Shown here: in pieces, positions 1 through 64,000 of the stretch
How positions within the stretch are numbered: the first letter of the stretch is position 1
Layout: the number at the start of each line of letters is the position of its first letter
Origin: Flavipsychrobacter stenotrophus
GTDB lineage: Bacteria; Bacteroidota; Bacteroidia; Chitinophagales; Chitinophagaceae
Assembly: GCF_002954265.1 (NCBI RefSeq)
Contig: NZ_PPSL01000005.1
Location: 62,001 to 126,000, forward strand
Direction of reading: 5' to 3'
Length of the DNA: 64,000 nucleotides
Program-made: the position numbers and the translations under genes
Notes under the pieces: generated by a model
Databases searched by the model: none
Told to the model about the DNA's origin: nothing
What the model saw: only the letters and a program-made list of their open reading frames with translations

Positions 1-2319
1 CAAGCGACTTGGACTTGTGAATGAGTTGGTTGTTGCAAAGTAAAAATCATTAGGGCTACTTGGATCCCATGCGCCATCTTCAGGACGAAGGAAGGTTGTA
101 ACACCTGCAGTATTACTCGCATTGTTCAATGCAGTACCTGTCATGTTGTGTACATCGCCCATATCCGTCAAAGTAAACGCAGTGTTTGGCGCAGGAACGC
201 TGCTACTTGTTTCTGAGAGAAGACCAGACACTGTAACACCAAACAACTTACCATTGTTCAAACCTGCTTTATCAATGTCAGTTCCGGCATTAGTTTTGTT
301 ACCAACATAAACATATACTTGTCCGGGCGTTGCATCATCCATACCTATTACCACAGTTGTGTCACTAGCTATAGCGCTGGCTACAGAATTCTCCCATGAG
401 AACTTGCCCAGATAAGGCAGTTCATAACTTTTACCTGCATCAGCACCAGTTGCAATATGACCAAACGCACGACCTTCATTGCCCGCTTCTTCGCCATTCA
501 TAAATATGCGCTGCTGAGTACCCTTACCCGTAGCCGCATTGTAGAAAGCGGTTACCGCTGGCAGGTCTCCGGAGCAGAACCTATTCAATGCCGCAGAGGT
601 AGATGGGAATGAAGAATTATAGGCTACATAACTTGAGGTAGCGGTATTCCACAAATTGATGTTCTGAATGAGATCGGCACCACTTACAACAGCTAATGTA
701 GACTTATTGATCACCCATTTAGAAACGAAAGAACCAATAGAACCGTGTGCACGCGCTACACCTGCTGTATTACCAAATTCATGGTTCATCAACAGGGTAA
801 ACGTACCATCATTATTATCGAACAAACCTGAACCATCAGGCGTACCGCACATCTTGTAACCACCTACCACATCGGTCGCAGTAAGTATGGATGTAAAGCG
901 TGCATCGGCTACTGTAGGAACAAGGTAAGGTGTTTGTGAAGAACTTGGCCCTGTAACACCTACAGACAACAGAATTGTTGAAGGCTGAAAATTAACCAGC
1001 TTATTCGCACCCTGCAGACTATATTTAACTACATGACTAAGGTTGGTAGTCGCCGTAGCAATGCCATTTTCAGGCAATGAAACCTGCCCGTAGTCATTGT
1101 CGTTAGCAACAGCTATTGTACTGTCATTAATGATTGACAGGCCTTCTGCCTTTTCCAGCAATGGATTCCAGCCGTTAGCAAGAAGGTCTATAAATAAAGT
1201 CTTCTTTACCGGGATGATACCGTTAGCCGCAAGTCCTGCAGAATCTAGGAGCGCCTCAAGTGTAAGACCGCCATATAAACCTGACGTAACTGTTGATGCA
1301 GTGCTGATATTGATCTTGTATATTCTTTTGATATCAGTAGTGCCCCTCAACGCTGCTTCCATTACCAGGAAGGTAGTATCGTTGATAGCAGCCATATCGC
1401 CAATCTTCCAATCTCTGAGGCGGATCTGGTTAGCACCTGACGCACCGATGATACCATCATTTAGATAAGCAAACATTCTCGTGGCATTAGTTGCCGGATC
1501 TATTTCCAGTACCCTGTGCACTCGTGAATTTTCACCTACTGTCTTTGTTGGATAAAGTATCGGGCTTTGAATGATCGCATAGATCTTTCCATTGGGCGCT
1601 ATAGAAATACCCTCAAAACCACGGTTGTTTTTTCTGTATTTATATACAGTATCTATTGCCACATCAATTGGCTGAGGACCTGCAAGAGCAGCATAAGGCG
1701 TAAACCTTTTCAACACAACACCATTAGGACTCATCTTCCAGATTGTAGGACCACCTTCCTCACATACCCAGAAGTTGCCATCCCTATCTACAACAATACC
1801 CTCCGCATCAATACCCCACACATCCTTTGCTGCGATCTTAGCAGCATAGTTGGTACAGTCCAACACAGTATCTGTTGACGCCTGCTCTGTTGCAGTACTA
1901 CCAAACCCTGTAGGATTAAGCAAACCGGTTGCGGTTGTGCCGTCGGGGCGCTTCATAGTTATGGTCTGCAAGATCTGCACAGAGTCTCCATTCACACGTA
2001 TCCTGTGTATCTTAGGTGCATAACCAGGGAACCCATAGATCTTATCATAGGTAGGTGTGCAGCCTGTTGGGTTGGCATTAGCCGCGTCTACATTTACGCC
2101 TCTGTCTGAACATACCCAAAACTCCCTTCCGTTTGTACCCGGTACTGCGAACATGCCTGAAAATCCGGCCTCCCTGAAATTAATTCCCTGGAAAGTACCA
2201 ATGGCAGATGAGTTATAATTCTTGTAATCCTGCGACAGTGTGACCTGCGCCATACCTTGTATTTGAGGTAGCGTAACTGCCCCGATACAAAGCAACAATT
2301 TAGTAAGGTGTTTTTTCAT
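1..2319 (-). CDS. Secreted esterase-like phytase / PhoX-like two-domain protein (3' truncated)
   Basis: The gene enters the window at its start codon near 2319 and runs off the left edge, so the C-terminus is missing. An alternative ATG lies six bases upstream. The N-terminus MKKHLTKLLLCIGAV... ending in MAQV looks like a Sec signal peptide. Residues of roughly 30-430 resemble the esterase-like phytase domain (motifs GFSGMFAVPGTNGREFWVCSDRG and DAEGIVVDRDGNFWVCEEGG, typical of beta-propeller phytase-like proteins). From about residue 460 a second region (NNDGTFTLLMNHEFG, FMNGEEAGNEGRAFGH, ENSVASAI, IGMDDATPGQVYVYVG) resembles the PhoX/DUF839 alkaline phosphatase propeller. Both halves suggest release of phosphate from organic esters outside the cytoplasm. 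Family identity is by memory of motifs; substrate is not known. No partner gene is adjacent. Confidence 0.75.
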   Translation of the reverse strand, partial: MKKHLTKLLLCIGAVTLPQIQGMAQVTLSQDYKNYNSSAIGTFQGINFREAGFSGMFAVPGTNGREFWVCSDRGVNVDAANANPTGCTPTYDKIYGFPGYAPKIHRIRVNGDSVQILQTITMKRPDGTTATGLLNPTGFGSTATEQASTDTVLDCTNYAAKIAAKDVWGIDAEGIVVDRDGNFWVCEEGGPTIWKMSPNGVVLKRFTPYAALAGPQPIDVAIDTVYKYRKNNRGFEGISIAPNGKIYAIIQSPILYPTKTVGENSRVHRVLEIDPATNATRMFAYLNDGIIGASGANQIRLRDWKIGDMAAINDTTFLVMEAALRGTTDIKRIYKINISTASTVTSGLYGGLTLEALLDSAGLAANGIIPVKKTLFIDLLANGWNPLLEKAEGLSIINDSTIAVANDNDYGQVSLPENGIATATTNLSHVVKYSLQGANKLVNFQPSTILLSVGVTGPSSSQTPYLVPTVADARFTSILTATDVVGGYKMCGTPDGSGLFDNNDGTFTLLMNHEFGNTAGVARAHGSIGSFVSKWVINKSTLAVVSGADLIQNINLWNTATSSYVAYNSSFPSTSAALNRFCSGDLPAVTAFYNAATGKGTQQRIFMNGEEAGNEGRAFGHIATGADAGKSYELPYLGKFSWENSVASAIASDTTVVIGMDDATPGQVYVYVGNKTNAGTDIDKAGLNNGKLFGVTVSGLLSETSSSVPAPNTAFTLTDMGDVHNMTGTALNNASNTAGVTTFLRPEDGAWDPSSPNDFYFATTNSFTSPSRL

Positions 2320-2522
2320 GATCATGCTGATTTGAGGACGAAAGTAGAGTCAGCATGTTACCGAAATGTTACAGCAGAGTGATGGAATTATCAAGACAAA
2401 ATGAAAGAAACTTCTAACCATTATTTTAAAATACGCACAACATTGATAATCAATTTCCAGGAAAGCGAAATCGCCAAAATGGGCAGCGGATTTAAAGGCA
2501 TGATCTTTAAGATAAGATAAAG

Positions 2523-2530
2523 TATATTTG
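2523..2530 (+). promoter_or_regulatory. Candidate -7 element TATATTTG
   Basis: TATATTTG matches the Bacteroidota -7 consensus TAnnTTTG. No clear TTTG is seen 19-20 bp upstream. If used, transcription would begin near 2537, which favours the ATG at 2561 over the in-frame TTG (2528) or ATG (2534) for the downstream channel gene. Confidence 0.4.
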
Positions 2531-2560
2531 AAGATGTCACCTCACAACTACTACAAACAC

Positions 2561-3538
2561 ATGATCAATAGGGCACTCAGGCAATATTTTATTTCCATTA
2601 GTATATTGCTTACTCTGCTTACAACAACAGGCGCAAACGCCCAGCAAGCACCACCAGACACCGTAAAAAGTGGCATTTACATTACCAGTATACACGACAT
2701 TAATTTTAAAGAGAAGGAATATAGTATTAGTCTGTGGCTATGGTTAAAATATAAAAACCGGAAATTCGACTTTCTACAAAACCTGGAAATACCACAGGCC
2801 AAAAGCGTCAACAAATCATTTTCCACCATTGACACTTCGGGTGAGGTTGTATACATTTTGATGAAGCTGCAGTGTGTTATGAAAGATAATTGGAAGATCA
2901 ACAATTTCCCATTCGACCGGCAGAAATTGAGATTTGCAATTGAGAATTCACAATTCGACTCAAGATCGCTCGTGTTCGTTCCGGACACTTTTGGCAAACA
3001 TTTCGATCCAAGATTCACACTTAACGGCTGGCGCATAGACAGTCTGAATATATCGGCTGGCACCAGGATCTATGAAACGGCCTTCGGCGATTCTTCAATA
3101 AAAATACCTCATACAGAATATAGTACGTACAAAATAAAGCTACAGGTAGACCGCGATGCAATGGGCCTGTTCTGGAAAATGTTCCTGGGTATGTATATCT
3201 CTTTCTTTATCGCCTTTATGTGCTTTTACATACATACCGATAGCATAGACTCCAGGTTCGGGCTGAGCGTGGGATCTCTATTCGCCGTTGTGGGTAATAA
3301 GTACATCATCGATTCTTCTTTACCCGAGTCTACATCCTTTACCCTGGTAGATACATTACATGGCATTACACTTGTAGCAATACTTATGATAATGGTGGCT
3401 ACATCTTATACCTTAAGATTGGTGAAGCTGGATAAAATATACCAGGCTAAAAAATTCGACCGTATGTGCTCCATTATCATGCTGGCAGTTTATATCCTGT
3501 TTAATGGCTACTTTATCTTTGTAGCCAGCAGGGCATAG
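2561..3538 (+). CDS. Pentameric ligand-gated ion channel (Cys-loop-like) homologue
   Basis: Start chosen at the ATG giving a clean signal peptide (MINRALRQYF..., cleavage after GANAQ); the reading frame extends to a TTG at 2528. The extracellular part is a beta-rich domain with the hallmark loop NWKINNFPFDRQ (FPFD.Q is the conserved Cys-loop sequence; the flanking cysteines are absent, as in other prokaryotic members). Four membrane segments follow: GLFWKMFLGMYISFFIAFMC (M1), FGLSVGSLFAVVGNKYII (M2), then SSLPESTSFTLVDTLHGI leading into M3, and M4 near the C-terminus. The LP motif after M2 matches the bacterial channel GLIC. It is probably a ligand- or proton-gated cation or anion channel of the inner membrane. 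Ligand unknown. The next gene follows after 42 bp and may be cotranscribed. Confidence 0.8.
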   Translation: MINRALRQYFISISILLTLLTTTGANAQQAPPDTVKSGIYITSIHDINFKEKEYSISLWLWLKYKNRKFDFLQNLEIPQAKSVNKSFSTIDTSGEVVYILMKLQCVMKDNWKINNFPFDRQKLRFAIENSQFDSRSLVFVPDTFGKHFDPRFTLNGWRIDSLNISAGTRIYETAFGDSSIKIPHTEYSTYKIKLQVDRDAMGLFWKMFLGMYISFFIAFMCFYIHTDSIDSRFGLSVGSLFAVVGNKYIIDSSLPESTSFTLVDTLHGITLVAILMIMVATSYTLRLVKLDKIYQAKKFDRMCSIIMLAVYILFNGYFIFVASRA

Positions 3539-3580
3539 CTGCAATAAATAAGCACACTTATAGCTTAGATCTACACGGTT

Positions 3581-4129
3581 ATGCACTCAAATTTATCGGG
3601 TGTTGCCGACAGGTTATCTTTATCCGAAACAATAATTATGAATGGATTTGGAATTGCCCTGTTTGTTGGATTGGTAATATTTCTGTTTCTAAAAAACAAA
3701 AAGAAACATGATCTGTCTCAGCAAAATGGTAATAGCGCAACGAATAGTGACACTACTATGGATGCTAGCGAAGAGGACCTGATGAGAATAATCAACAAAA
3801 CCGGCCGCTATTTTATGACACGCAAATATGACGACGCTATAAAGCTCATTAACGGCAATATAGAAAGGTACGAAGGCGAACAAAAAGCGCAGCTGCTCAA
3901 CCAGCGTGGTGGCCTGTTTTCAATAAAAGGGAATAATGAGCTGGCATACGATGATTTCAAACTGGCCTACGAACTTGACCCCAACGTCACTAACCTTAAT
4001 AATTTTGTTGAGGTACTTATAAAGCTTAAGAAATTTGACGAAGCACGTCCCGTGGCTGAGCAAGGACTCAAAAACCCCAACGTCAGAGGTGCTGAAAGAA
4101 AGATGCTGGAGGATGCGCTCAACGGATAG
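3581..4129 (+). CDS. Membrane-anchored TPR protein
   Basis: A 182-residue protein with one membrane segment (GFGIALFVGLVIFLFLK) followed by a polar linker and a helical region from about residue 65. The pattern YFMTRKYDDAIKLI, then LLNQRGGLFSIKGNNELAYDDFKLAYELDP, then FVEVLIKLKKFDEARPVAEQGL, fits two to three tetratricopeptide repeats. TPRs bind protein partners; the partner is not evident. An internal ATG at 3638 starts directly before the membrane segment and could be the true start. It lies 42 bp downstream of the ligand-gated channel gene on the same strand, so a shared transcript is possible, but I see nothing that proves a functional link. Confidence 0.65.
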   Translation: MHSNLSGVADRLSLSETIIMNGFGIALFVGLVIFLFLKNKKKHDLSQQNGNSATNSDTTMDASEEDLMRIINKTGRYFMTRKYDDAIKLINGNIERYEGEQKAQLLNQRGGLFSIKGNNELAYDDFKLAYELDPNVTNLNNFVEVLIKLKKFDEARPVAEQGLKNPNVRGAERKMLEDALNG

Positions 4130-4211
4130 TATTTTAAAATTAATGTGCTAAAGATGCGCCAATAAAATATACCATTGCACGCTGTGAATAGAAATGTCGC
4201 AACTTTGCACC

Positions 4212-5243
4212 ATGGAATTAGGTATCAGCACATTCGGGGAAATACCCATTGAACATATATCAGGCGGAGCCGTCAACTCGCAGAAACGCATCGACGAATT
4301 ACTGCAGGAAGCTAAACTTGCCGATGAAATTGGGATCGATGTATATGCCCTCGGTGAGCACCATAGGCCCGACTATGTAATATCGTCACCTGAAATGGTT
4401 CTCGCCGCGGCAGCAGCTATTACCAAACGAATAAAACTAACCAGTGCGGTTACGGTACTCAGCTCGGCCGACCCTGTACGGGTTTACCAGAATTTTGCAA
4501 CGCTTGATCTCATATCCAAAGGCCGCGCAGAGATCATGGCAGGCAGGGGCTCTTTTATAGAGTCTTTTCCGTTGTTCGGTTACGACCTTGATGACTATGA
4601 TGAATTATTCACTGAAAAATTGGAGCTCTTATTAAATATCAACGCCAATGAGGTCGTTTCATCAAAAGGAAATCATAGAGCATCTATTGGTGGCCGTGGT
4701 GTGTATCCCAGGCCCTACCAACAACAATTACCTATCTGGCTGGCTGTAGGCGGCACACCACAATCGGTAGTCCGTGCAGGAACTTTAAATATACCGCTTA
4801 CCATTGCCATTCTCGGCGGGCAACCTGTACAATACGTGCAGCTTACAGATCTATACCGAAAAGCCGCAGCAAAGGCGGGGCATGATGCTGATCATCTGCA
4901 ACTGGCCATCAACCAGCATATGTATATTGCCGATGACTCTCAGCAAGCCGCTGATGAATTCTGGCCGATTTATAGCGGCGTAATGAACAGGGTGGGTAAG
5001 GAACGCGGATGGTCGCCTATGAGCCGTGAGCAATTTGAATACCTGCGTATGCCGGGTGGACCACTGCTTGTTGGCACCGCACAAGAAGTAGCCGACAAGA
5101 TAATTGCAGAACATAAATTGTTTAATAATACCCGCTTCCTTGCACAGACCATATCAGGCGATATAGCTCACGAAAAACTGTTGCACTCAATTGAGCTGTT
5201 TGGCACCAAGGTAGCGCCAATGGTGAGGGCAGCAATTAAATAG
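4212..5243 (+). CDS. LLM-class (luciferase-like) flavin-dependent oxidoreductase
   Basis: Start taken at the ATG giving MELGISTFGEIP; the frame extends 18 bp further to another ATG. The protein has the TIM-barrel layout of bacterial luciferase-like monooxygenases: an N-terminal strand, EIGIDVYALGEHHRPDYVISSPE (the conserved GEHH segment), AITKRIKLTSAVTVLSSADPVRVYQNFATLDLISKGR (flavin/F420-binding region typical of the family), GRGSFIESFPLFG, and GVYPRPYQQQLPIWLAVGGTPQSVVRAG. It most likely uses reduced FMN to oxidise a small organic substrate in the cytoplasm. The family is common and the substrate cannot be deduced. It is monocistronic, followed by a strong terminator. Confidence 0.85.
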   Translation: MELGISTFGEIPIEHISGGAVNSQKRIDELLQEAKLADEIGIDVYALGEHHRPDYVISSPEMVLAAAAAITKRIKLTSAVTVLSSADPVRVYQNFATLDLISKGRAEIMAGRGSFIESFPLFGYDLDDYDELFTEKLELLLNINANEVVSSKGNHRASIGGRGVYPRPYQQQLPIWLAVGGTPQSVVRAGTLNIPLTIAILGGQPVQYVQLTDLYRKAAAKAGHDADHLQLAINQHMYIADDSQQAADEFWPIYSGVMNRVGKERGWSPMSREQFEYLRMPGGPLLVGTAQEVADKIIAEHKLFNNTRFLAQTISGDIAHEKLLHSIELFGTKVAPMVRAAIK

Positions 5244-5265
5244 CTTAGTCGCAATACTCAAATAG

Positions 5266-5303
5266 AAAAAGGTTCGCCTCATCTACTGGAGCGAACCTTT
5301 TTT
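5266..5303. terminator. Bidirectional Rho-independent terminator
   Basis: Stem AAAAAGGTTCGC / GCGAACCTTTTT around a 13-nt loop, with A-run on one side and T-run on the other. It lies between the convergent oxidoreductase and glycine-zipper lipoprotein genes and can serve both. Confidence 0.85.
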
Positions 5304-5321
5304 CTATTAAATATGATTGTG

Positions 5322-5852
5322 CTATTTGTTCTCTGCTTCCTTCTTGTCTTTTTGCTTCTTATCGATAATAGCACCTACACCTACACCCGCACCGGCACCA
5401 AGTATACCGCCAATTATTGCGCCTTCTCCTTTCTTTTTATCTACCATAGCACCGGTTATTGCACCCGCACCGGCACCAATTATAGCACCCTTCGTCTTGG
5501 CATTCCAACCTTTCTTTTGCTTAGTTGTAGTAGTTGTGGTTGTAGTCGCCGTTGAATTGCCACCACCAGAGGATGAACCCGCCGAAGAAGATCCGCTGTT
5601 ACCCGATGAATGGTGAGCCTTGCGAGGAGCTGCTGCTGTAGTGCTGCCTCTCATCTCGACACTATTGGGATCCACTGACTGTGCCTGTTGTAATTGTATT
5701 GCCTGATTAATAGAGTCAGCCATTTGTTTCTTCGCCATTTCCATTTTCATCGAGTCAATTGTTGCCTGTTGACGAGCCTGCTCTTCTGCCTTATTGTTAC
5801 TGCAAGATGCCATTGCTGACGCGATCATTGCTACTATTATTATCCTTTTCAT
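5322..5852 (-). CDS. Glycine-zipper lipoprotein
   Basis: A 176-residue protein with a lipoprotein signal (MKRIIIVAMIASAMAS|C). A charged helix rich in Glu/Gln/Lys (about residues 20-60) is followed by a Ser/Gly-rich linker, a run of eight threonines, and a C-terminal pair of glycine-zipper segments (GAIIGAGAGAITGAMVDKKKGEGAIIG and ILGAGAGVGVGAIIDKK). Glycine-zipper domains of this YMGG-like type sit in or at the outer membrane in many Gram-negatives. Function is not known; a structural or stress-related envelope role is an inference. The threonine run is encoded by ACN-type codons seen as a GTTGTAGTAGTT-like tract on the plus strand, which may be length-variable. Confidence 0.7.
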   Translation of the reverse strand: MKRIIIVAMIASAMASCSNNKAEEQARQQATIDSMKMEMAKKQMADSINQAIQLQQAQSVDPNSVEMRGSTTAAAPRKAHHSSGNSGSSSAGSSSGGGNSTATTTTTTTTKQKKGWNAKTKGAIIGAGAGAITGAMVDKKKGEGAIIGGILGAGAGVGVGAIIDKKQKDKKEAENK

Positions 5853-5920
5853 ATCTGTGTATTTATGTTCTCATATAACTTATAGTATAACCGTGCCACC
5901 AGACATATCAATAGTTAAAA

Positions 5921-5950
5921 GGCGGGGGTAACTGACATAGTTCCCCCGCC
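5921..5950 (-). terminator. Terminator of the catalase gene
   Basis: GGCGGGGG pairs with CCCCCGCC, and AACT with AGTT inside it, one-base bulge, 5-nt loop. On the minus strand the hairpin is followed by TTTTAACT, directly downstream of the catalase stop codon. Confidence 0.8.
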
Positions 5951-5970
5951 GTAATAAGACAATATCGACC

Positions 5971-8109
5971 TTATGCAGGAACTTTAGAAGATGGTTCACG
6001 CTCCCAGGACCTATGCATAGATACTGCATTAACAAAGTGGTGTATGTTCCCATCTATAATGATCCCGCCTTCTGCTTCATCTTGCCCAGTACCTACATAG
6101 GTGGCGTCAAGCAATAGTCCGCCATCTTTATCTGCTCCTATTGCTTTGCAATGCCTGTAAGCCTGGTTTATGAAATGAATAGCATCCGGCTCATTCACCA
6201 GAGCATTGATACTCTTTTGTCCGCCGGGAATGTATACGGCATCAAATAAAACCGATGATGTGTTGAATAGTGCTTTATTCACCATTATATCATTTCCTTT
6301 GTCTCCCTTTATTTGCCCCATACGCGGCGCTACTATCATTCCACTGGCACCATCTGCTGTCAGCTTAGTTACTATAGCTTTTATCGAAGCTTCGTTAACA
6401 CCATCGGCAGCAAGAATAGCTACCTTACGAGATTTTATGCCTTTCACAGAATTGGCCATACTCAAGGCCGCAGAACTCTTAAGTGCCGGATCAACTTTAA
6501 CAGGCTGATAATCAGCTACTTTGCCATCAGCCGGTATGCTATGATTGATGGGTTGATTCGGCTTCTTCGGCACCTGCATACCCAACTTGTCCGCAACACG
6601 CTGTGCGAGTGTTTTGTCTACCATAGAAAGAATACCCAGCATACGTTCCCGGATAGCTGGGATCGTTACATTACTCAACTCAAAACGCAAGGCATCGATG
6701 ATATGGTTTTGCTCAGGCGCACTCTGACTATTAAAGAACAGTGTTGCCTGACTGAAATGATCAAAGAAACTCTTGCTTCGACCGCGTATTTTCTTAGCAT
6801 CAATTCGCTCCATGTGGCTGGTAAAGCCACCGTCGGCAGCCTTGGCCTGGTATGGGCATCCGCCGCCAATCGTGTTAGGGTGGTAACTGGTGACATCTTT
6901 ATTGATCTGCTGGCGCATGTGACCATCGCGCTGATTATTATGAACTGTATTCAGAGAACGGTTAATGGGTATCTCATGAAAGTTGGGGCTGCCCAGGCGC
7001 GACAGCTGCGTGTCGGTATAAGAGAACAACCTGCCTTGCAGCAATGGGTCATTAGTAAAATCTATGCCCGGCACCAGATGACCAGGATGGAATGCCACCT
7101 GCTCTGTTTCTGCAAAGAAGTTATCGGGGTTCCTGTTCAAGGTCATTTTTCCTATGCGCATTACCGGCACCAGTTCTTCAGGCACCAGCTTGGTTGGATC
7201 CAAGAGGTCGAAGTCAAATTTATGTTCATCTGCCTCAGGTATTATCTGCACACCAAATTCCCATTCAGGAAATGCACCTGCCTCAATGGCATCCCAAAGA
7301 TCACGACGATGAAAATCAGCGTCCTTACCCGATATCTGTTGTGCTTCATCCCACGCCACGGAATGAACGCCCAATAATGGCTTCCAGTGAAACTTTACGA
7401 AAAACGATTCATTCTTATCATTGATAAATCGGAAAGTATGTACCCCAAATCCTTCCATCATACGGAAGCTGCGCGGCAATGCCCTATCACTCATTGCCCA
7501 CATGATCATATGCGTTGCTTCCGGCATCAGCGATATAAAATCCCAGAAGGTATCATGTGCACTTGCTGCCTGTGGTATCTCATTATGCGGTTCAGGTTTT
7601 ACCGCGTGAATCAGGTCGGGAAATTTCATGGCATCCTGTATAAAGAAGACCGGGATATTGTTACCTACGAGGTCATAATTACCTTCCTCTGTATAAAATT
7701 TAACAGCGAAACCTCTTACATCCCTCGCCAGATCGGTAGAACCACGTGACCCTGCCACTGTAGAAAAGCGAACGAAGACCGGTGTTTGCCTTGATGTATC
7801 ATTCAGAAATTTGGCTTTGGTATACTTTCCCATTGGCTGGTACAGCTCAAATATGCCATGAGCTGCAGCTCCCCTTGCATGTACAATACGCTCAGGAATG
7901 CGCTCATGGTCAAAATGGGTAATTTTCTCACGTAAAATAAAATCCTCGAGTAATGTGGCCCCACGTTCACCGGCCTTCAATGAATTCTGATCGTCGTTGA
8001 TCAACAAACCCTGGTCGGTGGTCATCAACTCATTCAACCCGCTTTCAGTATTTTGAACAAGGTCATTGATTTTTCCGCTCTGTTTTGGAGCAGGTACTTT
8101 TTTTGCCAT
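5971..8109 (-). CDS. katE: Large-subunit (clade 2, HPII-like) catalase
   Basis: About 712 residues from MAKKVPAPKQ; the frame has an ATG 21 bp further upstream. It decomposes hydrogen peroxide to water and oxygen. Catalytic His lies in RIVHARGAAAHG (about residue 77), the distal Asn in DLVGNNIPVFF (about 150) and the proximal haem Tyr in RLFSYTDTQLSRLG (about 364). The N-terminal extension and a C-terminal domain from about residue 565 (SRKVAILAADGVNEASI..., ending near HRSWEREP) with a glutamine-amidotransferase/DJ-1-like fold identify the large-subunit class rather than the 500-residue small catalases. Divergent from the DUF2158-LOG operon with a 207-bp gap. Probably a stationary-phase or oxidative-stress gene; no regulator site was recognised. 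Confidence 0.95.
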   Translation of the reverse strand: MAKKVPAPKQSGKINDLVQNTESGLNELMTTDQGLLINDDQNSLKAGERGATLLEDFILREKITHFDHERIPERIVHARGAAAHGIFELYQPMGKYTKAKFLNDTSRQTPVFVRFSTVAGSRGSTDLARDVRGFAVKFYTEEGNYDLVGNNIPVFFIQDAMKFPDLIHAVKPEPHNEIPQAASAHDTFWDFISLMPEATHMIMWAMSDRALPRSFRMMEGFGVHTFRFINDKNESFFVKFHWKPLLGVHSVAWDEAQQISGKDADFHRRDLWDAIEAGAFPEWEFGVQIIPEADEHKFDFDLLDPTKLVPEELVPVMRIGKMTLNRNPDNFFAETEQVAFHPGHLVPGIDFTNDPLLQGRLFSYTDTQLSRLGSPNFHEIPINRSLNTVHNNQRDGHMRQQINKDVTSYHPNTIGGGCPYQAKAADGGFTSHMERIDAKKIRGRSKSFFDHFSQATLFFNSQSAPEQNHIIDALRFELSNVTIPAIRERMLGILSMVDKTLAQRVADKLGMQVPKKPNQPINHSIPADGKVADYQPVKVDPALKSSAALSMANSVKGIKSRKVAILAADGVNEASIKAIVTKLTADGASGMIVAPRMGQIKGDKGNDIMVNKALFNTSSVLFDAVYIPGGQKSINALVNEPDAIHFINQAYRHCKAIGADKDGGLLLDATYVGTGQDEAEGGIIIDGNIHHFVNAVSMHRSWEREPSSKVPA

Positions 8110-8316
8110 GACATACAAGATTTTACCCATTCAGCAGCTGAACAGGGACTTAGCTCTATAATAAAGTCATGCCACTGCACAGCTTCCGATAGCAGTCATA
8201 AGGAGATTTACAGAATGATAATGTGCCCATGCAAAAGGTGACCAAATTCATTTATTCTCTTGACCGCAATTAGTTCACCACGCCGCAAAAAGATTGACTT
8301 TTAGCAAAAAAGAACC

Positions 8317-8535
8317 ATGGAACTTTTATTTGCAACCGGCGACAGGGTCCGTCTAATTTCCGGAGGGCCTGAGATGACCATAAGAGGGCTGCACTTTGAT
8401 GTACTCGCCAACGAGTACAGAGATGACATGTATGACTGTATCTGGTTCGACAAGAACAGTCATGGCAAAGAGGAAGTGCATTATTGCCCATTCTATGATC
8501 ATGAGTTGGTAAAAACAAAGCCGGAATCTAAATGA
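8317..8535 (+). CDS. DUF2158 (YodC-like) small protein
   Basis: A 72-residue protein: MELLFATGDRVRLISGGPEM, then TIRGLHF, CIWFD and HYCPFYDHELV. The opening F.xGD.VrL.SGGP.MT and the central W-F motif are the signature of DUF2158/YodC small beta proteins, whose function is unknown. Its stop codon overlaps the start of the next gene by 4 bp (ATGA), so the two are translationally coupled. Confidence 0.75.
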   Translation: MELLFATGDRVRLISGGPEMTIRGLHFDVLANEYRDDMYDCIWFDKNSHGKEEVHYCPFYDHELVKTKPESK

Positions 8536-9284
8536 ACGCAAACGATCAGAATTTCACACCTGTAAGCTCTAAAGAAGAAACAACCTTTCTTGAGGGACCT
8601 CATTCCCGGTGGAGAGAGCTGAAATTTGTTTATGGTGTACTTAAGGAGTTCGTCTACGGCTTCCGCAAACTACATTTTCTCGGGCCTTGTGTTACTGTAT
8701 TCGGATCAGCACGATTTAATGAGCATCACCCTTACTACGAACTTGCCAGAGAGCTGGGGCGCGAAGTAGTAAAGCTCGGTTTTACCGTGATCACCGGCGG
8801 AGGCCCCGGCATAATGGAAGCTGCCAACAGAGGTGCTAAAGAGGGCGGAGGAAGATCTATTGGCTGCAACATTATATTACCTGCCGAGCAAAAACATAAT
8901 AACTACCTGGATAGCTGGGTGAGCATCAACTACTTTTTTATCAGGAAGGTATTACTCACCAAGTACTCTTATGCCTTTGTAGTGCTACCCGGAGGATACG
9001 GCACGATGGATGAATTCTTCGAAGCCATAACATTGATACAAACAGGTAAAACACTGCGCTTCCCGGTAATACTAATGGGAAAATCTTATCACAGCGAGCT
9101 ATACGGTTACATTCAGAAAATGGTTCAGGAAAAAACGATCAGCCCTGAAGACGCACAACTGTTCCTGTTTACCGATTCTGTTGCAGACGCAATTGACCAT
9201 ATCAACCTCTATGCTATTGAGGGTTTCGGACTAAAGAAAAAGAAGAAAATAAAACCTTCATTCCTCCTTTGGGAATCAAAATAG
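8532..9284 (+). CDS. LOG family protein (TIGR00730 Rossmann fold)
   Basis: A 250-residue protein with both signature motifs of the LOG/lysine-decarboxylase-like family: GGGPGIMEAANRGA (residues 89-102) and PGGYGTMDEFFEAI (153-166). Characterised members hydrolyse nucleoside 5'-monophosphates, releasing free base (cytokinin-activating phosphoribohydrolases), and some bacterial members are general nucleotide hydrolases. The protein is cytoplasmic, with an N-terminal helical extension of about 50 residues compared with the minimal family. It overlaps the DUF2158 gene by 4 bp and is followed after 5 bp by a secreted protein, so all three probably form one operon. The basic C-terminus (LKKKKKIKPSF) is unusual. 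Confidence 0.85.
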   Translation: MNANDQNFTPVSSKEETTFLEGPHSRWRELKFVYGVLKEFVYGFRKLHFLGPCVTVFGSARFNEHHPYYELARELGREVVKLGFTVITGGGPGIMEAANRGAKEGGGRSIGCNIILPAEQKHNNYLDSWVSINYFFIRKVLLTKYSYAFVVLPGGYGTMDEFFEAITLIQTGKTLRFPVILMGKSYHSELYGYIQKMVQEKTISPEDAQLFLFTDSVADAIDHINLYAIEGFGLKKKKKIKPSFLLWESK

Positions 9285-9289
9285 AAATC

Positions 9290-9814
9290 ATGAAAACAAC
9301 TACATTATTTTTTTACGTCGTTCTTTTTTCGCTATGTTTTCTCGGCACAACCGGCCAGGCAAGAACCCTCCATAACAAACGGCTCAAATTCAGCATTACT
9401 ATACCCGACCGCATGGCAAGGATAGATGACAGCACCGATGGCCTGTATCAGCAAATCTACTACGATACAACCATCGGACTTATATTCATCATATCCGCTC
9501 GTGAAAGCACGTTCAAGTCTGTAACAGATTATATAGACTGCAGCAGACAGGGCCTCGAGCAAGCAATGAAAACAAATTATGGCGACTCTCTTTTAACTAT
9601 GAAAAGCTGTAACTGGTCACACTACTACCCCGACCAAACTACTGTGTTGAATTTCGAAGTATCCGTTCTCCCCTTTGGCTTCGACAGGTATGTAGTATAC
9701 TTCATCCATCACCATCATAAAGACCTGCAACTGTCTTTCACCTATAAGAAAGAAAATGAGCAACTCAGCCTGGCTGCAATAGATAAAATAATGAGCACAT
9801 TAAAACTGAGATAA
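9290..9814 (+). CDS. Secreted protein of unknown function
   Basis: Start chosen at the ATG giving MKTTTLFFYVVLFSLCFLG with cleavage near GQA; the open frame extends 21 bp upstream into the LOG gene. The mature part, about 150 residues, begins with HNKRLKFSITIPDRM, a pattern seen in secreted proteins of the PsbP/DUF1795-like fold, and ends in an IDKIMSTLKL helix. No catalytic motif is visible. The 5-bp gap to the LOG gene suggests cotranscription. Confidence 0.6.
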   Translation: MKTTTLFFYVVLFSLCFLGTTGQARTLHNKRLKFSITIPDRMARIDDSTDGLYQQIYYDTTIGLIFIISARESTFKSVTDYIDCSRQGLEQAMKTNYGDSLLTMKSCNWSHYYPDQTTVLNFEVSVLPFGFDRYVVYFIHHHHKDLQLSFTYKKENEQLSLAAIDKIMSTLKLR

Positions 9815-9823
9815 TACTCCTGC

Positions 9824-11116
9824 CTATAGATTTGTCAACATCCTGCCAAATCTTTGATGATAGGCCCTTTCAAGTGATTCTTTATGTGCCGGGTGTGCAA
9901 TGCTAATCAACAGTCTTGCACGCTGCTCCAGGTTCTTCCCATATAAGTTCACAATGCCGTATTCAGTAGCCACATAGTGAATATGCCCTCGGGTAGTAAC
10001 CACTCCTGCACCCTCATTAAGGTGAGGCACAATGCGTGATATTCCTTTACTGGTTACCGACGGAATGGCGATGATAGGCTTACCGCCCTCAGAAAGCGCT
10101 GCACCCCGCATAAAATCCATCTGCCCACCAATACCTGAATACTGGTAAGTACCTACCGAATCGGCACATACCTGACCGGTAAGATCTATCTCTATGGCAC
10201 TGTTTATGGCTACTACTTTAGGGTTCTTGCGAATGATACTGACATCATTAACGTAGGCAACATCCATACAGTTAACATAAGGGTTGTTGTCTACAAAATC
10301 ATACACCCTTTGTGTACCAAGCACAAAAGAACTGATGATCTTACCCCGCGCTACTTTCTTCAATGAATTGGTAATAGCACCTTTCTCTACAAGAGACACA
10401 ACACCATCTGAAAACATTTCGGTATGCACTCCAAGATTTTTATGATCGCCAAGGTAGCCTAATATAGCATTGGGAATTGTACCTATTCCCATCTGCAAGG
10501 TCGACCCGTCTTCAATAATAGCAGCTACCTGCCGCCCTATCAGCTCTGCTACAGGATCTGCTTTACTCCTGTAGTTTACCTCAGGCAACGCAACATCTTC
10601 CCACACCATAGCATCAAACCGGGATATGTGAATGAATCCATCGCCTAGTACCCGCGGCATGCGCGGATTTACCTGGGCAATTATCTTCTTTGCATTTCTT
10701 GCTGCACTTATGGCCACATCAGCCGATGTACCTAACGTGCAATACCCATGCGCATCGGGCGGAGAAACCTGTAGCATAGCTACATCTATAGGCAGATAGC
10801 CTTCATTGAATAACTTAGGTATCTCACTCAGAAAAACCGGTATGTACCCACCATGATCGGAGTTCACCCACCCCCTGGTATTATCCGATACAAACAATGA
10901 GTTAAGGTAGAAGGTCTTCATTATTTCAGGGTGATTCCAGTCTATTGCACCGTAAGTAGTGATAGCTGTCAATTCAATATTACTTAACTCACCCGCTCTG
11001 GCAAGTAGCGCTTCTATAAGTTTGACTGGAGTAGCCGCACTGCCATGTATAAATACCCTGCTCCCGCTCTCTACTATCTTTACTGCGTCTTCTGCTCTTA
11101 TATAACCGGTCCTCAT
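9824..11116 (-). CDS. Acetyl-CoA hydrolase/transferase family protein
   Basis: A 430-residue member of the Cat1/AbfT family (4-hydroxybutyrate CoA-transferase-like). Conserved parts: VSPPDAHGYCTLGTSADV, IGRQVAAIIEDGSTLQMGIGTIPNAI, and GVHTEMFSDGVVSL, whose Glu (about residue 233) forms the acyl-glutamyl-CoA intermediate. GIGGQMDFMRGA and the VTTRGHIHYVATEYGIVNLYGKN segment are also typical. It moves CoA between short-chain acids or hydrolyses acyl-CoA in the cytoplasm; the exact acid is not deducible. It lies 41 bp downstream of the beta-CASP gene on the same strand and is probably its second cistron. Confidence 0.85.
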   Translation of the reverse strand: MRTGYIRAEDAVKIVESGSRVFIHGSAATPVKLIEALLARAGELSNIELTAITTYGAIDWNHPEIMKTFYLNSLFVSDNTRGWVNSDHGGYIPVFLSEIPKLFNEGYLPIDVAMLQVSPPDAHGYCTLGTSADVAISAARNAKKIIAQVNPRMPRVLGDGFIHISRFDAMVWEDVALPEVNYRSKADPVAELIGRQVAAIIEDGSTLQMGIGTIPNAILGYLGDHKNLGVHTEMFSDGVVSLVEKGAITNSLKKVARGKIISSFVLGTQRVYDFVDNNPYVNCMDVAYVNDVSIIRKNPKVVAINSAIEIDLTGQVCADSVGTYQYSGIGGQMDFMRGAALSEGGKPIIAIPSVTSKGISRIVPHLNEGAGVVTTRGHIHYVATEYGIVNLYGKNLEQRARLLISIAHPAHKESLERAYHQRFGRMLTNL

Positions 11117-11157
11117 TTATTCTATAGTATTTTAAATATCTACCGCTGCAAGGTAGG

Positions 11158-12570
11158 TTATTCAATTTCGCCTAAATCCACAGTTTCATGCTGCCTGGGA
11201 ATGAACACATCCCTGAAACCTTTCTTCATCAATCGTTCACGAAATTTTTCTTGTGCTTCATAGTCCCCGTGAACAAGAAATAATTTGCTCACCAGTGATG
11301 GATCCTGGCAAGCAAGCCACTGGCACATGTCATCGTAGTCCCCATGAGCGCTCAGGCTCGTGATCTCTTCTATCCGTGCCTTTACGCTGAATTCTTTGCC
11401 AAATATTCTCACCACATCAGGCTTCAGTTTTAGCCTGCCGCCTAATGATAGCGGCTCACAATAACCTGTGAGCAATATCGTGTTTTTTGCACCACCTATA
11501 TTATTGGCAATATGATGCTTTACCCTGCCCGCTTCTGCCATGCCTGATGCCGAGATAATGACACATGGCTCATCCGTGTCATTCAACGCTATGGAATCTT
11601 GTACCTTCTCAATGTACTTCAACCCCTTGAACGCGAATATATCTGTATCGTCTTTCAATATCTTCCGCACATGGGCATTATAGCTATCCGGATACCTTTT
11701 AACGGTCTCTGTAATTTTAATTGATAGCGGACTATCCACATAGTAGTTGAGTGGAGGCAGGCGCCCCTCCAGCTCCAGTTGATTGAGCATGAAAAGAATT
11801 TCCTGGGTGCGCGCCATGCTGAATGCCGGAACTATAAGTTTACCATGGTTCTTTAAACAGGTATCTACTATCACCTTTAGCAGTGCTTCGTTTGATACTT
11901 TCGACTCGTCATGTAGTCTGTCCCCGTAGGTGGACTCCATAATAATGTAGTCGGCCTGCGGGAAGACTTCCGGAGATTTTAATATCATATCTCTGTACCT
12001 GCCTATATCGCCACTAAAGGTTAAATGGATATCCTTTCCGTTCTCGTTGATCTTAAGGTTTACCGCTGCACTACCCAATATGTGTCCGCAGTCGGTAAAC
12101 AGCAACTCTACACCATTCTCTATAATAAAATGTTCGTGGTAGGAGATCGTTTCCAAAAGAGGAAAGACCATGTTGGCGTCTTCTTCTGTGTAGAGCGCGT
12201 CAACCGCTGGCTTATGGTCGCGGATTCGCACCTTATTCACATACCTTATGTCTTCTTCCTGTATTCTTGCCGAATCGATCAGTAGTATTTTAATAAGGCT
12301 GGCGGTTGCCGGTGTGCAGTATATCTTTCCCTTATAGCCCTCCTTCACCAGCTTGGGCAAGAGGCCTATATGATCTATATGCGCATGAGAAATGATCACA
12401 TGATCGATCTCAGCAGGAATAAACCCCCATTCACTATTCAGTTCGGTCGTCTGCTTACCCATCCCCTGGAATAAGCCACAATCAAGCAGTATCTTCTTCC
12501 CCGACTGCAGTTGAAACACATGCTTCGATCCGGTTACTGTACGGGCGGCGCCATGAAATGTTATTTTCAT
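11158..12570 (-). CDS. Metallo-beta-lactamase fold beta-CASP hydrolase with RNA-specificity domain
   Basis: A 470-residue protein. The zinc-binding signature HAHIDHIG is at residues 62-69, GDIGR follows around 195, and the beta-CASP region contains VPAFSMARTQEILFML and VIISASGMAEAGRVKHH. The C-terminal part has LLTGYC, SAHGDYDDM and FLVHGDYEAQEKFRERL, the layout of YSH1/CPSF73-like ribonucleases (RMMBL domain). It probably acts on RNA in the cytoplasm. The intact HxHxDH motif indicates activity. A TACTTTTG -7 element with an overlapping CRP-like palindrome lies just upstream, and the CoA-transferase follows. Confidence 0.85.
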   Translation of the reverse strand: MKITFHGAARTVTGSKHVFQLQSGKKILLDCGLFQGMGKQTTELNSEWGFIPAEIDHVIISHAHIDHIGLLPKLVKEGYKGKIYCTPATASLIKILLIDSARIQEEDIRYVNKVRIRDHKPAVDALYTEEDANMVFPLLETISYHEHFIIENGVELLFTDCGHILGSAAVNLKINENGKDIHLTFSGDIGRYRDMILKSPEVFPQADYIIMESTYGDRLHDESKVSNEALLKVIVDTCLKNHGKLIVPAFSMARTQEILFMLNQLELEGRLPPLNYYVDSPLSIKITETVKRYPDSYNAHVRKILKDDTDIFAFKGLKYIEKVQDSIALNDTDEPCVIISASGMAEAGRVKHHIANNIGGAKNTILLTGYCEPLSLGGRLKLKPDVVRIFGKEFSVKARIEEITSLSAHGDYDDMCQWLACQDPSLVSKLFLVHGDYEAQEKFRERLMKKGFRDVFIPRQHETVDLGEIE

Positions 12571-12580
12571 TGATAATAGT

Positions 12581-12602
12581 TGTGATTGTAGTCACAAAAG
12601 TA
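12581..12602 (-). promoter_or_regulatory. -7 element with overlapping CRP-like palindrome
   Basis: CAAAAGTA at 12595-12602 is TACTTTTG on the minus strand, a perfect -7 consensus. Immediately downstream TGTGA-TTGTAG-TCACA (12581-12596) is an exact TGTGA-N6-TCACA palindrome, the classic CRP-type site, placed over the expected transcription start. No clear TTTG was seen at the usual -33 distance. Confidence 0.5.
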
Positions 12603-12707
12603 ATCACGCCACCCCGCAAGCTCAGTTAACCACAACAGTTCGAAAGATGATCTTCGTCATGATACTTTAATTGCAAAGTGCTTATACATACCAGGACACG
12701 GATATTC

Positions 12708-15398
12708 CTACAATTTACCTTTCATAACTACTACACGTTCTACCAACCTTATGTCCTTACTTGAACTCCCTATCATTATCCTGAAAGTGCCCGGCTCTAC
12801 TACCCGTTGCATTTTCGCATTAAGCATTTGTAACATTGCTGGCGTGATGGTAAAAGATAGTGCCTTTTGTTCCCTCGGTTCTAAATGAACACGCTGAAAG
12901 GCTTTCAACTCTTTCAATGGACGAACCACCGAAGAAAGTTCATCCCTCATGTAGAGTTGCACAACTTCCTCACCTGCAAATGAACCAACATTACTCACTA
13001 CAAAATTTACCCTTACGGAATCACCTGCTTTGATCTTCTGGCTCGACACCGACACTAGCCTGTATTCAAATTGCGTATAGCTCAACCCATACCCAAATGG
13101 GAACAGTGGCTGCCCCGTACCGTCTGCATAATCATCACCCCTACCCGTTGGCTTATGATTATAGGTCAACGGCAACTGCCCTTCATTCATAGGAAACGTT
13201 ATAGGCAATTTGCCCGATGGATTTACCTTACCCAGCAACACATCTGCAATAGCTTCACCACCCGACTCACCGGGATACCATACATCCACAACTGCATTCA
13301 CTTTATCCAACCAACTACTCATGGTCACAGCGCTCCCGCCAAACAACACTACAACAATAGGCTTACCGGTCGCAGCCAACCGCTGTATCATTTCTTCCTG
13401 CCTGCCGGGCAAGTTTAAGTGGCTTCTGTCCTGAAATTCACCTTCATTTGTGCCAACTGTTACTACAACTACATCGCTCTCTTCCGCCAGCTGCACAGCC
13501 TCCGCAATGGCTCTTTTTGTCTCATCCACAACATCTATATTCCACACCAATTTAAATCTGGCGTTACCGGCTGGCTCCTTATATTCTACCCTAATTTTAT
13601 ATTCTTTACTTTCCTCAACATAGTACTCAGCAACCAATGTTCCGTAGGCTTGGTTAGTCCATGTATCTAATAACAGCCGGTCATCTATGTATAGCCGATA
13701 ACCTTCATTACCTTCTATCCCAATTTTGTATGTACCCGTCTTGGGCCCTGTAAGATAACCTGTCCATCTGCACGAATAAAAATCATAATTGATCTTCGGG
13801 TCAGGCGAAAATAGGGTCCACTGAAAATCTATCTTTGGGTCATTACGAGACACTACAGGATTACCCTCAAGACTCGTATTGTTATAGTATTCCGCTTCCA
13901 ATCCGGCTATTCTTTTACCACCTACTTTTGAAGACAAAAACTCTGGAGCAACCACATTGTACAGCTTATGTTCACGGCCACAACCGGGGGCAAACTGAAC
14001 AGTTTTATCCGCACCCACAGTCTTCTTTAAAGCATCCAACAAATTCACCTTATCATTACCCGGACCGCTATACCCACCCAGCCTGGCCTCGATAGCATCG
14101 GGACCTATTACTGCTATTGTCTTTGCGACGGCCGCCAATGGCAATACTTTTCTTTCATCATTCTTTAACAGCACTATCGACTTCAGTGAAGCTTCTTTTG
14201 CCAATTGATGATGACCCCGCAAATAGGCCGTATCATTAACACTCACCTGCGGCACATAAGGATGCTCAAACAGCCCCAGTTCAAACTTCACACGCAGTAC
14301 CCTGGCCACCGCACTATCCAACTTTGCCCTGTTTACTTTACTATTAATGAACGGTGCTTTAAATAGATCAGCATGCGCTATATCGGTCTGAAAGATGACA
14401 TCCAATCCATTTTCTATAGCCTGCTTTCCGGCATCTTCATACCCCGATGCAGTAAAGTGCAATACATTAGCACCACCCACTGCACCCGCATCAGAAATTA
14501 CAAAGCCTTTAAAGCCCCAGTCCTGCTTAAGCTTCTTATTCAGCAACCAGTCATTTGCGGTACAAGGACTACCATTAAGCGAGTTATAGGCTGTCATGAT
14601 ACTTCTCGCTCCGCCGTCCTTTATACAGGCCTTAAATGGCACAAAATAGCTTTCCTCCAGCTCGCGTTCAGTTGCCTCTACCGGGTAGCTATCCCTCCCT
14701 CCCGCTCCATGATTCACCACAAAATGTTTCGGGGTAGTTATGATACCCATTTGCTCAAATGCGCGTACATACGCCACACCCATTGCCGCACTTAACATAG
14801 GGTCTTCGCCATAGGTTTCCTCTACTCTGCCCCACCTTACATCTGTGGCCAGGTTCACCACCGGAGAGAGTATCTGTCTTATTCCCCTTTGCTTACATTC
14901 ATATGCTATTGCATTGGCCACACGCCCCATCAATGCCTTATCCCAGGTAGCCGCCAGTGCTATCGACTGCGGGAACGACGTAGCCCCTGTCCTCACCAAT
15001 CCATGCAGTGCTTCATCAAATATAATTACAGGTATACCTAACCGCGACTGTTCTACAAAGTACCGCTGAATACTATTTACCTTTTCTATCGTCTGGCGTG
15101 TATCCCTGCCGGGGTTATACGTCATCATCTGCCCGGCCGCATTGTTGCTTACCGTAGTAGTATTTACCTGGAAACCGAACAACCCGCTTTTAAACTGCTC
15201 GGGGTGTTCCCCAAGATCTCCCGGCACCATAAACAACTGCCTGAATTTCTCTTCAGGTGTCATTCGCCCCAGCAGATCTTTTACTCTCTGCTCTACAGGT
15301 AGCTTAGCATTCTTGTATGGAAGCTGTTTTTGCGCATATGCAGAGTAGGAACAAACGAAGCAAACCACCAACCCCGATAATAAGAATACCCTTTTCAT
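12708..15398 (-). CDS. Glycoside hydrolase family 3 with PA14 insertion
   Basis: Start placed at MKRVFLLSGLVVCFVCSYS, a Sec signal ending SAYAQ; the frame extends 33 bp upstream. About 896 residues. The GH3 N-terminal barrel contains KHFVVNHGAGGRDSY and GFKGFVISDAGAV, with the Asp of ISDAG (about residue 303) as nucleophile. The GH3 C-terminal domain begins near LKNDERKVLPL and is interrupted by a PA14 domain (about residues 500-635, LEAEYYNNTSLEGNP to GNARFKLVWN) that usually binds sugars. It ends in a fibronectin-III-like domain. Activity is probably exo-beta-glucosidase, xylosidase or similar, periplasmic. It lies 71 bp downstream of the GH29 gene on the same strand. Confidence 0.88.
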   Translation of the reverse strand: MKRVFLLSGLVVCFVCSYSAYAQKQLPYKNAKLPVEQRVKDLLGRMTPEEKFRQLFMVPGDLGEHPEQFKSGLFGFQVNTTTVSNNAAGQMMTYNPGRDTRQTIEKVNSIQRYFVEQSRLGIPVIIFDEALHGLVRTGATSFPQSIALAATWDKALMGRVANAIAYECKQRGIRQILSPVVNLATDVRWGRVEETYGEDPMLSAAMGVAYVRAFEQMGIITTPKHFVVNHGAGGRDSYPVEATERELEESYFVPFKACIKDGGARSIMTAYNSLNGSPCTANDWLLNKKLKQDWGFKGFVISDAGAVGGANVLHFTASGYEDAGKQAIENGLDVIFQTDIAHADLFKAPFINSKVNRAKLDSAVARVLRVKFELGLFEHPYVPQVSVNDTAYLRGHHQLAKEASLKSIVLLKNDERKVLPLAAVAKTIAVIGPDAIEARLGGYSGPGNDKVNLLDALKKTVGADKTVQFAPGCGREHKLYNVVAPEFLSSKVGGKRIAGLEAEYYNNTSLEGNPVVSRNDPKIDFQWTLFSPDPKINYDFYSCRWTGYLTGPKTGTYKIGIEGNEGYRLYIDDRLLLDTWTNQAYGTLVAEYYVEESKEYKIRVEYKEPAGNARFKLVWNIDVVDETKRAIAEAVQLAEESDVVVVTVGTNEGEFQDRSHLNLPGRQEEMIQRLAATGKPIVVVLFGGSAVTMSSWLDKVNAVVDVWYPGESGGEAIADVLLGKVNPSGKLPITFPMNEGQLPLTYNHKPTGRGDDYADGTGQPLFPFGYGLSYTQFEYRLVSVSSQKIKAGDSVRVNFVVSNVGSFAGEEVVQLYMRDELSSVVRPLKELKAFQRVHLEPREQKALSFTITPAMLQMLNAKMQRVVEPGTFRIMIGSSSKDIRLVERVVVMKGKL

Positions 15399-15469
15399 AA
15401 CTGTGCTTGCATAGTATTTTATGGGAGTCATAACTATATAAACTTTTACCTGCTGCCATCGTCAACATC

Positions 15470-16927
15470 CTATTCAGTGACTTTTATCACCCATACATGA
15501 TCCGTTACCTTCTTAAGATCGGCAGGGATATGTATATTCATTCTCCCTTCCTTTGCGTTCCACTTTAATTGCCGTTGACTACCTAACATATGTAACCTGG
15601 TATTTTTAGAAAACGACATTTCAGAAAGTGTAACTATTTCTTTAGGAAACTCAAAAAAGAAAATGAATTTAGTCTTACCATCTTTAGACTGTGTATATCT
15701 TATACTGTCGCCTTCTTTAAACACCTTATACATTCTTGTCCCATAAATAGCCTCCCCATTTACCTTCATCCATGCCCCTATTTCCTTAAGTCGGACATAG
15801 GCGTCGGCATCCAGTTCGCCGTTAGGTCCGGGTCCAATGTTCAGCAGGTAATTACCACCCTTACTTACTATGTCCACCAATTTTTCTATCAGCTCATTGC
15901 TTGGCTTATACTTATCATTGGGCATATAGCTCCAGGAGGTAGCCATGGTCATACATGTCTCCCACGGATAAGGCAGCCCCTCATTGGGTATCTCCTGCTC
16001 CGGCGTAAGATAGTTTTGTTGTGGTCCCGGCACGGCTCTGTCTACTACCAGTAGCTTTGGCTGCTTCGCCCTCACCTCTTTCACCAGTCGCGGCATATCT
16101 ATATCCTGGCTCTGCGGATTGCGCGCCCACCTGCTGCCATCTTCCTCTGCCAGTAATGTTTCCTTTACTTCATCATCTGTCTTGGGGCGCACCCAGCCAC
16201 CATCCAGCCACAGTGTATCCAGCTTACCATAATCCGTTACCAGCTCATTGATCTGGTTATGCGTATAGTCTGTAAATTGCTTCCATTGCTCAGGATACTT
16301 CTTCACAGAATAATTGGCATTACGGTCGCTCACCGGAAATTTCTTCCACCAGAAATAATCACTGTTCCAGTCAGGCTTAGAGAAGTACGCTCCTATCCAG
16401 AAGTTCTGTTTTCTGAACGCCCCAAAAATCTCCTTGGTCACATTGGCACGGCTATTAGTAGAAAAGGGAGTCTTTTTATCGGTGATCTTATAATCTGTGT
16501 ACTTGCTGTCAAACATGCAGAACCCATCATGGTGCTTGGTAGTGAATACTATGTACTTCATACCCGCCTCTTTAGCAGCCGCGGCCCATTTATCCGAATC
16601 GAACTGCACAGGATTAAAAGTAGTCTGCAGGTTATGATATGCTTTTACGTAACCATTGTAATCATCGGCAATATCCTTCTTTCTGCCACCCGTAGCCCAT
16701 CCCAGATCTTCGGGACAAATGCTCCAACTTTCCACCACTCCCCACTGACTATAAGTCCCCCAGTGCATCAGCAATCCAAACTTTAGGTCCTTCCATTCCT
16801 CCAGTCTATGTTGTATCGCCGTATCCGGGTCGGGGAAATATTGATTGTGTTGCGCAGACAGATTGCCAGGCAACAAAAAAAAGCCAATAACTGCTACAAA
16901 AAAAACCTTTATTTGATTACTTCCCAT
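15470..16927 (-). CDS. Alpha-L-fucosidase (GH29)
   Basis: A 485-residue secreted enzyme with a signal peptide (MGSNQIKVFFVAVIGFFLLP..., cleavage after LSAQ). GH29 features: KFGLLMHWGTYSQWG, AKEAGMKYIVFTTKHHDGFCMFDS, and LDTLWLDGGW carrying the nucleophile Asp at about residue 242. The late segment GGNYLLNIGPGPNGELD is also diagnostic. It should remove alpha-linked L-fucose from glycans in the periplasm or outside the cell. Followed by the GH3 gene and preceded by the heparinase-like T9SS cargo, it forms a small glycan-degrading group without SusC/SusD genes in view. Confidence 0.9.
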   Translation of the reverse strand: MGSNQIKVFFVAVIGFFLLPGNLSAQHNQYFPDPDTAIQHRLEEWKDLKFGLLMHWGTYSQWGVVESWSICPEDLGWATGGRKKDIADDYNGYVKAYHNLQTTFNPVQFDSDKWAAAAKEAGMKYIVFTTKHHDGFCMFDSKYTDYKITDKKTPFSTNSRANVTKEIFGAFRKQNFWIGAYFSKPDWNSDYFWWKKFPVSDRNANYSVKKYPEQWKQFTDYTHNQINELVTDYGKLDTLWLDGGWVRPKTDDEVKETLLAEEDGSRWARNPQSQDIDMPRLVKEVRAKQPKLLVVDRAVPGPQQNYLTPEQEIPNEGLPYPWETCMTMATSWSYMPNDKYKPSNELIEKLVDIVSKGGNYLLNIGPGPNGELDADAYVRLKEIGAWMKVNGEAIYGTRMYKVFKEGDSIRYTQSKDGKTKFIFFFEFPKEIVTLSEMSFSKNTRLHMLGSQRQLKWNAKEGRMNIHIPADLKKVTDHVWVIKVTE

Positions 16928-17127
16928 TACAACAGATTTTAGAAATGCCCGAAGCGCTCCTATTAGAAATCTAAAGTAACAACTTATCTGAATCGGGGTA
17001 CTATTCTACATTAAGATTGTAGTCCCAATTACCCTCTCGCATAAAATTTGTAGAACTAATTTGCATGCATCTGCATTAGTTGCAAGTTCTGTGAATCTCC
17101 ATCGCCTAATTCGTCATGCATTTATAT

Positions 17128-19701
17128 CTACTTAATGATTACTATCTTCACTATTTGTGCATTATTACCATTACTAATACTTACCTGGTAGTTCCCTGCC
17201 GGCAATGACAACGGCATCCAATGTTCCGTCTGCACTTCTTTTACAACTATGATTTCACCATTGTTATTGAAAACCGTCACGCTTACTCGCTCCTCTCCTA
17301 CTCCCTTTATACCCTTAATGAACACTTTGTCAGAAGCAGGATTGGGAAACAACTTGTAATCAGCAGAACTATTATTTTGCACACTTTGCCCGGCAAGGTT
17401 GGCATGAGTAATCTCCACTACATTGAGACCCGATGGAATGGCAACCGTAGCCGTAATTACACCATTTGTATCTGTTGTGGCTGATGCCACCACTATCCCA
17501 TTTATCTTAACATTGTAAAGAGTTGACCTCATCAGGTCACAACCAACTACCGACACTGTTCTATTACCGGGTACTGCATTCAATACGTGATAGTCGCACA
17601 TGGTATCACCATCGGCATTAAAGTAATAAAGTGTATTATCCCAATCCACACCAATACTGTAATTATTTTTCTCAGAGATTCCGCCCGCGGCGGCAACATT
17701 AGAACTATCTCCTAGTTTTATAGTGTGCAGAAAAATAAGGCTGTCTGTAGTTGCAGTCGGGCGAACCTCTATTCTCCACTTCCCGGGCGTTTGAAATACA
17801 GTATCTGGAGATCCTGATGGTGGGTAATTATTCCCATTTACCCAATATTCATAACCGGCCCCACCTACTAAGGTAGTATTACTTGCTGTCGGCAGCAATG
17901 TGCGAATAGCAATGTTACCGCCACCAGCGGAGGCCGAGTAGTCCCGGCCACTGTAGGTAATAATGTGTCCGGGAACTGTTGTGCTCACCGCACTGCCACT
18001 CATAGCAGGCTGATTACTAAAATGAAGTAAGAATGAAGCATCTCTCTGATGAGTAGCGATGTTCCGTAAATGCACATGATCAAGTACTAGTATATGGTCG
18101 GGTTTATCATAAAAGATCCTTCGTACGAACCTGTCAAGTTTAGCAGTATCATAAGATAGTGCAGCTTCAGCAATCGTATAACTATAGTTATTTCCTGCAG
18201 CGAATCTAAGCCAGATACCTCTTTGATTGGCAGGCAGAAAAATATCATTAAAGGTGATCATTTGCGGAGAATAGACCTGCCCTCCGTCATTACTCACGGG
18301 CGTTGCGTCAAAGTTGTAATGTTCCGCAGAGTCAAACACACAAATGGAGTTATGCGCAATAGTTCGTGTGTAGTAGTTCATAAAATGGCTCGATCCGTAA
18401 AGATCATAGTCTCCTGCATCTATCAGCAAGGGTTTATACCTGTACAACGAAAATGTATTATTGTCGCGATGTTCATGCGATGCACGCTTGCTTTGCGAGT
18501 TAAAAAACCATAGCAATGTTGCACTACTGTCCCATGATGTCCGACTCACAGAAAGTCCTGATTTCACACCCAACCAATCAAGCGGGGGGGATGGCTTTGA
18601 TACCACAGGAGCCGTAAAGTCTTTATACATAAGCTTTCTGAAGTAGGGCATCGTCCAGGTAAGCATCGCAGGTGTGGAATAATATTGAGCTAACCAATTA
18701 CTGCGCGGATCGTTGTACACAGCAGAGTGCCGGTATATAACGTTGTCACCGGTAAGTGAGGTTCCTCCATCGCCCCAGTTGATGCAATTATTGTCCGGTT
18801 GCATAAAATACCAATATTGGTTGATAGAATTCTGCACCCAGAGCAGGTCTGTATAAAAATTCTTTGTAGTGCCGAACAGCATATTATCAAACAATTTGAA
18901 CTGGTCAGTAAGACTCCACATGGAGTAGGCTGCAGTCCAGTTCCAACCTCCGTCAGTACCTCGATAATAGCCGTAGATAGGCAGCAATTTATCATTCCAC
19001 TTATTATAAAGGGTATCAAACCACATCAATACAGTGTCGTTTTGCAACGTTGTCAATCCATCAGCATTAAACAGCGCAATAGCGTTCTGCATAGTGTGCA
19101 CGCAATTAAGTGCATTGTGACTGGCCACATATGAGGTCCCTGCAGATGAGAGTATGTATTTGTTCATAAACTCCCTGTTGACAGAATATATCCGTTGCAC
19201 AAATGCCTGGCGCTGAGCAGAAGGAATAGAATCGTAGCACCAGTCCAGTAGTACATCGCCGGCATCACTCATTTGCCGCAGCAAAGTCTCCTCCGTATAC
19301 CATTCCATTGTTGCAAAATTTGCGGTATCGGCCAGCATCATAAAGTGGTCGATAACGTAAAGGCATCTTTTCTTCTGTAACGTATCTGGCGAAAGCCGGT
19401 AAAGGAACGCCATCATCAGCGTTTGATCAGCAGCCCACCTGTCGTTCCAGTCCCAGGTCCATAATGTGGTATCACTACCCACCTGATACAGCAAGGGATC
19501 AGTGATCCAGTATGCGGTATAATTATTCTTTACGGTGTTATATGTAAGTGCAACATCGCCTGTAGTGAGATTACTCCGCAACCAGGCGAAACGGGAAGAA
19601 TCAACCTGTACCCTTGGACGGGCAGTATGGATTGAAGGAAAAGGCTGCGCTGTACTATTCAGTACCCCTAAAAAGAAACATAACAACAATAAGTTCCTCA
19701 T
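17128..19701 (-). CDS. Heparinase II/III-like polysaccharide lyase with T9SS sorting domain
   Basis: An 857-residue secreted protein (signal MRNLLLLCFFLGVLNSTAQ). Residues about 60-370 are a Trp/Tyr-rich alpha-helical toroid. About residues 385-620 match the heparinase II/III-like beta domain (SRTSWDSSATLLWFFNSQ, SHEHRDNNTFSLYRYKPLLIDAGDY, TIAHNSICVFD). The H..HRD.N segment and the AHNSI motif are where the family keeps its catalytic residues. The last 75 residues (YKLFPNPASDKVFIKG, then LPAGNYQVSISNGN) are a type A type IX secretion sorting domain, so the enzyme is exported through the outer membrane and probably attached to the surface. The substrate is an acidic polysaccharide by family inference; the exact one is unknown. 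Confidence 0.8.
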   Translation of the reverse strand: MRNLLLLCFFLGVLNSTAQPFPSIHTARPRVQVDSSRFAWLRSNLTTGDVALTYNTVKNNYTAYWITDPLLYQVGSDTTLWTWDWNDRWAADQTLMMAFLYRLSPDTLQKKRCLYVIDHFMMLADTANFATMEWYTEETLLRQMSDAGDVLLDWCYDSIPSAQRQAFVQRIYSVNREFMNKYILSSAGTSYVASHNALNCVHTMQNAIALFNADGLTTLQNDTVLMWFDTLYNKWNDKLLPIYGYYRGTDGGWNWTAAYSMWSLTDQFKLFDNMLFGTTKNFYTDLLWVQNSINQYWYFMQPDNNCINWGDGGTSLTGDNVIYRHSAVYNDPRSNWLAQYYSTPAMLTWTMPYFRKLMYKDFTAPVVSKPSPPLDWLGVKSGLSVSRTSWDSSATLLWFFNSQSKRASHEHRDNNTFSLYRYKPLLIDAGDYDLYGSSHFMNYYTRTIAHNSICVFDSAEHYNFDATPVSNDGGQVYSPQMITFNDIFLPANQRGIWLRFAAGNNYSYTIAEAALSYDTAKLDRFVRRIFYDKPDHILVLDHVHLRNIATHQRDASFLLHFSNQPAMSGSAVSTTVPGHIITYSGRDYSASAGGGNIAIRTLLPTASNTTLVGGAGYEYWVNGNNYPPSGSPDTVFQTPGKWRIEVRPTATTDSLIFLHTIKLGDSSNVAAAGGISEKNNYSIGVDWDNTLYYFNADGDTMCDYHVLNAVPGNRTVSVVGCDLMRSTLYNVKINGIVVASATTDTNGVITATVAIPSGLNVVEITHANLAGQSVQNNSSADYKLFPNPASDKVFIKGIKGVGEERVSVTVFNNNGEIIVVKEVQTEHWMPLSLPAGNYQVSISNGNNAQIVKIVIIK

Positions 19702-19820
19702 AATTAACTTAAAGTTACATAATTAGCCATAAGTAGAAGTAGGTTCTTTCACATCACTATCCCCGATAGTACCGTAAAGTTTTGTTTCCGAAAATAACTA
19801 AAACCTGGTAGTGCAAACAA

Positions 19821-19847
19821 AAAGAGCAGCTCAATGAGCTGCTCTTT
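19821..19847 (-). terminator. Terminator downstream of the two small membrane protein genes
   Basis: A 12-bp stem AAAGAGCAGCTC / GAGCTGCTCTTT around the loop AAT. On the minus strand it is followed by TTTGTTTGC. It ends the transcript of the two tiny genes at 19926-20193. Confidence 0.75.
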
Positions 19848-19925
19848 GGGTGCAAAGTTGTGTTACCGGAATGAAATATCTCTAACTGATAAGCTATTGC
19901 TGGAAAATATAGTTCTTTCGGTAAA

Positions 19926-20018
19926 CTATTCTTTATCTAACCTTATGACCGCCATTACAAACGCGGCTCCGAATATCAAGGTAATAATGCCTGCAAAATA
20001 TGGTATGAATTCTGTCAT
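19926..20018 (-). CDS. 30-residue single-span membrane protein
   Basis: A tiny open frame starting at the ATG at 20018: MTEFIPYFAG, then IITLIFGAAFVMAVI and the charged end RLDKE. It is one hydrophobic helix with an acidic N-terminus and a charged C-terminus. The start lies one base after the stop codon of the upstream 57-residue membrane protein, and a strong terminator follows about 80 bp downstream. Tight spacing, a hydrophobic helix and a proper terminator support a real gene. I do not recognise a family; size and layout recall small accessory subunits of respiratory or transport complexes, which is inference only. Confidence 0.5.
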   Translation of the reverse strand: MTEFIPYFAGIITLIFGAAFVMAVIRLDKE

Positions 20019-20019
20019 G

Positions 20020-20193
20020 TTATTTCCTTTTTAGAAGTTTTAAATAAATACCAAAACCAATTATGGATGGCACCCAGAGTCCTACAAATAAAGCGGCCTC
20101 TTTCTCCCCTTTAAACCAACTCAACTCAGAATACACCAGCGAGAGGAATGCTGACAACAAAATCAACATATCAACAACTTCAATTTTTTTCAT
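20020..20193 (-). CDS. 57-residue two-span membrane protein
   Basis: The frame starts MKKIEVVDML and contains two hydrophobic helices (VDMLILLSAFLSLVYSEL and ALFVGLWVPSIIGFGIYLKLL) joined by the charged loop SWFKGEKEA, with a basic tail LKRK. It ends one base before the start of the 30-residue gene, giving a compact two-gene operon closed by the terminator at 19821-19847. No family recognised. An imperfect palindrome with core ATCGGCCGAT lies about 40 bp upstream. Confidence 0.55.
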   Translation of the reverse strand: MKKIEVVDMLILLSAFLSLVYSELSWFKGEKEAALFVGLWVPSIIGFGIYLKLLKRK

Positions 20194-20660
20194 TATTTTT
20201 TTTATTATTTAGCACTTGATCATCAGCCGGTCAATCGGCCGATCCGGGTGAAGTTAGTCTTTCTTATTTCTTAATTATCAATAAGTTAGAAATTAAAATA
20301 ATTAAAATTATTTGGAGTAAATGAAGTATAAGCGTCACAAATAACGCTAACACCGGATCACTGTGTGTAGCATTGATACCCACGACTTTCCATACCGTCA
20401 CAGAAAAAAATGTTGATGAAAAAAGCAGAATTTAACATGGCTAAAAAGTGGACAATATCGTTATGCAACCATGCAGTATTATGGAATTGGTTCGTAGCTA
20501 TCAATTATTGATACTGAACACAAAGAAGATAAGTGGACATCATTACTAGAACTTGAAACAAGCATAGTTACCTCTTAAGGTGGCCACGCTATGAAATAAG
20601 AAAAATACGAGTGCTACTTGCTACGCAATTAGCAAAATAAGCTAACTCTGTGACAACAAA
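20194..20660. other. Non-coding stretch upstream of the small membrane protein operon
   Basis: About 470 bp without a convincing gene. It holds the imperfect palindrome CCGGTCA-ATCGGCCGAT-CCGG (20227-20247), an AT-rich block (20265-20325), and a 33-codon plus-strand frame (20410-20511) that I do not trust. Confidence 0.5.
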
Positions 20661-20683
20661 AAAGCCGCTCAATGAGCGGCTTT
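20661..20683 (-). terminator. Terminator downstream of tRNA-Lys
   Basis: Ten-base stem AAAGCCGCTC / GAGCGGCTTT with loop AAT; followed on the minus strand by TTTTTGTTG. It lies 14 bp past the 3' end of the tRNA. Confidence 0.8.
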
Positions 20684-20696
20684 CAGTTAGAAGGTG

Positions 20697-20769
20697 TGGT
20701 CCCGCAGGGATTCGAACCCTGGACCCAATGATTAAGAGTCATTTGCTCTACCAGCTGAGCTACAGAACC
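20697..20769 (-). tRNA. tRNA-Lys (anticodon CTT)
   Basis: A 73-nt cloverleaf on the minus strand. Acceptor GGTTCTG pairs with CGGGACC (with G-T wobbles); the D arm TAGCTCAGCTGGTAGAGC and T arm GGGTTCGAATCCC are canonical. The anticodon stem-loop AATGA-CTCTTAA-TCATT reads CTT, for lysine AAG. The CCA end is not encoded. Confidence 0.93.
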
Positions 20770-20792
20770 TTCTTTTTCCCCTTTCGGGGGTG

Positions 20793-20823
20793 CAAAGATA
20801 GGATTCTTATCTAAATAAACAAA
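20793..20823 (-). promoter_or_regulatory. Promoter of tRNA-Lys
   Basis: On the minus strand TTTG (20820-20823), 19 bp, then TATCTTTG (20793-20800), an exact fit to the Bacteroidota -33/-7 consensus. The transcript would start about 16 nt before the mature tRNA. Confidence 0.75.
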
Positions 20824-20854
20824 CCCTTTTGAAAAATTTTTCTAAACGTATTTA

Positions 20855-22165
20855 TTACAACTCAACATGCACTCTTAGCGATAGCACTTGAAGCGGCCCG
20901 CGATCTTTATTGTAACCCGGGTTCATGGCAAACTGGTAATCGCCGCTTATCCATACGCCCGCCGGAGTAGGCTTATAACTATAGTAAGCTTCCGCAATGA
21001 ACTCATGCCCATAGTTCAACGTACCATCGCCCAACTGAAAACCCAGCCCACCCGCAGCCAGGTAATCGCTGTGGTCTTTTGAAAGTCCGTTAGCTACTAG
21101 CGCTATACCGCCGTTGTCATTCTTCCTGTGCCACATGTTGCCATTCAGGGCAAGGCCTACTGAGAGTATTCTGTCTGCTTCGGTAAATGCCCAGGTTTCG
21201 GTCTTGCCATCATTCCAACCCAGCCTTGCAAAGATGCCGGCATTGTCACCTATTGTCTGATCCACATTGATTCCGAAACCTGCCTTGGTAGCACCTATTT
21301 TTTCTGTATGTATAATATCGGGTGCTACAACGCCCCACGTATGCGCCATAGACGCTTTGTAACTACCCATATCGGCTGTATTTACATAGCCCAGCACCCT
21401 TACGTGCCCTTCCCGCTTATGAATGGTTATAGCTCTGCTCACCTCTCCATTCAATGCTCTTGATTGGCCATACTTCATATTCAGTTTGGCACCATTGGCT
21501 ACTTCGGGCAGCGCACCTAGTCCTACTTTGTAAGACCATCTATCCCACTGAAGCACAGCCACACCACCAACTGTATATCCTCTTACATTTGCCGCATAAT
21601 CCCATGCTGTATTATTCATCAGCGCCCAGTTAAGGAACTGTGTGCGTGGAGCATTAGCGTAGGGATTGTTATCAAAGAAATCTCCAAGTGAGAACTTACC
21701 TGCATACAATCTGAAGTAGCGCCCCGGCTCAGTTCCTTCCAGCTGATTTTGTCCATCTTCAACTTTCGTGCGGCTCTTGTCTAAAGCAATTGTCTGCTTA
21801 AAATACGCTCTTGCCAGGTATAACGTTGGTGACGGATTCCCTACACGGAATGTCTCCCCATTGGTCGATCCTGCCATGCCAAATGCACCTGTGAGTCCGC
21901 TACCACCCGCTATCTCAGGGTTCACATACACTTCTGCACCCTTCCATAGCCTTGCGCCGGCATACATGGTAGCAGTCACTGAGTTTTGCTTTTCTTCAGC
22001 TGTACTGATACTGTGCGGACCTGAATATTTAGCACTAAACTCAGGTTTATATTGGTAAATATAGGTAGCCTGAAAATGCAGGTTAAAGCGTTGTGCGCTA
22101 CTGTCTTGGGCCAGCAGGCCAACGGACAGCAATAATGCTATCGTTAGGATAGAGTAAACCTTCAT
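20855..22165 (-). CDS. OprB-like carbohydrate porin
   Basis: Start set at MKVYSILTIALLLSVGLLAQ; the open frame extends 66 bp upstream but the extra residues precede the signal peptide and the -7 element. The mature protein of about 415 residues is a beta-barrel: alternating aromatic strands, WKGAEVYVNPEIAGGSGLTGAFGMAG, LYLARAYFKQTI, FSLGDFFDNNPYANAPRTQFLNWALMNN and WDYAANVRGYTVGG, ending in the strand QVLSLRVHVEL with a hydrophobic C-terminus suited to BAM-dependent insertion. This matches the OprB carbohydrate-selective porin family. It should admit sugars across the outer membrane; its nearness to the GH3/GH29/lyase group is suggestive but not proof of a link. Confidence 0.82.
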   Translation of the reverse strand: MKVYSILTIALLLSVGLLAQDSSAQRFNLHFQATYIYQYKPEFSAKYSGPHSISTAEEKQNSVTATMYAGARLWKGAEVYVNPEIAGGSGLTGAFGMAGSTNGETFRVGNPSPTLYLARAYFKQTIALDKSRTKVEDGQNQLEGTEPGRYFRLYAGKFSLGDFFDNNPYANAPRTQFLNWALMNNTAWDYAANVRGYTVGGVAVLQWDRWSYKVGLGALPEVANGAKLNMKYGQSRALNGEVSRAITIHKREGHVRVLGYVNTADMGSYKASMAHTWGVVAPDIIHTEKIGATKAGFGINVDQTIGDNAGIFARLGWNDGKTETWAFTEADRILSVGLALNGNMWHRKNDNGGIALVANGLSKDHSDYLAAGGLGFQLGDGTLNYGHEFIAEAYYSYKPTPAGVWISGDYQFAMNPGYNKDRGPLQVLSLRVHVEL

Positions 22166-22187
22166 GATGATTTTACTTATTATGTGG

Positions 22188-22195
22188 CAAAAGTA
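22188..22195 (-). promoter_or_regulatory. -7 element of the porin gene
   Basis: CAAAAGTA on the plus strand reads TACTTTTG on the minus strand, perfect for TAnnTTTG and 22 bp upstream of the ATG at 22165. The -33 element is weak. Confidence 0.5.
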
Positions 22196-22271
22196 GGCAA
22201 ATAGCACCCACAATTGAGCAAGCCCAACCAAATAATTTAGGGATGACTAATTTTATCGAGATCTCAGGTTA

Positions 22272-22601
22272 TTAGCTCTGCTTTGCGTTGGTGATGACCC
22301 ATGCACGTACCAGTCCCGCCTGATTTGCGTTGAGTTCAGCCTTATGACTCATATCTGGCAGTATCTTCTTCCACTTCTTTATCGTAAACTTAGCCGGCTG
22401 GTACAACTGATGACACTTCTGACATGACCCAACAAACACTGCTTTACCCTCTGTCATTTGTGAAGGACTGTACTTTTTTGTAAGCTCTGCCACCTCATCT
22501 ACAGTTGTAGCTGAGGTCTTGGTAGAAGTTGCTTTTTTAGCACATTGCGTAAATATGATCGTAGACAGACACATGCCTATAAGTACAAAGGTCTTTTTCA
22601 T
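22272..22601 (-). CDS. Small c-type cytochrome lipoprotein
   Basis: About 109 residues from MKKTFVLIGM. A lipobox (IIFTQ|C) follows the signal peptide, so the protein is membrane-anchored outside the cytoplasm. It has a single haem-binding motif CQKCH and a later Met in LPDMSHKAEL that can be the second axial ligand. The segment MTEGKAVFVGSCQKCHQLYQPAKF is typical of class I cytochromes of about 80 residues. It probably carries electrons in the periplasm; partner unknown. No neighbouring oxidase gene is seen. Confidence 0.8.
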   Translation of the reverse strand: MKKTFVLIGMCLSTIIFTQCAKKATSTKTSATTVDEVAELTKKYSPSQMTEGKAVFVGSCQKCHQLYQPAKFTIKKWKKILPDMSHKAELNANQAGLVRAWVITNAKQS

Positions 22602-22792
22602 AAACATTGATTAGGCTGCAAATATGCAAAGTTTATCGATCAATACGAACTGCCACCCAGCCTGCAACAGCCTTCCCGGCCACAATTACCATTGTTTTAG
22701 GGTATCAGTTATTACTAACCTCATTAATTCTACTTTGGCTCCCCTTTTTTATCACCCCAGTAATTCTCCTGTTCATTTATTATTTTTAGCCC

Positions 22793-24160
22793 ATGAAGAC
22801 CAGACTACTCACAGCTATTACTCTTTTGGGCACGCAGCTATCTTTTGCACAAGACTCGCTGATGTTTCAAAAAATATCAGATGAGGTAATGCTGCACGGC
22901 ACTTGTTACGATAACCTGCGGGTGCTCTGCAAAGGCATTGGCAACCGTATCAGTGGTTCGGCCAACGCCGCAAAAGCTGTAGAGTGGGGCAAAAAGCACA
23001 TGAAGGCCACAGGTGCCGATACCGTATGGTTGCAACCCGCCGATGTCCCCTACTGGTCACGGGGAAAGGAGAGCCTGATGATAAAAGCGGGTAATGGTGA
23101 ATATAAAAAAATGACCATACTCTCACTCGGCAATAGTGAGGGTACCGGAGGAAAGGTTTTGGAAGCGCCGATAGTTATGGTCCGCGACTTCGACGAGTTT
23201 AAAGCACTACCCGAAAGTGCAGTAAAAGGTAAGATCATATTCTTTAATTATAGGTTCAGGCAAGATTTTGTTTTTACTTTCAAAGCCTATGGCGATGCTG
23301 TTAAATACCGCTGGGCAAGCCCTTCTATAGCGGCAGAAAAGGGCGCTGCGGGTGTTATCATCCGGTCTATGTCTACAGGGGCCGATGACTTCCCACACAC
23401 AGGCAGTATGCACTACACAGATTCCAGTAAGAAGATACCTGAAATGGCCCTGGGCAACCGCTCAGCGGATTCACTGGAGCAGTATTGCAAACGCGGCACT
23501 GTAAAAGCCAAAATGCAATCTGAGTGCCACATGACCGACAAATTGGTTCGCTCATACAATGTTATAGGTGAGATCAAAGGCAGTCAGTACCCCGATAAGA
23601 TCATCACCATTGGTGGCCACCTCGACTCATGGGACGTAGGCGAAGGCGCACAGGACGATGGCGCAGGATGTGCACAATCTATTGAGGTGCTCCGCACGAT
23701 GAAGGCTTTGGGTATCCGACCAAAATATACCGTTCGTGCCGTACTGTTCATGAATGAAGAAAACGGACTTAAAGGTGGCCAGGCCTATGCCGACTCTGCC
23801 ATTGCACGTAAAGAGCATCATGCCCTGGCTATCGAAACCGATGCCGGCGGCTTCTCTCCCCGCGGCATTGGCATGGAGATGAGCGAAGAGCAAAAGAACA
23901 AGGTAAGAGCCTATAAAGATCTGTTCCTGCCCTACGGAGTGTACGATTTTAGCCTCGATGAAGGTGGTGCTGACATCAGCCCATTACAAAACAAAATGAA
24001 AGTACCCGTTGCCGGCTTGTTACCCGATTCTCAACGCTACTTCGATGTTCACCATACCAACAACGATATTTTTGAGAACGTAAACCACCGCGAACTGAAA
24101 CTGGGCGCGGCTGTGTTGACTCAATTCATTTACCTCGTTAGCGAGCATGAAATATTTTGA
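22793..24160 (+). CDS. M28 family metallopeptidase (carboxypeptidase Q-like)
   Basis: A 455-residue secreted zinc peptidase (signal MKTRLLTAITLLGTQLSFAQ). A PA-type domain lies near residues 100-240. The di-zinc M28 site is complete: GGHLDSWDVG (His276, Asp278), QDDGAG (Asp288), FMNEENG (Glu322 base, Glu323 ligand), ETDAGG (Asp350) and VHHTNND (His420/421). The DSWD sequence and layout resemble plasma glutamate carboxypeptidase (CPQ), which removes C-terminal residues from dipeptides. It is probably periplasmic. The Sel1 protein gene follows after 15 bp and may be cotranscribed. Confidence 0.9.
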   Translation: MKTRLLTAITLLGTQLSFAQDSLMFQKISDEVMLHGTCYDNLRVLCKGIGNRISGSANAAKAVEWGKKHMKATGADTVWLQPADVPYWSRGKESLMIKAGNGEYKKMTILSLGNSEGTGGKVLEAPIVMVRDFDEFKALPESAVKGKIIFFNYRFRQDFVFTFKAYGDAVKYRWASPSIAAEKGAAGVIIRSMSTGADDFPHTGSMHYTDSSKKIPEMALGNRSADSLEQYCKRGTVKAKMQSECHMTDKLVRSYNVIGEIKGSQYPDKIITIGGHLDSWDVGEGAQDDGAGCAQSIEVLRTMKALGIRPKYTVRAVLFMNEENGLKGGQAYADSAIARKEHHALAIETDAGGFSPRGIGMEMSEEQKNKVRAYKDLFLPYGVYDFSLDEGGADISPLQNKMKVPVAGLLPDSQRYFDVHHTNNDIFENVNHRELKLGAAVLTQFIYLVSEHEIF

Positions 24161-24175
24161 TAACAATAATACTCA

Positions 24176-24958
24176 ATGAACGTACTCAGATTTCTTATCG
24201 CATTCTTCATAATTCCGAACCTTTGTTTTGGGCAGTCAGCCAAGGAACTAAACGAACAATCAAAGGTATTGCTTGCCAAAAATGATATTACTAGCGCCTT
24301 ACCTCTTCTAAAACAAGCCGCCGATGCAGGTAGTGCAGAAACTCAATACAATTATGGACTTTGTTTTCAGCAGGGCATTGGTGTTACCCATAATGACACA
24401 ACCGCCAACCATTGGTATCTAAAAGCTGCCACGCAGGGCAATGTAGACGCACAGTTTAAAATCTCTTATAGTTATGTCACCGGACGAGGCTGCGCCAAAG
24501 ATGATAAACGAGCTTTCTATTGGTCTGTAAAGTGTGCCCAGCAAAATGACCCGACCTGCATGTTTAATACTATAAGTTGCTACAAAGATGGTCTGGGCAC
24601 AACCAGGAATACCGACAGTATGATGGTCTGGGCAATACGCCTCGCTTCCCTTCCCGATGTTGAAGACCTACAACAAAGCGGCAATATAACCTCTGCGAGG
24701 CTTAACCTGGCCACCATGTATCTTAATGGATCTGAAGTAAAAAAAGACCTGCATAAAAGTTACCTGTGGCTGCTCATTTATAATGAGAGTAAGAGAGATT
24801 TTTCCTTTGTTGATCAACAAAAAGCAATTGATATGATTAAGTCTGTAGAGAAGGATCTGACCGAAAAAGACAAAAAAAATGCCACTACAGCTGCCGAAAA
24901 ACAAATTGGACACCCGTTAAAAAATCTCTCCCATTTATATACAACCGATTTGGATTAG
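24176..24958 (+). CDS. Secreted Sel1-repeat protein
   Basis: A 260-residue protein with signal peptide (MNVLRFLIAFFIIPNLCFGQ). Sel1-like helical repeats: SALPLLKQAADAGSAETQYNYGLCFQQGIGV, then ANHWYLKAATQGNVDAQFKISYSYVTGRGC, then AFYWSVKCAQQNDPTCMFN, and a later LATMYLNGSEVKKDLHKSYLWLLI. The repeat consensus A..W..KAA..G...A.......Y..G.G is clear. Sel1 repeats bind proteins; the partner is unknown. C-terminal 60 residues are charged helix. Confidence 0.75.
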   Translation: MNVLRFLIAFFIIPNLCFGQSAKELNEQSKVLLAKNDITSALPLLKQAADAGSAETQYNYGLCFQQGIGVTHNDTTANHWYLKAATQGNVDAQFKISYSYVTGRGCAKDDKRAFYWSVKCAQQNDPTCMFNTISCYKDGLGTTRNTDSMMVWAIRLASLPDVEDLQQSGNITSARLNLATMYLNGSEVKKDLHKSYLWLLIYNESKRDFSFVDQQKAIDMIKSVEKDLTEKDKKNATTAAEKQIGHPLKNLSHLYTTDLD

Positions 24959-25035
24959 CATGTTTTAAATATATTTTTGAGAAAAATATCATCTAACGTC
25001 TACATCTGATAGTTAATATTGCATAACAAAATTGA

Positions 25036-26115
25036 ATTATAAAATTTAGTCTAAGTTCAAATATCTTTCTGGTTACCACATTGTTATGTAGCAACCTCTA
25101 TGCCCAGGAAAAAAAGAGCCTTGCCTACCCCGATGAAAAGCACTTCAAGAACATGCGCCAACTGACTACCGGTGGCGATAATGCCGAAGCCTACTTCGGT
25201 TTCGACAATGAGCATATTACTTTTCAGCGCACCAACCCTGCAGAGGGCCTGTCTTGCGACCAGATCTTTTATGGCACAATAACCAAGAAACCTTCTGAGA
25301 CATTTAAGTATAAGAAAGTAAGTACCGGAAAAGGCCGTACCACCTGCGCCTACCTTATGCCCGACAAGAAACACTTCCTCTATGCTTCTACTCACCTAGC
25401 TGCCGATACCTGCCCGCCCACACCCGACCGCAGTGTGATCAAAAAGTACGTTTGGCCGATCTATAACAGCTACGACATCTTTGTGGCTGACCTTAATGGC
25501 AAGATCACCAAACGGCTTACCAATACCCCGGGTTATGACGCCGAGGGTACTGTATCACCTAAGGGCGACAAGATAGTGTTTACCAGCATGCGTAATGGCG
25601 ACCTGGACATATATACCATGAACATTGATGGCACCAATGTACAGCAAATCACCAATACCACCGGCTACGATGGTGGCGCGTGCTTCTCTCCCGATGGCAA
25701 AAAAATAGTATGGCGTGCTTCTCGGCCTACAACCCCTGAAGAGGTAAAGGAATACAAAGATCTGCTGCTGCAAGGACTGGTTATGCCCACTAAAATGGAA
25801 GTATTTGTAGCTAATGCTGATGGCACCGACGTTCACCAGGTAACCAAACTGGGCAAGGCCAACTGGGCACCTTCATTCACCCCCGATAGTAAGCACATTG
25901 TCTTCGCTTCTGATTATGAATATGAGCGTGGTTTTCCGTTCAACCTGTACCTCATAGGTATTGACGGCACAGGCCTGGAGCGGATCTCTCACGATGGTAG
26001 CTTCGATGCATTTCCTATGTTCTCACCCGACGGCAAGAAATTCATTTTCAGCTCTAACCGCAATAACAATGGCGGCCACGACACAAACGTTTTCGTCTGC
26101 GACTGGGTAAACTAA
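25036..26115 (+). CDS. TolB-like PD40 beta-propeller protein without a canonical start codon
   Basis: The body is a WD40-like PD40 propeller: repeated blocks such as GYDAEGTVSPKGDKIVFTSM, ITNTTGYDGGACFSPDGKKI and FDAFPMFSPDGKKFIFSSNR. An intact signal peptide can be read only if translation begins at ATT (25036) or ATA (25039): the frame gives IIKFSLSSNIFLVTTLLCSN followed by LYAQ. The next possible starts, CTG 25069 and TTG 25081, fall inside the hydrophobic core and would destroy the signal. An in-frame TGA lies directly upstream, so no earlier start exists. Either a rare AUU start is used, or an ATG was lost by mutation or sequencing error. The protein is probably periplasmic, by analogy with TolB-type propellers; function unknown. 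Confidence 0.75.
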   Translation: MIKFSLSSNIFLVTTLLCSNLYAQEKKSLAYPDEKHFKNMRQLTTGGDNAEAYFGFDNEHITFQRTNPAEGLSCDQIFYGTITKKPSETFKYKKVSTGKGRTTCAYLMPDKKHFLYASTHLAADTCPPTPDRSVIKKYVWPIYNSYDIFVADLNGKITKRLTNTPGYDAEGTVSPKGDKIVFTSMRNGDLDIYTMNIDGTNVQQITNTTGYDGGACFSPDGKKIVWRASRPTTPEEVKEYKDLLLQGLVMPTKMEVFVANADGTDVHQVTKLGKANWAPSFTPDSKHIVFASDYEYERGFPFNLYLIGIDGTGLERISHDGSFDAFPMFSPDGKKFIFSSNRNNNGGHDTNVFVCDWVN

Positions 26116-26305
26116 TGGTATTCACAGGGCATAAACAACTAATTAAAGAACAACAAATTAACGGAATTTTATACATTATTTTTAAGTGATTTCGTTCATT
26201 ATATAGCATAATGTACTATTATTGCACAAAGGGATAGCAGGCGCAAGCTTAGCTATCCTTTTTTTACCACTATACTTTTTTGATTTTTATTTGATTTCAT
26301 ACAGC

Positions 26306-26785
26306 ATGGAAAATTTCTCATTCCCTTTTCAACAAACTTCAGGCATCACATTGCCTGCTCACATACAGCAGCTTATAGAAGCGGCAAATAAGGCCACTCA
26401 TTTCGCTTACGCACCTTATTCACAGTTCAGGGTGGGTGCAGCGGCACTACTTGCAGATGGTTCTATAAAAACAGGTTCTAATCACGAGAACGCCTCTTAC
26501 CCTGCCGGTATCTGCGCCGAGCGTGGACTACTTTCGGGCATCAACCCTCTCGATAAACAACAGCAGATATTGGCTATGGCAGTATGCTACACCAGTAATA
26601 CCGACAACACTACTCCACTATCGCCGTGCGGCATTTGCAGACAGACTATCCTTGAAATGCAGCTGGCACAAGATGCTCCAATAGCCATGTACATGTGCAG
26701 CCCCGATGGCCAGGTAATTTATGTGGAAGATGCAGCACACCTGCTACCATTCTATTTCAGCAGTAAAAACCTGAAGAATAAGTAA
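26306..26785 (+). CDS. cdd: Cytidine deaminase
   Basis: Start set at MENFSFPFQQ; the open frame reaches a TTG 84 bp upstream whose extra residues are hydrophobic and not part of the family. 159 residues. Deaminates cytidine and deoxycytidine to uridine in pyrimidine salvage. The zinc site is complete: HENASYPAGICAERGLL (Cys70, catalytic Glu72) and SPCGICRQ (Cys108, Cys111). FAYAPYSQFRVGAAAL is the family's substrate-binding segment. Length suits the homodimeric/tetrameric class. Monocistronic. Confidence 0.92.
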   Translation: MENFSFPFQQTSGITLPAHIQQLIEAANKATHFAYAPYSQFRVGAAALLADGSIKTGSNHENASYPAGICAERGLLSGINPLDKQQQILAMAVCYTSNTDNTTPLSPCGICRQTILEMQLAQDAPIAMYMCSPDGQVIYVEDAAHLLPFYFSSKNLKNK

Positions 26786-26814
26786 CTCATAAACTAAAAA
26801 GAAGAAAAATAGTA

Positions 26815-27021
26815 TTACTCCTCTTTCCTCAACTTCCTAAGCACAGCCATAATAACCACTACCAGCACTATGTAGGTGACTATATAGGCAATGGTGAGCA
26901 TCAGCCATTCTGTCCCGGGGCGGGTAATGTGCAGCTTCGTATCGTCATAATACTTCTTATAGGCGTAGATCGATCCAAACACAAGCCCCCAGGTGGCCCA
27001 CCTGAAATAATTATTTTTCAT
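26815..27021 (-). CDS. Small two-span membrane protein
   Basis: A 68-residue protein: a basic N-terminus MKNNYFRWATWGLVFGSIYAYKKYYD with one moderately hydrophobic helix, then LMLTIAYIVTYIVLVVVIMAVL as a strong membrane helix, and a charged end RKLRKEE. No family recognised. Convergent with cdd; the gap of 29 bp is AT-rich. Confidence 0.5.
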   Translation of the reverse strand: MKNNYFRWATWGLVFGSIYAYKKYYDDTKLHITRPGTEWLMLTIAYIVTYIVLVVVIMAVLRKLRKEE

Positions 27022-27123
27022 GGCGTAAAGTAAATGAAGATATACGAGACTTTAGTCAGAAAGCTAGGTGCACCAATTAAGATGCTCCTGGCTTTTTATC
27101 TATCGCTTGTATTGTTTTCAATA

Positions 27124-28407
27124 CTAGTTCTTCTCAATTTTTACTCTACTCGCTACGTTACCAAATTGATCTTTTACAACCAGGATATATATGCCTGTTG
27201 ACAGATCTTCGGTATTCACCGTCAGTACACCATTTACGCCGGCATCATTGCGCAATACTTCGCGGCCGGTAAGATCATAGATATACGCTACGTCACCGGC
27301 ATTTAGTCCAGATACCAGTGCGGTATTGTGTACCGGGTTCGGCATTACTTTGATGCTGTTACTGCTGCTGCCAACTGCGCTTATACCAACATTACCAGTA
27401 CCCGTTCCGGAGCCAAGCGTATCCAGAATGCCAGTCTTAAACGCATATTGATAAGAAAATGTTTGACTATTAGCGGGGTGCAATGTGGTGTTTCTGGCAA
27501 GGGTAACGCTATCACCTGCGCTATCTACTGTAGCCAGATGGCCAATGTTAAAAACAAGGCCAATACCCGCATCGGCCGTATCTCTTCCCGAATAATGATA
27601 AGTAGTAGTACCATTGTAGATACTTCTAAGGGTTGATGAGGGCGTTAAACCAAAATCAAGGATGAAACATTTAGCACGGGCATCATTTGTACCCAATGCC
27701 ATGTATGAATTTGTATTGGTCAGCCCTGTTGCCGACACCACAACAAGGTTTGAAGTACCCGTTACCTGGTGCTCAACAAAATTATCTGTGACAAAACTAC
27801 TAGTCAGCATTTGTTCATTATCCGGATCTATTGTCCTCATATAATAAATGCTATCCTTCGGATAAATTGACAAATTAGTCAACGTTACATTTACCTTGAA
27901 ATAAAGTGTATTGGTATCTATTGAAGTAACTTGTGTGATCTGCACACTATCGAACATACCCTGCCATGTACCAACTACACTTGTGCCAATAGTGTTATAA
28001 CCGATATTTACGCCGGGAATGGAAGTAGCTGCCCCAAGATTGGGAGTATATGCCGTTGCACTATTACTGCCAATCTGAATGGCCCATCCTTCCTGAGGTG
28101 TACCAGGCATATAATAATCTCCAAAATAGTTAGTCCAGTTTGTCAACATTGGATCTGCTACAAAACCCAGTGCCAACGGATAGGTGGCGCTTGTTGGGGC
28201 GCAACCAGGGTTAACTCCGAAATAGGTCTGATTTGCGTGGTAGCCGGCAGGGGCACTTTCAGACGAACCGAAGGCACCGGATGGATTAACGCCTACCTCA
28301 AGGTGGCTGCCTTTTAAAAATACATTACAATTGATCAGCTGCGCTTTTACCGAAAACGCCGAAAACATAATCATAGCGCCTAGCGCTGGTGTAAAAAAAT
28401 GCTTCAT
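27124..28407 (-). CDS. Secreted protein with type IX sorting domain
   Basis: A 427-residue protein with signal peptide (MKHFFTPALGAMIMFSAFSVKA). The middle is beta-rich with many Thr/Asn and repeated phrases such as GVNPSGAFGS and NNVTLTNLSIYPKDSIYYMRTIDPDNEQ-like text, without a catalytic motif I recognise. The C-terminal 75 residues (IKVMPNPVHNTALVSGLNAG, AYIYDLTGREVL, LSTGIYILVVKDQFG) are a type A T9SS sorting domain, so it is exported to the cell surface. It may be an adhesin or structural exoprotein; that is inference. Confidence 0.7.
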   Translation of the reverse strand: MKHFFTPALGAMIMFSAFSVKAQLINCNVFLKGSHLEVGVNPSGAFGSSESAPAGYHANQTYFGVNPGCAPTSATYPLALGFVADPMLTNWTNYFGDYYMPGTPQEGWAIQIGSNSATAYTPNLGAATSIPGVNIGYNTIGTSVVGTWQGMFDSVQITQVTSIDTNTLYFKVNVTLTNLSIYPKDSIYYMRTIDPDNEQMLTSSFVTDNFVEHQVTGTSNLVVVSATGLTNTNSYMALGTNDARAKCFILDFGLTPSSTLRSIYNGTTTYHYSGRDTADAGIGLVFNIGHLATVDSAGDSVTLARNTTLHPANSQTFSYQYAFKTGILDTLGSGTGTGNVGISAVGSSSNSIKVMPNPVHNTALVSGLNAGDVAYIYDLTGREVLRNDAGVNGVLTVNTEDLSTGIYILVVKDQFGNVASRVKIEKN

Positions 28408-28622
28408 AGAATGGTTTTGAATATTATGTTTAGCTAATATAAACTAAAAAACAACTAAAAGCTACTGAAAACAGAACTTATTTGGTACTATTTACAATAT
28501 TCATTTCACCATAGATTTATGCAGGACATAATTATTAATATTCGACCTTCCGCCAATGCAAATGTGCCCTACCCCTCCCACTTTGTAATAGTACTTTTAC
28601 TTCACTGATAACTCACCCGACT

Positions 28623-28652
28623 AAAATGGCCACCCAACCGGGCAGCCATTTT
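28623..28652 (-). terminator. Terminator of trxB
   Basis: AAAATGGC / GCCATTTT stem around a 14-nt G+C-rich loop, 25 bp beyond the trxB stop codon; T-run on the minus-strand side. Confidence 0.65.
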
Positions 28653-28676
28653 CTATATTCAAATACTTTTTGTCAA

Positions 28677-29615
28677 TCAATGCTCCAGCGCACCAAGGTA
28701 GCGTTCTGCATCCAGTGCGGCCATGCAACCACTACCGGCTGCACTAACTGCCTGACGGTATATCTTGTCCTGCACATCGCCGCAGGCATATACACCTTCT
28801 ATGTTAGTTTTGGTGCTGTCTGGCTGAGTGATCAGGTAACCCTGCTCATCCATATCCAGCATACCTACGAAAAGGTCAGAATTTGGCTTGTGACCAATAG
28901 CTACGAAGAAAGCCTTCAGCGGCACAACAGTTTCCTCATTGGTTACGTTGTTACGCACCTTCATGGCTTCTACCTTATGCTCGCCCAGTACCTCTACAGG
29001 GTCGGTATTCCAGTATACTTGTATATTGGCTGTCTTCAATACCCTGTCCTGCATCACCTTGCTGGCGCGCATTTCACCACGACGAACCAGCATATGTACC
29101 TTGCTGCATATCTTAGATAAGTACAATGCCTCTTCACATGCAGTATCACCTGCGCCTACTATAGCTACTTCCTGATTCTTAAAGAAGAAACCATCGCATA
29201 CCGCACAGGCAGATACACCATGACCATTCAAGCGCTCTTCAGACTCCATGCCCAGCCACTTGGCCGATGCACCGGTAGCAATGATTACCGCGTCTGCCTC
29301 TATCCACTTTTCTTCGTCTATTTCTACCTTAAAAGGCCTTTGTGAAAAATCGACCTTGGTAACCATACCCCAGCGAATATCTGCGCCCATGCGCTGTGCC
29401 TGCTGTTCAAAATCTACCATCATCTGCGGACCCATTACGCCATTAGGATAACCGGGGTAATTTTCTACATCGGTAGTAATGGTCAACTGACCACCCGGCT
29501 GAATGCCCTGGTACAATACAGGATTGAGGCCCGCACGTGCCGCATAAATGGCAGCAGTATAGCCTGCCGGTCCTGATCCTATGATAAAACAATGGACTTT
29601 TTCTATATCACTCAT
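28677..29615 (-). CDS. trxB: Thioredoxin-disulfide reductase
   Basis: A 312-residue flavoprotein that reduces thioredoxin with NADPH in the cytoplasm. It has the FAD-binding GSGPAG (13-18), the redox-active CAVCDG (Cys137, Cys140), the NADPH-binding GAGDTA (154-159), and the C-terminal FAD segment YACGDVQDKIYRQAVSAAGSG. Length and order are exactly those of low-molecular-weight TrxB. The minus-strand sequence TAGTTTTG at 29660-29667 is a good -7 element 45 bp upstream of the start. Confidence 0.96.
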   Translation of the reverse strand: MSDIEKVHCFIIGSGPAGYTAAIYAARAGLNPVLYQGIQPGGQLTITTDVENYPGYPNGVMGPQMMVDFEQQAQRMGADIRWGMVTKVDFSQRPFKVEIDEEKWIEADAVIIATGASAKWLGMESEERLNGHGVSACAVCDGFFFKNQEVAIVGAGDTACEEALYLSKICSKVHMLVRRGEMRASKVMQDRVLKTANIQVYWNTDPVEVLGEHKVEAMKVRNNVTNEETVVPLKAFFVAIGHKPNSDLFVGMLDMDEQGYLITQPDSTKTNIEGVYACGDVQDKIYRQAVSAAGSGCMAALDAERYLGALEH

Positions 29616-29840
29616 ATTCTATGATTTCTAATTTTCTTTTTTATCGAGGGTTAAAGATGCAAAACTATTTGTAATGCAGCAAATCAGTGTCGCGTGGAGG
29701 ACAAAAAATGGTTGGGTATTTTTATGTGAGCAAAATAAACATCCGACACCTTCAGCATCGTTCCAATTTTTATCTGATCTGCTATAGACATATGACGCCC
29801 CCCGGCATCACAACGTAAAACTCCAACCCATCTACTATTT

Positions 29841-29863
29841 ACCATCTACCATCTACCATCTAC
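29841..29863. repeat. Heptamer tandem repeat (ACCATCT)x3
   Basis: Three perfect copies of ACCATCT followed by AC, abutting and overlapping the stop codon of the DUF4249 gene. Similar short tracts are often seen at gene ends in Bacteroidota; copy number may vary between strains. Confidence 0.6.
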
Positions 29864-30783
29864 GGATGCGCCACCCTATCGTAATACAACGCCCCGTAAC
29901 CTGCCCACGAACCCAGCGCGCCATTGGTCATATTGGTCTTCACATTTATTGGCGACGAGAATGGATTACCGCCGGAACGGATAGCAAACTCATAAGTGTT
30001 CCAGAAGTCGTAAATACCCTTATCTACCTCACACCACTTCAACGTTACAGAATCACCGGGGAAGAAGTAATAGACCGAATCCGAATTGCTGCTACCACTA
30101 TTATCATCGGGTGTGCCGGCAAACAAGTCTATGTTTTTTACCGGCTGACCATTTACCAGCTCATCTGTAAATATCCCACCGGGGTTAAACTGTTCATTGT
30201 TACGTTTGGTAAAGTACTTAACGTAGTTACCAGGGGTATCGGGGTCGGTATAGTTAGCAAACATTTCCAGCGCAGTAGCCGGCGTTGTGGGCCTTTTAAA
30301 AACCGGCTCGCCAAACCATACCGTATCAGGGCCCTTAGGGTAGGGGATCTTAGTTATTGACGAATACCTTTGACCATCCTTATCAATCGTCAGCGTGTAT
30401 GTTTTACCCAGTTCACCCACCAGCACATTGCCCAGGTTAGTAGTGTCTATGAAATAAACGTAAAACCTGTTCCCTCCCGATGTATCTATCGAATACTCCT
30501 TCAGCGTTATGGTCTTAATACCATCAGACACCTTCACTACAGCCCCATGCACAAAGCTATTGGCCACCGTACTCAGATCTACCTGCGAAAAGAAACCAAA
30601 CGTAGTATTGAGAATCACATACGGTGGCTGACCATTCTCTATAACACCCTGCACCACTATTTGCGGCGGCACAGATTCCAGGTTTATATTCACATCCTTC
30701 TCGCAACTGGCGAAAAACAGAAGGAATACAACTGAGAACAATCCGGTAAAATTCAGATAAGCTTTCCTGCGCAGGAGTGGCAT
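29860..30783 (-). CDS. DUF4249 lipoprotein
   Basis: A 307-residue lipoprotein: signal FTGLFSVVFLLFFAS|C and CEKDVNINLESVPPQIVVQGVIENG at the start of the mature part, the hallmark opening of DUF4249. Later SSITKIPYPKGPDTVWF and PDTPGNYVKYFTKRN also fit. DUF4249 proteins usually sit next to a TonB-dependent receptor and are thought to help substrate capture at the outer membrane, but the nearest receptor here is 4.6 kb away on the other strand. The gene begins 23 bp downstream of the A-type Fe-S carrier and may share its promoter. Confidence 0.82.
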   Translation of the reverse strand: MPLLRRKAYLNFTGLFSVVFLLFFASCEKDVNINLESVPPQIVVQGVIENGQPPYVILNTTFGFFSQVDLSTVANSFVHGAVVKVSDGIKTITLKEYSIDTSGGNRFYVYFIDTTNLGNVLVGELGKTYTLTIDKDGQRYSSITKIPYPKGPDTVWFGEPVFKRPTTPATALEMFANYTDPDTPGNYVKYFTKRNNEQFNPGGIFTDELVNGQPVKNIDLFAGTPDDNSGSSNSDSVYYFFPGDSVTLKWCEVDKGIYDFWNTYEFAIRSGGNPFSSPINVKTNMTNGALGSWAGYGALYYDRVAHP

Positions 30784-30806
30784 AAGAAAAAAGTGAAAAA
30801 GGGAAA

Positions 30807-31151
30807 TTAAACGGCAAATGAACTACCACAACCACATGTGCTGCTGGCATTAGGATTCTTAAACACAAATCCTCGTGCGTTCAACCCGTCAGAATAATCT
30901 ACCTCCATACCTATGAGATAAATACCATGAGATTTTTTCATGATCACCTCCAGGCCATCTATAATATAGATATCATCATCAGCCTCAATCTTATCGAAAC
31001 CCAGCACATAACTCATACCCGAGCAACCACCACCCTTCACGCCTACACGCAGGTACTGATCCTGCTCAAAACCCGGCTCACTCATCAGTCGCTTTACTTC
31101 TTTCAGTGTATTAGGAGTCAATGATATTGGTGCCGCTATTGTTGTTTCCAT
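30807..31151 (-). CDS. A-type iron-sulfur carrier (IscA/SufA/ErpA-like)
   Basis: A 114-residue HesB/IscA-fold protein. The three conserved cysteines are present: Cys43 in GVKGGGCSGMSYVL and Cys106/Cys108 in the C-terminal STCGCGSSF. It accepts Fe-S clusters from the scaffold and passes them to apoproteins in the cytoplasm. No isc or suf genes are adjacent, so it acts as a stand-alone carrier and I give no subtype. A full-consensus promoter lies just upstream. Confidence 0.92.
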   Translation of the reverse strand: METTIAAPISLTPNTLKEVKRLMSEPGFEQDQYLRVGVKGGGCSGMSYVLGFDKIEADDDIYIIDGLEVIMKKSHGIYLIGMEVDYSDGLNARGFVFKNPNASSTCGCGSSFAV

Positions 31152-31168
31152 TAGTATTACTATTTATG

Positions 31169-31200
31169 CAAATTTACCAACCTTCCCCGCCCTATCCAAA
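31169..31200 (-). promoter_or_regulatory. Promoter of the A-type carrier gene
   Basis: Minus strand TTTG (31197-31200), 20 bp, TAAATTTG (31169-31176). Exact fit to TTTG-N19-20-TAnnTTTG, 18 bp upstream of the ATG. Confidence 0.75.
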
Positions 31201-31259
31201 TCATTGCCTCACAGTATTGTCAATATCAATAGGGGAATAGCAGAGATGAGTTCGATCTT

Positions 31260-31418
31260 AAAAAAGTGGCAGTTTTTCACAAAAGTGGCAGTTTTGTGTG
31301 ATGTATTTTTTGTAAAGCCAATATTGATAAGCATTTCAGCGGATTTAACGAATTGCCACAAACTGCCACTTTCTGCCACTTTCTGCCACTCGTTGCCACT
31401 TTTCACTGCCACTTTTTT
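31260..31418 (-). repeat. GTGGCA repeat array with inverted ends
   Basis: On the minus strand the array starts six bases after the HTH gene's stop codon. Six copies of GTGGCA follow; four intervals are exactly 10 bp (31354, 31364, 31374, 31384, 31394) and one is 13 bp. After about 60 bp of unique DNA come two copies in the opposite sense (31265-31271 and 31284-31290). The outer ends, AAAAAAGTGGCAGT and ACTGCCACTTTTTT, are a perfect 14-bp inverted repeat, and the next copies inward (AAAAGTGGCA / TGCCACTTTT) also pair. The RNA could fold into a long hairpin ending in a U-run, so the unit may serve as a terminator. The 10-bp period equally suits a protein binding one face of the helix. Confidence 0.75.
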
Positions 31419-31424
31419 AGCGAT

Positions 31425-32024
31425 CTACAGCAGTACCTCTTTTTGTTGGGCCATCTGGTCGGCATATTTTGCAACGGTATCGTGGATATCATCGAGGTCT
31501 TCCTGTACTTCAAGTTCAGCAATCAGTGCTTCCCAATCTGCGCGGGATTCCTGTTCGGCTTCGAATTGATTTGTAATAACCTTTGTGGGATCGGGGCGGA
31601 GTGTGTAGAGATAGCTGCTCATGCTATTGAGCATATGCTGCAGCAAATCGGGCTTTGTCTTCCTCAAATAGTTAGAAAACAGAGTAAATATTTCTGTAGT
31701 GTCTGCAACGCTATGTCTGAGTTTTATCTGTTTGATGGTCATGCTCAACTTACGCATGATCTCGGCCTCGTCTTTTGTTGGGTAAGGTCTATCGCGGCGC
31801 TCTTTGATAGTTGCGTTAAGTGCATTGAGCTGGTTATAGTAGTGCTCAGTAATTAGCGCCGGGGCATTAGCGGCAGTGTTACGGGCACTCTTCCAGTCTC
31901 CTTCACGGATCCAGTCGAAGAGGGTACGTGGTGCAATGCCAACGATTGCAGCGATCTGCGGACGAGTGAGTTTGGACTGGAAGAAGAGGCGACGTGCTTG
32001 TTCTTTTAATTGAGTAGTGGTCAT
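31425..32024 (-). CDS. Stand-alone phage terminase-small-subunit-like HTH protein
   Basis: Start set at MTTTQLKEQARRLFF; the open frame continues 78 bp upstream. 199 residues. The N-terminus (QARRLFFQSKLTRPQIAAIV, then GIAPRTLFDWIREGDWKSAR) is a helix-turn-helix closely like those of phage gpP/Mu-type small terminase or terminase-N-terminal proteins. The rest is alpha-helical: KERRDRPYPTKDEAEIMRKL, KPDLLQHMLNSMSSYL and an acidic C-terminus IAELEVQEDLDDIHD. No large terminase, portal or capsid gene is nearby, so it is either domesticated or part of a small mobile unit. It is flanked by the GTGGCA array downstream and by GGTAC palindromes upstream, plausible binding sites for its HTH. Function beyond DNA binding is unknown. 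Confidence 0.65.
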   Translation of the reverse strand: MTTTQLKEQARRLFFQSKLTRPQIAAIVGIAPRTLFDWIREGDWKSARNTAANAPALITEHYYNQLNALNATIKERRDRPYPTKDEAEIMRKLSMTIKQIKLRHSVADTTEIFTLFSNYLRKTKPDLLQHMLNSMSSYLYTLRPDPTKVITNQFEAEQESRADWEALIAELEVQEDLDDIHDTVAKYADQMAQQKEVLL

Positions 32025-32139
32025 GATGAGGGGATTTAATTGAGTGATATAATTGTGTTTATTGTTTATTGGGTTGATCTTTGCGATCCCTTCGCGAAGC
32101 AATCTTACAGGAGGTCGGTGTTGTAGGACGCGTGTTCCG

Positions 32140-32290
32140 GTTTATGTGCCCAACGTCTCTTTACTTTTCTTTGCTTCGCCAAAAGAAAAGTAATAAAAGA
32201 AAGGCGATCGGAAAAATCGCGCTACCGCACACAGGCCAACGCGAGCTGCTCCCGCATGAAGGGCGGGACAGGCTGTTTTCCGAAAGCTAA
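32140..32290. repeat. Candidate dispersed intergenic repeat with hairpin
   Basis: Contains a 12-bp stem TTACTTTTCTTT / AAAGAAAAGTAA with a 9-nt loop (32161-32193), then G+C-rich text (GGCGATCGGAAAAATCGCGC, CGCATGAAGGGCGGGACAGG). Composition differs from the AT-rich flanks. From memory, similar blocks recur between genes in many Bacteroidota genomes and are often mis-annotated as small proteins. Whether it recurs here needs a genome comparison. Confidence 0.45.
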
Positions 32291-32416
32291 ACTTCTGCTC
32301 AGTTGCTGAAATTTTACTGGTGGGTTTGTTTTTGTAGTGTTTTTTCATAGCAGGGTGATAGTTTTTAGCACAAAGGTGGAAAGAGGATGGCAGTTGAGCA
32401 AATTGGGAATCTATGG

Positions 32417-32457
32417 TGGTACGAAAAGCGTACCATGATGGTACGGAAAGTGTACCA
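32417..32457. repeat. Tandem 19-bp near-palindromes (GGTAC operators)
   Basis: Two copies, TGGTACGAAAAGCGTACCA (32417-32435) and TGGTACGGAAAGTGTACCA (32439-32457), start 22 bp apart, about two helical turns. Each is a 6-bp inverted repeat around a 7-bp spacer; the central 15 bases GTACCAT-G-ATGGTAC are also a perfect palindrome, and the outermost 11 bases (TATGGTGGTAC / GTACCACCATA) pair across the whole unit. The spacer G(A/G)AAAG is conserved. It lies about 390 bp upstream of the HTH gene in the otherwise gene-free stretch 32025-32810. Confidence 0.7.
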
Positions 32458-32473
32458 CCATAAAAAAAAGTTA

Positions 32474-32482
32474 TGTGGATAA
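32474..32482 (-). promoter_or_regulatory. DnaA-box-like site
   Basis: TGTGGATAA on the plus strand is TTATCCACA on the minus strand, the exact DnaA 9-mer consensus. It lies 16 bp past the tandem palindromes behind an A-run. Only one perfect copy was seen, so an origin is not demonstrated. The rest of 32483-32810 is AT-rich with no gene seen. Confidence 0.4.
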
Positions 32483-32810
32483 GTGTGATTAGATGTTTCG
32501 TTTTGACAGGGGTATGTATTGTGTTTTTAGAGTTTTGAAAAAATGATTGGGCAAGAGTGATTTGATGGTGTTTTGGGAGGTTAACTGAACGATAAATCTA
32601 TAGAGTAAAAGAAAAACTGGATGCAAAAAAAATAAGCCGGGAAGTTTTTTGCGGGTCATCTACAAAACCTCCAACGTAAATTGTTTACTAAACCCTGACA
32701 TTTGCATAACCATAGAGAATATTTATTCCTCCCTAAAATCCCCTTGATGAGGTTAGCTATACATATTAATAAATAGATTAGTTTTATCGCCTTAAGCGAT
32801 CAAACTAATT

Positions 32811-34862
32811 ATGATTAAAAAACTGCCGGGCATTTTAGCCCTTGCTGCATTAACTGTAGCATGTAATCAACCTGCAAAAGAAGCCGCCAAAGAAGATATT
32901 TTGGGCGCACACAGGGATACAACTGTAAGACCTAACGACGATTTCTTTGCCTATGCAAATGGCGGCTGGATCAAACAAAACCCTATACCCGGCGATGAGA
33001 CTACCTGGGGTGTAGGTGAGTTGGTGCAAAAAGAACTATATGCCAAGCTGAAACATATCAATGAAGAAGCAGACCAGAAAGCAGAAAAAAGCGGTTCTGG
33101 TCAGCAGATCGGTGATTTCTGGCATAGTGCTATGGATTCCGCTGCAATAGAGAAGAACGGCATTGAGCCACTCCGTGCGGAACTGGACAAAATAGCTGCG
33201 CTCAAAACACCCGCTGATGTGATGAACCAGACTGCACATATGCATGTATATGGCATTGGTGTATTTTTTGGCGAGGGTGTAGGACAGGACCCTAAGAACA
33301 GTAACGTACAGGCGTACCAGATGAGCCAGGGCGGATTGGGATTACCAAGCCGCGATTATTATTTTAATACCGACGAGCGCACCATGAAGATACGCAATGC
33401 CTACCCCGGCTATATTGCCAATATCTTTAAGAATATGGGTGTAGACAGCGCTCAGGCAAAAGCAAAAGCAGCCGCAATACTTGCTCTCGAAACCAAAATG
33501 GCAGCAGCATCGCGCAAGCTGGAAGACCTTCGCGACCCATACAAGAACTATAACAAGTACGCCATAAGCGACCTAAAGAAGATAGCACCAAATACCGACT
33601 GGCCGGGCGTACTGAAACAGATAGGTGTTAAGAGTGTAGACAGCGTTATAGTTGGTCAGCCGGAGTTTTATACCGCACTGGATAAGCTGGTAAAGACAAC
33701 TGACATACAGACACTGAAGGATTACATGACCTTTCATTTGATCAAGGACAATACCAGTTTCCTGAGCAAGCCATATTTCGATGCATCTTTCAACTTTTAC
33801 GGTAAGATCATTCGTGGCGCGCAGGAGCCAAAACCACGCTGGCGCAGGGCGTTGGACGCTGAACAAGGCGTAATAGGTGAATCACTGGGTAAGCTGTTTG
33901 TGAAAGAATACTTCAGCGAAAAGGCGAAAGCCCGCTATGAGCAGATGATAGAAAACGTGCGTATAGCTTATAAGGCCCGCATTGAAAAACTGGACTGGAT
34001 GAGCGACAGCACCAAGAAAAAAGCTATTCATAAGTTGATGGCCATAAAGAAAAAGGTGGGCTACCCTGATGCAGACAAATGGAAAGACCTGTCATCTATG
34101 AAAATAGACAGAGGTGCATATGTAACTAATATGATGCGCGCTAATGAATGGTGGAATAACTACTCACTGAACAAGCTGGGCAAGCCGGTAAACCGCGAAG
34201 AGTGGGATATGACCCCGCAGACCTACAATGCTTACTACAACCCGTCTAATAACGAAATAGTATTACCTGCGGCCATGATGACCGTACCAGGTTTTAAAGA
34301 CGAGGAACTAGATGACGCTTTGGTATATGGCTACACAGCTGCCAGCACCGTAGGACATGAAATAACACATGGCTTTGACGATGAAGGCCGCCAGTATGAC
34401 GAAGATGGCAACCTGCACAACTGGTGGGGACCCAGCGATTCGGCACAGTTTGTAACCAGGGCCAATGTATTGGCTATGCAGTTTAATATGATGAGGCCAT
34501 TTGCACCTAAGGATACAGCGAGCCACATAAATGGCAAGGCAACACTGGGTGAAAACCTGGCTGACCTTGGCGGTATATTAATAGGTCTGGATGCGTTCAA
34601 ACAAACTGAAGCCTATAAGAAAGGTGAGAAGATCAATGGTATGACACCAACGCAGCGCTTCTTCCTTGGTTATTCTCTCGGATGGCTATTGGCTGAGCGT
34701 GATGAAACCATAGCTACCCAGTTGTTGACCGACGTGCACTCACCGGCTAAGTACCGCGTGAATGGTCCGTTTCCTAACGTACCTGACTTTTACGAAGCGT
34801 TTGGCATAAAAGCCGGCGACAAGATGTTTATTGCTGATAGCGCGAGAGTGCATTTGTGGTAA
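32811..34862 (+). CDS. M13 family metallopeptidase (neprilysin/PepO-like) lipoprotein
   Basis: A 683-residue zinc endopeptidase with a lipoprotein signal (MIKKLPGILALAALTVA|C). The M13 N-terminal domain starts at RPNDDFFAYANGGWIKQNPIP. The catalytic site is complete: VGHEITHGFDDEG (HEITH at 516-520), the Glu ligand in ENLADLGG (from 581), and NAYYNPSNNEIVLPAAMM upstream. The RVNGPFPNVPDFYEAFGI end binds substrate in relatives. It degrades peptides at the periplasmic face. A strong terminator follows. Confidence 0.93.
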   Translation: MIKKLPGILALAALTVACNQPAKEAAKEDILGAHRDTTVRPNDDFFAYANGGWIKQNPIPGDETTWGVGELVQKELYAKLKHINEEADQKAEKSGSGQQIGDFWHSAMDSAAIEKNGIEPLRAELDKIAALKTPADVMNQTAHMHVYGIGVFFGEGVGQDPKNSNVQAYQMSQGGLGLPSRDYYFNTDERTMKIRNAYPGYIANIFKNMGVDSAQAKAKAAAILALETKMAAASRKLEDLRDPYKNYNKYAISDLKKIAPNTDWPGVLKQIGVKSVDSVIVGQPEFYTALDKLVKTTDIQTLKDYMTFHLIKDNTSFLSKPYFDASFNFYGKIIRGAQEPKPRWRRALDAEQGVIGESLGKLFVKEYFSEKAKARYEQMIENVRIAYKARIEKLDWMSDSTKKKAIHKLMAIKKKVGYPDADKWKDLSSMKIDRGAYVTNMMRANEWWNNYSLNKLGKPVNREEWDMTPQTYNAYYNPSNNEIVLPAAMMTVPGFKDEELDDALVYGYTAASTVGHEITHGFDDEGRQYDEDGNLHNWWGPSDSAQFVTRANVLAMQFNMMRPFAPKDTASHINGKATLGENLADLGGILIGLDAFKQTEAYKKGEKINGMTPTQRFFLGYSLGWLLAERDETIATQLLTDVHSPAKYRVNGPFPNVPDFYEAFGIKAGDKMFIADSARVHLW

Positions 34863-34880
34863 GAACACATGAGTACAATA

Positions 34881-34915
34881 AATAACAAAACCGCCTATCC
34901 GGCGGTTTTGTTATT
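34881..34915 (+). terminator. Terminator of the M13 peptidase gene
   Basis: A 15-bp perfect stem AATAACAAAACCGCC / GGCGGTTTTGTTATT with loop TATCC, 18 bp after the stop codon. Confidence 0.88.
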
Positions 34916-34918
34916 TAA

Positions 34919-35233
34919 GTGAATGTCAGAACAAGGATTTCTAAAGGATTAGGGGAATTTCTTAATGCCGGATGCAAAATAAACACACCCGGAGGCTGTT
35001 GCTCAGGAGACACAACAGCGGCAGATGGGCGTCGTTACAGAGTGACCAAAACCGAATACGGTCAGATAGGACCGACCGCAAGCATTTTAGAGCGTTCAGC
35101 TAGAAAGTTCTCCAGGCACCTCTGTAATGGAAGTGGTGGCGATGAAAGCGGAATTTGGTTTTATAACGGCGCATGTCGTGCCTGTAGCAACTGCTCAGAA
35201 ACACAAGCAACAAAAGACATGAAATTATCCTGA
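34919..35233 (+). CDS. Questionable Cys-rich small protein
   Basis: A 104-codon frame opening with GTG directly after a stop codon and just past the terminator. It has eight cysteines, some paired (GGCCSGDTTAADGRRYRV, and GACRACSNCSET), and no signal peptide or hydrophobic helix. The Cys clusters give it a protein-like look, but there is no good start or promoter and no family I recognise. It may be the 3' remnant of a decayed gene. The 520-bp gap to the TonB receptor otherwise holds only a -7-like TATCTTTG at 35380-35387. Confidence 0.25.
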   Translation: MNVRTRISKGLGEFLNAGCKINTPGGCCSGDTTAADGRRYRVTKTEYGQIGPTASILERSARKFSRHLCNGSGGDESGIWFYNGACRACSNCSETQATKDMKLS

Positions 35234-35435
35234 ATAGATTATTTCTCATAAGTATGCAAAGTTAATAAAACAGTTTATTTTTCAAAGCATACTGTTAAAG
35301 TCTCTATTATTAACTTTTTCTACACATTTCAAAGGCAATAGTCAGTATGAGTGCCCCCATTTTTAATTCTTTTAACCATTATCTTTGTCGCGCTTGTCAA
35401 AAAGTCAAAGCAGATCTTCTTAACATATATTCTTA

Positions 35436-37787
35436 ATGAAACACAATTACCGTACGCATAAAAGAGTCAGCCTTATCGCTGTGATCCTATTCCTCTTTTC
35501 AGCAGCAGCTATAGCCCAGAACGGAACGATCAAGGGGTTTGTTTATGACAAGAAAACAGGTGAACCTTTAACTTATACCAACATCATAGTAATGCACTCT
35601 ACCAATGGCGTGCAAACGGATAATAATGGTTATTTCTCTATATCACTGGCGCCGGGCACTTACTCATTGCTGACAACTACGCTGGGCTATGATTCCAGCA
35701 TCATCAACGTTGTTGTGGGTAAAGATGATATCATCACCAAGAAAATCATGCTTTCTCAATTGCAGAAGGAACTGAAAACCGTGGAGATCAAAGGCGCCAA
35801 AAAAGATAAGGCGGTAAGGATCAATACAGGCGTAACCAAGATCACTCCGCAGGAGATGAAAAAACTACCAAGTGCGGGCGGAGAACCCGATCTGGCGCAG
35901 TACCTGCAGGTAATACCGGGTGTGGTATTTACCGGTGATCAGGGTGGACAACTTTATATTCGTGGTGGCTCGCCATCACAAACAGGTATTTATCTTGATG
36001 GGGTAACTATTTACAATCCATTCCACTCCATAGGCCTTTATTCAGTATTTGAGACAGAAGCCATACGTAGCGCAGATGTTTATACCGCAGGCTTCAACGC
36101 CCAATATGGCAATCGTACCTCAGCAATAGTTGACGTACACTATAAGGATGGCAATAAAAATAACCTTGCCGGCGTTGTATCTGTATCACCAATCATGGCA
36201 CGTGTAATGCTGGAAGGACCGTTGTTAAAGTCAAAAAAAGAGGATAACGGAGCGGGCATCACCTTCCTATTGACAGCGAAGAGCAGCTACCTGGACCAGA
36301 CATCTAAATCTATTTATGCCGGTCTTGGCGACGTATTCAAAAATGGCCTTCCTTACAGCTTTACCGACCTTTATGGTAAGGTTACTTTCAATGGTGACAA
36401 TGGCAGTAAAATGAACCTGTTCGCTTTCAACTTTGATGACAAAGCCAGCCTGCTGAATGACGTTACCCACAAAAGTGATGGTGACTACCACTGGAAGGCA
36501 TTGGGTGCGGGTACAACTTTCATAGTATCTCCGGGTAACACCGCAGCATTGATAGACGGTAAATTTGCATTCTCTAACTACAACATCAGCCTGGGACAGG
36601 TAGATGTGCCGACAGATACAATACCGAGCACCAGCCAGATCAGCGGATTTGAGTCTGCAATCAACTTTACTTACTTCCTGCCTAATTACAGCCAGATAAA
36701 GTATGGTGTAGAAGTAAGCGGTGTGCATACATCACTCAACTACTACAGTGCTGCCGGTATCAGCACCACGCTCGATCGCCAGAGCACCAACGCTTCCATC
36801 TACTTTATGTACAGGCAGATATTCAAGGGTAAATTCATCTTCGAACCAAGCTTCAGAGTTCAATACTATTCTGAGTTGAACAAACTATCTCCTCAGCCAA
36901 GATTAGGTGTTAAGTACAATATCTCTGACAATGTTCGTTTGAAAGGTGCAACAGGCCTTTATGCGCAGAACATCATCAGCACCAAGACCGACCGCGATAT
37001 AGTGAATCTATTTACTGGCTTCCTTTTGAGCCCGGATGAGCAGATAAAGAATGCTGACGGACAAGATGTAAAATCAAACCTACAAACTGCTTTTCATGCA
37101 GTTACGGGTATAGAGGTAGACGTAGACCGCGTAGAATTTAACTTAGAGCCATGGGTAAAAGTGTTTGGCCAGATAGATGAAATGAACAGGGATAAGCAGA
37201 AAGCCGGTGATGCAAATTTTGTTGCCGCAAATGGCCGTGCTTATGGTGTTGACCTGTCTGCGAAATATAGCTACCAGAGGTTCTACATTTGGGGTGCAGT
37301 TGGTTACCAGAAGGTAACTTACACCAGCATTGGCCCTGATGGCGAGAAGCAGACCTACCCTACTCCATTTGATACCCGCATGAATGCCAATGGATTGGTA
37401 TCATATTCTGCAGGTAAGAAAAAAGATTGGGAACTCTCTGCCCGTTTCAACATACACTCGCCATTCCCATTCACACAGACACAAGGCTTTTATGAGCAGG
37501 TGAACTTTGCAGGTGGTGGCTTGGCAAGCAACCCATTGAGCCAGAATGGTGGCCTGGGCGTGTTGTATGCTAATGAGATCAATGGCGGCCGCCTTTCATG
37601 GTACCACCGCTTAGACTTGTCTGTAAAGAAGCATTTCATATTTAAGAATAAGAGCGGACTGGATGCAACAATTGCTGTGACCAACGCATATGACAGAAGC
37701 AACATCTTCTATGTAAACCGTATTACCAACGGCAGAACATACCAGTTGCCACTGTTCCCTAGTGCCAATGTTACCTGGAATTTCTAA
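35436..37787 (+). CDS. TonB-dependent receptor with carboxypeptidase-like N-terminal domain
   Basis: A 783-residue outer-membrane protein (signal ending AAAIAQ). Residues 28-115 are a carboxypeptidase-D regulatory-like beta sandwich (GTIKGFVYDKKTGEPLTYTN, FSISLAPGTYSLLTTTLGYD). A plug domain follows (LPSAGGEPDLAQYLQVIPGV, GQLYIRGGSPSQTGIYLDGV), then the 22-strand barrel ending in PLFPSANVTWNF with a terminal Phe. It imports an unknown large nutrient with TonB energy. No SusD partner follows; instead come a large TPR protein (17 bp) and a second barrel, so the three appear to be one transcription unit. A TATCTTTG -7 element lies 48 bp upstream. Confidence 0.9.
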   Translation: MKHNYRTHKRVSLIAVILFLFSAAAIAQNGTIKGFVYDKKTGEPLTYTNIIVMHSTNGVQTDNNGYFSISLAPGTYSLLTTTLGYDSSIINVVVGKDDIITKKIMLSQLQKELKTVEIKGAKKDKAVRINTGVTKITPQEMKKLPSAGGEPDLAQYLQVIPGVVFTGDQGGQLYIRGGSPSQTGIYLDGVTIYNPFHSIGLYSVFETEAIRSADVYTAGFNAQYGNRTSAIVDVHYKDGNKNNLAGVVSVSPIMARVMLEGPLLKSKKEDNGAGITFLLTAKSSYLDQTSKSIYAGLGDVFKNGLPYSFTDLYGKVTFNGDNGSKMNLFAFNFDDKASLLNDVTHKSDGDYHWKALGAGTTFIVSPGNTAALIDGKFAFSNYNISLGQVDVPTDTIPSTSQISGFESAINFTYFLPNYSQIKYGVEVSGVHTSLNYYSAAGISTTLDRQSTNASIYFMYRQIFKGKFIFEPSFRVQYYSELNKLSPQPRLGVKYNISDNVRLKGATGLYAQNIISTKTDRDIVNLFTGFLLSPDEQIKNADGQDVKSNLQTAFHAVTGIEVDVDRVEFNLEPWVKVFGQIDEMNRDKQKAGDANFVAANGRAYGVDLSAKYSYQRFYIWGAVGYQKVTYTSIGPDGEKQTYPTPFDTRMNANGLVSYSAGKKKDWELSARFNIHSPFPFTQTQGFYEQVNFAGGGLASNPLSQNGGLGVLYANEINGGRLSWYHRLDLSVKKHFIFKNKSGLDATIAVTNAYDRSNIFYVNRITNGRTYQLPLFPSANVTWNF

Positions 37788-37804
37788 TAACCAATGAGAA
37801 CTGA

Positions 37805-40800
37805 ATGATAATACGTAAGCGAAACCGGCCATATTTCTATTTGTTATTTGCCTTGCTAGGCCCGGCATTCAGCATTACGGCCCATGGCCAGGTATTATCA
37901 CCGGATCAACCCAACAACAGGGCATTACTACTGGCAGAAGAGCAGTATAAGCAGGGACATTATACCCTGTCTAAACAGAGTGCAACTAATTACCTGGCAA
38001 ACCGGGACGAGAAAGTATCGACTGAAAAAACAGCCGACGCCGACAGGGCTAATTTTATCATTGTTATCAGCAACCTGAAAACAAATGTTCCTTACTGCCT
38101 GTATAATGCCGACAGACTGATTGCCACTACACAAAACGTAGCCTATAAGCAGCGTACTATGTTTGCCCTGGCACAGTACTTTTTTCTGCATAACCAGCTA
38201 ACGCAGGCCATTTACTTTTATGAAAATGCCGGGCTCGACAACCTGACCAACAGCGAGATCGCAGACCTTAAGTTTGAACTGGCTTACTGTTATTTCAACA
38301 ATAAACAGTTTGACAAGTCTACCCTATTATTTGCCGCTATTAAGGAAATAAAGGATGGCAAATACTACATGGCAGGCAACTATTACTATGGCCTGCTGGC
38401 ATACAATAACAATAAGTACGCTGAAGCATTACAGAGCTTTGAAAAAGTAAGAGACGACAAAGAATACCGCTCAATAGTACCGTACTATATTGCCGAGATC
38501 TATTACTTCATGGGCAATAAGGCCAAGGCAATAGAAGAAGGTAAAGCAATAATAAAGGCGCGTGACAAGAGCTATTACGATAACGAAGTGCATCTGCTGA
38601 TAGCGCAGTGCATGTTTGAAGATAAGCAATACAGCGATGCTAAGCCTTACTTTGAATATTACTACGAGCACACCAACCAGATAAAGAAAGAAGACCTCTA
38701 CAAAATTGCCTACTGCTACTACAGACTGAATGAGTGGCAGAATGCTGAGGATAAATTCAAGCTGCTGAGCAACGCCAATGATTCAATGGGCCAGTCGTCT
38801 ATGTATCTGCTTGGCGACTGCTACATGAAGACCGGCGACAGGCAGAGCGCACGTAATGCATTCGGGATATGCGCCGACATGCCTTACAATCCCGGTCAGC
38901 AGGAAGCATCTATGATACTGTATGCCCGCATCAGCTATGAAGCGGGATATAATGATGAGGCGCTGCGTCAGCTTTATACCTTACTCAAGACCTTCCCATC
39001 GAGCCAGTATAAAGATGAAGCGAATACACTGCTATCCAGCCTGCTGATCAAGACCAATAATTTTGAAGAAGCGCTGAAATACCTGGACAAGGTAAACAAC
39101 AAGGAAAAGAACTACTGGATGGTGTTCCAGAAGGCCACCTATTTGTTTGCAGTGCAGCAGTTCCGCAGTGGCGATATGGCAAAGGCCTACAGCTATTTCA
39201 ATTCTTCTCTGCTCCACCCTATAGATCCGTTGTTTGAATGCGCGGCCTACTTCTGGAAAGGAGAATTGGCCTACCGCATGCACAAGTATGGTGATGCAAT
39301 TAGTGCAAGCAAACAGTTTATAGACCGCAAGACAGACAAGGTAGACCTTACAAGGGTAAGTCCGCAGGCGACAATACAGCATGCTTACCTGAACATGGGT
39401 TTTGCCGCAATGGAAGGACAGAATTTCAGCGATGCGCAAACGTATTTTAATCATGCACAGCAGGCCAAAGGTGAAGATGATTATTCAGGTGTAATGGCCC
39501 GCCTGCGTGAGGCTGACGCCGTATTTATGCAGCAGAATTATGTGAAGGCAATAACCCTGTATGATAAGATAAGCACGACAGACACTGCGAATGCCGACTA
39601 CGCCAAATACCAGAGGAGCATAATACTGGGATTGCAAGGCAAGAACAATGAGAAGATCAATGTGCTGCAAACGCTGACCAACCGCGCTACGCCATCTGTA
39701 TATAATGTAACCGCATTGTACGAAATGGCTGTTACCTATATAGAACTGGACAAGTATCCGCAGGCGCTGAGTACACTGAAACGTATCACAGATTCATCGA
39801 ACGATAAGAGTGCGGCACCTAAGGCTTGGCTGAAGGTGGGCTATATTTACCAGCAGACCAATGACAATAACAAAGCCATTGATGCTTACAAGCGTATTGT
39901 TACAGAATTCCCGGCATCGGAAGAGCGCATAGCGGCACTAAGTGCATTGAAGAGCCTGTATATACAGGGCAATCAACCGGCTGCGTTCTCACAATTGCTG
40001 AAAGACAATAACCTGCCATCGGCAGAAAGTGCATCAATAGATTCCACCTATTATGCTGCTGCGGAAACACAGTTTGCCGCCGGCAAGTGGGATAATGCCA
40101 TGCGTGCATTTACTAATTACCTGCAGCAATATCCTAACGGTGTATTTGCCATTAAAGCACATTACTACAGGGGTGAAAGCAACTTCCAGCTACGCAATTT
40201 TAAGGAAGCACTGGATGATTTTGATTCTGTGTTAGTGCATCCATGGAATGACTTCTCTGAGAATAGTGCGCGCCACGCAGCTGCTATGGCCTATGACAAG
40301 AAAGACTACACCGCTGCCTACGGCTACTACCTGAAAATGCGTAATAATAGTGGCACTAACCAACAGCTGCTACAAACCGCATATAACGGACTTGTAAAGA
40401 GTGGCTACAATTCGGAAAAATATGGCGAAACCAGTGCCTTTGCAGATTCACTACTGACAATGAAAGGACTGCCGGCTGATATGATCAACGAGACATTGTT
40501 GTATAAAGCAAAAGCACTGCAGCATTTTGAAAAAACAGACTCGGCACTTTATACGTATCAACAACTGAGCCTGAACACCAGCGGCGATATTGCAGCTGAA
40601 TCGCGCTTCCATATCTCTGAGATATACCTGGCGCAAGACAGCCTGAAAGATGCAGAAGAAGCCGCCAATGAGACCATTAAGATGTCGGCAGGCAACGACT
40701 ACTGGATAGTAAAGTCCTACATACTGCTGGGAGATATATTCATTAAGCAGAAAGACTATTTCAATGCAAAGGCTACATTATCAAGTGTTGTAAAGCACAC

Positions 40801-40891
40801 GAAGAATGCGGAACTGAAAGCTGAAGCAACGAAGAGACTGGCAGAAGTAAAAGTACTGGAGAAACAAAAAAGTAAACTGAAAGACGATTAG
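37805..40891 (+). CDS. Large secreted TPR protein
   Basis: A 1028-residue protein with a signal peptide (FYLLFALLGPAFSITAHGQ). More or less the whole length is TPR helices, for example YYYGLLAYNNNKYAEALQSFEKV, YKIAYCYYRLNEWQNAEDKFKLL, AWLKVGYIYQQTNDNNKAIDAY and HYYRGESNFQLRNFKEALDDF. The spacing of A.......Y...G.Y..A...F motifs implies 15-20 repeats. It should be a periplasmic scaffold. Its position between a TonB receptor and a beta-barrel protein, with gaps of 17 and 46 bp, suggests an envelope complex. The exact role is unknown. Confidence 0.8.
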   Translation: MIIRKRNRPYFYLLFALLGPAFSITAHGQVLSPDQPNNRALLLAEEQYKQGHYTLSKQSATNYLANRDEKVSTEKTADADRANFIIVISNLKTNVPYCLYNADRLIATTQNVAYKQRTMFALAQYFFLHNQLTQAIYFYENAGLDNLTNSEIADLKFELAYCYFNNKQFDKSTLLFAAIKEIKDGKYYMAGNYYYGLLAYNNNKYAEALQSFEKVRDDKEYRSIVPYYIAEIYYFMGNKAKAIEEGKAIIKARDKSYYDNEVHLLIAQCMFEDKQYSDAKPYFEYYYEHTNQIKKEDLYKIAYCYYRLNEWQNAEDKFKLLSNANDSMGQSSMYLLGDCYMKTGDRQSARNAFGICADMPYNPGQQEASMILYARISYEAGYNDEALRQLYTLLKTFPSSQYKDEANTLLSSLLIKTNNFEEALKYLDKVNNKEKNYWMVFQKATYLFAVQQFRSGDMAKAYSYFNSSLLHPIDPLFECAAYFWKGELAYRMHKYGDAISASKQFIDRKTDKVDLTRVSPQATIQHAYLNMGFAAMEGQNFSDAQTYFNHAQQAKGEDDYSGVMARLREADAVFMQQNYVKAITLYDKISTTDTANADYAKYQRSIILGLQGKNNEKINVLQTLTNRATPSVYNVTALYEMAVTYIELDKYPQALSTLKRITDSSNDKSAAPKAWLKVGYIYQQTNDNNKAIDAYKRIVTEFPASEERIAALSALKSLYIQGNQPAAFSQLLKDNNLPSAESASIDSTYYAAAETQFAAGKWDNAMRAFTNYLQQYPNGVFAIKAHYYRGESNFQLRNFKEALDDFDSVLVHPWNDFSENSARHAAAMAYDKKDYTAAYGYYLKMRNNSGTNQQLLQTAYNGLVKSGYNSEKYGETSAFADSLLTMKGLPADMINETLLYKAKALQHFEKTDSALYTYQQLSLNTSGDIAAESRFHISEIYLAQDSLKDAEEAANETIKMSAGNDYWIVKSYILLGDIFIKQKDYFNAKATLSSVVKHTKNAELKAEATKRLAEVKVLEKQKSKLKDD

Positions 40892-40937
40892 ATAGTACAT
40901 AGTCGACTTACTTAGAGAACAAAAACAACAACCAACC

Positions 40938-42584
40938 ATGAGGGTAAGACCTTTTATAATACTAGCAGTATCTCTTGCCACGGCTCACAATGCCATGGGG
41001 CAACAGCATGCGGATACAGTACTGAAAGGCTCCACCATTGAGGTGATACAATCTTACAAACCACAGGTAAGAAAAGCACCTAAGCCTGAATGGGTGCCGC
41101 AGATACCACCTGCCGATACATCGAGACCTATACTGAATTATGATGTACCACAGCAAACACTTTATTATACTTACAAATCGGGCGCGTTAAGGCCACTAGC
41201 GTTAGGTAAGGATTCTTTAATGATACCCTATCCTAACTATATTAAAGCGGGTGGAGGTAATCTATCCACCCTTTACTTTGATGCCGGGATCGGCAGCCTG
41301 AAGGGCAAGAACTATGAAACAAGTATTCATCTGCACCACCTGTCGCAGAAGGGAAATATTGATAAGCAACAATCAGCAATAAGCGGACTGGAAGCAACAG
41401 GTGTGCTGCATGCAGGTTCTTACGAGTGGAAAGGACGACTGGATGTGGAAAGGAACCAATATTTTTTCTATGGTATGGATGAGCACCTGCCTGTATACCC
41501 TTCTACCGCAGACCTGAAGCAGACCTTTACTACCGTAAGAGTGGCTGCTGATATGGTGAATAAGGCACAGTTTGGCGAGCGTAAGATCATCTACTACCCC
41601 ACTGTTGACGCATCCCTATACAATGGCCGTTTCAATGCATCTGAAACCCACTTTGGTTTTAGCGTACCATTATACTTCCGGTTAGACAGTGCTCTGACAC
41701 TGGTTACCGTTGCATCGGCATCGCTCAATCACCTGAAGATGAGTGACAGTGCTACGGGTAATAATCTGGCTACAATAATGCCCGGCATACAGCTGGAAGG
41801 AAAAGTATCGGGCAGAGCTTTGATAGGATTTGCTTTGGGCAAGGGCGGAAAATTTAATGTACTGCCTGAAATCGTTGCCAACTATAAGATCCCTTCTACT
41901 GTACTTACCCTGAGTGGCGGATGGATGGCAGGTGTAAGACAAAACACTTACGAACAACTGACAACTGAAAATCCATACCTCTATACCACTTACCGTAAGC
42001 TATTTAGCGGTAATGGACTGAGGCAGAACAGAAGAGATGAGCTTTTCGCTTCATTAGCAGGCAGCCAGGGCAACCATTTCACCTACTTAGTTAAGGCAAG
42101 CTGGTTAAATTATACTAACCTGGCTACTTACCTGGATACCGGAGTTAACCCAAAGTTCTTTAACGTAATATATAATGATGTAAGCGCTATATCGCTACAT
42201 GCGGCTGCCAGATATACGCAGGCTACCAAGTGGTCGGCTGGAGTATCGGCAGATTTTTATAAGTATTACCAGGGCACTCAAGCCTATGTGTGGCAGCAAC
42301 CTACGCTGAATATAAGGGGAGATTTCTCTATTAACCCGATCAAAGATCTTACCGTTTCTGCCTATGTGGCGGTTTTAGGGGGCATGTATACCATCAATTA
42401 CCTGGGAAAACCGGTAATGATGACTCCGGTAACAGACATAGGTGGCTATGCGGAATACAGGTTGGGCGGACGGCTAAATGTATTTTTACAGGCCAGCAAC
42501 CTGCTAAACAGCAAATATGAGCGTTGGAATTACTACCAGTCATATGGCTTGAATGTATATGGTGGATTACGTTTAAAGTTTTAG
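40938..42584 (+). CDS. Outer-membrane beta-barrel protein (TonB-receptor-like barrel)
   Basis: A 548-residue protein with a signal peptide (MRVRPFIILAVSLATAHNAMGQ). After a proline-rich stretch (IQSYKPQVRKAPKPEWVPQIPP) it has beta-barrel-like alternating strands (AGSYEWKGRLDVERNQYFFYG, KINPIKDLTVSAYVAVLGGMY-like text) and ends GRLNVFLQASNLLNSKYERW then LNVYGGLRLKF. The ASNLLNSKY.RW...Y.. ending is typical of TonB-dependent receptor barrels, but no plug domain is seen. It follows the TPR protein by 46 bp and is followed by the HU/SPOR gene with its own promoter. Function unknown. Confidence 0.7.
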   Translation: MRVRPFIILAVSLATAHNAMGQQHADTVLKGSTIEVIQSYKPQVRKAPKPEWVPQIPPADTSRPILNYDVPQQTLYYTYKSGALRPLALGKDSLMIPYPNYIKAGGGNLSTLYFDAGIGSLKGKNYETSIHLHHLSQKGNIDKQQSAISGLEATGVLHAGSYEWKGRLDVERNQYFFYGMDEHLPVYPSTADLKQTFTTVRVAADMVNKAQFGERKIIYYPTVDASLYNGRFNASETHFGFSVPLYFRLDSALTLVTVASASLNHLKMSDSATGNNLATIMPGIQLEGKVSGRALIGFALGKGGKFNVLPEIVANYKIPSTVLTLSGGWMAGVRQNTYEQLTTENPYLYTTYRKLFSGNGLRQNRRDELFASLAGSQGNHFTYLVKASWLNYTNLATYLDTGVNPKFFNVIYNDVSAISLHAAARYTQATKWSAGVSADFYKYYQGTQAYVWQQPTLNIRGDFSINPIKDLTVSAYVAVLGGMYTINYLGKPVMMTPVTDIGGYAEYRLGGRLNVFLQASNLLNSKYERWNYYQSYGLNVYGGLRLKF

Positions 42585-42585
42585 G

Positions 42586-42615
42586 TTGAAATAATTAATT
42601 TCGGGTGTACTTTTA
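42586..42615 (+). promoter_or_regulatory. Promoter of the HU/SPOR gene
   Basis: TTG (42586-42588), 19 bp, TACTTTTA (42608-42615); the start codon is at 42625, so the leader is very short. TACTTTTA is the same -7 variant as in the three small-RNA cassettes at 49.9-51.1 kb. Confidence 0.6.
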
Positions 42616-42624
42616 CGGGCAGAA

Positions 42625-43521
42625 ATGGAAATAGATAAATACATAGGGCAATTTATATTAAAGAATAACTTTTGCTACATACACGGGCTGGGCAACCTTG
42701 AATTAGTGAAGCGCCCTGCAGTGCATGATGGCAAGGCTTTGCAGGCACCTACCTATGAAGTAGTAGTAACAGCAGGTGGATCTATTGATGACAGCTTCGC
42801 TAACTTTATTGCTACCAATGAGCAGATAAGCATATCTAAAGCCGCCAATGGACTGCGCGAATACAGCATGCAGGCAAGGAAAGATATGGCTGCAGGCAAA
42901 GAAGTGCCTATTCCTGGTATAGGAAAGTTTACTGAAGAGAACGGACGCGTTAAGTTTACAACTGATGCTAACTTCAGGTTCACACCGGCGGGCATGCCCA
43001 CCCTTAAGAACAGCAAGCAACTGGAAGACCAGAAAATAACTCCTGCGCACAAACCATCTTACCCACCACCTGCCAGCGCCAATTCGGTTAACTGGACAAT
43101 GGTGATAATAGTGGCAGTACTATTAGTAATACTGGGTGCGGGTGGATATGGATTGTATTACTACAAGAACCAGCAGGCTGCAAGCCAGCCGGCACCGCAT
43201 ATGGCAGATACAATAGTGCAGGCACCAGCGCCGCCGATAGTAGACACTATGCGTAAAGACACTGTGGCAACGGCTCCTGTTGTAGACACTAATGCTATTA
43301 ATGCTTACCGAATGGTGATAGGCGAATACCCTAATAAAGCCAAAGCTGAAGCCCGCTTGCGCAGGTTGAAGATAGATGGCAGCAAGGTAGAGATCATCAC
43401 CAGCGACTCTGTAACCTTTAAGGTATTGGCAACAGTCAATTGCCGTGTGGTAGATACCCTGCACTATAAAGATTCACTCCAAAAGTTCTATGGCTATAAG
43501 AATGTGATGATAGTTAATTAA
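42625..43521 (+). CDS. HU-domain (CCDC81-like) / SPOR-domain membrane protein
   Basis: A 298-residue single-pass protein. Residues 1-60 (MEIDKYIGQFILKNNFCYIH, GLGNLELVKRPAV) and 65-125 (ISKAANGLREYSMQARKDMA, VPIPGIGKFTEENGRVKF) match the two CCDC81-type HU domains found in Bacteroidota. A proline-rich linker leads to one membrane helix (WTMVIIVAVLLVILGAGGYGLYYY) and a C-terminal SPOR domain (YRMVIGEYPNKAKAEARLRRLK, VDTLHYKDSLQKFYGYKN), which binds denuded peptidoglycan. The N-terminal part would be cytoplasmic and the SPOR part periplasmic, linking cell wall and cytoplasm, perhaps at division. Own promoter; follows the TonB-TPR-barrel genes. Confidence 0.8.
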   Translation: MEIDKYIGQFILKNNFCYIHGLGNLELVKRPAVHDGKALQAPTYEVVVTAGGSIDDSFANFIATNEQISISKAANGLREYSMQARKDMAAGKEVPIPGIGKFTEENGRVKFTTDANFRFTPAGMPTLKNSKQLEDQKITPAHKPSYPPPASANSVNWTMVIIVAVLLVILGAGGYGLYYYKNQQAASQPAPHMADTIVQAPAPPIVDTMRKDTVATAPVVDTNAINAYRMVIGEYPNKAKAEARLRRLKIDGSKVEIITSDSVTFKVLATVNCRVVDTLHYKDSLQKFYGYKNVMIVN

Positions 43522-43580
43522 GAAACCTCACCCCGGCCCTGCTTCGACAAGCTCAGCATGACAAAAGGAGAGGGCGGTAA
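43521..43580. repeat. Fragment of a dispersed intergenic repeat
   Basis: CCTCACCCCGGCCC ... CTTCGACAAGCTCAGCATGAC ... GGAGAGGGC, with a GCTT-CGAC-AAGC hairpin. From memory, both parts are well-known intergenic boilerplate in Bacteroidota genomes. Copies elsewhere must be checked. Confidence 0.4.
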
Positions 43581-43590
43581 TATAAATTAT

Positions 43591-43620
43591 GAATAAAGGC
43601 TCCGCATGGAGCCTTTATTC
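43591..43620. terminator. Bidirectional terminator
   Basis: GAATAAAGGCTCC / GGAGCCTTTATTC with loop GCAT, between the convergent HU/SPOR and GNAT genes. Confidence 0.85.
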
Positions 43621-43633
43621 GTTTAGTGCCACC

Positions 43634-44242
43634 CTATTTTTTGTCGGTGTAGTATCTTACCATCGGCCTGCTTTTAGAGGTACGGTCTACAATTTCAAAT
43701 CCTACTCTTTCAAATGATTTGTACAGTCCGATCCAGGCAAAAGAATCGGGCAATGATTCCTGTGTAGGAATAGTGGGATAGGCTTCAATGATCTTAATAT
43801 TTTGCGCCCGGGCATAGCTGATCAAACCTTTGAGTAGAGCGACAGACACACCCATGCGTCTGAAATTCTTGTCTATAAAGAAACAGGTAACAGACCATAC
43901 AGCTTCGTCGTCAATGGGTTTGTGTACTCTGGATCGAGCCATCTTAGGGAAATCTTCGCGAGGCGCAAAGGCACACCATGCTATTGCCTGGCCGTCATAG
44001 AAACCCATAAGGCCGGTAGGGGCTTCATTCCACACCAGGTCTTTCATAGCCTGCTTGTTACCGCCATCTACCTTGCCTTCAGCAAACTCAGCCTTGTTGA
44101 GTCTGTAGTACATGCACCAACAATTACCACAGGCACCGCGCTCACCAAAAAGTTGGGTAAACTGTAGCCAGTTGGCCCGTGTTAGTGGCTCAAAGGTCAT
44201 TTCGGTGAGGATGTCGTCGTTCTCTTCTATGATATGCTTCAT
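43634..44242 (-). CDS. GNAT family N-acetyltransferase
   Basis: A 202-residue protein. The acetyl-CoA binding core is VWSVTCFFIDKNFRRMGVSVALLKGLISYA (V.C/RRmGVSvaLL is the P-loop region), and the C-terminal YKSFERVGFEIVDRTSKSRP has the family's terminal strand. It also carries an N-terminal Cys cluster, RGACGNCWCMYYRL, seen in a GNAT subfamily whose role I do not know. Probable cytoplasmic acyltransferase; substrate unknown. Divergent from the next gene, with the starts 36 bp apart. Confidence 0.8.
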   Translation of the reverse strand: MKHIIEENDDILTEMTFEPLTRANWLQFTQLFGERGACGNCWCMYYRLNKAEFAEGKVDGGNKQAMKDLVWNEAPTGLMGFYDGQAIAWCAFAPREDFPKMARSRVHKPIDDEAVWSVTCFFIDKNFRRMGVSVALLKGLISYARAQNIKIIEAYPTIPTQESLPDSFAWIGLYKSFERVGFEIVDRTSKSRPMVRYYTDKK

Positions 44243-44278
44243 CTATATTTGCTTTATCTTAGACCAATAATCAAAGCT

Positions 44279-44902
44279 ATGAAACTGGAACAACAAGGAG
44301 ACACTTACATTTTTACTCCCGAAGTAAGGAACAGATCGCGCGTAAAGGGAATGCTCCTGTTTCAGAGTGCCTACTTTATCGTTCCCGGCATTGTGGCTAT
44401 AGGTGCGGCCTTTTTTATGCTGACCGTCAGTATCATCATCACACTTGTTTTTATTGCCGCAGGGGCAGTGCTAATTCTTGCAGGCACCCGGTATGCCAAA
44501 AAAGCTTCGTTTGCAGAAGAAATAACTATTGCTGTTGATACGTTGACCATTGCAGCCGGTGGCAAAGCATTGCAATATGAGTTAGGTTCCATTGAACAAA
44601 TATTCTACACTGGCTATTCCGCAAAAACAGATCACCCTTTAAAAACCGGAGGTTTTGACTACATGGGTTTTGAAACCAGGGAACGGGAAATAGCCCGAAT
44701 ACATGATGAGGGCCACATAAAATTTTACTATGGCAGTAAAACGATCTGGTTTGGCAAAGAGCTGGCATCATGGGACGCACAAAAGATAAGCGATGCACTG
44801 AACAAAGTAACAGATGGTCGCCTGTACATACAAAACCTACCCGATGAGATACCTGAAGACGTGTATATGCACGGCGTAAAACCAGGCCAGCCAATGCCCT
44901 AG
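44279..44902 (+). CDS. Two-span membrane protein of unknown function
   Basis: Start at MKLEQQGDTYIFTPEVRN; the frame reaches a TTG 45 bp upstream inside the divergent promoter region. 207 residues with two helices (LLFQSAYFIVPGIVAIGAAFFML and VSIIITLVFIAAGAVLILAG), followed by a cytoplasmic beta-rich part (EEITIAVDTLTIAAGGKALQYEL, FYYGSKTIWFGKELASWDAQ) that resembles a bacterial PH-like domain, a tentative similarity. No catalytic residues seen. Confidence 0.55.
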   Translation: MKLEQQGDTYIFTPEVRNRSRVKGMLLFQSAYFIVPGIVAIGAAFFMLTVSIIITLVFIAAGAVLILAGTRYAKKASFAEEITIAVDTLTIAAGGKALQYELGSIEQIFYTGYSAKTDHPLKTGGFDYMGFETREREIARIHDEGHIKFYYGSKTIWFGKELASWDAQKISDALNKVTDGRLYIQNLPDEIPEDVYMHGVKPGQPMP

Positions 44903-44911
44903 ACCAGCTCC

Positions 44912-45273
44912 CTATTGGCTGCAATAATGTGCTACTACCTTCACTACGTTACCCTCTTCATTGAGTTCCATCAACTCGGCGGCAAACAGGTTGTTGACGC
45001 TCTTATAGTAAACGACAATAGAGTTAACCGATGAAAGTATCCGGTACAATTCGAAATGCAGCTCGGGTATGCATTTAACGCCCGCTCGAAATAGGCTCTG
45101 AGTAAGGGTTTGGAGTTAATAACGCCGGTTGGATCATTATTTATCTTGATGACGAACGGTGATGTGAAATGAATGTCATCGGCATAGTGGCTCATCACCT
45201 TGTCCAGGTCATGGCTGTTCCAGTCATTTACCCATTCGGTGCCAATATGCAGTGCAGTGTTTTCTGTGATCAT
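44912..45273 (-). pseudogene. SnoaL/NTF2-like protein, frameshifted
   Basis: Start at MITENTALHIGTEWVNDWNSHDLDKVMSHYADDIHFTSPF, the standard opening of a SnoaL-like fold protein. After ALNAYP the annotated frame goes wrong (SCISNCTGYFHRL, stop). In the -1 frame the sequence continues naturally: PELHFELYRILSSVNSIVVY, then YKSVNNLFAAELMELNEEG and VVAHYCSQ, stop at 44912-44914. The break is at a GGG run (45065-45067), consistent with loss of one G, by real mutation or a homopolymer sequencing error. The intact protein would be 120 residues. Confidence 0.8.
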
Positions 45274-45463
45274 AAAGAGTGGTTTTATTCTGCAAAGCTG
45301 ATAAAGAAATACACAATAAAACAGATACACTTTTTGTATTTTTAGCCACAACAGTGGCTACATTTTGTATTTGGCATATAAGTACATAGGATTTACCTTT
45401 GCTGCTGCCAGGAATGATGGTGGATACTCCGCCATTCTAATTGATTATTTGAATTGAGTACAT

Positions 45464-46282
45464 ATGATGCAACCGGAACAGTTCTTTGAACTGATGCTTA
45501 AAGAATTGGAAGTGCACACCGAGATGCAGCCTTACTATAAATTCCTGGGTAAAAAATCTTCATGGCATTTCCGCAGGAATTACTTCCTCGAAAGATTGCG
45601 TTACATACAAAAGCAGGTAGCAGATAATAAAGACCTGCGCATATGGGACTGTGGCAGCGGATATGGTACTACCTGTCTGTTCCTGGCTATGAATGGCATC
45701 AAAACACATGGCACTACTCTTGAGTTTTACTACGATACTGTACAGAAAAGAAAAGAGTACTGGAGCCAATTCGGCGATTCATCTTTATTTACCTGCACTT
45801 ACGAAAATCTATTCGATACACCACCCGCAGCCAATAGCTGCGACCTGATAATAGTGCAAGACACGCTACATCATCTGGAGCCTATAAATGATGCACTAAA
45901 GATATTTCAAAACTGCCTGAGCGCTAAAGGACGTGTGCTATCTATAGAAGAGAACGGTAGCAACATAATACAGCGCGCTAAGTTGTATAAATACAGGGGC
46001 AATAAGCGCATCATCACCATATGGGATGAGAAGCTTAAGAAAGACATTCTGATAGGTAACGAGAACATCCGCAGCCTGGAAAACTGGAGACACCTTTTTG
46101 AAGAAAACGGATTCAATATTCCTAATAGCAGCGTGCAGTATGTGCGTTATTATCTACCGGTACATTACCGCTTCTCAGATCCGCAATCATTGCTGGAGAA
46201 AGAGAGGAAGATACAGACGGAACAAGGCTTGAGAAGAGAGTATTTTTTCTTCGGACTAAACTTTATTGCAGAGAAACAATAA
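45464..46282 (+). CDS. Class I SAM-dependent methyltransferase
   Basis: A 272-residue protein. Motif I is IWDCGSGYGTTCLFLAMNG, followed by HGTTLEFYYDTVQKRKEY (acidic residue after strand 2), and CDLIIVQDTLHHLEPINDAL is motif IV with the HHLEP signature of the methyltransf_11/25 type. The N-terminal helix region (EQFFELMLKELEVHTEMQPYY) precedes it. It methylates an unknown small molecule or lipid in the cytoplasm. Monocistronic; 49 bp before the next gene. Confidence 0.85.
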   Translation: MMQPEQFFELMLKELEVHTEMQPYYKFLGKKSSWHFRRNYFLERLRYIQKQVADNKDLRIWDCGSGYGTTCLFLAMNGIKTHGTTLEFYYDTVQKRKEYWSQFGDSSLFTCTYENLFDTPPAANSCDLIIVQDTLHHLEPINDALKIFQNCLSAKGRVLSIEENGSNIIQRAKLYKYRGNKRIITIWDEKLKKDILIGNENIRSLENWRHLFEENGFNIPNSSVQYVRYYLPVHYRFSDPQSLLEKERKIQTEQGLRREYFFFGLNFIAEKQ

Positions 46283-46331
46283 TTAATCGACTATCTGAAT
46301 AATCAATTTTTAACTATACACTAAACGATCT

Positions 46332-47039
46332 ATGAGCAGAATATTTTCATTTATACTTAGCGTTCTTTTACTTGCTGCCGGCCATTCAATTGCGGCTACA
46401 GATACTGCCACTAAAAAGAAGGGAATGGTGCTGGTAATGCTTCACGCAGAGAAGAACAGACTTGAAGCAGCACGCAAAGTGAATAACACAGAATTATTTG
46501 CTACCATAGCGGCAGACGCAGAGCAAGTACGCATCCGCACGATTATGGATTTTACGGAGAATCTTGAATCGTACCCTGTATACTACATAATGGATAGCAA
46601 CTACGAAAAGATCTACCACAAGCAGTTTGATGGCATTGTGTTGAATGCTGATGGCAGCATAGCAACTGATGTAAAAATTGATACCGCGAAACCCAATTAT
46701 ATTCTTGCCTACTATGGCACCGGCGATTTTCAGACCTACTTCAACTCTCCACTTACCGAAAGCGATAAAGAAAAGTATCAGCAGGAAGGTGGCCGTACGC
46801 ATGGCATGGGACTAACTATATATAACAGTAAGTTTCACCAGCTGACACACTTTTATAAGATGGCCTATGCCAACCCAACAGTACTAACACTTGAAGAGGC
46901 GAAGAAGTTGCCGCACAACCGGACAAAAAGATATTTCTTTAAGTCTAAACAGCTTGAAATGGAGTACTATCCATTTGCTGACGAACTGGATAAAAGTTTC
47001 AAAAAGAAGACCAGAAGAGAAACTACCACGCCTTACTAA
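46332..47039 (+). CDS. Secreted protein of unknown function
   Basis: A 235-residue protein with signal peptide (MSRIFSFILSVLLLAAGHSIA). The mature part has KKGMVLVMLHAEKNRLEAARK, MDFTENLESYPVYYIMDSNYEKI and TPNYILAYYGTGDFQTY-like text. No catalytic motif is seen and I recognise no family. It may be related to the neighbouring methyltransferase only by position. Confidence 0.5.
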   Translation: MSRIFSFILSVLLLAAGHSIAATDTATKKKGMVLVMLHAEKNRLEAARKVNNTELFATIAADAEQVRIRTIMDFTENLESYPVYYIMDSNYEKIYHKQFDGIVLNADGSIATDVKIDTAKPNYILAYYGTGDFQTYFNSPLTESDKEKYQQEGGRTHGMGLTIYNSKFHQLTHFYKMAYANPTVLTLEEAKKLPHNRTKRYFFKSKQLEMEYYPFADELDKSFKKKTRRETTTPY

Positions 47040-47151
47040 GACTATCACGGGAAAATTATCCATTACAATGCGGTGATCGTCCATTTTACAGCCTTTTATG
47101 TTGTTGCACCTTTGCACTGTCAATAACGACAAAACATAAAACAAAGAAAAA

Positions 47152-47703
47152 ATGGCACGTTTAACAGCTATCAATCCTGAACAGGCTTCAGGCAAAACAA
47201 AGGAACTTTTTAATGCAGTGCAAAGTAAACTGGGTGTTGTTCCTAACATGATGAGGACAATGGGTAATGCACCGGCATTCCTTGAAGGCTACCTTAATCT
47301 TAGCGGTGCACTGGGCACCGGCAAGCTAGGTTTAAAAAACAGTAATCTTATAGCAATGGCAGTAGCAGAAAGTAACGCTTGTAACTACTGTCTGTCGGCC
47401 CATACTTACCTGGGCCTTAACCTTGCTAAGATAGATGAGGCAACACTTACAGACGCGCGTGACGGCATAGCTAAAGATGCAAAGACACAGGCAATACTGC
47501 AGTTTGCTAAGTTGGTAGTAGCCAAGCATGGTCAACTAAATGATGCAGATGTAGCTGCAGTAAAATTAGCAGGTGTGACCGATGGTGAAATTGCCGAGAT
47601 CATAGGCCACGTTGCGCTGAATATCATGACCAACTATTTCAATAACACTGCCGGTACTGTCATCGACTTCCCGGTTGTTGCAGCTCATGTAGCAACAGTC
47701 TAA
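47152..47703 (+). CDS. AhpD-like carboxymuconolactone decarboxylase family protein
   Basis: A 183-residue helical protein with the redox motif CNYCLSAH (Cys77, Cys80, His84), the CxxC...H of AhpD-type alkylhydroperoxidases. LIAMAVAESNACNYC and ITEIIGHVALNIMTNYFNNTAG-like text are also typical. It likely reduces peroxides with thiol partners, or is a related peroxidase of unknown substrate. It heads a plausible operon with DUF1348 and an AraC regulator; a hairpin at 47762-47793 may limit read-through. Confidence 0.85.
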   Translation: MARLTAINPEQASGKTKELFNAVQSKLGVVPNMMRTMGNAPAFLEGYLNLSGALGTGKLGLKNSNLIAMAVAESNACNYCLSAHTYLGLNLAKIDEATLTDARDGIAKDAKTQAILQFAKLVVAKHGQLNDADVAAVKLAGVTDGEIAEIIGHVALNIMTNYFNNTAGTVIDFPVVAAHVATV

Positions 47704-47761
47704 TATTTCTACTATAAACATATACATTTGATTGGCCCAAAGGCCGATCTTAGTGATAATC

Positions 47762-47793
47762 AAACAAGGCCATGCTATAGTATGGCTTTGTTT
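47762..47793 (+). terminator. Terminator or attenuator after the AhpD-like gene
   Basis: AAACAAGGCCAT / ATGGCTTTGTTT stem (one G-T pair) around an 8-nt loop. The T content after it is moderate, so partial read-through to the DUF1348 gene is likely. Confidence 0.6.
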
Positions 47794-47807
47794 AAAACTG
47801 TTCAACA

Positions 47808-48224
47808 ATGGAAAACAAAAGATATCCGCTACCTCCATTTACCATGGAGACTGCACTGCAAAAGGTACAGGCTGCAGAAGATGCATGGAATAGCAAAGAC
47901 CCCGAGAAAGTATCTCTTGCCTATACAGTGGATACTGAATGGAGGAACCGAACGGATTTTATAAATGGACGAGAGGAAGTAAAGAAGTTCCTGACAGGTA
48001 AGTGGGAAAGAGAACTTGACTACAAATTGAAGAAGGAGCTTTGGGGATTCCGAGAAAACCGTATGGCAGTGAGATTTGAGTATGAGTGGCACGATGCGAA
48101 TGGCCAATGGTATCGTAGTTATGGCAATGAAATGTGGGAATTTGATGAGAACGGGTACATGCAGAAACGCTTTGCAAGCATTAACGACATAGCTATTAGC
48201 CAAGCTGACCGCAAACTAAAATAA
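47808..48224 (+). CDS. DUF1348 (SnoaL-like) protein
   Basis: A 138-residue NTF2-fold protein: [40 protein letters not shown] and [20 protein letters not shown] are the DUF1348 pattern, a cystatin-like alpha+beta barrel. Function of this subfamily is unknown. It lies between the AhpD-like gene and an AraC regulator, 4 bp from the latter. Confidence 0.82.
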
Positions 48225-48228
48225 AAAC

Positions 48229-49113
48229 ATGAATACCACTACTCCACCGGCCAATGCTACGCTCATCAATCCGCAGAATGGGAATTTGGCATTTAAGCTG
48301 TTTTCATTCGACGACAATAGTCACTTCGACCATTTGCAGCGCAACAACTACTATTCGCTGATATGGATAACTGAGGGGGAAGGAATGGTAAAGGCTGATT
48401 TTTCGGAACATAAATTTGTGCCGGGTATGATGTTTGCGTTTTCGCCTTACCAACCTTTCATGATAGCAACGACAGCTATTAAAGGTACCGTCATACACTT
48501 TCATCCCGACTTCTTTTGCATACATAAACATCAGGCTGAAGTAGCCTGCAACGGAGTGCTGTTCAACAATATCTATGAACCGCCTTACATCTCTGTTGAC
48601 ATGAAAGCCGCTGCAACATTGACCATGATTGCCGAACAAATGAAAGAAGAAATACAAAATGCAGCCCTCGGTCAGTATGAACTATTAGTCTCTTACCTGA
48701 AGATATTCCTGATCACAGCTTCACGCATAAAAGTGGTGCAACAGCCACAAACGCTTGTAGAGCCCGATAATGTAAAAGAACCGTTTATTCTCAAAACGCT
48801 TATTGACAGTATCGAACAAAATTTCAAATCAAAACACTCTGCAAGTGATTATGCAGAGAGTCTCAACGTATCACCTAAGACCCTTGCCAAGATCACAAAG
48901 GCGCACTTCAACAAAACCATTACTGGTCTTATAGCTGAGCGTATAATCATAGAAGCAAAACGAGAGCTATACCTGACTAACAAAACGGTAAAAGAAATAG
49001 CATGGGAACTCGGCTACCAGGATGAATACTATTTCAGCCGCTTCTTTAAAACCAATGCAGATATCTCTCCACAGATCTATAGGGAAACTGTAGGATTTGG
49101 AAGAGGAGCCTAA
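48229..49113 (+). CDS. AraC family transcriptional regulator
   Basis: A 294-residue protein. The C-terminal double HTH is at about 190-290: SASDYAESLNVSPKTLAKIT and KTVKEIAWELGYQDEYYFSRFF, ending in ISPQIYRE. The N-terminal part (YYSLIWITEGEGMVKADFSE, FVPGMMFAFSPYQPFM) is a cupin-like effector domain. It probably controls its own operon with the AhpD-like and DUF1348 genes upstream (4 bp gap). The effector is not known. Confidence 0.9.
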   Translation: MNTTTPPANATLINPQNGNLAFKLFSFDDNSHFDHLQRNNYYSLIWITEGEGMVKADFSEHKFVPGMMFAFSPYQPFMIATTAIKGTVIHFHPDFFCIHKHQAEVACNGVLFNNIYEPPYISVDMKAAATLTMIAEQMKEEIQNAALGQYELLVSYLKIFLITASRIKVVQQPQTLVEPDNVKEPFILKTLIDSIEQNFKSKHSASDYAESLNVSPKTLAKITKAHFNKTITGLIAERIIIEAKRELYLTNKTVKEIAWELGYQDEYYFSRFFKTNADISPQIYRETVGFGRGA

Positions 49114-49123
49114 TCTTTACACC

Positions 49124-49789
49124 TTACTGTTTCTTCAGACGCTTTAATCCTATTTCCTTCCTGGCTTTATTGGTAGCCTCAAGGTCTTCAGGCTGTTTGA
49201 TGGCAGCAGTTTTAGTAGTGGTGCTGTAGTATTTAGTAACGTGGTATAACTCGGGCAGTTTACGATAGTTCTGTAACCCATCATATATAACTGCGTACTC
49301 AAATCTGGGAAAATGCTTGTCTTGTACCTCCTGCTTTAACAACGCCAGGAGACCATCGGTTATCATATCGGGCGTATGGTCGAGAATAATGGAAACATGT
49401 CCTGGCATTATGCTATGCGGAACACCATACTTATAGAGTATCGAAGATAATCTGCTGAAATTCTCAGAATCAATATGCACTTGAAGCTTCCACAAGGAAT
49501 CTTTGACAGCCTGTGTAATACCCACCTTATTTGCCCTTGCCTGTTGCATTCTAACCGATTGGTCTTGCTTACTCATACTCCTCAAGACCTTTAGCTTCTG
49601 CCCGTCTGTTTCGCCGTACATGAGCATCCAGCGATACTTCTGATCATTAGCAACCATTATGTCTATTTCCATTTTCAGACTATCCTGTTGTGCTTTGCTA
49701 AATGGCTGTAGCACTTTATACTGTGCGGTAGAGATGAGGGAGGAAGACAAAAGTGTAAGCAATAAAAGGAGCAGTTTACCTGTGTTCAT
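49124..49789 (-). CDS. Secreted protein, DUF6624-like
   Basis: Start at MNTGKLLLLLLTLLSSSLIS with cleavage near TAQ; the open frame continues 72 bp upstream. 221 residues. The region DQKYRWMLMYGETDGQKLKV, then DPSV-like SMSKQDQSVRMQQARANKVG and ARKEIGLKRLKK at the end resembles DUF6624, a tentative recollection. No signature catalytic residues known. It is the first gene left of the small-RNA cassettes, but has its own orientation and signal. Confidence 0.5.
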   Translation of the reverse strand: MNTGKLLLLLLTLLSSSLISTAQYKVLQPFSKAQQDSLKMEIDIMVANDQKYRWMLMYGETDGQKLKVLRSMSKQDQSVRMQQARANKVGITQAVKDSLWKLQVHIDSENFSRLSSILYKYGVPHSIMPGHVSIILDHTPDMITDGLLALLKQEVQDKHFPRFEYAVIYDGLQNYRKLPELYHVTKYYSTTTKTAAIKQPEDLEATNKARKEIGLKRLKKQ

Positions 49790-49859
49790 TGTGCAGGAAT
49801 TAAAGTGAAAACCTAAAATAGTACAATTCAGCAAAAGAATATACAGACCTGGTACAAAC

Positions 49860-49982
49860 AAAAAAGCCTGTCTAAGAATAGACCGGCCCTTATAAACCCT
49901 ATCACCATGAAAACCTCTTTATATTAAAGCCTTGCGGCAAAAGAAATATATTTATTGTTGGTAATCTTTATTGCGTTTTGAT
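49860..49982 (-). ncRNA. Putative small RNA gene, copy A
   Basis: Minus-strand unit of about 123 nt. The -7 element TACTTTTA (plus strand TAAAAGTA, 49990-49997) predicts a start near 49982. The 3' end is a hairpin, GCC-G-GTCTA / TAGAC-A-GGC with loop TTCT (49866-49887), followed by six T. The conserved block AAGAGGTTTTCATGGTGATAGG lies before the hairpin. A TTCACCCC box is 52 bp upstream of the -7 (49 to 56 of 50049-50056). Two more copies follow. No conserved protein is encoded. Confidence 0.6.
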
Positions 49983-50108
49983 TACAGTGTAAAAGTACAA
50001 CATGTACCTACGTGTAATGAAATAAATGAGATGAACGACCAAATAATAGGGGTGAAAATAAATTGAGTTTATTATAGTTTTAAGTCTGGAGCTAGCTGCT
50101 GAATATAC

Positions 50109-50564
50109 TTAGTTGCACCGATCTAAATCTACCTGATCAAAATTAAAGGACCGATACTTCTCCCTATTTTTTAAGGTATCAACAAAAAACTCTTCTACGT
50201 CTTTGTAATCAACATTCCCAACCCCAAAACCACCGAGTCCTCTATTAAAGATAAAAATGCCATTCTGCGGGAGACTATCCACTTTTGAATAATCCTTGAG
50301 GAAGGTGATTGTGTCTGCACTACTACCCAAGGTAGGATTATCGCTGTAACAAAACTTAAAGTAATCTTCTTCCGCATCACTAGAAACAATACCGTAAAGC
50401 GCGGTAAATTGAGTTTTTAGTATTCCACATGCCGGTATCCTCAAAATTCTCCTTCCATCTTTTGTGTATTCAGTCTTAACACCCTTTTGCTGGTTATATA
50501 TGATGGCTATGCGCCCGATGTAGCCCTCAGGAACAATAAGTATAAATAACCGGCTTACGCGCAT
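50109..50564 (-). CDS. DUF6843-like protein, possibly 5'-truncated
   Basis: A 151-residue frame: VPEGYIGRIAIIYNQQKGVK, then GRRILRIPACGILKTQFTAL. The P.GY.G.v.I.Y and iP..GIL.T patterns recall DUF6843, a small domain normally carried on secreted or lipoproteins. Here the frame starts almost at the domain and an in-frame stop lies two codons upstream, so a signal peptide is missing. It may be a remnant or use a start not seen. It sits between copies A and B of the small-RNA cassette. Confidence 0.5.
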   Translation of the reverse strand: MRVSRLFILIVPEGYIGRIAIIYNQQKGVKTEYTKDGRRILRIPACGILKTQFTALYGIVSSDAEEDYFKFCYSDNPTLGSSADTITFLKDYSKVDSLPQNGIFIFNRGLGGFGVGNVDYKDVEEFFVDTLKNREKYRSFNFDQVDLDRCN

Positions 50565-50644
50565 ACGCTACTGATGGATACGATTGATACAAGTATTATG
50601 AATCTAAACTTAAATACTCAGCTGTAGCACCATTGTGTAGGTAC

Positions 50645-50765
50645 AAAAAAAAAGCTAGTCTAAGAATAGACCAGCCCCTATAAACCTATCACTATGAAAA
50701 ACTTTATATTGAATGCTTAGCGCACAATAAAATCGTTTTTGTGTATTCTTTAGTTTCCTATCGAT
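50645..50765 (-). ncRNA. Putative small RNA gene, copy B
   Basis: About 121 nt. -7 TACTTTTA at 50773-50780; hairpin GCTGGTCTA / TAGACTAGC with loop TTCT at 50654-50675, nine T after it. The TTCACCCC box is at 50832-50839, 52 bp above the -7. The ATG seen in copies A and C is replaced (TAGTGATAGG), which argues against a conserved peptide. Confidence 0.6.
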
Positions 50766-50888
50766 TACAATGTAAAAGTACGAAAGAGTTTCATAAAAAA
50801 GTCTTAAAATGACACGAAATATTTAAAAAATGGGGTGAATTATTTTCGTGTAAAATAATAGGCACATCCAGATTAATTACCGGTAAAT

Positions 50889-51013
50889 AAAAAAGCCGAT
50901 CTAAGAATAGATCAGCCCCTATAAACCCTATCACCATGAAAACCTCTTTATGCTAAATGCCCTGCGGCACAAGTAAATCATTTTTATTTTGTAACCTTTC
51001 GTTCCCTGCTGAT
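50889..51013 (-). ncRNA. Putative small RNA gene, copy C
   Basis: About 125 nt. Promoter TTTG (51049-51052), 20 bp, TACTTTTA (51021-51028), an almost perfect consensus. Hairpin GCTGATCTA / TAGATCGGC with loop TTCT at 50895-50916, then six T. TTCACCCC box at 51079-51086. The third stem pair is C-G in copy A, T-A in B and T-G in C, so base pairing is kept while sequence changes. Confidence 0.65.
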
Positions 51014-51206
51014 TACAATGTAAAAGTACAACGCCATTTATCTTCTTACAAATAAATGAGATTAACGCCAAGAAAATAGGGGTGAATTAAAAGAGCTTTC
51101 GCCACAATTTTGTGGGACACATTTTGAAGTTATTGAAGAGTGCGGCCCAAGCAATAGAATACGTATTGTGGAAAGAATACTATTGCATATTCAGCCCGCC
51201 ATGCCT

Positions 51207-51599
51207 TTAGTTGACCAGGTATGTTCCAAATACCAGGAGAGGAATAAGAAAAGGTAATGCAAAGGAGAACCAAAAGCCGGCATTAAACAGATTAACTCTG
51301 AACTGATGGTGGTTATCTTTATTAAACAGCCGATCAAGAAAGTTCCCCAAATAATAAAAAACGTTTGCGACCCCAATCATTGTAAGATAACCAATTCCCT
51401 GAAGAAAAGTAGCAATCCCATTTATTTCAAAATCCGGTTCGTAAGGTGCAATGAAGTAGGTGGCAATTAAACAGTAGCATAAGAAGGCAAAGATGCCTGC
51501 AACTACTAATCCAATATTGTATTTTATTCTTTTCGCAGCCCACCAGGCTTTCGCCGTTGGTTCTGTTGGCTCTTCAAGTATTTCGATAGTGGAAGTCAT
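51207..51599 (-). CDS. Three-span membrane protein of unknown function
   Basis: A 130-residue protein. After a charged N-terminus (MTSTIEILEEPTEPTAKAWW) come three helices: IGLVVAGIFAFLCYCLIATYFI, FLQGIGYLTMIGVANVFYYLG and FWFSFALPFLIPLLVFGTYLV. No family recognised. An imperfect inverted repeat GCAATAG...CTATTGC lies past its stop codon. Confidence 0.55.
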   Translation of the reverse strand: MTSTIEILEEPTEPTAKAWWAAKRIKYNIGLVVAGIFAFLCYCLIATYFIAPYEPDFEINGIATFLQGIGYLTMIGVANVFYYLGNFLDRLFNKDNHHQFRVNLFNAGFWFSFALPFLIPLLVFGTYLVN

Positions 51600-52017
51600 A
51601 ACTGCAGGCGCATTTAAGAAAGGGGATTAAAGATATAAAATTGTTCATGGTTTAAAGATCATAACGTTCATTCATCGAAACTCTTTTAGGTAAAATTGGG
51701 CTCGGATCTACCAATCGGAATCGGGCCTACGTTCACGTTCAAAACAGTAATCAATCGATCAAAAAACTCTGTGATCGCCTATGTGGTCTTTTAATACCAA
51801 TTAATAATAAAAATGAACCGCACCAATCGTTGCGACCCTACGGGGCGCTGTATGAGGGATGTGATTGATGTACCTACAAACCTTTTGCACCTAACGGCGC
51901 AATAACGTGAAACTGCATTACCTAGACAAATAGTTGGTGACAACAAGTAAAGTGCCTAATCCAAACAGTTAATTGATATTACTTTACCGGACCACTAAAA
52001 GCATCAGTAACAAAAAA
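51600..52017. other. Gene-free stretch with a candidate dispersed repeat
   Basis: No gene is seen. At 51821-51910 the text CACCAATCGTTGCGACCCTA, CGGGGCGC, TGTACCTACAAACC and TTTTGCACCTAACGGCGCAA resembles, from memory, intergenic repeat units common in Bacteroidota. The remainder is AT-rich. Confidence 0.4.
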
Positions 52018-52044
52018 AGCCGTCCCGATAAAATCGGGACGGCT
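52018..52044 (-). terminator. Terminator of tuf
   Basis: A 12-bp perfect stem AGCCGTCCCGAT / ATCGGGACGGCT, loop TTT, then seven T on the minus strand. 34 bp after the tuf stop. Confidence 0.92.
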
Positions 52045-52077
52045 AGTGTATTTATAATGCAGCAAGCTGCAAGTATA

Positions 52078-53265
52078 TTACTTAACTATTTCAGTTACCT
52101 GACCAGCGCCTACTGTACGACCACCTTCACGGATAGCGAACTTAAGACCCTTTTCCATAGCTATTGGAGCGATCAATTTAACCAAAAGGTTAACGTTATC
52201 ACCAGGCATAACCATTTCAACACCTGCAGGAAGTTCGCACTCACCTGTTACGTCAGTAGTACGGAAGTAGAACTGAGGACGGTATTTGTTGAAGAATGGA
52301 GTGTGACGACCACCTTCTTCCTTCGAAAGAACGTAAACTTCACCCTTGAAATCAGTGTGCGGAGTAATGCTCTTAGGTGCGCAGATAACCATACCACGAC
52401 GGATATCTTTCTTTTCAATACCACGAAGCAACAAACCTGCGTTATCACCAGCTTCACCACGATCAAGCAATTTCTTGAACATTTCAACACCAGTACAAGT
52501 AGAAGACAATGGATCTTCATTGAAACCAACGATCTCAACGTTCTCACCTACCTTGATAACACCGCGCTCGATACGACCAGTTGCAACAGTACCACGACCA
52601 GTGATAGTGAATACATCTTCAACTGACATAAGGAATGGCATATCAACCGGACGTGGAGGCAATGGAATGTAGCTATCAACAGCATCCATAAGATCTTCTA
52701 CAGCCTTAACCCACTTAGCATCACCTGCAAGTGCACCTGTAGCAGAACCCTGTATTACAGGAGTGTTATCGCCATCATATTCATATTTGCTCAACAACTC
52801 GCGGATTTCCATCTCAACAAGTTCCAAGATTTCCGGATCATCAACAAGGTCAACTTTGTTCATGAATACAACGATACGTGGAACACCTACCTGGCGAGCC
52901 AAAAGGATGTGTTCTTTAGTCTGTGGCATAGGACCATCTGTAGCAGCTACTACAAGGATAGCACCATCCATCTGGGCAGCACCTGTGATCATGTTCTTTA
53001 CATAATCGGCGTGACCCGGGCAATCAACGTGCGCATAGTGACGAGCGTTAGTTGCATACTCAACGTGAGCGGTATTGATAGTGATACCACGCTCCTTTTC
53101 TTCAGGTGCAGCATCAATTTCGTCATAACCTTTCATCTGCGCCAGACCCTTGCCAGCGAGTATAGTTGTTATAGCCGCAGTCAATGTAGTTTTACCATGA
53201 TCGACGTGGCCGATGGTACCAATGTTTACGTGGGGTTTGTCCCGCTTAAAGGTCTCTTTTGCCAT
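52078..53265 (-). CDS. tuf: Translation elongation factor Tu
   Basis: A 395-residue GTPase that delivers aminoacyl-tRNA to the ribosome. G1 GHVDHGKT (19-26), G2 [10 protein letters not shown]3 DCPGHAD, G4 NKVD and G5 GSA are all present, followed by the two beta-barrel domains ([15 protein letters not shown], and VTEIVK at the end). Full length and well conserved. It is the last gene of a tRNA-tuf cluster; the terminator at 52018 shows that no secE/nusG genes follow in this operon. Another tuf copy elsewhere is possible. Confidence 0.98.
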
Positions 53266-53400
53266 TTTATTTCTGTTTTAAAATTGTTTATTTTTTGTTA
53301 TTGATTAATGCCCAAAGGCATCGGTTACTTTTTCTTAGAACGGAGCGTTACCAACCATCCTTTACTTTCATCTTCACATAAGCATTTTCACAAATTCAAG

Positions 53401-53472
<72 letters not shown>

Positions 53473-53600
53473 TACTATTATCATTTTAGTAACTACTGCT
53501 ACCTCATTTCAAATATCTTCTGCAAAGAACTAAATACTACAAAGAACTTCCTTACATTAAATTAACTAATCAGCACGTGTGCCAATTAGCTAACCATAAG

Positions 53601-53673
53601 AGCGGGAGACGAGATTCGAACCCGCGACCTACAGCTTGGAAGGCTGTCGCTCTACCAGCTGAGCTACTCCCGC
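53601..53673 (-). tRNA. tRNA-Gly (anticodon TCC)
   Basis: A 73-nt cloverleaf. Acceptor GCGGGAG / CTCCCGC; anticodon arm CAGCC-TTCCAAG-type loop reads TCC; T arm GGGTTCGAATC is canonical. Confidence 0.94.
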
Positions 53674-53749
53674 AATATAATATCTGGTGTCTTATTCAAT
53701 AACAGAAAGCAGCTTGCATAAACTACAACTGCTATTGAAAATTAAAAAG

Positions 53750-53832
<83 letters not shown>

Positions 53833-53926
53833 GTGTAAAAAAGTAAAAATTAAAAACTTAAAAGTAAAAAACAGAATACCGAAATAAACAGCTTTGCGTT
53901 TTACTTTTTCGTTTCAACTTAAAACG

Positions 53927-53999
53927 AGCCACTTGCCGGAATCGAACCAGCGACCTACTGATTACAAATCAGTTGCTCTACCATCTGAGCTAAAGTGGC
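53927..53999 (-). tRNA. tRNA-Thr (anticodon TGT)
   Basis: A 73-nt cloverleaf. Acceptor GCCACTT / AAGTGGC; D arm TAGCTCAGATGGTAGAGC; anticodon arm ACTGA-TTTGTAA-TCAGT reads TGT. First tRNA of the cluster. Confidence 0.95.
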
Positions 54000-54052
54000 T
54001 ATTGATCAAAGAACTAATTATTGAGCGCTTTCGTTTTCAATAAATTGGATTG

Positions 54053-54083
54053 CAAAAGTAAAGAAGATTTTTAATTCAGCAAA
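54053..54083 (-). promoter_or_regulatory. Promoter of the tRNA-tuf cluster
   Basis: Minus strand TTTG (54080-54083), 19 bp, TACTTTTG (54053-54060); an exact fit to the consensus. It predicts a start about 47 nt before tRNA-Thr(TGT). The AT-rich block around 54170-54240 lies between this promoter and the hutU terminator. Confidence 0.8.
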
Positions 54084-54267
54084 TTATTTTTGCCTCTTCT
54101 GTAAAATATTTTTTTACTCTTCGATTACCGCCCTGTGCCGCAACCGCCGTCTCCTCTAAAACGGAGTGCAAATATAGGCTTTACTTTCTTCTAAAAAAGT
54201 CTATTTCATAAAATATAGCCTATTTAAAAACATAATTTTTTTTCACCTGCAAAAGGACAAAATAAAA

Positions 54268-54294
54268 GGGCAAAAACAGTGATTGTTTTTGCCC
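54268..54294 (-). terminator. Terminator of hutU
   Basis: GGGCAAAAACA / TGTTTTTGCCC stem with loop ATCAC; the minus strand continues TTTTATTTTG. 29 bp past the hutU stop. Confidence 0.85.
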
Positions 54295-54322
54295 TCCTTA
54301 ACCTGAAAATATACCTATGACC

Positions 54323-55978
54323 TTAGATCATCAACCCAAATTTATTAGCTGTATCAATAGCTATGTCATAACCCGCGTCGGCATGGCGAATAACCCCCAT
54401 TGCCGGATCGTTGTGCAACACGCGGCGCAGGCGCTCTTCAGCATCAGCAGTACCATCGGCAACTATAACCATTCCTGCATGCAGTGAATAGCCCATACCT
54501 ACCCCACCACCGTGATGGAATGATACCCAGCTGGCTCCGCCTGCTGTGTTGATGAGCGCATTGAGTATCGGCCAGTCAGCAACAGCATCACTGCCATCCT
54601 TCATAGCTTCTGTTTCGCGGTTAGGCGATGCTACAGAACCCGTATCCAGGTGGTCTCGGCCAATTACTATTGGTGCTTTTACACGGCCATCTTTTACCAT
54701 TTCATTGAACAGCAAACCTGCCTTTTCTCTATCACCCATACCCAGCCAGCAAATACGTGCAGGCAGACCCTGGAAAGCAATACGCTCACGAGCCATCTTC
54801 AACCAGCGGTGGAGGCCTACATTGTCGGGGAACAGCTCCATTAACGCCTTATCTGTTGCGTAGATATCTTCAGGATCGCCACTCAGTGCTACCCAGCGGA
54901 AAGGTCCCTTTCCTTCGCAGAACAACGGACGAATATATGCAGGCACAAAACCCGGAAAATCAAATGCATTGTCTATGTGGCGCTTATCATGTGCCTGTCC
55001 GCGCAGGTTATTACCGTAGTCGAAGGTAATAGCACCGCGACGTTGCAATTCCAGCATTTCCTTTACGTGGCGCGCCATTGTGTCTAACGAGCGGCTCATG
55101 TATTCTTCCTTATTCTTTTCACGCAGCACATTAGCTTCCAGCACACTCATACCTTCCGGAAAGTAACCGATCAGCTCATCATGTGCCGATGTCTGGTCTG
55201 TCAATGTATCAGGTGTAATGTTACGGTCTATCAGGCGCTGCAATAGGTCTACCACGTTACAGCATACACCTATTGATACTGCTTCACCCTTAGCCTTCGC
55301 TTCAAGTGCCCAGTCAATACTCTCGTCTATGTTATGTGTGTATTTATCCAGGTAGCGGGTTTCAATACGCTTCTGTATGCGCCATTCTTCCATTTCAGCA
55401 GCAAGGCATACACCTTCGTTCATGGTAATAGCCAATGGCTGAGCGCCACCCATACCACCAAGGCCGGCAGTAACGTTCAACGTACCCTTTAGTGTACCAC
55501 CGTAATGTATATTAGCCAGAGACAGGTAAGTCTCGTAAGTGCCCTGTACAATACCCTGAGAGCCTATATATATCCAGCTACCTGCGGTCATCTGGCCATA
55601 CATCATCAATCCTTTGGCTTCCAATTCACGGAAATGCTCCCATGTAGCCCAGCGGCCTACTAGGTTAGAATTGGCTATCAATACACGTGGCGCATTTTTG
55701 TGTGAACGCAGCACGCCAACCGGCTTACCACTCTGCACCATTAGTGTTTCATCTTCTTCCAGGTTCTTCAGGCATTCCAGTATTTTGTCAAAAGCTTCCC
55801 AATTGCGGGCAGCCTTGCCAATACCACCATATACTACCAGATCTTCCGGGCGTTCCGCCACTTCAGGGTCCAGGTTATTCTGTATCATGCGGTAAGCTGC
55901 TTCGCTCACCCAGTTCTTACAAGTCAGTTGATTGCCATGTGCGGCACGTATCACTCGTTTCGTTGTTGTATCAGACAT
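54323..55978 (-). CDS. hutU: Urocanate hydratase
   Basis: Start at [20 protein letters not shown]; the open frame extends 33 bp upstream. About 551 residues. It converts urocanate to imidazolonepropionate in histidine breakdown, with NAD+ as a bound cofactor. Conserved parts: [39 protein letters not shown]-like text, [19 protein letters not shown] (nucleotide binding), and [15 protein letters not shown]. The active-site Cys lies in the [16 protein letters not shown] segment. No hutH, hutI or hutG in view, so the pathway genes are dispersed. Confidence 0.95.
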
Positions 55979-56107
55979 ATAAAGTATTGCAGCTTTTTTA
56001 CGGCAGGGCAAAAATATAAATAATCGGCGACCTTGCCGACGCGCCGTTATTGATTCTTTTTAAATGACCATTGAGAAGTAGATATAATTGACTGTGAATC
56101 AGATGGC

Positions 56108-57166
56108 TTAGTTCAGCTTAAATAGGTTTGCCACCTCATTATCGGGTGTTTCCTTAAGTTTTACCAGCACTTTACGGTTATCGGTAATTACTATCTTAGA
56201 TTTTGCAGTGAACATCTTGCCGTTTTTGATTCCGATAGCGATCAGTGCAGCTTTAGCACCCACCGGTATGCCTCTGAATGCAAATTCTTGCGTTGAAGTC
56301 TCATAATAGCTTTGCAATACAGAGTTTATGTCTTTAAAAACAAGATAAGCACTTATAAATTTCACTGAATCGGCCTTATCTATAGCTACAATAGCTGCAG
56401 TCACGTTATCATTGCCCCTAAACCTATCACAGTTGATCCATCCCAGGTTTTCTATTCCCATCTGATCATACAGTTTAGATGTTAAGGCTCCTTTCTTCGT
56501 ATATTCTTTCCTTTCAGTTTCGTTCACCGCTATTTCCGCTGTCTCTCCCTCATAGTCTGCATCACTCCTAACTCGCTCAACCGGAACCGAGGCTGTTCCG
56601 ATTTCAGTAAAACCCCGCTCCCCACCCTTCCAATTCATCTGCCCCAAGCTATCCCTTTGCCCGTAAAAAAGCGACATACCTTCAGTGGTGTTCTTTGGAA
56701 ATTGCACCGCAAGCGTTTTCCCGGCTTTTAGTCTCAACTGCTCTCCCCCACTGGTCATATTAATATAGTATGCCCCGCCCGACACCAGCAATTTGCCGTC
56801 AGACACTGTTGCAGCCCTGTCCCTGGCCAGTTCTTCGGTAGTGGTCAGTTCTTTCAGCTCTATATCTATGTGGTTGCCCAGTGGTTTACCACTTACAGTT
56901 TCCAGGTCGGGTGCATTTACATTGATGACAGTTCCTTTTGCGCCGGTTATTTTTGTCGGGGTAACGATTGATGCCTTAAACCGCTGCATGGGCGTCTCGT
57001 ACTGCTTCAATACACTATCGAGTACAAATAGTTCGTGCCGGCTATCTGGCACGTTGACTATTGTGGTGGTAGAATCGAAAGTTGTAGTGGTTGTGGTAGT
57101 AGTTGTGGTATTGTTACAACCAAAGCAAGTTGCTGCGGCAAGAAATATGAGGAGTGTGTATTTCAT
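56108..57166 (-). CDS. Lipoprotein with polythreonine tract
   Basis: A 352-residue protein with a lipoprotein signal (MKYTLLIFLAAATCFG|C). Immediately after the lipidated Cys come Asn-Asn and ten threonines, then FDSTTTIVNV. The rest is mostly beta (IDIELKELTTTEELARDRAA, LKAGKTLAVQFPKNTTEGMS, GENLGWINCDRF-like text), with the features of surface-exposed Bacteroidota lipoproteins, but no family I recognise. The threonine tract is encoded by a near-triplet repeat and may vary in length. The 500 bp to the next gene (57167-57673) hold no clear gene. Confidence 0.55.
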   Translation of the reverse strand: MKYTLLIFLAAATCFGCNNTTTTTTTTTTFDSTTTIVNVPDSRHELFVLDSVLKQYETPMQRFKASIVTPTKITGAKGTVINVNAPDLETVSGKPLGNHIDIELKELTTTEELARDRAATVSDGKLLVSGGAYYINMTSGGEQLRLKAGKTLAVQFPKNTTEGMSLFYGQRDSLGQMNWKGGERGFTEIGTASVPVERVRSDADYEGETAEIAVNETERKEYTKKGALTSKLYDQMGIENLGWINCDRFRGNDNVTAAIVAIDKADSVKFISAYLVFKDINSVLQSYYETSTQEFAFRGIPVGAKAALIAIGIKNGKMFTAKSKIVITDNRKVLVKLKETPDNEVANLFKLN

Positions 57167-57673
57167 TTGGGGATGTGTTATGTTATGTACTTAGTGAATA
57201 AAGTTATAGAAAAACGCTCCATTACAGTCCTTGAAAATTATTACGGTAGTGAGTGCACAGAATGCTTCGCACTCAATATAAACCCTAAGATTTTATAAGG
57301 AATATAAAATTGCTTGTTGATTGCCAAACTAATTTGATGCAAATACAGATCCCGCAATTGTTATATTTTATTGAACCTCAAAAAATGAGATCATATTTTT
57401 ATAAGCCTGCGGAACGTTGTCTTTCATATGCTGAAGAAAATTTACAACGTTGCAATGCCCCCCTTTTAAAGTCTGCGGAATTTGACAAGTGAAGGCATGG
57501 CGACAAATTGAATGTCTGGCTCTTTTTAAAAAAGTATGATTATCTTGGCAAGTGTCGGGTCCTGGTTTTTAAGGAGTAAAGCCAAAATGCGTTTTTAAAA
57601 TTCTTAGAATTTTACATTTTGTATCCCTATAAAATTGCCGCCAGACATTTATACTCACCTAACTACCTAAATT

Positions 57674-59224
57674 ATGGATAAAAACAACCATAAGCTTAAC
57701 CTGTCATCAGAAGGCCCCATTGAAAGAAAATCGAAAGTTCAAAAGGGCAGTGGCTATCTCATCTCTCAGAAAAAATGGCTCCTACAGGCAATTGTCTTAT
57801 CAGTCGTGGGTTTCATAATATTAAAATACTGCTTTCCAGTACCCGACATTAATGACGATGGCATAAATTACATATCATGGGCATATAATGACACAAAAAT
57901 GGCGTACAGGCCACTAGCCTACGTGAATTTTCTCAAGATGATACATAGTTTCACAACCTCGATCGATGCGATAGTCATTGTACAATTTATCATACATGTA
58001 ATAAGCCAGTTGTTTGTTCTTTTCAGCGTCGACTATATTTTTGTCATCAATCCACGGGTAAAGCAATTATTAATAGTCTTTACATCTTTAAACCCTTTGC
58101 TGCTGATCCAATGCAACAACATAGCAAGCGATTCTTTGTTCTGTTCATTGACGATCCTGCTGATCACATTACTTATCTGGTTTGCCAGAAAGCCCGACTG
58201 GAGATTATTCATAGCTGTTGTTAGTGTGCTCTATTTTTGTATTGCGCTTCGTCTTACTGCGATGTTCTTCCCTTTTTTGTTTTTGGTTACCCTGATACTT
58301 TGCAGAGCAAAATTGCATGCCAAACTTTTATATGCGGGGGCTGTAATAGCAGTGGTGGCAATGTTTGTCCAGAATCAGAAAGATACCGCATGGCGGGAAA
58401 CAGGAGTATCTGTATTTTCGGGGTTTTCCGGCTGGCAAATTGCCAATAACGCCCTTTACTGTTATAAGAAGATACACGTTGACAACAAAGATCTGCCATC
58501 ACTAGAGACCAGAAGAATTGATTCGGCCGTAAAGTACCTGATAGATTCTGTGCCAACCCCGGATGAAGTAGGAGTTGCTTATTTATGGCATCAGAAGTCT
58601 CCGTTTAGGATGTACACAATCTACAACGCCTCGGCTAGCAGGCAGAAGTACTTTTTATCTTGGATGATGGTCTCAGAAGATCTTAACGAATACGGATGGT
58701 ACATCATAAGGAACAACCCATATCCCTACATACGCTATTACATTTATCCTAACTTAAAACGCTTTTTTTACCCTGAGCCGTCTCCGCTTGACAATTATAA
58801 CGCCGCCAAAGTGAAGCTCCCTGCGGAAGTTTGGCTATGGTTTAACTGGCCTGCTGCCGAACTGCGTTGCCGTTTCCCCGAACTACAAAGGAAGATAATA
58901 TCGGTCTATCCACCCCTATGCGTATTGCTCAATATTTCTACAATTGTAGTTATTATATTTTTTTTAGTGACTGCTATTCCGACGCGAAAGAAACTACCCC
59001 ATGCTATTTGGATACTCTTTTGGACATGGTCAGCCTTCTATTTTGGATTCATGGCCTTCAGTGTTTTTGCTTCGGCAATATATCTCAGGTTCCTGGAAGT
59101 GATATTTGCGCTAAGCCCGGTATTCTCGATTATACTACTGAGTTGGGCCTTAAAGATAAAGGCCATGCATAGCGCCATAAAACTGCAAAGCAGTCGTGAC
59201 GAGGAATTTAAGGGCGGAGATTAG
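57674..59224 (+). CDS. Polytopic membrane protein, possible GT-C-type transferase
   Basis: A 516-residue protein with about ten membrane helices (for example AIVLSVVGFIILKYCF, LFIAVVSVLYFCIALRLTAM, TIVVIIFFLVTAIP). The first loop has PDINDDGINYISWAYNDTK, an acidic stretch at the place where GT-C glycosyltransferases carry their catalytic Asp. Large extracytoplasmic loops and the topology also fit that class, but homology is not certain. It could equally be an unrelated membrane protein. Confidence 0.5.
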   Translation: MDKNNHKLNLSSEGPIERKSKVQKGSGYLISQKKWLLQAIVLSVVGFIILKYCFPVPDINDDGINYISWAYNDTKMAYRPLAYVNFLKMIHSFTTSIDAIVIVQFIIHVISQLFVLFSVDYIFVINPRVKQLLIVFTSLNPLLLIQCNNIASDSLFCSLTILLITLLIWFARKPDWRLFIAVVSVLYFCIALRLTAMFFPFLFLVTLILCRAKLHAKLLYAGAVIAVVAMFVQNQKDTAWRETGVSVFSGFSGWQIANNALYCYKKIHVDNKDLPSLETRRIDSAVKYLIDSVPTPDEVGVAYLWHQKSPFRMYTIYNASASRQKYFLSWMMVSEDLNEYGWYIIRNNPYPYIRYYIYPNLKRFFYPEPSPLDNYNAAKVKLPAEVWLWFNWPAAELRCRFPELQRKIISVYPPLCVLLNISTIVVIIFFLVTAIPTRKKLPHAIWILFWTWSAFYFGFMAFSVFASAIYLRFLEVIFALSPVFSIILLSWALKIKAMHSAIKLQSSRDEEFKGGD

Positions 59225-59429
59225 TTTATTTTGATAATCGTCGGCAAACCGTATTGATAAATATTTACTCAAACCTAATTTGTATACTCAGATCAGCCAC
59301 AACGACAAATTAAACATAAATAACATTTACAAAATAAAAATTCAAATAAGTAAAAGCACTCATTTGCAGTTAAAAGCGCGTTAAACTAGATGCATATAGT
59401 TTGATACTATAAGCTACCGCCTATTTTTG

Positions 59430-59437
59430 TACCTTTG
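59430..59437 (+). promoter_or_regulatory. -7 element of the uppS-bamA cluster
   Basis: TACCTTTG, perfect for TAnnTTTG, 20 bp before the uppS ATG. A TTTG lies 26 bp upstream, longer than usual. Confidence 0.45.
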
Positions 59438-59457
59438 CACACTTTTCGTAACGTATA

Positions 59458-60222
59458 ATGACTGATCTACTAACAATGGTTGACCGCAGCAAGCTGCCTA
59501 AGCATATTGCTATCATAATGGATGGCAATGGCCGGTGGGCCCGCGAGCGCGGTGAAGACAGGGTATATGGCCACTATGAGGGCGTGGTAAGTGTGCGTGA
59601 AATAGTTGACGCCTGCGGTGAATTGGGGATTGACTACCTCACCCTCTATGCGTTTTCGGCCGAGAACTGGAACCGCCCCAAGGCTGAAGTGGATGCATTG
59701 ATGGAGTTACTGGTGAATACTATCCGCAAGGAAGTAGATGACCTGAAGAAGAATAATGTGCGCCTGCATGTTATCGGTGATTTTGCCAGCCTGCCTGAAG
59801 TTTGCCAAAAGGAAATGACGGAAGCCATGGAAATAACCTCCATGAATACCGGCCTTAATCTGGTACTGGCACTCAGTTACAGCGCGAGGCAGGAGATACT
59901 TTTTGCCACAAGAAAGATAGCCGAGATGGCCCAGTCGGGCACATTAAAGCCTGAAGATATAAATGAAGACTTGTTTCAGAGATGCCTGAATACTGCAGGA
60001 TTCCCTGACCCTGAACTAATGATAAGAACAAGCGGAGAGAACAGGATAAGCAATTTCCTGCTCTACCAGCTGGCTTATGCCGAGTTGTATTTCACACCCG
60101 TGCACTGGCCTGCTTTCCGAAAACAAAACCTGTACGAGGCGTTGCTCGACTACCAGCGCAGAGAACGCCGCTTTGGCAAAACCAGTGAACAAATTCAAAC
60201 AGATTTCACCCCGCATGCATAA
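59458..60222 (+). CDS. uppS: Isoprenyl transferase (undecaprenyl diphosphate synthase)
   Basis: A 254-residue cis-prenyltransferase that adds isopentenyl units to farnesyl diphosphate to make the lipid carrier for cell-wall synthesis. Signature IAIIMDGNGRWARERG (Asp22 catalytic), LTLYAFSAENWNRPKAEVD, and the C-terminal PDPELMIRTSGENRISNFLLYQLAYAEL. Full length. Its last codons overlap the bamA start by 8 bp, so they are cotranscribed. Confidence 0.96.
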   Translation: MTDLLTMVDRSKLPKHIAIIMDGNGRWARERGEDRVYGHYEGVVSVREIVDACGELGIDYLTLYAFSAENWNRPKAEVDALMELLVNTIRKEVDDLKKNNVRLHVIGDFASLPEVCQKEMTEAMEITSMNTGLNLVLALSYSARQEILFATRKIAEMAQSGTLKPEDINEDLFQRCLNTAGFPDPELMIRTSGENRISNFLLYQLAYAELYFTPVHWPAFRKQNLYEALLDYQRRERRFGKTSEQIQTDFTPHA

Positions 60223-62887
60223 GAATTTCCTACGAACCGGATTAATGATACTTGGCGTATTGTGTATGAACAGATCTCATGCGCAGTTGGGTAACAAGGG
60301 TGGCGGCCTCAATAAAATGATGCAGGCGCAGGGACAGGCGCAGCCCGATGGGAATATTCCTAAACAAAAAGAATATGAGCTGGGCGGTGTTACTGTATCC
60401 GGCTCCAAATATCTGGATGCCGACCTTATCCTTGCTGTCACTAACCTGGCGGTGGGTATGAAGATAAAGCTGCCTAACGATGAAGCTATTTCTAAAGCTG
60501 TACGTGCATTATGGAAGCAGGAGCTGTTCTCAGATATCAAGATCACTGTCACCAAGTATATCGATGACAAGGTATTCCTCAATATTCAGATCGAAGAGCG
60601 CCCGCGTCTTAGCCGTTTTACATTCAGGAACATCAAAGTATCTGAAGCAAAAGAACTGAAAACAAGATTGTCTCTGGTAACTAATAAAGTAGTTACAGAA
60701 GCTACTAAAAAGGAAGCTGTTGTCCGCATTAAAAAATACTTTGTAGACAAGGGATTTGGTCGTGTGAAGGTAGCCGTAGCTGAAAAGAACGATACTGCCG
60801 GGGTGAATAAGTGTGTACTTACATTCACCGTAGACAAAGGCAGCAAAACGCATATCAACGAAATAAACATAGTAGGAGAAGAAGAAGCATCTGAAGCACG
60901 TTTGAAAAAGACCCTTAAGGGGACTAAAGAAATGTCAAGACTTACACTCCATCCTGCAAAAGAAGAGAGTGCCTACCCTGTTGGCGAACGTTCTTTTAAG
61001 AAATATGCCAATAACTGGGGATTCCTTTCATTGTCTAAAACATTAGATGCCCTCGATCCTTATTTCAGGTTCAAATTATTCTCTGGTTCTAAGTTCAACC
61101 AGGGCAAATTCGAATCAGATAAACAATCAATGGTCGCGTACCTCAATACCCTCGGGTTCAGAGATGCGGCTATAGTATCTGATACCGTTTACCCGGTAAA
61201 GAATGGCAACTTGAATGTAGATATCCGCATAAAGGAAGGTAACAAGTACTATTTTGGCGATGTAGAGTGGAAAGGAAATACCAAGTACTCTTCAGAGGTA
61301 TTGTCTAAAGTGCTCGGTATTAAAAAAGGCGACATCTATAATCAGGCATTACTGGAGACCCGCATAGGCCGCCAGCTAAACCCTGAAGGTGGTGAAGATG
61401 TGAGTAGCCTGTATATGGATGATGGTTATCTGTTCTTCAACATAGAACCAATTGAAGCATCTATAGTTCACGATACTATCAACTACGAAATGCGTATCTC
61501 AGAAGGCTCACAGGCCACCATCAGGGATATCTCTATATTTGGCAACGATCGTACTAACGACCACGTTGTGCGCCGTGAATTACGTACCTTACCCGGCAAC
61601 AAATTTAGCCGTACCGATCTTATCCGCTCTAATCGCGAAATTGCTCAGTTGGGCTTCTTCGACCAGGAAAAGATTGGCATTCAGCCTAAACCGCATCCTG
61701 AAGATGGAACTGTGGATATAGAATATACAGTTGTAGAAAAATCAAGCGATCAGTTGCAGTTATCTGCCGGTTTCGGTGGTGGTGTTAACTTCTATGGCAA
61801 CGTAGGTATCACTTTCAACAACTTCTCTATCCGCAATATCTTCAAGCCTAAAAACTGGGATCCATTGCCTGTAGGCGACGGACAGAAGTTTGCAATAAGT
61901 TATGCATCTAACGGTCAATACTATAATTCATTGAGCACCAGCTTCACAGAACCATGGCTGGGTGGTAAGAAACCAAATGCATTTACAGCCAACATCGTAT
62001 ACAGTAAGTACTCATCGGCTGCTGCAGGCACCAACCCGGGTAGCGCCTTCCTGCGCATGTTTGGTGGTGGTATATCTATGGGTAAGCGCCTTACCTGGCC
62101 CGATAACTTCTTTGTATTCAACTACGGTCTGTATTACAACAACTACCGCCTGAAGAACTACGCTTTGGTAGACAACTTCAACAACGGTTTCAGTAATGAC
62201 CTTCACTTCAAGTTTGTACTGTCAAGAAACAATATAGATCAGCCACTCTACCCCCGTAGCGGCGCTAACGTATCATTTACGTTCCAGATCACTCCGCCAT
62301 TCAGCGCATTCAGCGGCAATGACTATTCAGGCGAAACCCCTGCCAACAAGTACAAATGGATCGAGTACCACAAGTATAAGTTTACAGCCGATTTCTACCA
62401 GAAGGTTGCAGGTAACCTGGTATTGAGGTTAGCTTCTAAATATGGCTTCCTCGGTTACTACAATAAAGACATTGGTTTCTCTCCGTTTGAGCGCTTCCAG
62501 TTGGGTGGTGATGGTCTGTCAGGCTACTCTTACTTCGTAGGTAAAGATATCGTTGCACAGCGTGGTTATGAAGTATATGCCAATTCTGCAACCATATACA
62601 ATAAATACACAGCTGAATTACGTTATCCATTCTCCCTTGCACCTACAGCTACTATTTACGGTATCATGTTCGTAGATGCAGCCAATGCATGGAATACATT
62701 TAAAGACTATAATCCGTTCAAGCTGAACAGAGACGTAGGTGTGGGTATACGTTTATACCTTCCTATGTTTGGTCTGTTGGGTCTTGACTATGGTATAGGT
62801 TTAGACAGGTATGATCCTAACAATGGTATTAAGAGCGTGAAGGATATTGCTAAGTTTAACTTTATGTTGGGCTTCGAACCGGAGTAA
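60215..62887 (+). CDS. bamA: Outer-membrane protein assembly factor BamA
   Basis: Start at MHKNFLRTGLMILGVLCMNR with a signal ending SHAQ; the open frame extends much further upstream over uppS. About 890 residues. POTRA domains span roughly 50-450 (YELGGVTVSGSKYLDADLIL, FGDVEWKGNTKYSSEVLSKV, RDISIFGNDRTNDHVVRREL) and the 16-strand barrel follows (ISYASNGQYYNSLSTSFTEPWLGG, LGGDGLSGYSYFVGKD, FNFMLGFEPE). It inserts beta-barrel proteins into the outer membrane. BamA and the two OmpH-like genes downstream form a conserved envelope cluster. Confidence 0.95.
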   Translation: MHKNFLRTGLMILGVLCMNRSHAQLGNKGGGLNKMMQAQGQAQPDGNIPKQKEYELGGVTVSGSKYLDADLILAVTNLAVGMKIKLPNDEAISKAVRALWKQELFSDIKITVTKYIDDKVFLNIQIEERPRLSRFTFRNIKVSEAKELKTRLSLVTNKVVTEATKKEAVVRIKKYFVDKGFGRVKVAVAEKNDTAGVNKCVLTFTVDKGSKTHINEINIVGEEEASEARLKKTLKGTKEMSRLTLHPAKEESAYPVGERSFKKYANNWGFLSLSKTLDALDPYFRFKLFSGSKFNQGKFESDKQSMVAYLNTLGFRDAAIVSDTVYPVKNGNLNVDIRIKEGNKYYFGDVEWKGNTKYSSEVLSKVLGIKKGDIYNQALLETRIGRQLNPEGGEDVSSLYMDDGYLFFNIEPIEASIVHDTINYEMRISEGSQATIRDISIFGNDRTNDHVVRRELRTLPGNKFSRTDLIRSNREIAQLGFFDQEKIGIQPKPHPEDGTVDIEYTVVEKSSDQLQLSAGFGGGVNFYGNVGITFNNFSIRNIFKPKNWDPLPVGDGQKFAISYASNGQYYNSLSTSFTEPWLGGKKPNAFTANIVYSKYSSAAAGTNPGSAFLRMFGGGISMGKRLTWPDNFFVFNYGLYYNNYRLKNYALVDNFNNGFSNDLHFKFVLSRNNIDQPLYPRSGANVSFTFQITPPFSAFSGNDYSGETPANKYKWIEYHKYKFTADFYQKVAGNLVLRLASKYGFLGYYNKDIGFSPFERFQLGGDGLSGYSYFVGKDIVAQRGYEVYANSATIYNKYTAELRYPFSLAPTATIYGIMFVDAANAWNTFKDYNPFKLNRDVGVGIRLYLPMFGLLGLDYGIGLDRYDPNNGIKSVKDIAKFNFMLGFEPE

Positions 62888-62947
62888 TCGATTGAATTGG
62901 TATAGTAATTGATTTATTAGGTTTACTAACTTAAAAATTGCGTTATT

Positions 62948-63469
62948 ATGAAGAAAGTACTGTTTAGTGTTTTAATATTGGTAATGACTGCTGGAGCAGC
63001 CAATGCCCAGGCTACCAAGTATTGCATCATTGATTCCCGCTATATACTCGAGAAACTGGATGACTATAAAGACGCCCAGACCAAACTCGACAATATTTCC
63101 AAGACATGGCAGGAAGAAATTGATGCCAAGATGCTGGAAGTAGATAAGATGTATAAAAGCTATCAGGCCGAACGCCCTATGCTGAGCGACGAGATGAGAA
63201 AGAAACGCGAAGATGAAATAGTTGCCAAAGAAAAAGCTGCTAAAGACCTGCAGAAGCAACGTTTCGGCTACGAAGGCGACCTTTTCAAAAAACGCCAGGA
63301 ATATGTAAAGCCTATACAGGACCGCGTATTTAACGCGGTGCAGAAAATGGCCTCGCAGCGTGCATTCGACCTCGTATTGGATAAAGCAGGTGGTGTAACA
63401 TTATTTTATGCAGATCCTAAGCTAGATCGTAGTGATGATGTACTTAAGATAATGGGCCTCAATAAATAA
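62948..63469 (+). CDS. OmpH/Skp family periplasmic chaperone
   Basis: A 173-residue protein with a signal peptide (MKKVLFSVLILVMTAGAANAQ). KYCIIDSRYILEKLDDYKDA, then a long charged coiled coil, and a returning strand FDLVLDKAGGVTLFY are the OmpH/Skp jellyfish-tentacle layout. It should hold unfolded outer-membrane proteins for BamA. Located 60 bp after bamA. Confidence 0.9.
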   Translation: MKKVLFSVLILVMTAGAANAQATKYCIIDSRYILEKLDDYKDAQTKLDNISKTWQEEIDAKMLEVDKMYKSYQAERPMLSDEMRKKREDEIVAKEKAAKDLQKQRFGYEGDLFKKRQEYVKPIQDRVFNAVQKMASQRAFDLVLDKAGGVTLFYADPKLDRSDDVLKIMGLNK

Positions 63470-63514
63470 TGCCCATTGTAGGGTAAAATTAACAAGTTAG
63501 TTAGCGGGATTTAT

Positions 63515-63545
63515 TTTGTTATCTTAACGATTGGCATTTACTTTG
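63515..63545 (+). promoter_or_regulatory. Promoter of the second ompH-like gene
   Basis: TTTG (63515-63518), 20 bp, TACTTTG (63539-63545), about 47 bp before the ATG at 63592. Good fit to the consensus. Confidence 0.65.
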
Positions 63546-63591
63546 CAGTCCTAACTCAAATAATCAAAATCAAATAAACAAAAAAATAGTA

Positions 63592-64000
63592 ATGAAAAAA
63601 TTCCTGATGATCTTCGCCTTCGGTATTATGGCAGGCACAGTTAGCTTTGCTCAGAAAGCGAAACCAGTAACTACTTCAGCAACAACTACAGAATCAAGCG
63701 AGCCGCACACAGGCCTTAAGCTGGGTTGGATCGTTTCTCAGGAGCTTCTCGCTTCCATGCCTGAAAAGATCAAGGCCGATTCTGATATCAGCAAGTATGC
63801 ACGTGCTTTTCAGGATCAGATAGAGTCTATGATGAAAGAATACCAGACGAAGGGTACTATCTTCCAGAGAGACGAAAAGACAATGAGCGAGCCTATTAAG
63901 GAAGTTAAGATGAAGGAAATACAAGACCTTCAGAACAGAATAGAAAGCATTCAGCAGAGCGCTAAAGAAAAGGTATCTCAGAAGCAGCAGGATCTTTATC
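63592..64000 (+). CDS. Second OmpH/Skp-like protein (3' truncated by window edge)
   Basis: Open from MKKFLMIFAFGIMAGTVSFA to the last base, 136 codons without a stop. Signal peptide ends SFAQ, then a Thr/Ser-rich linker and KLGWIVSQELLASMPEKIKA, the OmpH start strand, and a coiled coil. A paralogue of the preceding gene; tandem OmpH copies after bamA are common in Bacteroidota. It has its own promoter. Confidence 0.88.
   Translation, partial: MKKFLMIFAFGIMAGTVSFAQKAKPVTTSATTTESSEPHTGLKLGWIVSQELLASMPEKIKADSDISKYARAFQDQIESMMKEYQTKGTIFQRDEKTMSEPIKEVKMKEIQDLQNRIESIQQSAKEKVSQKQQDLY

Follow-up and report, generated by a model that had tools for sequence, protein, structure and literature searches.

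Within the window, i.e. the whole stretch of 64,000 nucleotides from Flavipsychrobacter stenotrophus that was analysed, three related units were found on the minus strand, here named A (50056-49860), B (50839-50645) and C (51086-50889). Each unit is composed of the octamer TTCACCCC, a spacer of 50-51 nt, the element TACTTTTA, a variable leader of approximately 70 nt, a core and a terminator hairpin, in this order (Table 1). TACTTTTA is referred to as -7-like on the basis of TAnnTTTG, which we take to be the -7 consensus of Bacteroidota. The core TTTTCATRGTGATAGGGTTTATARGGGC was almost invariant among the three copies, B being shorter by one G. Its general form is TTTTCATRGTGATAGG(G)TTTATARGGGC, followed by a hairpin with a TTCT loop and a T-run. 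A repeat finder recovered the three copies as the families D1, D2, D3 and D5 with matching spacing, and a three-way alignment gave a mean column identity of 81% over 235 columns. These results bear out a preliminary description of this DNA, which had proposed three units of about 200 bp sharing order and spacing; the -7 element, the constant TTCT loop and the T-run on the minus strand that it named were found in all three copies. Three features were missing from it, namely the octamer at its fixed place, the additional copies elsewhere in the genome, which lay beyond the DNA it covered, and the fact that conservation is highest in the single-stranded core and not in the hairpin.

The third stem pair is C-G in A, T-A in B and T-G in C, exactly as had been claimed, and copy A has a G.A mismatch at the pair next to it. 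When the minus strand was folded and compared with shuffled sequences, z-scores of -1.56 (A), -3.44 (B) and -2.08 (C) were obtained, so that the fold energy by itself is only mildly unusual. The structure of the leader was weak with broken pairs, and in the single-sequence folds of A and C the core was partly paired with it. From the promoter-like and terminator-like sequences, transcripts of approximately 122-126 nt are predicted for the three copies.

Table 1. Positions of the three units and of the neighbouring ORFs in the window
Feature	Position	Strand	Basis or remark
130-aa ORF upstream of copy C	51207..51599	-	protein alike by eye upstream of the triplet in the same-genus genome G583
Copy C, upstream octamer TTCACCCC	51079..51086	-	conserved; 50 nt before -7 element
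Copy C, -7-like element TACTTTTA	51021..51028	-	sequence match
Copy C, predicted transcript	50889..51014	-	start placed about 7 nt past the -7 element (inference)
Copy C, core/putative seed TTTTCATGGTGATAGGGTTTATAGGGGC	50915..50942	-	antisense to start-codon context
Copy C, terminator hairpin, TTCT loop, T-run	50889..50920	-	sequence, fold, covariation
Copy B, octamer TTCACCCC	50832..50839	-	51 nt before -7 element
Copy B, -7-like element TACTTTTA	50773..50780	-	sequence match
Copy B, predicted transcript	50645..50766	-	inference
Copy B, core, CATA type, one G deleted	50674..50700	-	same deletion in the matching copy of G583
Copy B, terminator hairpin and T-run	50645..50679	-	sequence, fold
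151-aa ORF between copies B and A	50109..50564	-	Pfam DUF6843, 36.7 bits, cut-off 27
Copy A, octamer TTCACCCC	50049..50056	-	51 nt before -7 element
Copy A, -7-like element TACTTTTA	49990..49997	-	sequence match
Copy A, predicted transcript	49860..49983	-	inference
Copy A, core/putative seed	49886..49913	-	sequence, conservation
Copy A, terminator hairpin, one G.A mismatch	49860..49891	-	sequence, fold

Scanning the window against Rfam, as had been suggested, gave five tRNAs as the sole matches at gathering threshold. The units had been thought to represent either a new family or a known one such as Flavo-1, a Bacteroidota RNA motif described as having no known function (PMC9723704). No Rfam family matched the units at gathering threshold; Flavo-1 was rejected, as it gave no match at E<=10 on 49800-51150 and none at gathering in the whole window. 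By E-value the best match on the stretch of A-C was L20_leader (27.6 bits, E 0.0059, gathering 58.7), which recurs on homologues. Its scores are similar to those of FopS and fall on the terminators. It was judged to be due to chance, since its alignment on copy B covers the terminator and a U-rich stretch and no ribosomal-protein gene was present among the scanned neighbours of A-C. A literature search by title and abstract, with most subscription journals and preprints outside its coverage, returned no paper on the family.

To search for homologues we used a covariance model, here named R1, built on A, B, C and two further copies. Together with a DNA search it revealed five full copies in the own genome: A-C and two tandem copies at C15:897037-897234, flanked by infC on one side and on the other by a gene encoding a 10-bladed propeller domain (L001:1031-1270). 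Weaker copies were present as well. A copy without T-run lies behind a secreted-protein gene at C13:151447 and a degenerate one, likewise without T-run, at C4:5423; the remaining R1 matches were weak (E 0.0038 and up). In the two copies without T-run (L002:948-1006 and L003:924-974) the core is kept in full or in part. Such copies are possibly decaying, or the L002 copy is possibly part of a 3' UTR.

The search of same-family genomes proposed in the preliminary description yielded R1 matches at E<=1e-3 in 55 of 195 genomes, the own one included, belonging to 33 of 101 genera, with up to 9 matches per genome; at this threshold 140 of the 195 had none. At E<=1e-8 the genomes with matches numbered 36 of 195, counted by hand and again including the own genome. 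Because of the stricter filters and of an upper limit on the candidates scored, the genome counts from the R1 and FopS model searches are lower bounds. In a sample of the class, 3 of 295 genomes had a match at 1e-4: the own genome, one of the same family and one weak match elsewhere. The latter (L209), the sole one outside the family, does not resemble the core. An exact-core scan of named genomes gave at least 118 stretches. Among the 80 listed, the titles included Taibaiella helva, T. lutea, T. soli, T. koreensis, Flavipsychrobacter MAGs and Chitinophagaceae bacteria; both genera belong to Chitinophagaceae according to the NCBI taxonomy. Some listed titles named other taxa (a Phycisphaerales, an Azovibrio and a Bacteroides MAG), which we assumed to be mislabelled bins. 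Tandem copies 100-300 nt apart were found among the listed stretches.

The gene infC was located upstream in 101 of 298 neighbour records (57 loci), and the same propeller-type secreted protein downstream in 103 of 298 (60 loci). These counts comprise the window, L001, L002 and L062-L170, leaving out L171-L208, and the loci are not independent, as one genome may appear under two names. Since both neighbours are frequent, the tandem pair behind infC is regarded as a conserved locus. Besides it there is a second locus, the window triplet, for which G583 has a matching triplet carrying TTCACCCC.

That pairing in the stem is kept while its sequence varies was anecdotal from three copies and became solid on the homologues. 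For this analysis 54 matches comprising 50 distinct sequences were taken from an alignment fitted to the model, with a nearly ungapped stem region. Paired were 98.9% of the 635 stem cells, compared with 63.0% at most in controls in which the stem was slid. Two-sided changes occurred at 5 of 13 stem pairs; the shuffled mean was 1.8, and 5 was reached in 0 of 500 shuffles. Upstream of the stem, the core was nearly invariant among the aligned homologues.

Among the relevant families of Rfam, FopS (RF04319) comes closest, although below threshold. Its model scored 26.9 bits on B, 26.0 on C and 20.9 on A (E 0.15, 0.22 and 2.1 over all Rfam; gathering 56), and on 19 homologue loci it gave four matches with E 6-10, all on copies of the window family. 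By the gathering rule of Rfam the window family is not FopS. The FopS cut-off was exceeded in 12 genomes of the 395 from the class and in none of the 294 from the same family. FopS is described as highly conserved within Bacteroidaceae (PMC11697453). In B. thetaiotaomicron, FopS-10 is reported to bind beside the susC start codon and to block translation, with RbpB relieving the block (PMC11697453).

The window family resembles FopS in being multicopy, in a UUUUUCAUrGU seed that is single-stranded and precedes an intrinsic terminator (according to predicted and consensus folds) and in a motif of the TAnnTTTG type, which in many copies directly precedes the seed. Furthermore, an RRM protein is encoded in the genome (one RRM_1, 65.8 bits). 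UUUUCAU(G/A)GU is common to both seeds, a likeness that was equalled in 0 of 1000 shuffles for the CATG type of the core and in 40 of 1000 for the CATA type. Beyond CAU, however, the window seed reads GUGAUAGGGUUUAUAGGGG and that of FopS AUUAGAUUUAAGGUUAA. The window family also differs by its shorter linker, by the tandem pairs behind infC and by a lower copy number (five full copies plus weaker ones, compared with the 12-15 reported for Bacteroides). In the window copies the seed follows the leader of approximately 70 nt and TTCACCCC is present. Two further known RNAs were considered. The Rfam consensus of GibS (RF04182) opens with an UUUUUCAU seed like FopS, and copy B matched it with 22.6 bits, but far below the gathering value of 115, with many unpaired positions and no second seed identified. 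Rfp18 of Flavobacterium, another sRNA from Bacteroidota, is reported to have protease mRNAs as its targets; it differs in that its pairing region is described as lying in a third stem-loop (PMC9723704).

FopS-like RNAs were found elsewhere in Bacteroidota as well. A second Chitinophagaceae family with TTTTCATAGGATAAGGTTTAA and a terminator, belonging to other genera, was present in 11 of the 20 listed sub-threshold rows, representing 11 genomes of 7 genera (L266, L357-L360, L362, L363 and L366-L369, around 1501); here TTTTCATAGGATAAGGTTTAA was mostly followed by the conserved extension TGGTTAATGGTATTTGATTAG. L266, from the same-family genome G034, is intermediate. Its resemblance to the window core was equalled in 0 of 1000 (CATA) and 3 of 1000 (CATG) shuffles and that to FopS in 1 of 1000, with an R1 score of just 19.9 bits. 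In G441, from another family of the class, five copies with TTTTTTTCATAGATTTGGATTTGG and its variants were located (L277, L278, L279, L280), and TAnnTTTG was present in 2 of the 4 with upstream DNA. Single examples occurred elsewhere. The cores are lineage-specific in that UUUUCAU is kept and the remainder changes. The remaining sub-threshold FopS rows lay in coding sequence, were unreadable or looked like chance; L264, L356 and L361 count neither for nor against, as their contigs end nearby and the matches were not relocated. The idea of a covariance model for the whole superfamily was given up in view of the poor alignment of linkers and hairpins.

FopS may be one of several branches within a class of anti-start-codon sRNAs that spans the Bacteroidota, a generalisation that we put forward tentatively and hold slightly more doubtful than plausible. 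Each lineage would keep UUUUUCAU over the AUG together with a terminator, and would have a multicopy family of its own, whose seed extension would fit the start context found in the secreted-protein genes of that lineage. The four branches would be the window family, the second Chitinophagaceae family (UUUUCAUAGGAUAAGGUUUAAUGG...), the f69 family and FopS. The occurrence in Chitinophagaceae of a FopS-like family whose seed is nearly invariant yet different, here in a genome with only one SusC over cut-off, suggests that multicopy anti-start-codon sRNAs may be older or wider in the phylum than sugar foraging in the gut. Resources gained for their study are the covariance model, two copy types, the conserved locus behind infC, a candidate regulator site and genera with named isolates such as Taibaiella.

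In agreement with the preliminary description, A, B and C would best be read as three members of a multicopy sRNA family, a reading to which the homologues, the compensatory stem changes, the promoter-like motif and the lack of conserved coding point. We consider it probable that they are paralogous genes of a clade-specific, trans-acting family which is built, and probably works, like FopS of Bacteroides. The mostly unpaired core is the complement of a translation-start context, CCCCUAUAAACCCUAUCACYAUGAAAA. Given this complementarity, the pairing of FopS-10 at the susC start and the encoded RRM_1 protein, pairing in trans at start codons may be assumed by analogy. The RNA would be transcribed from A-C, and UUUUCAURGUGAUAG would base-pair with the start-codon regions of mRNAs, likely those of secreted or outer-membrane proteins. 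Ribosome entry would thereby be blocked and translation start repressed, and an RRM protein of the RbpB kind might bind the sRNA and modulate the repression.

Complementarity tests support such start repression in trans weakly and are partly negative, with no target named. When the core complement was moved through 25 shifts relative to the starts of 596 genes, the mean was highest at shift 0, which also gave the largest number of genes with at least half of the positions matching (21, next 16). In register, at least 11 positions matched in 102 genes as compared with 82 (sd 6) in column shuffles, and at least 15 in 2 versus 1.6. With matching confined to positions upstream of the AUG, the observed mean was reached by 1.2% of shuffled targets and the tail of >=10 by 1.4%, but at >=12/20 a single gene was found versus 1.6 in shuffles, 77.8% of which were as high. 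A seed swapped in from the second family equalled the own seed at the own gene starts (12 of 596 each at >=14/25; at >=15/25, 6 genes of 596 with the swapped versus 4 with the own seed). Since this control is equal, the tests do not discriminate.

A genome-wide search with an 18-mer allowing 2 mismatches found 17 sites, including 6 that are sRNA copies, versus 10 in the reversed control. Compared with internal ATGs, starts gave weaker duplex energies (29 of 596 versus 36 of 497 at -20 kcal/mol). Among the SusC/TonB-type loci, 26 of 28 had an ATG start; the best match was 15/25 and none was outstanding by eye. As only one protein among these 28 matches was over the SusC cut-off in the own genome, the target class of FopS may not apply here. 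In the FopS-bearing genome G226, serving as positive control, a start was available in 28 of 30 SusC loci and the matches were likewise just partial, without a computed background. For the 12-mer TATCACYATGAA, 27 distinct non-sRNA sites were listed from stretches of 11 same-genus genomes. By our judgement six of them fall on gene starts, each followed by an N-terminus resembling a signal peptide, versus approximately four expected by a hand estimate, i.e. no excess. One start, of a small secreted protein in L249 around 10059 (own genome, C18:90061), is perfectly complementary to the CATA-type core over 12 nt. This protein matched the N-terminal part of the SusC/TonB family. It is the best single target candidate, not significant alone.

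The conservation of the core exceeds by far that of any complement seen at gene starts. This would fit units that are sRNAs with a core acting mainly as binding site for the RRM protein; the RNA would then be a sponge or decoy and would not act by pairing with mRNAs. One RRM_1 protein is encoded in the genome, and in B. thetaiotaomicron the top RbpB CLIP motif is reported to have led to the FopS family, with RbpB binding FopS-10 (PMC11697453). Yet the core is the complement of the start codon and its context, the start register was highest, if weakly, and UUUUCAU is the part kept by the lineage-specific cores. We therefore consider a sponge unlikely, though it is the alternative that fares best.

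The arrangement of promoter-like motifs bears on the next alternative. In 33 of 65 distinct CATA copies TAnnTTTG begins at a distance of exactly 14 nt upstream of the core, whereas the second most frequent distance was found in 4 copies. With a spacing of 14 nt the RNA would have the core at its 5' end, like FopS. Of 108 CATG copies, 41 had the motif 49-59 nt and 10 had it 10-15 nt upstream. Within 8-70 nt no TAnnTTTG was found in 39 of the 108 CATG and 26 of the 65 CATA copies. TTCACCCC followed by TAnnTTT within 44-58 nt occurred 3 times in 800 kb of the own genome on both strands, these cases being A, B and C; the octamer itself was found 22 times versus 12 for the reversed control. It also lies 49-52 nt from the -7 element in the three units of G583, and thus in 6 of 6 units of both genomes. 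One unit of G166 carried the octamer with the matching -7 element absent. We regard TTCACCCC as a candidate regulator binding site, which probably separates the three window copies from those behind infC.

A unit could also be merely a strong intrinsic terminator or a dispersed extragenic repeat that gives no trans-acting RNA. Hairpin and T-run are present in A-C and in nearly all aligned homologues, many units lie between same-strand genes, e.g. behind infC, and about one third of the copies have no promoter-like motif nearby. Against this, the best conserved part is the single-stranded core of 27 nt outside the hairpin, the promoter-like motif is kept at one distance in half of the CATA copies and at 49-52 nt from TTCACCCC in all units of the two triplets, two own-genome copies retain the core without T-run, and tandem copies 100-300 nt apart would be redundant as terminators. 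This explanation appears somewhat less likely still than the sponge.

With respect to coding, 173 distinct copies were kept for analysis, leaving out duplicates and copies within 40 nt of the stretch start or within 70 nt of its end; the search pattern excludes the deletion of copy B, and loci L004-L061 and L210 onward were unused. An ATG was present at the putative peptide start in 108 of the 173 (CATG type), and the frame was open through the 70 nt read in 103 of the 173, which would accord with a short hydrophobic peptide (M/I-VIGFIGAGLFSGWLF...) as product, but is no more than expected of an almost invariant sequence. The other 65 had ATA instead of ATG (CATA type), and the one-base core deletion common to copy B and its G583 counterpart shifts the frame. 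Moreover, most changes in the 3' arm, among them TGG to TAG, affect the first or second codon position and are compensated on the paired 5' arm; in total 152 distinct peptide strings resulted. The earlier claim that coding is not conserved was thus upheld; a conserved peptide is unlikely, and we give very little credence to a peptide product.

Spread as a mobile or MITE-like element, which the multicopy, dispersed and tandem occurrence might suggest, is just as improbable, as 0 of 10 listed inverted-repeat pairs flank a unit, the infC pair and the triplet are syntenic between genomes and exact core matches in viral contigs numbered 0.

In G583 the DNA that separates the corresponding copies contains no ORF of >=60 aa. 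The DUF6843 ORF and the genes between copy A and a 235-aa ORF (46332-47039), i.e. window 47152-50564, were not seen at the matching place in 2.4 kb of that genome, a difference that reflects either an insertion here or a loss there.
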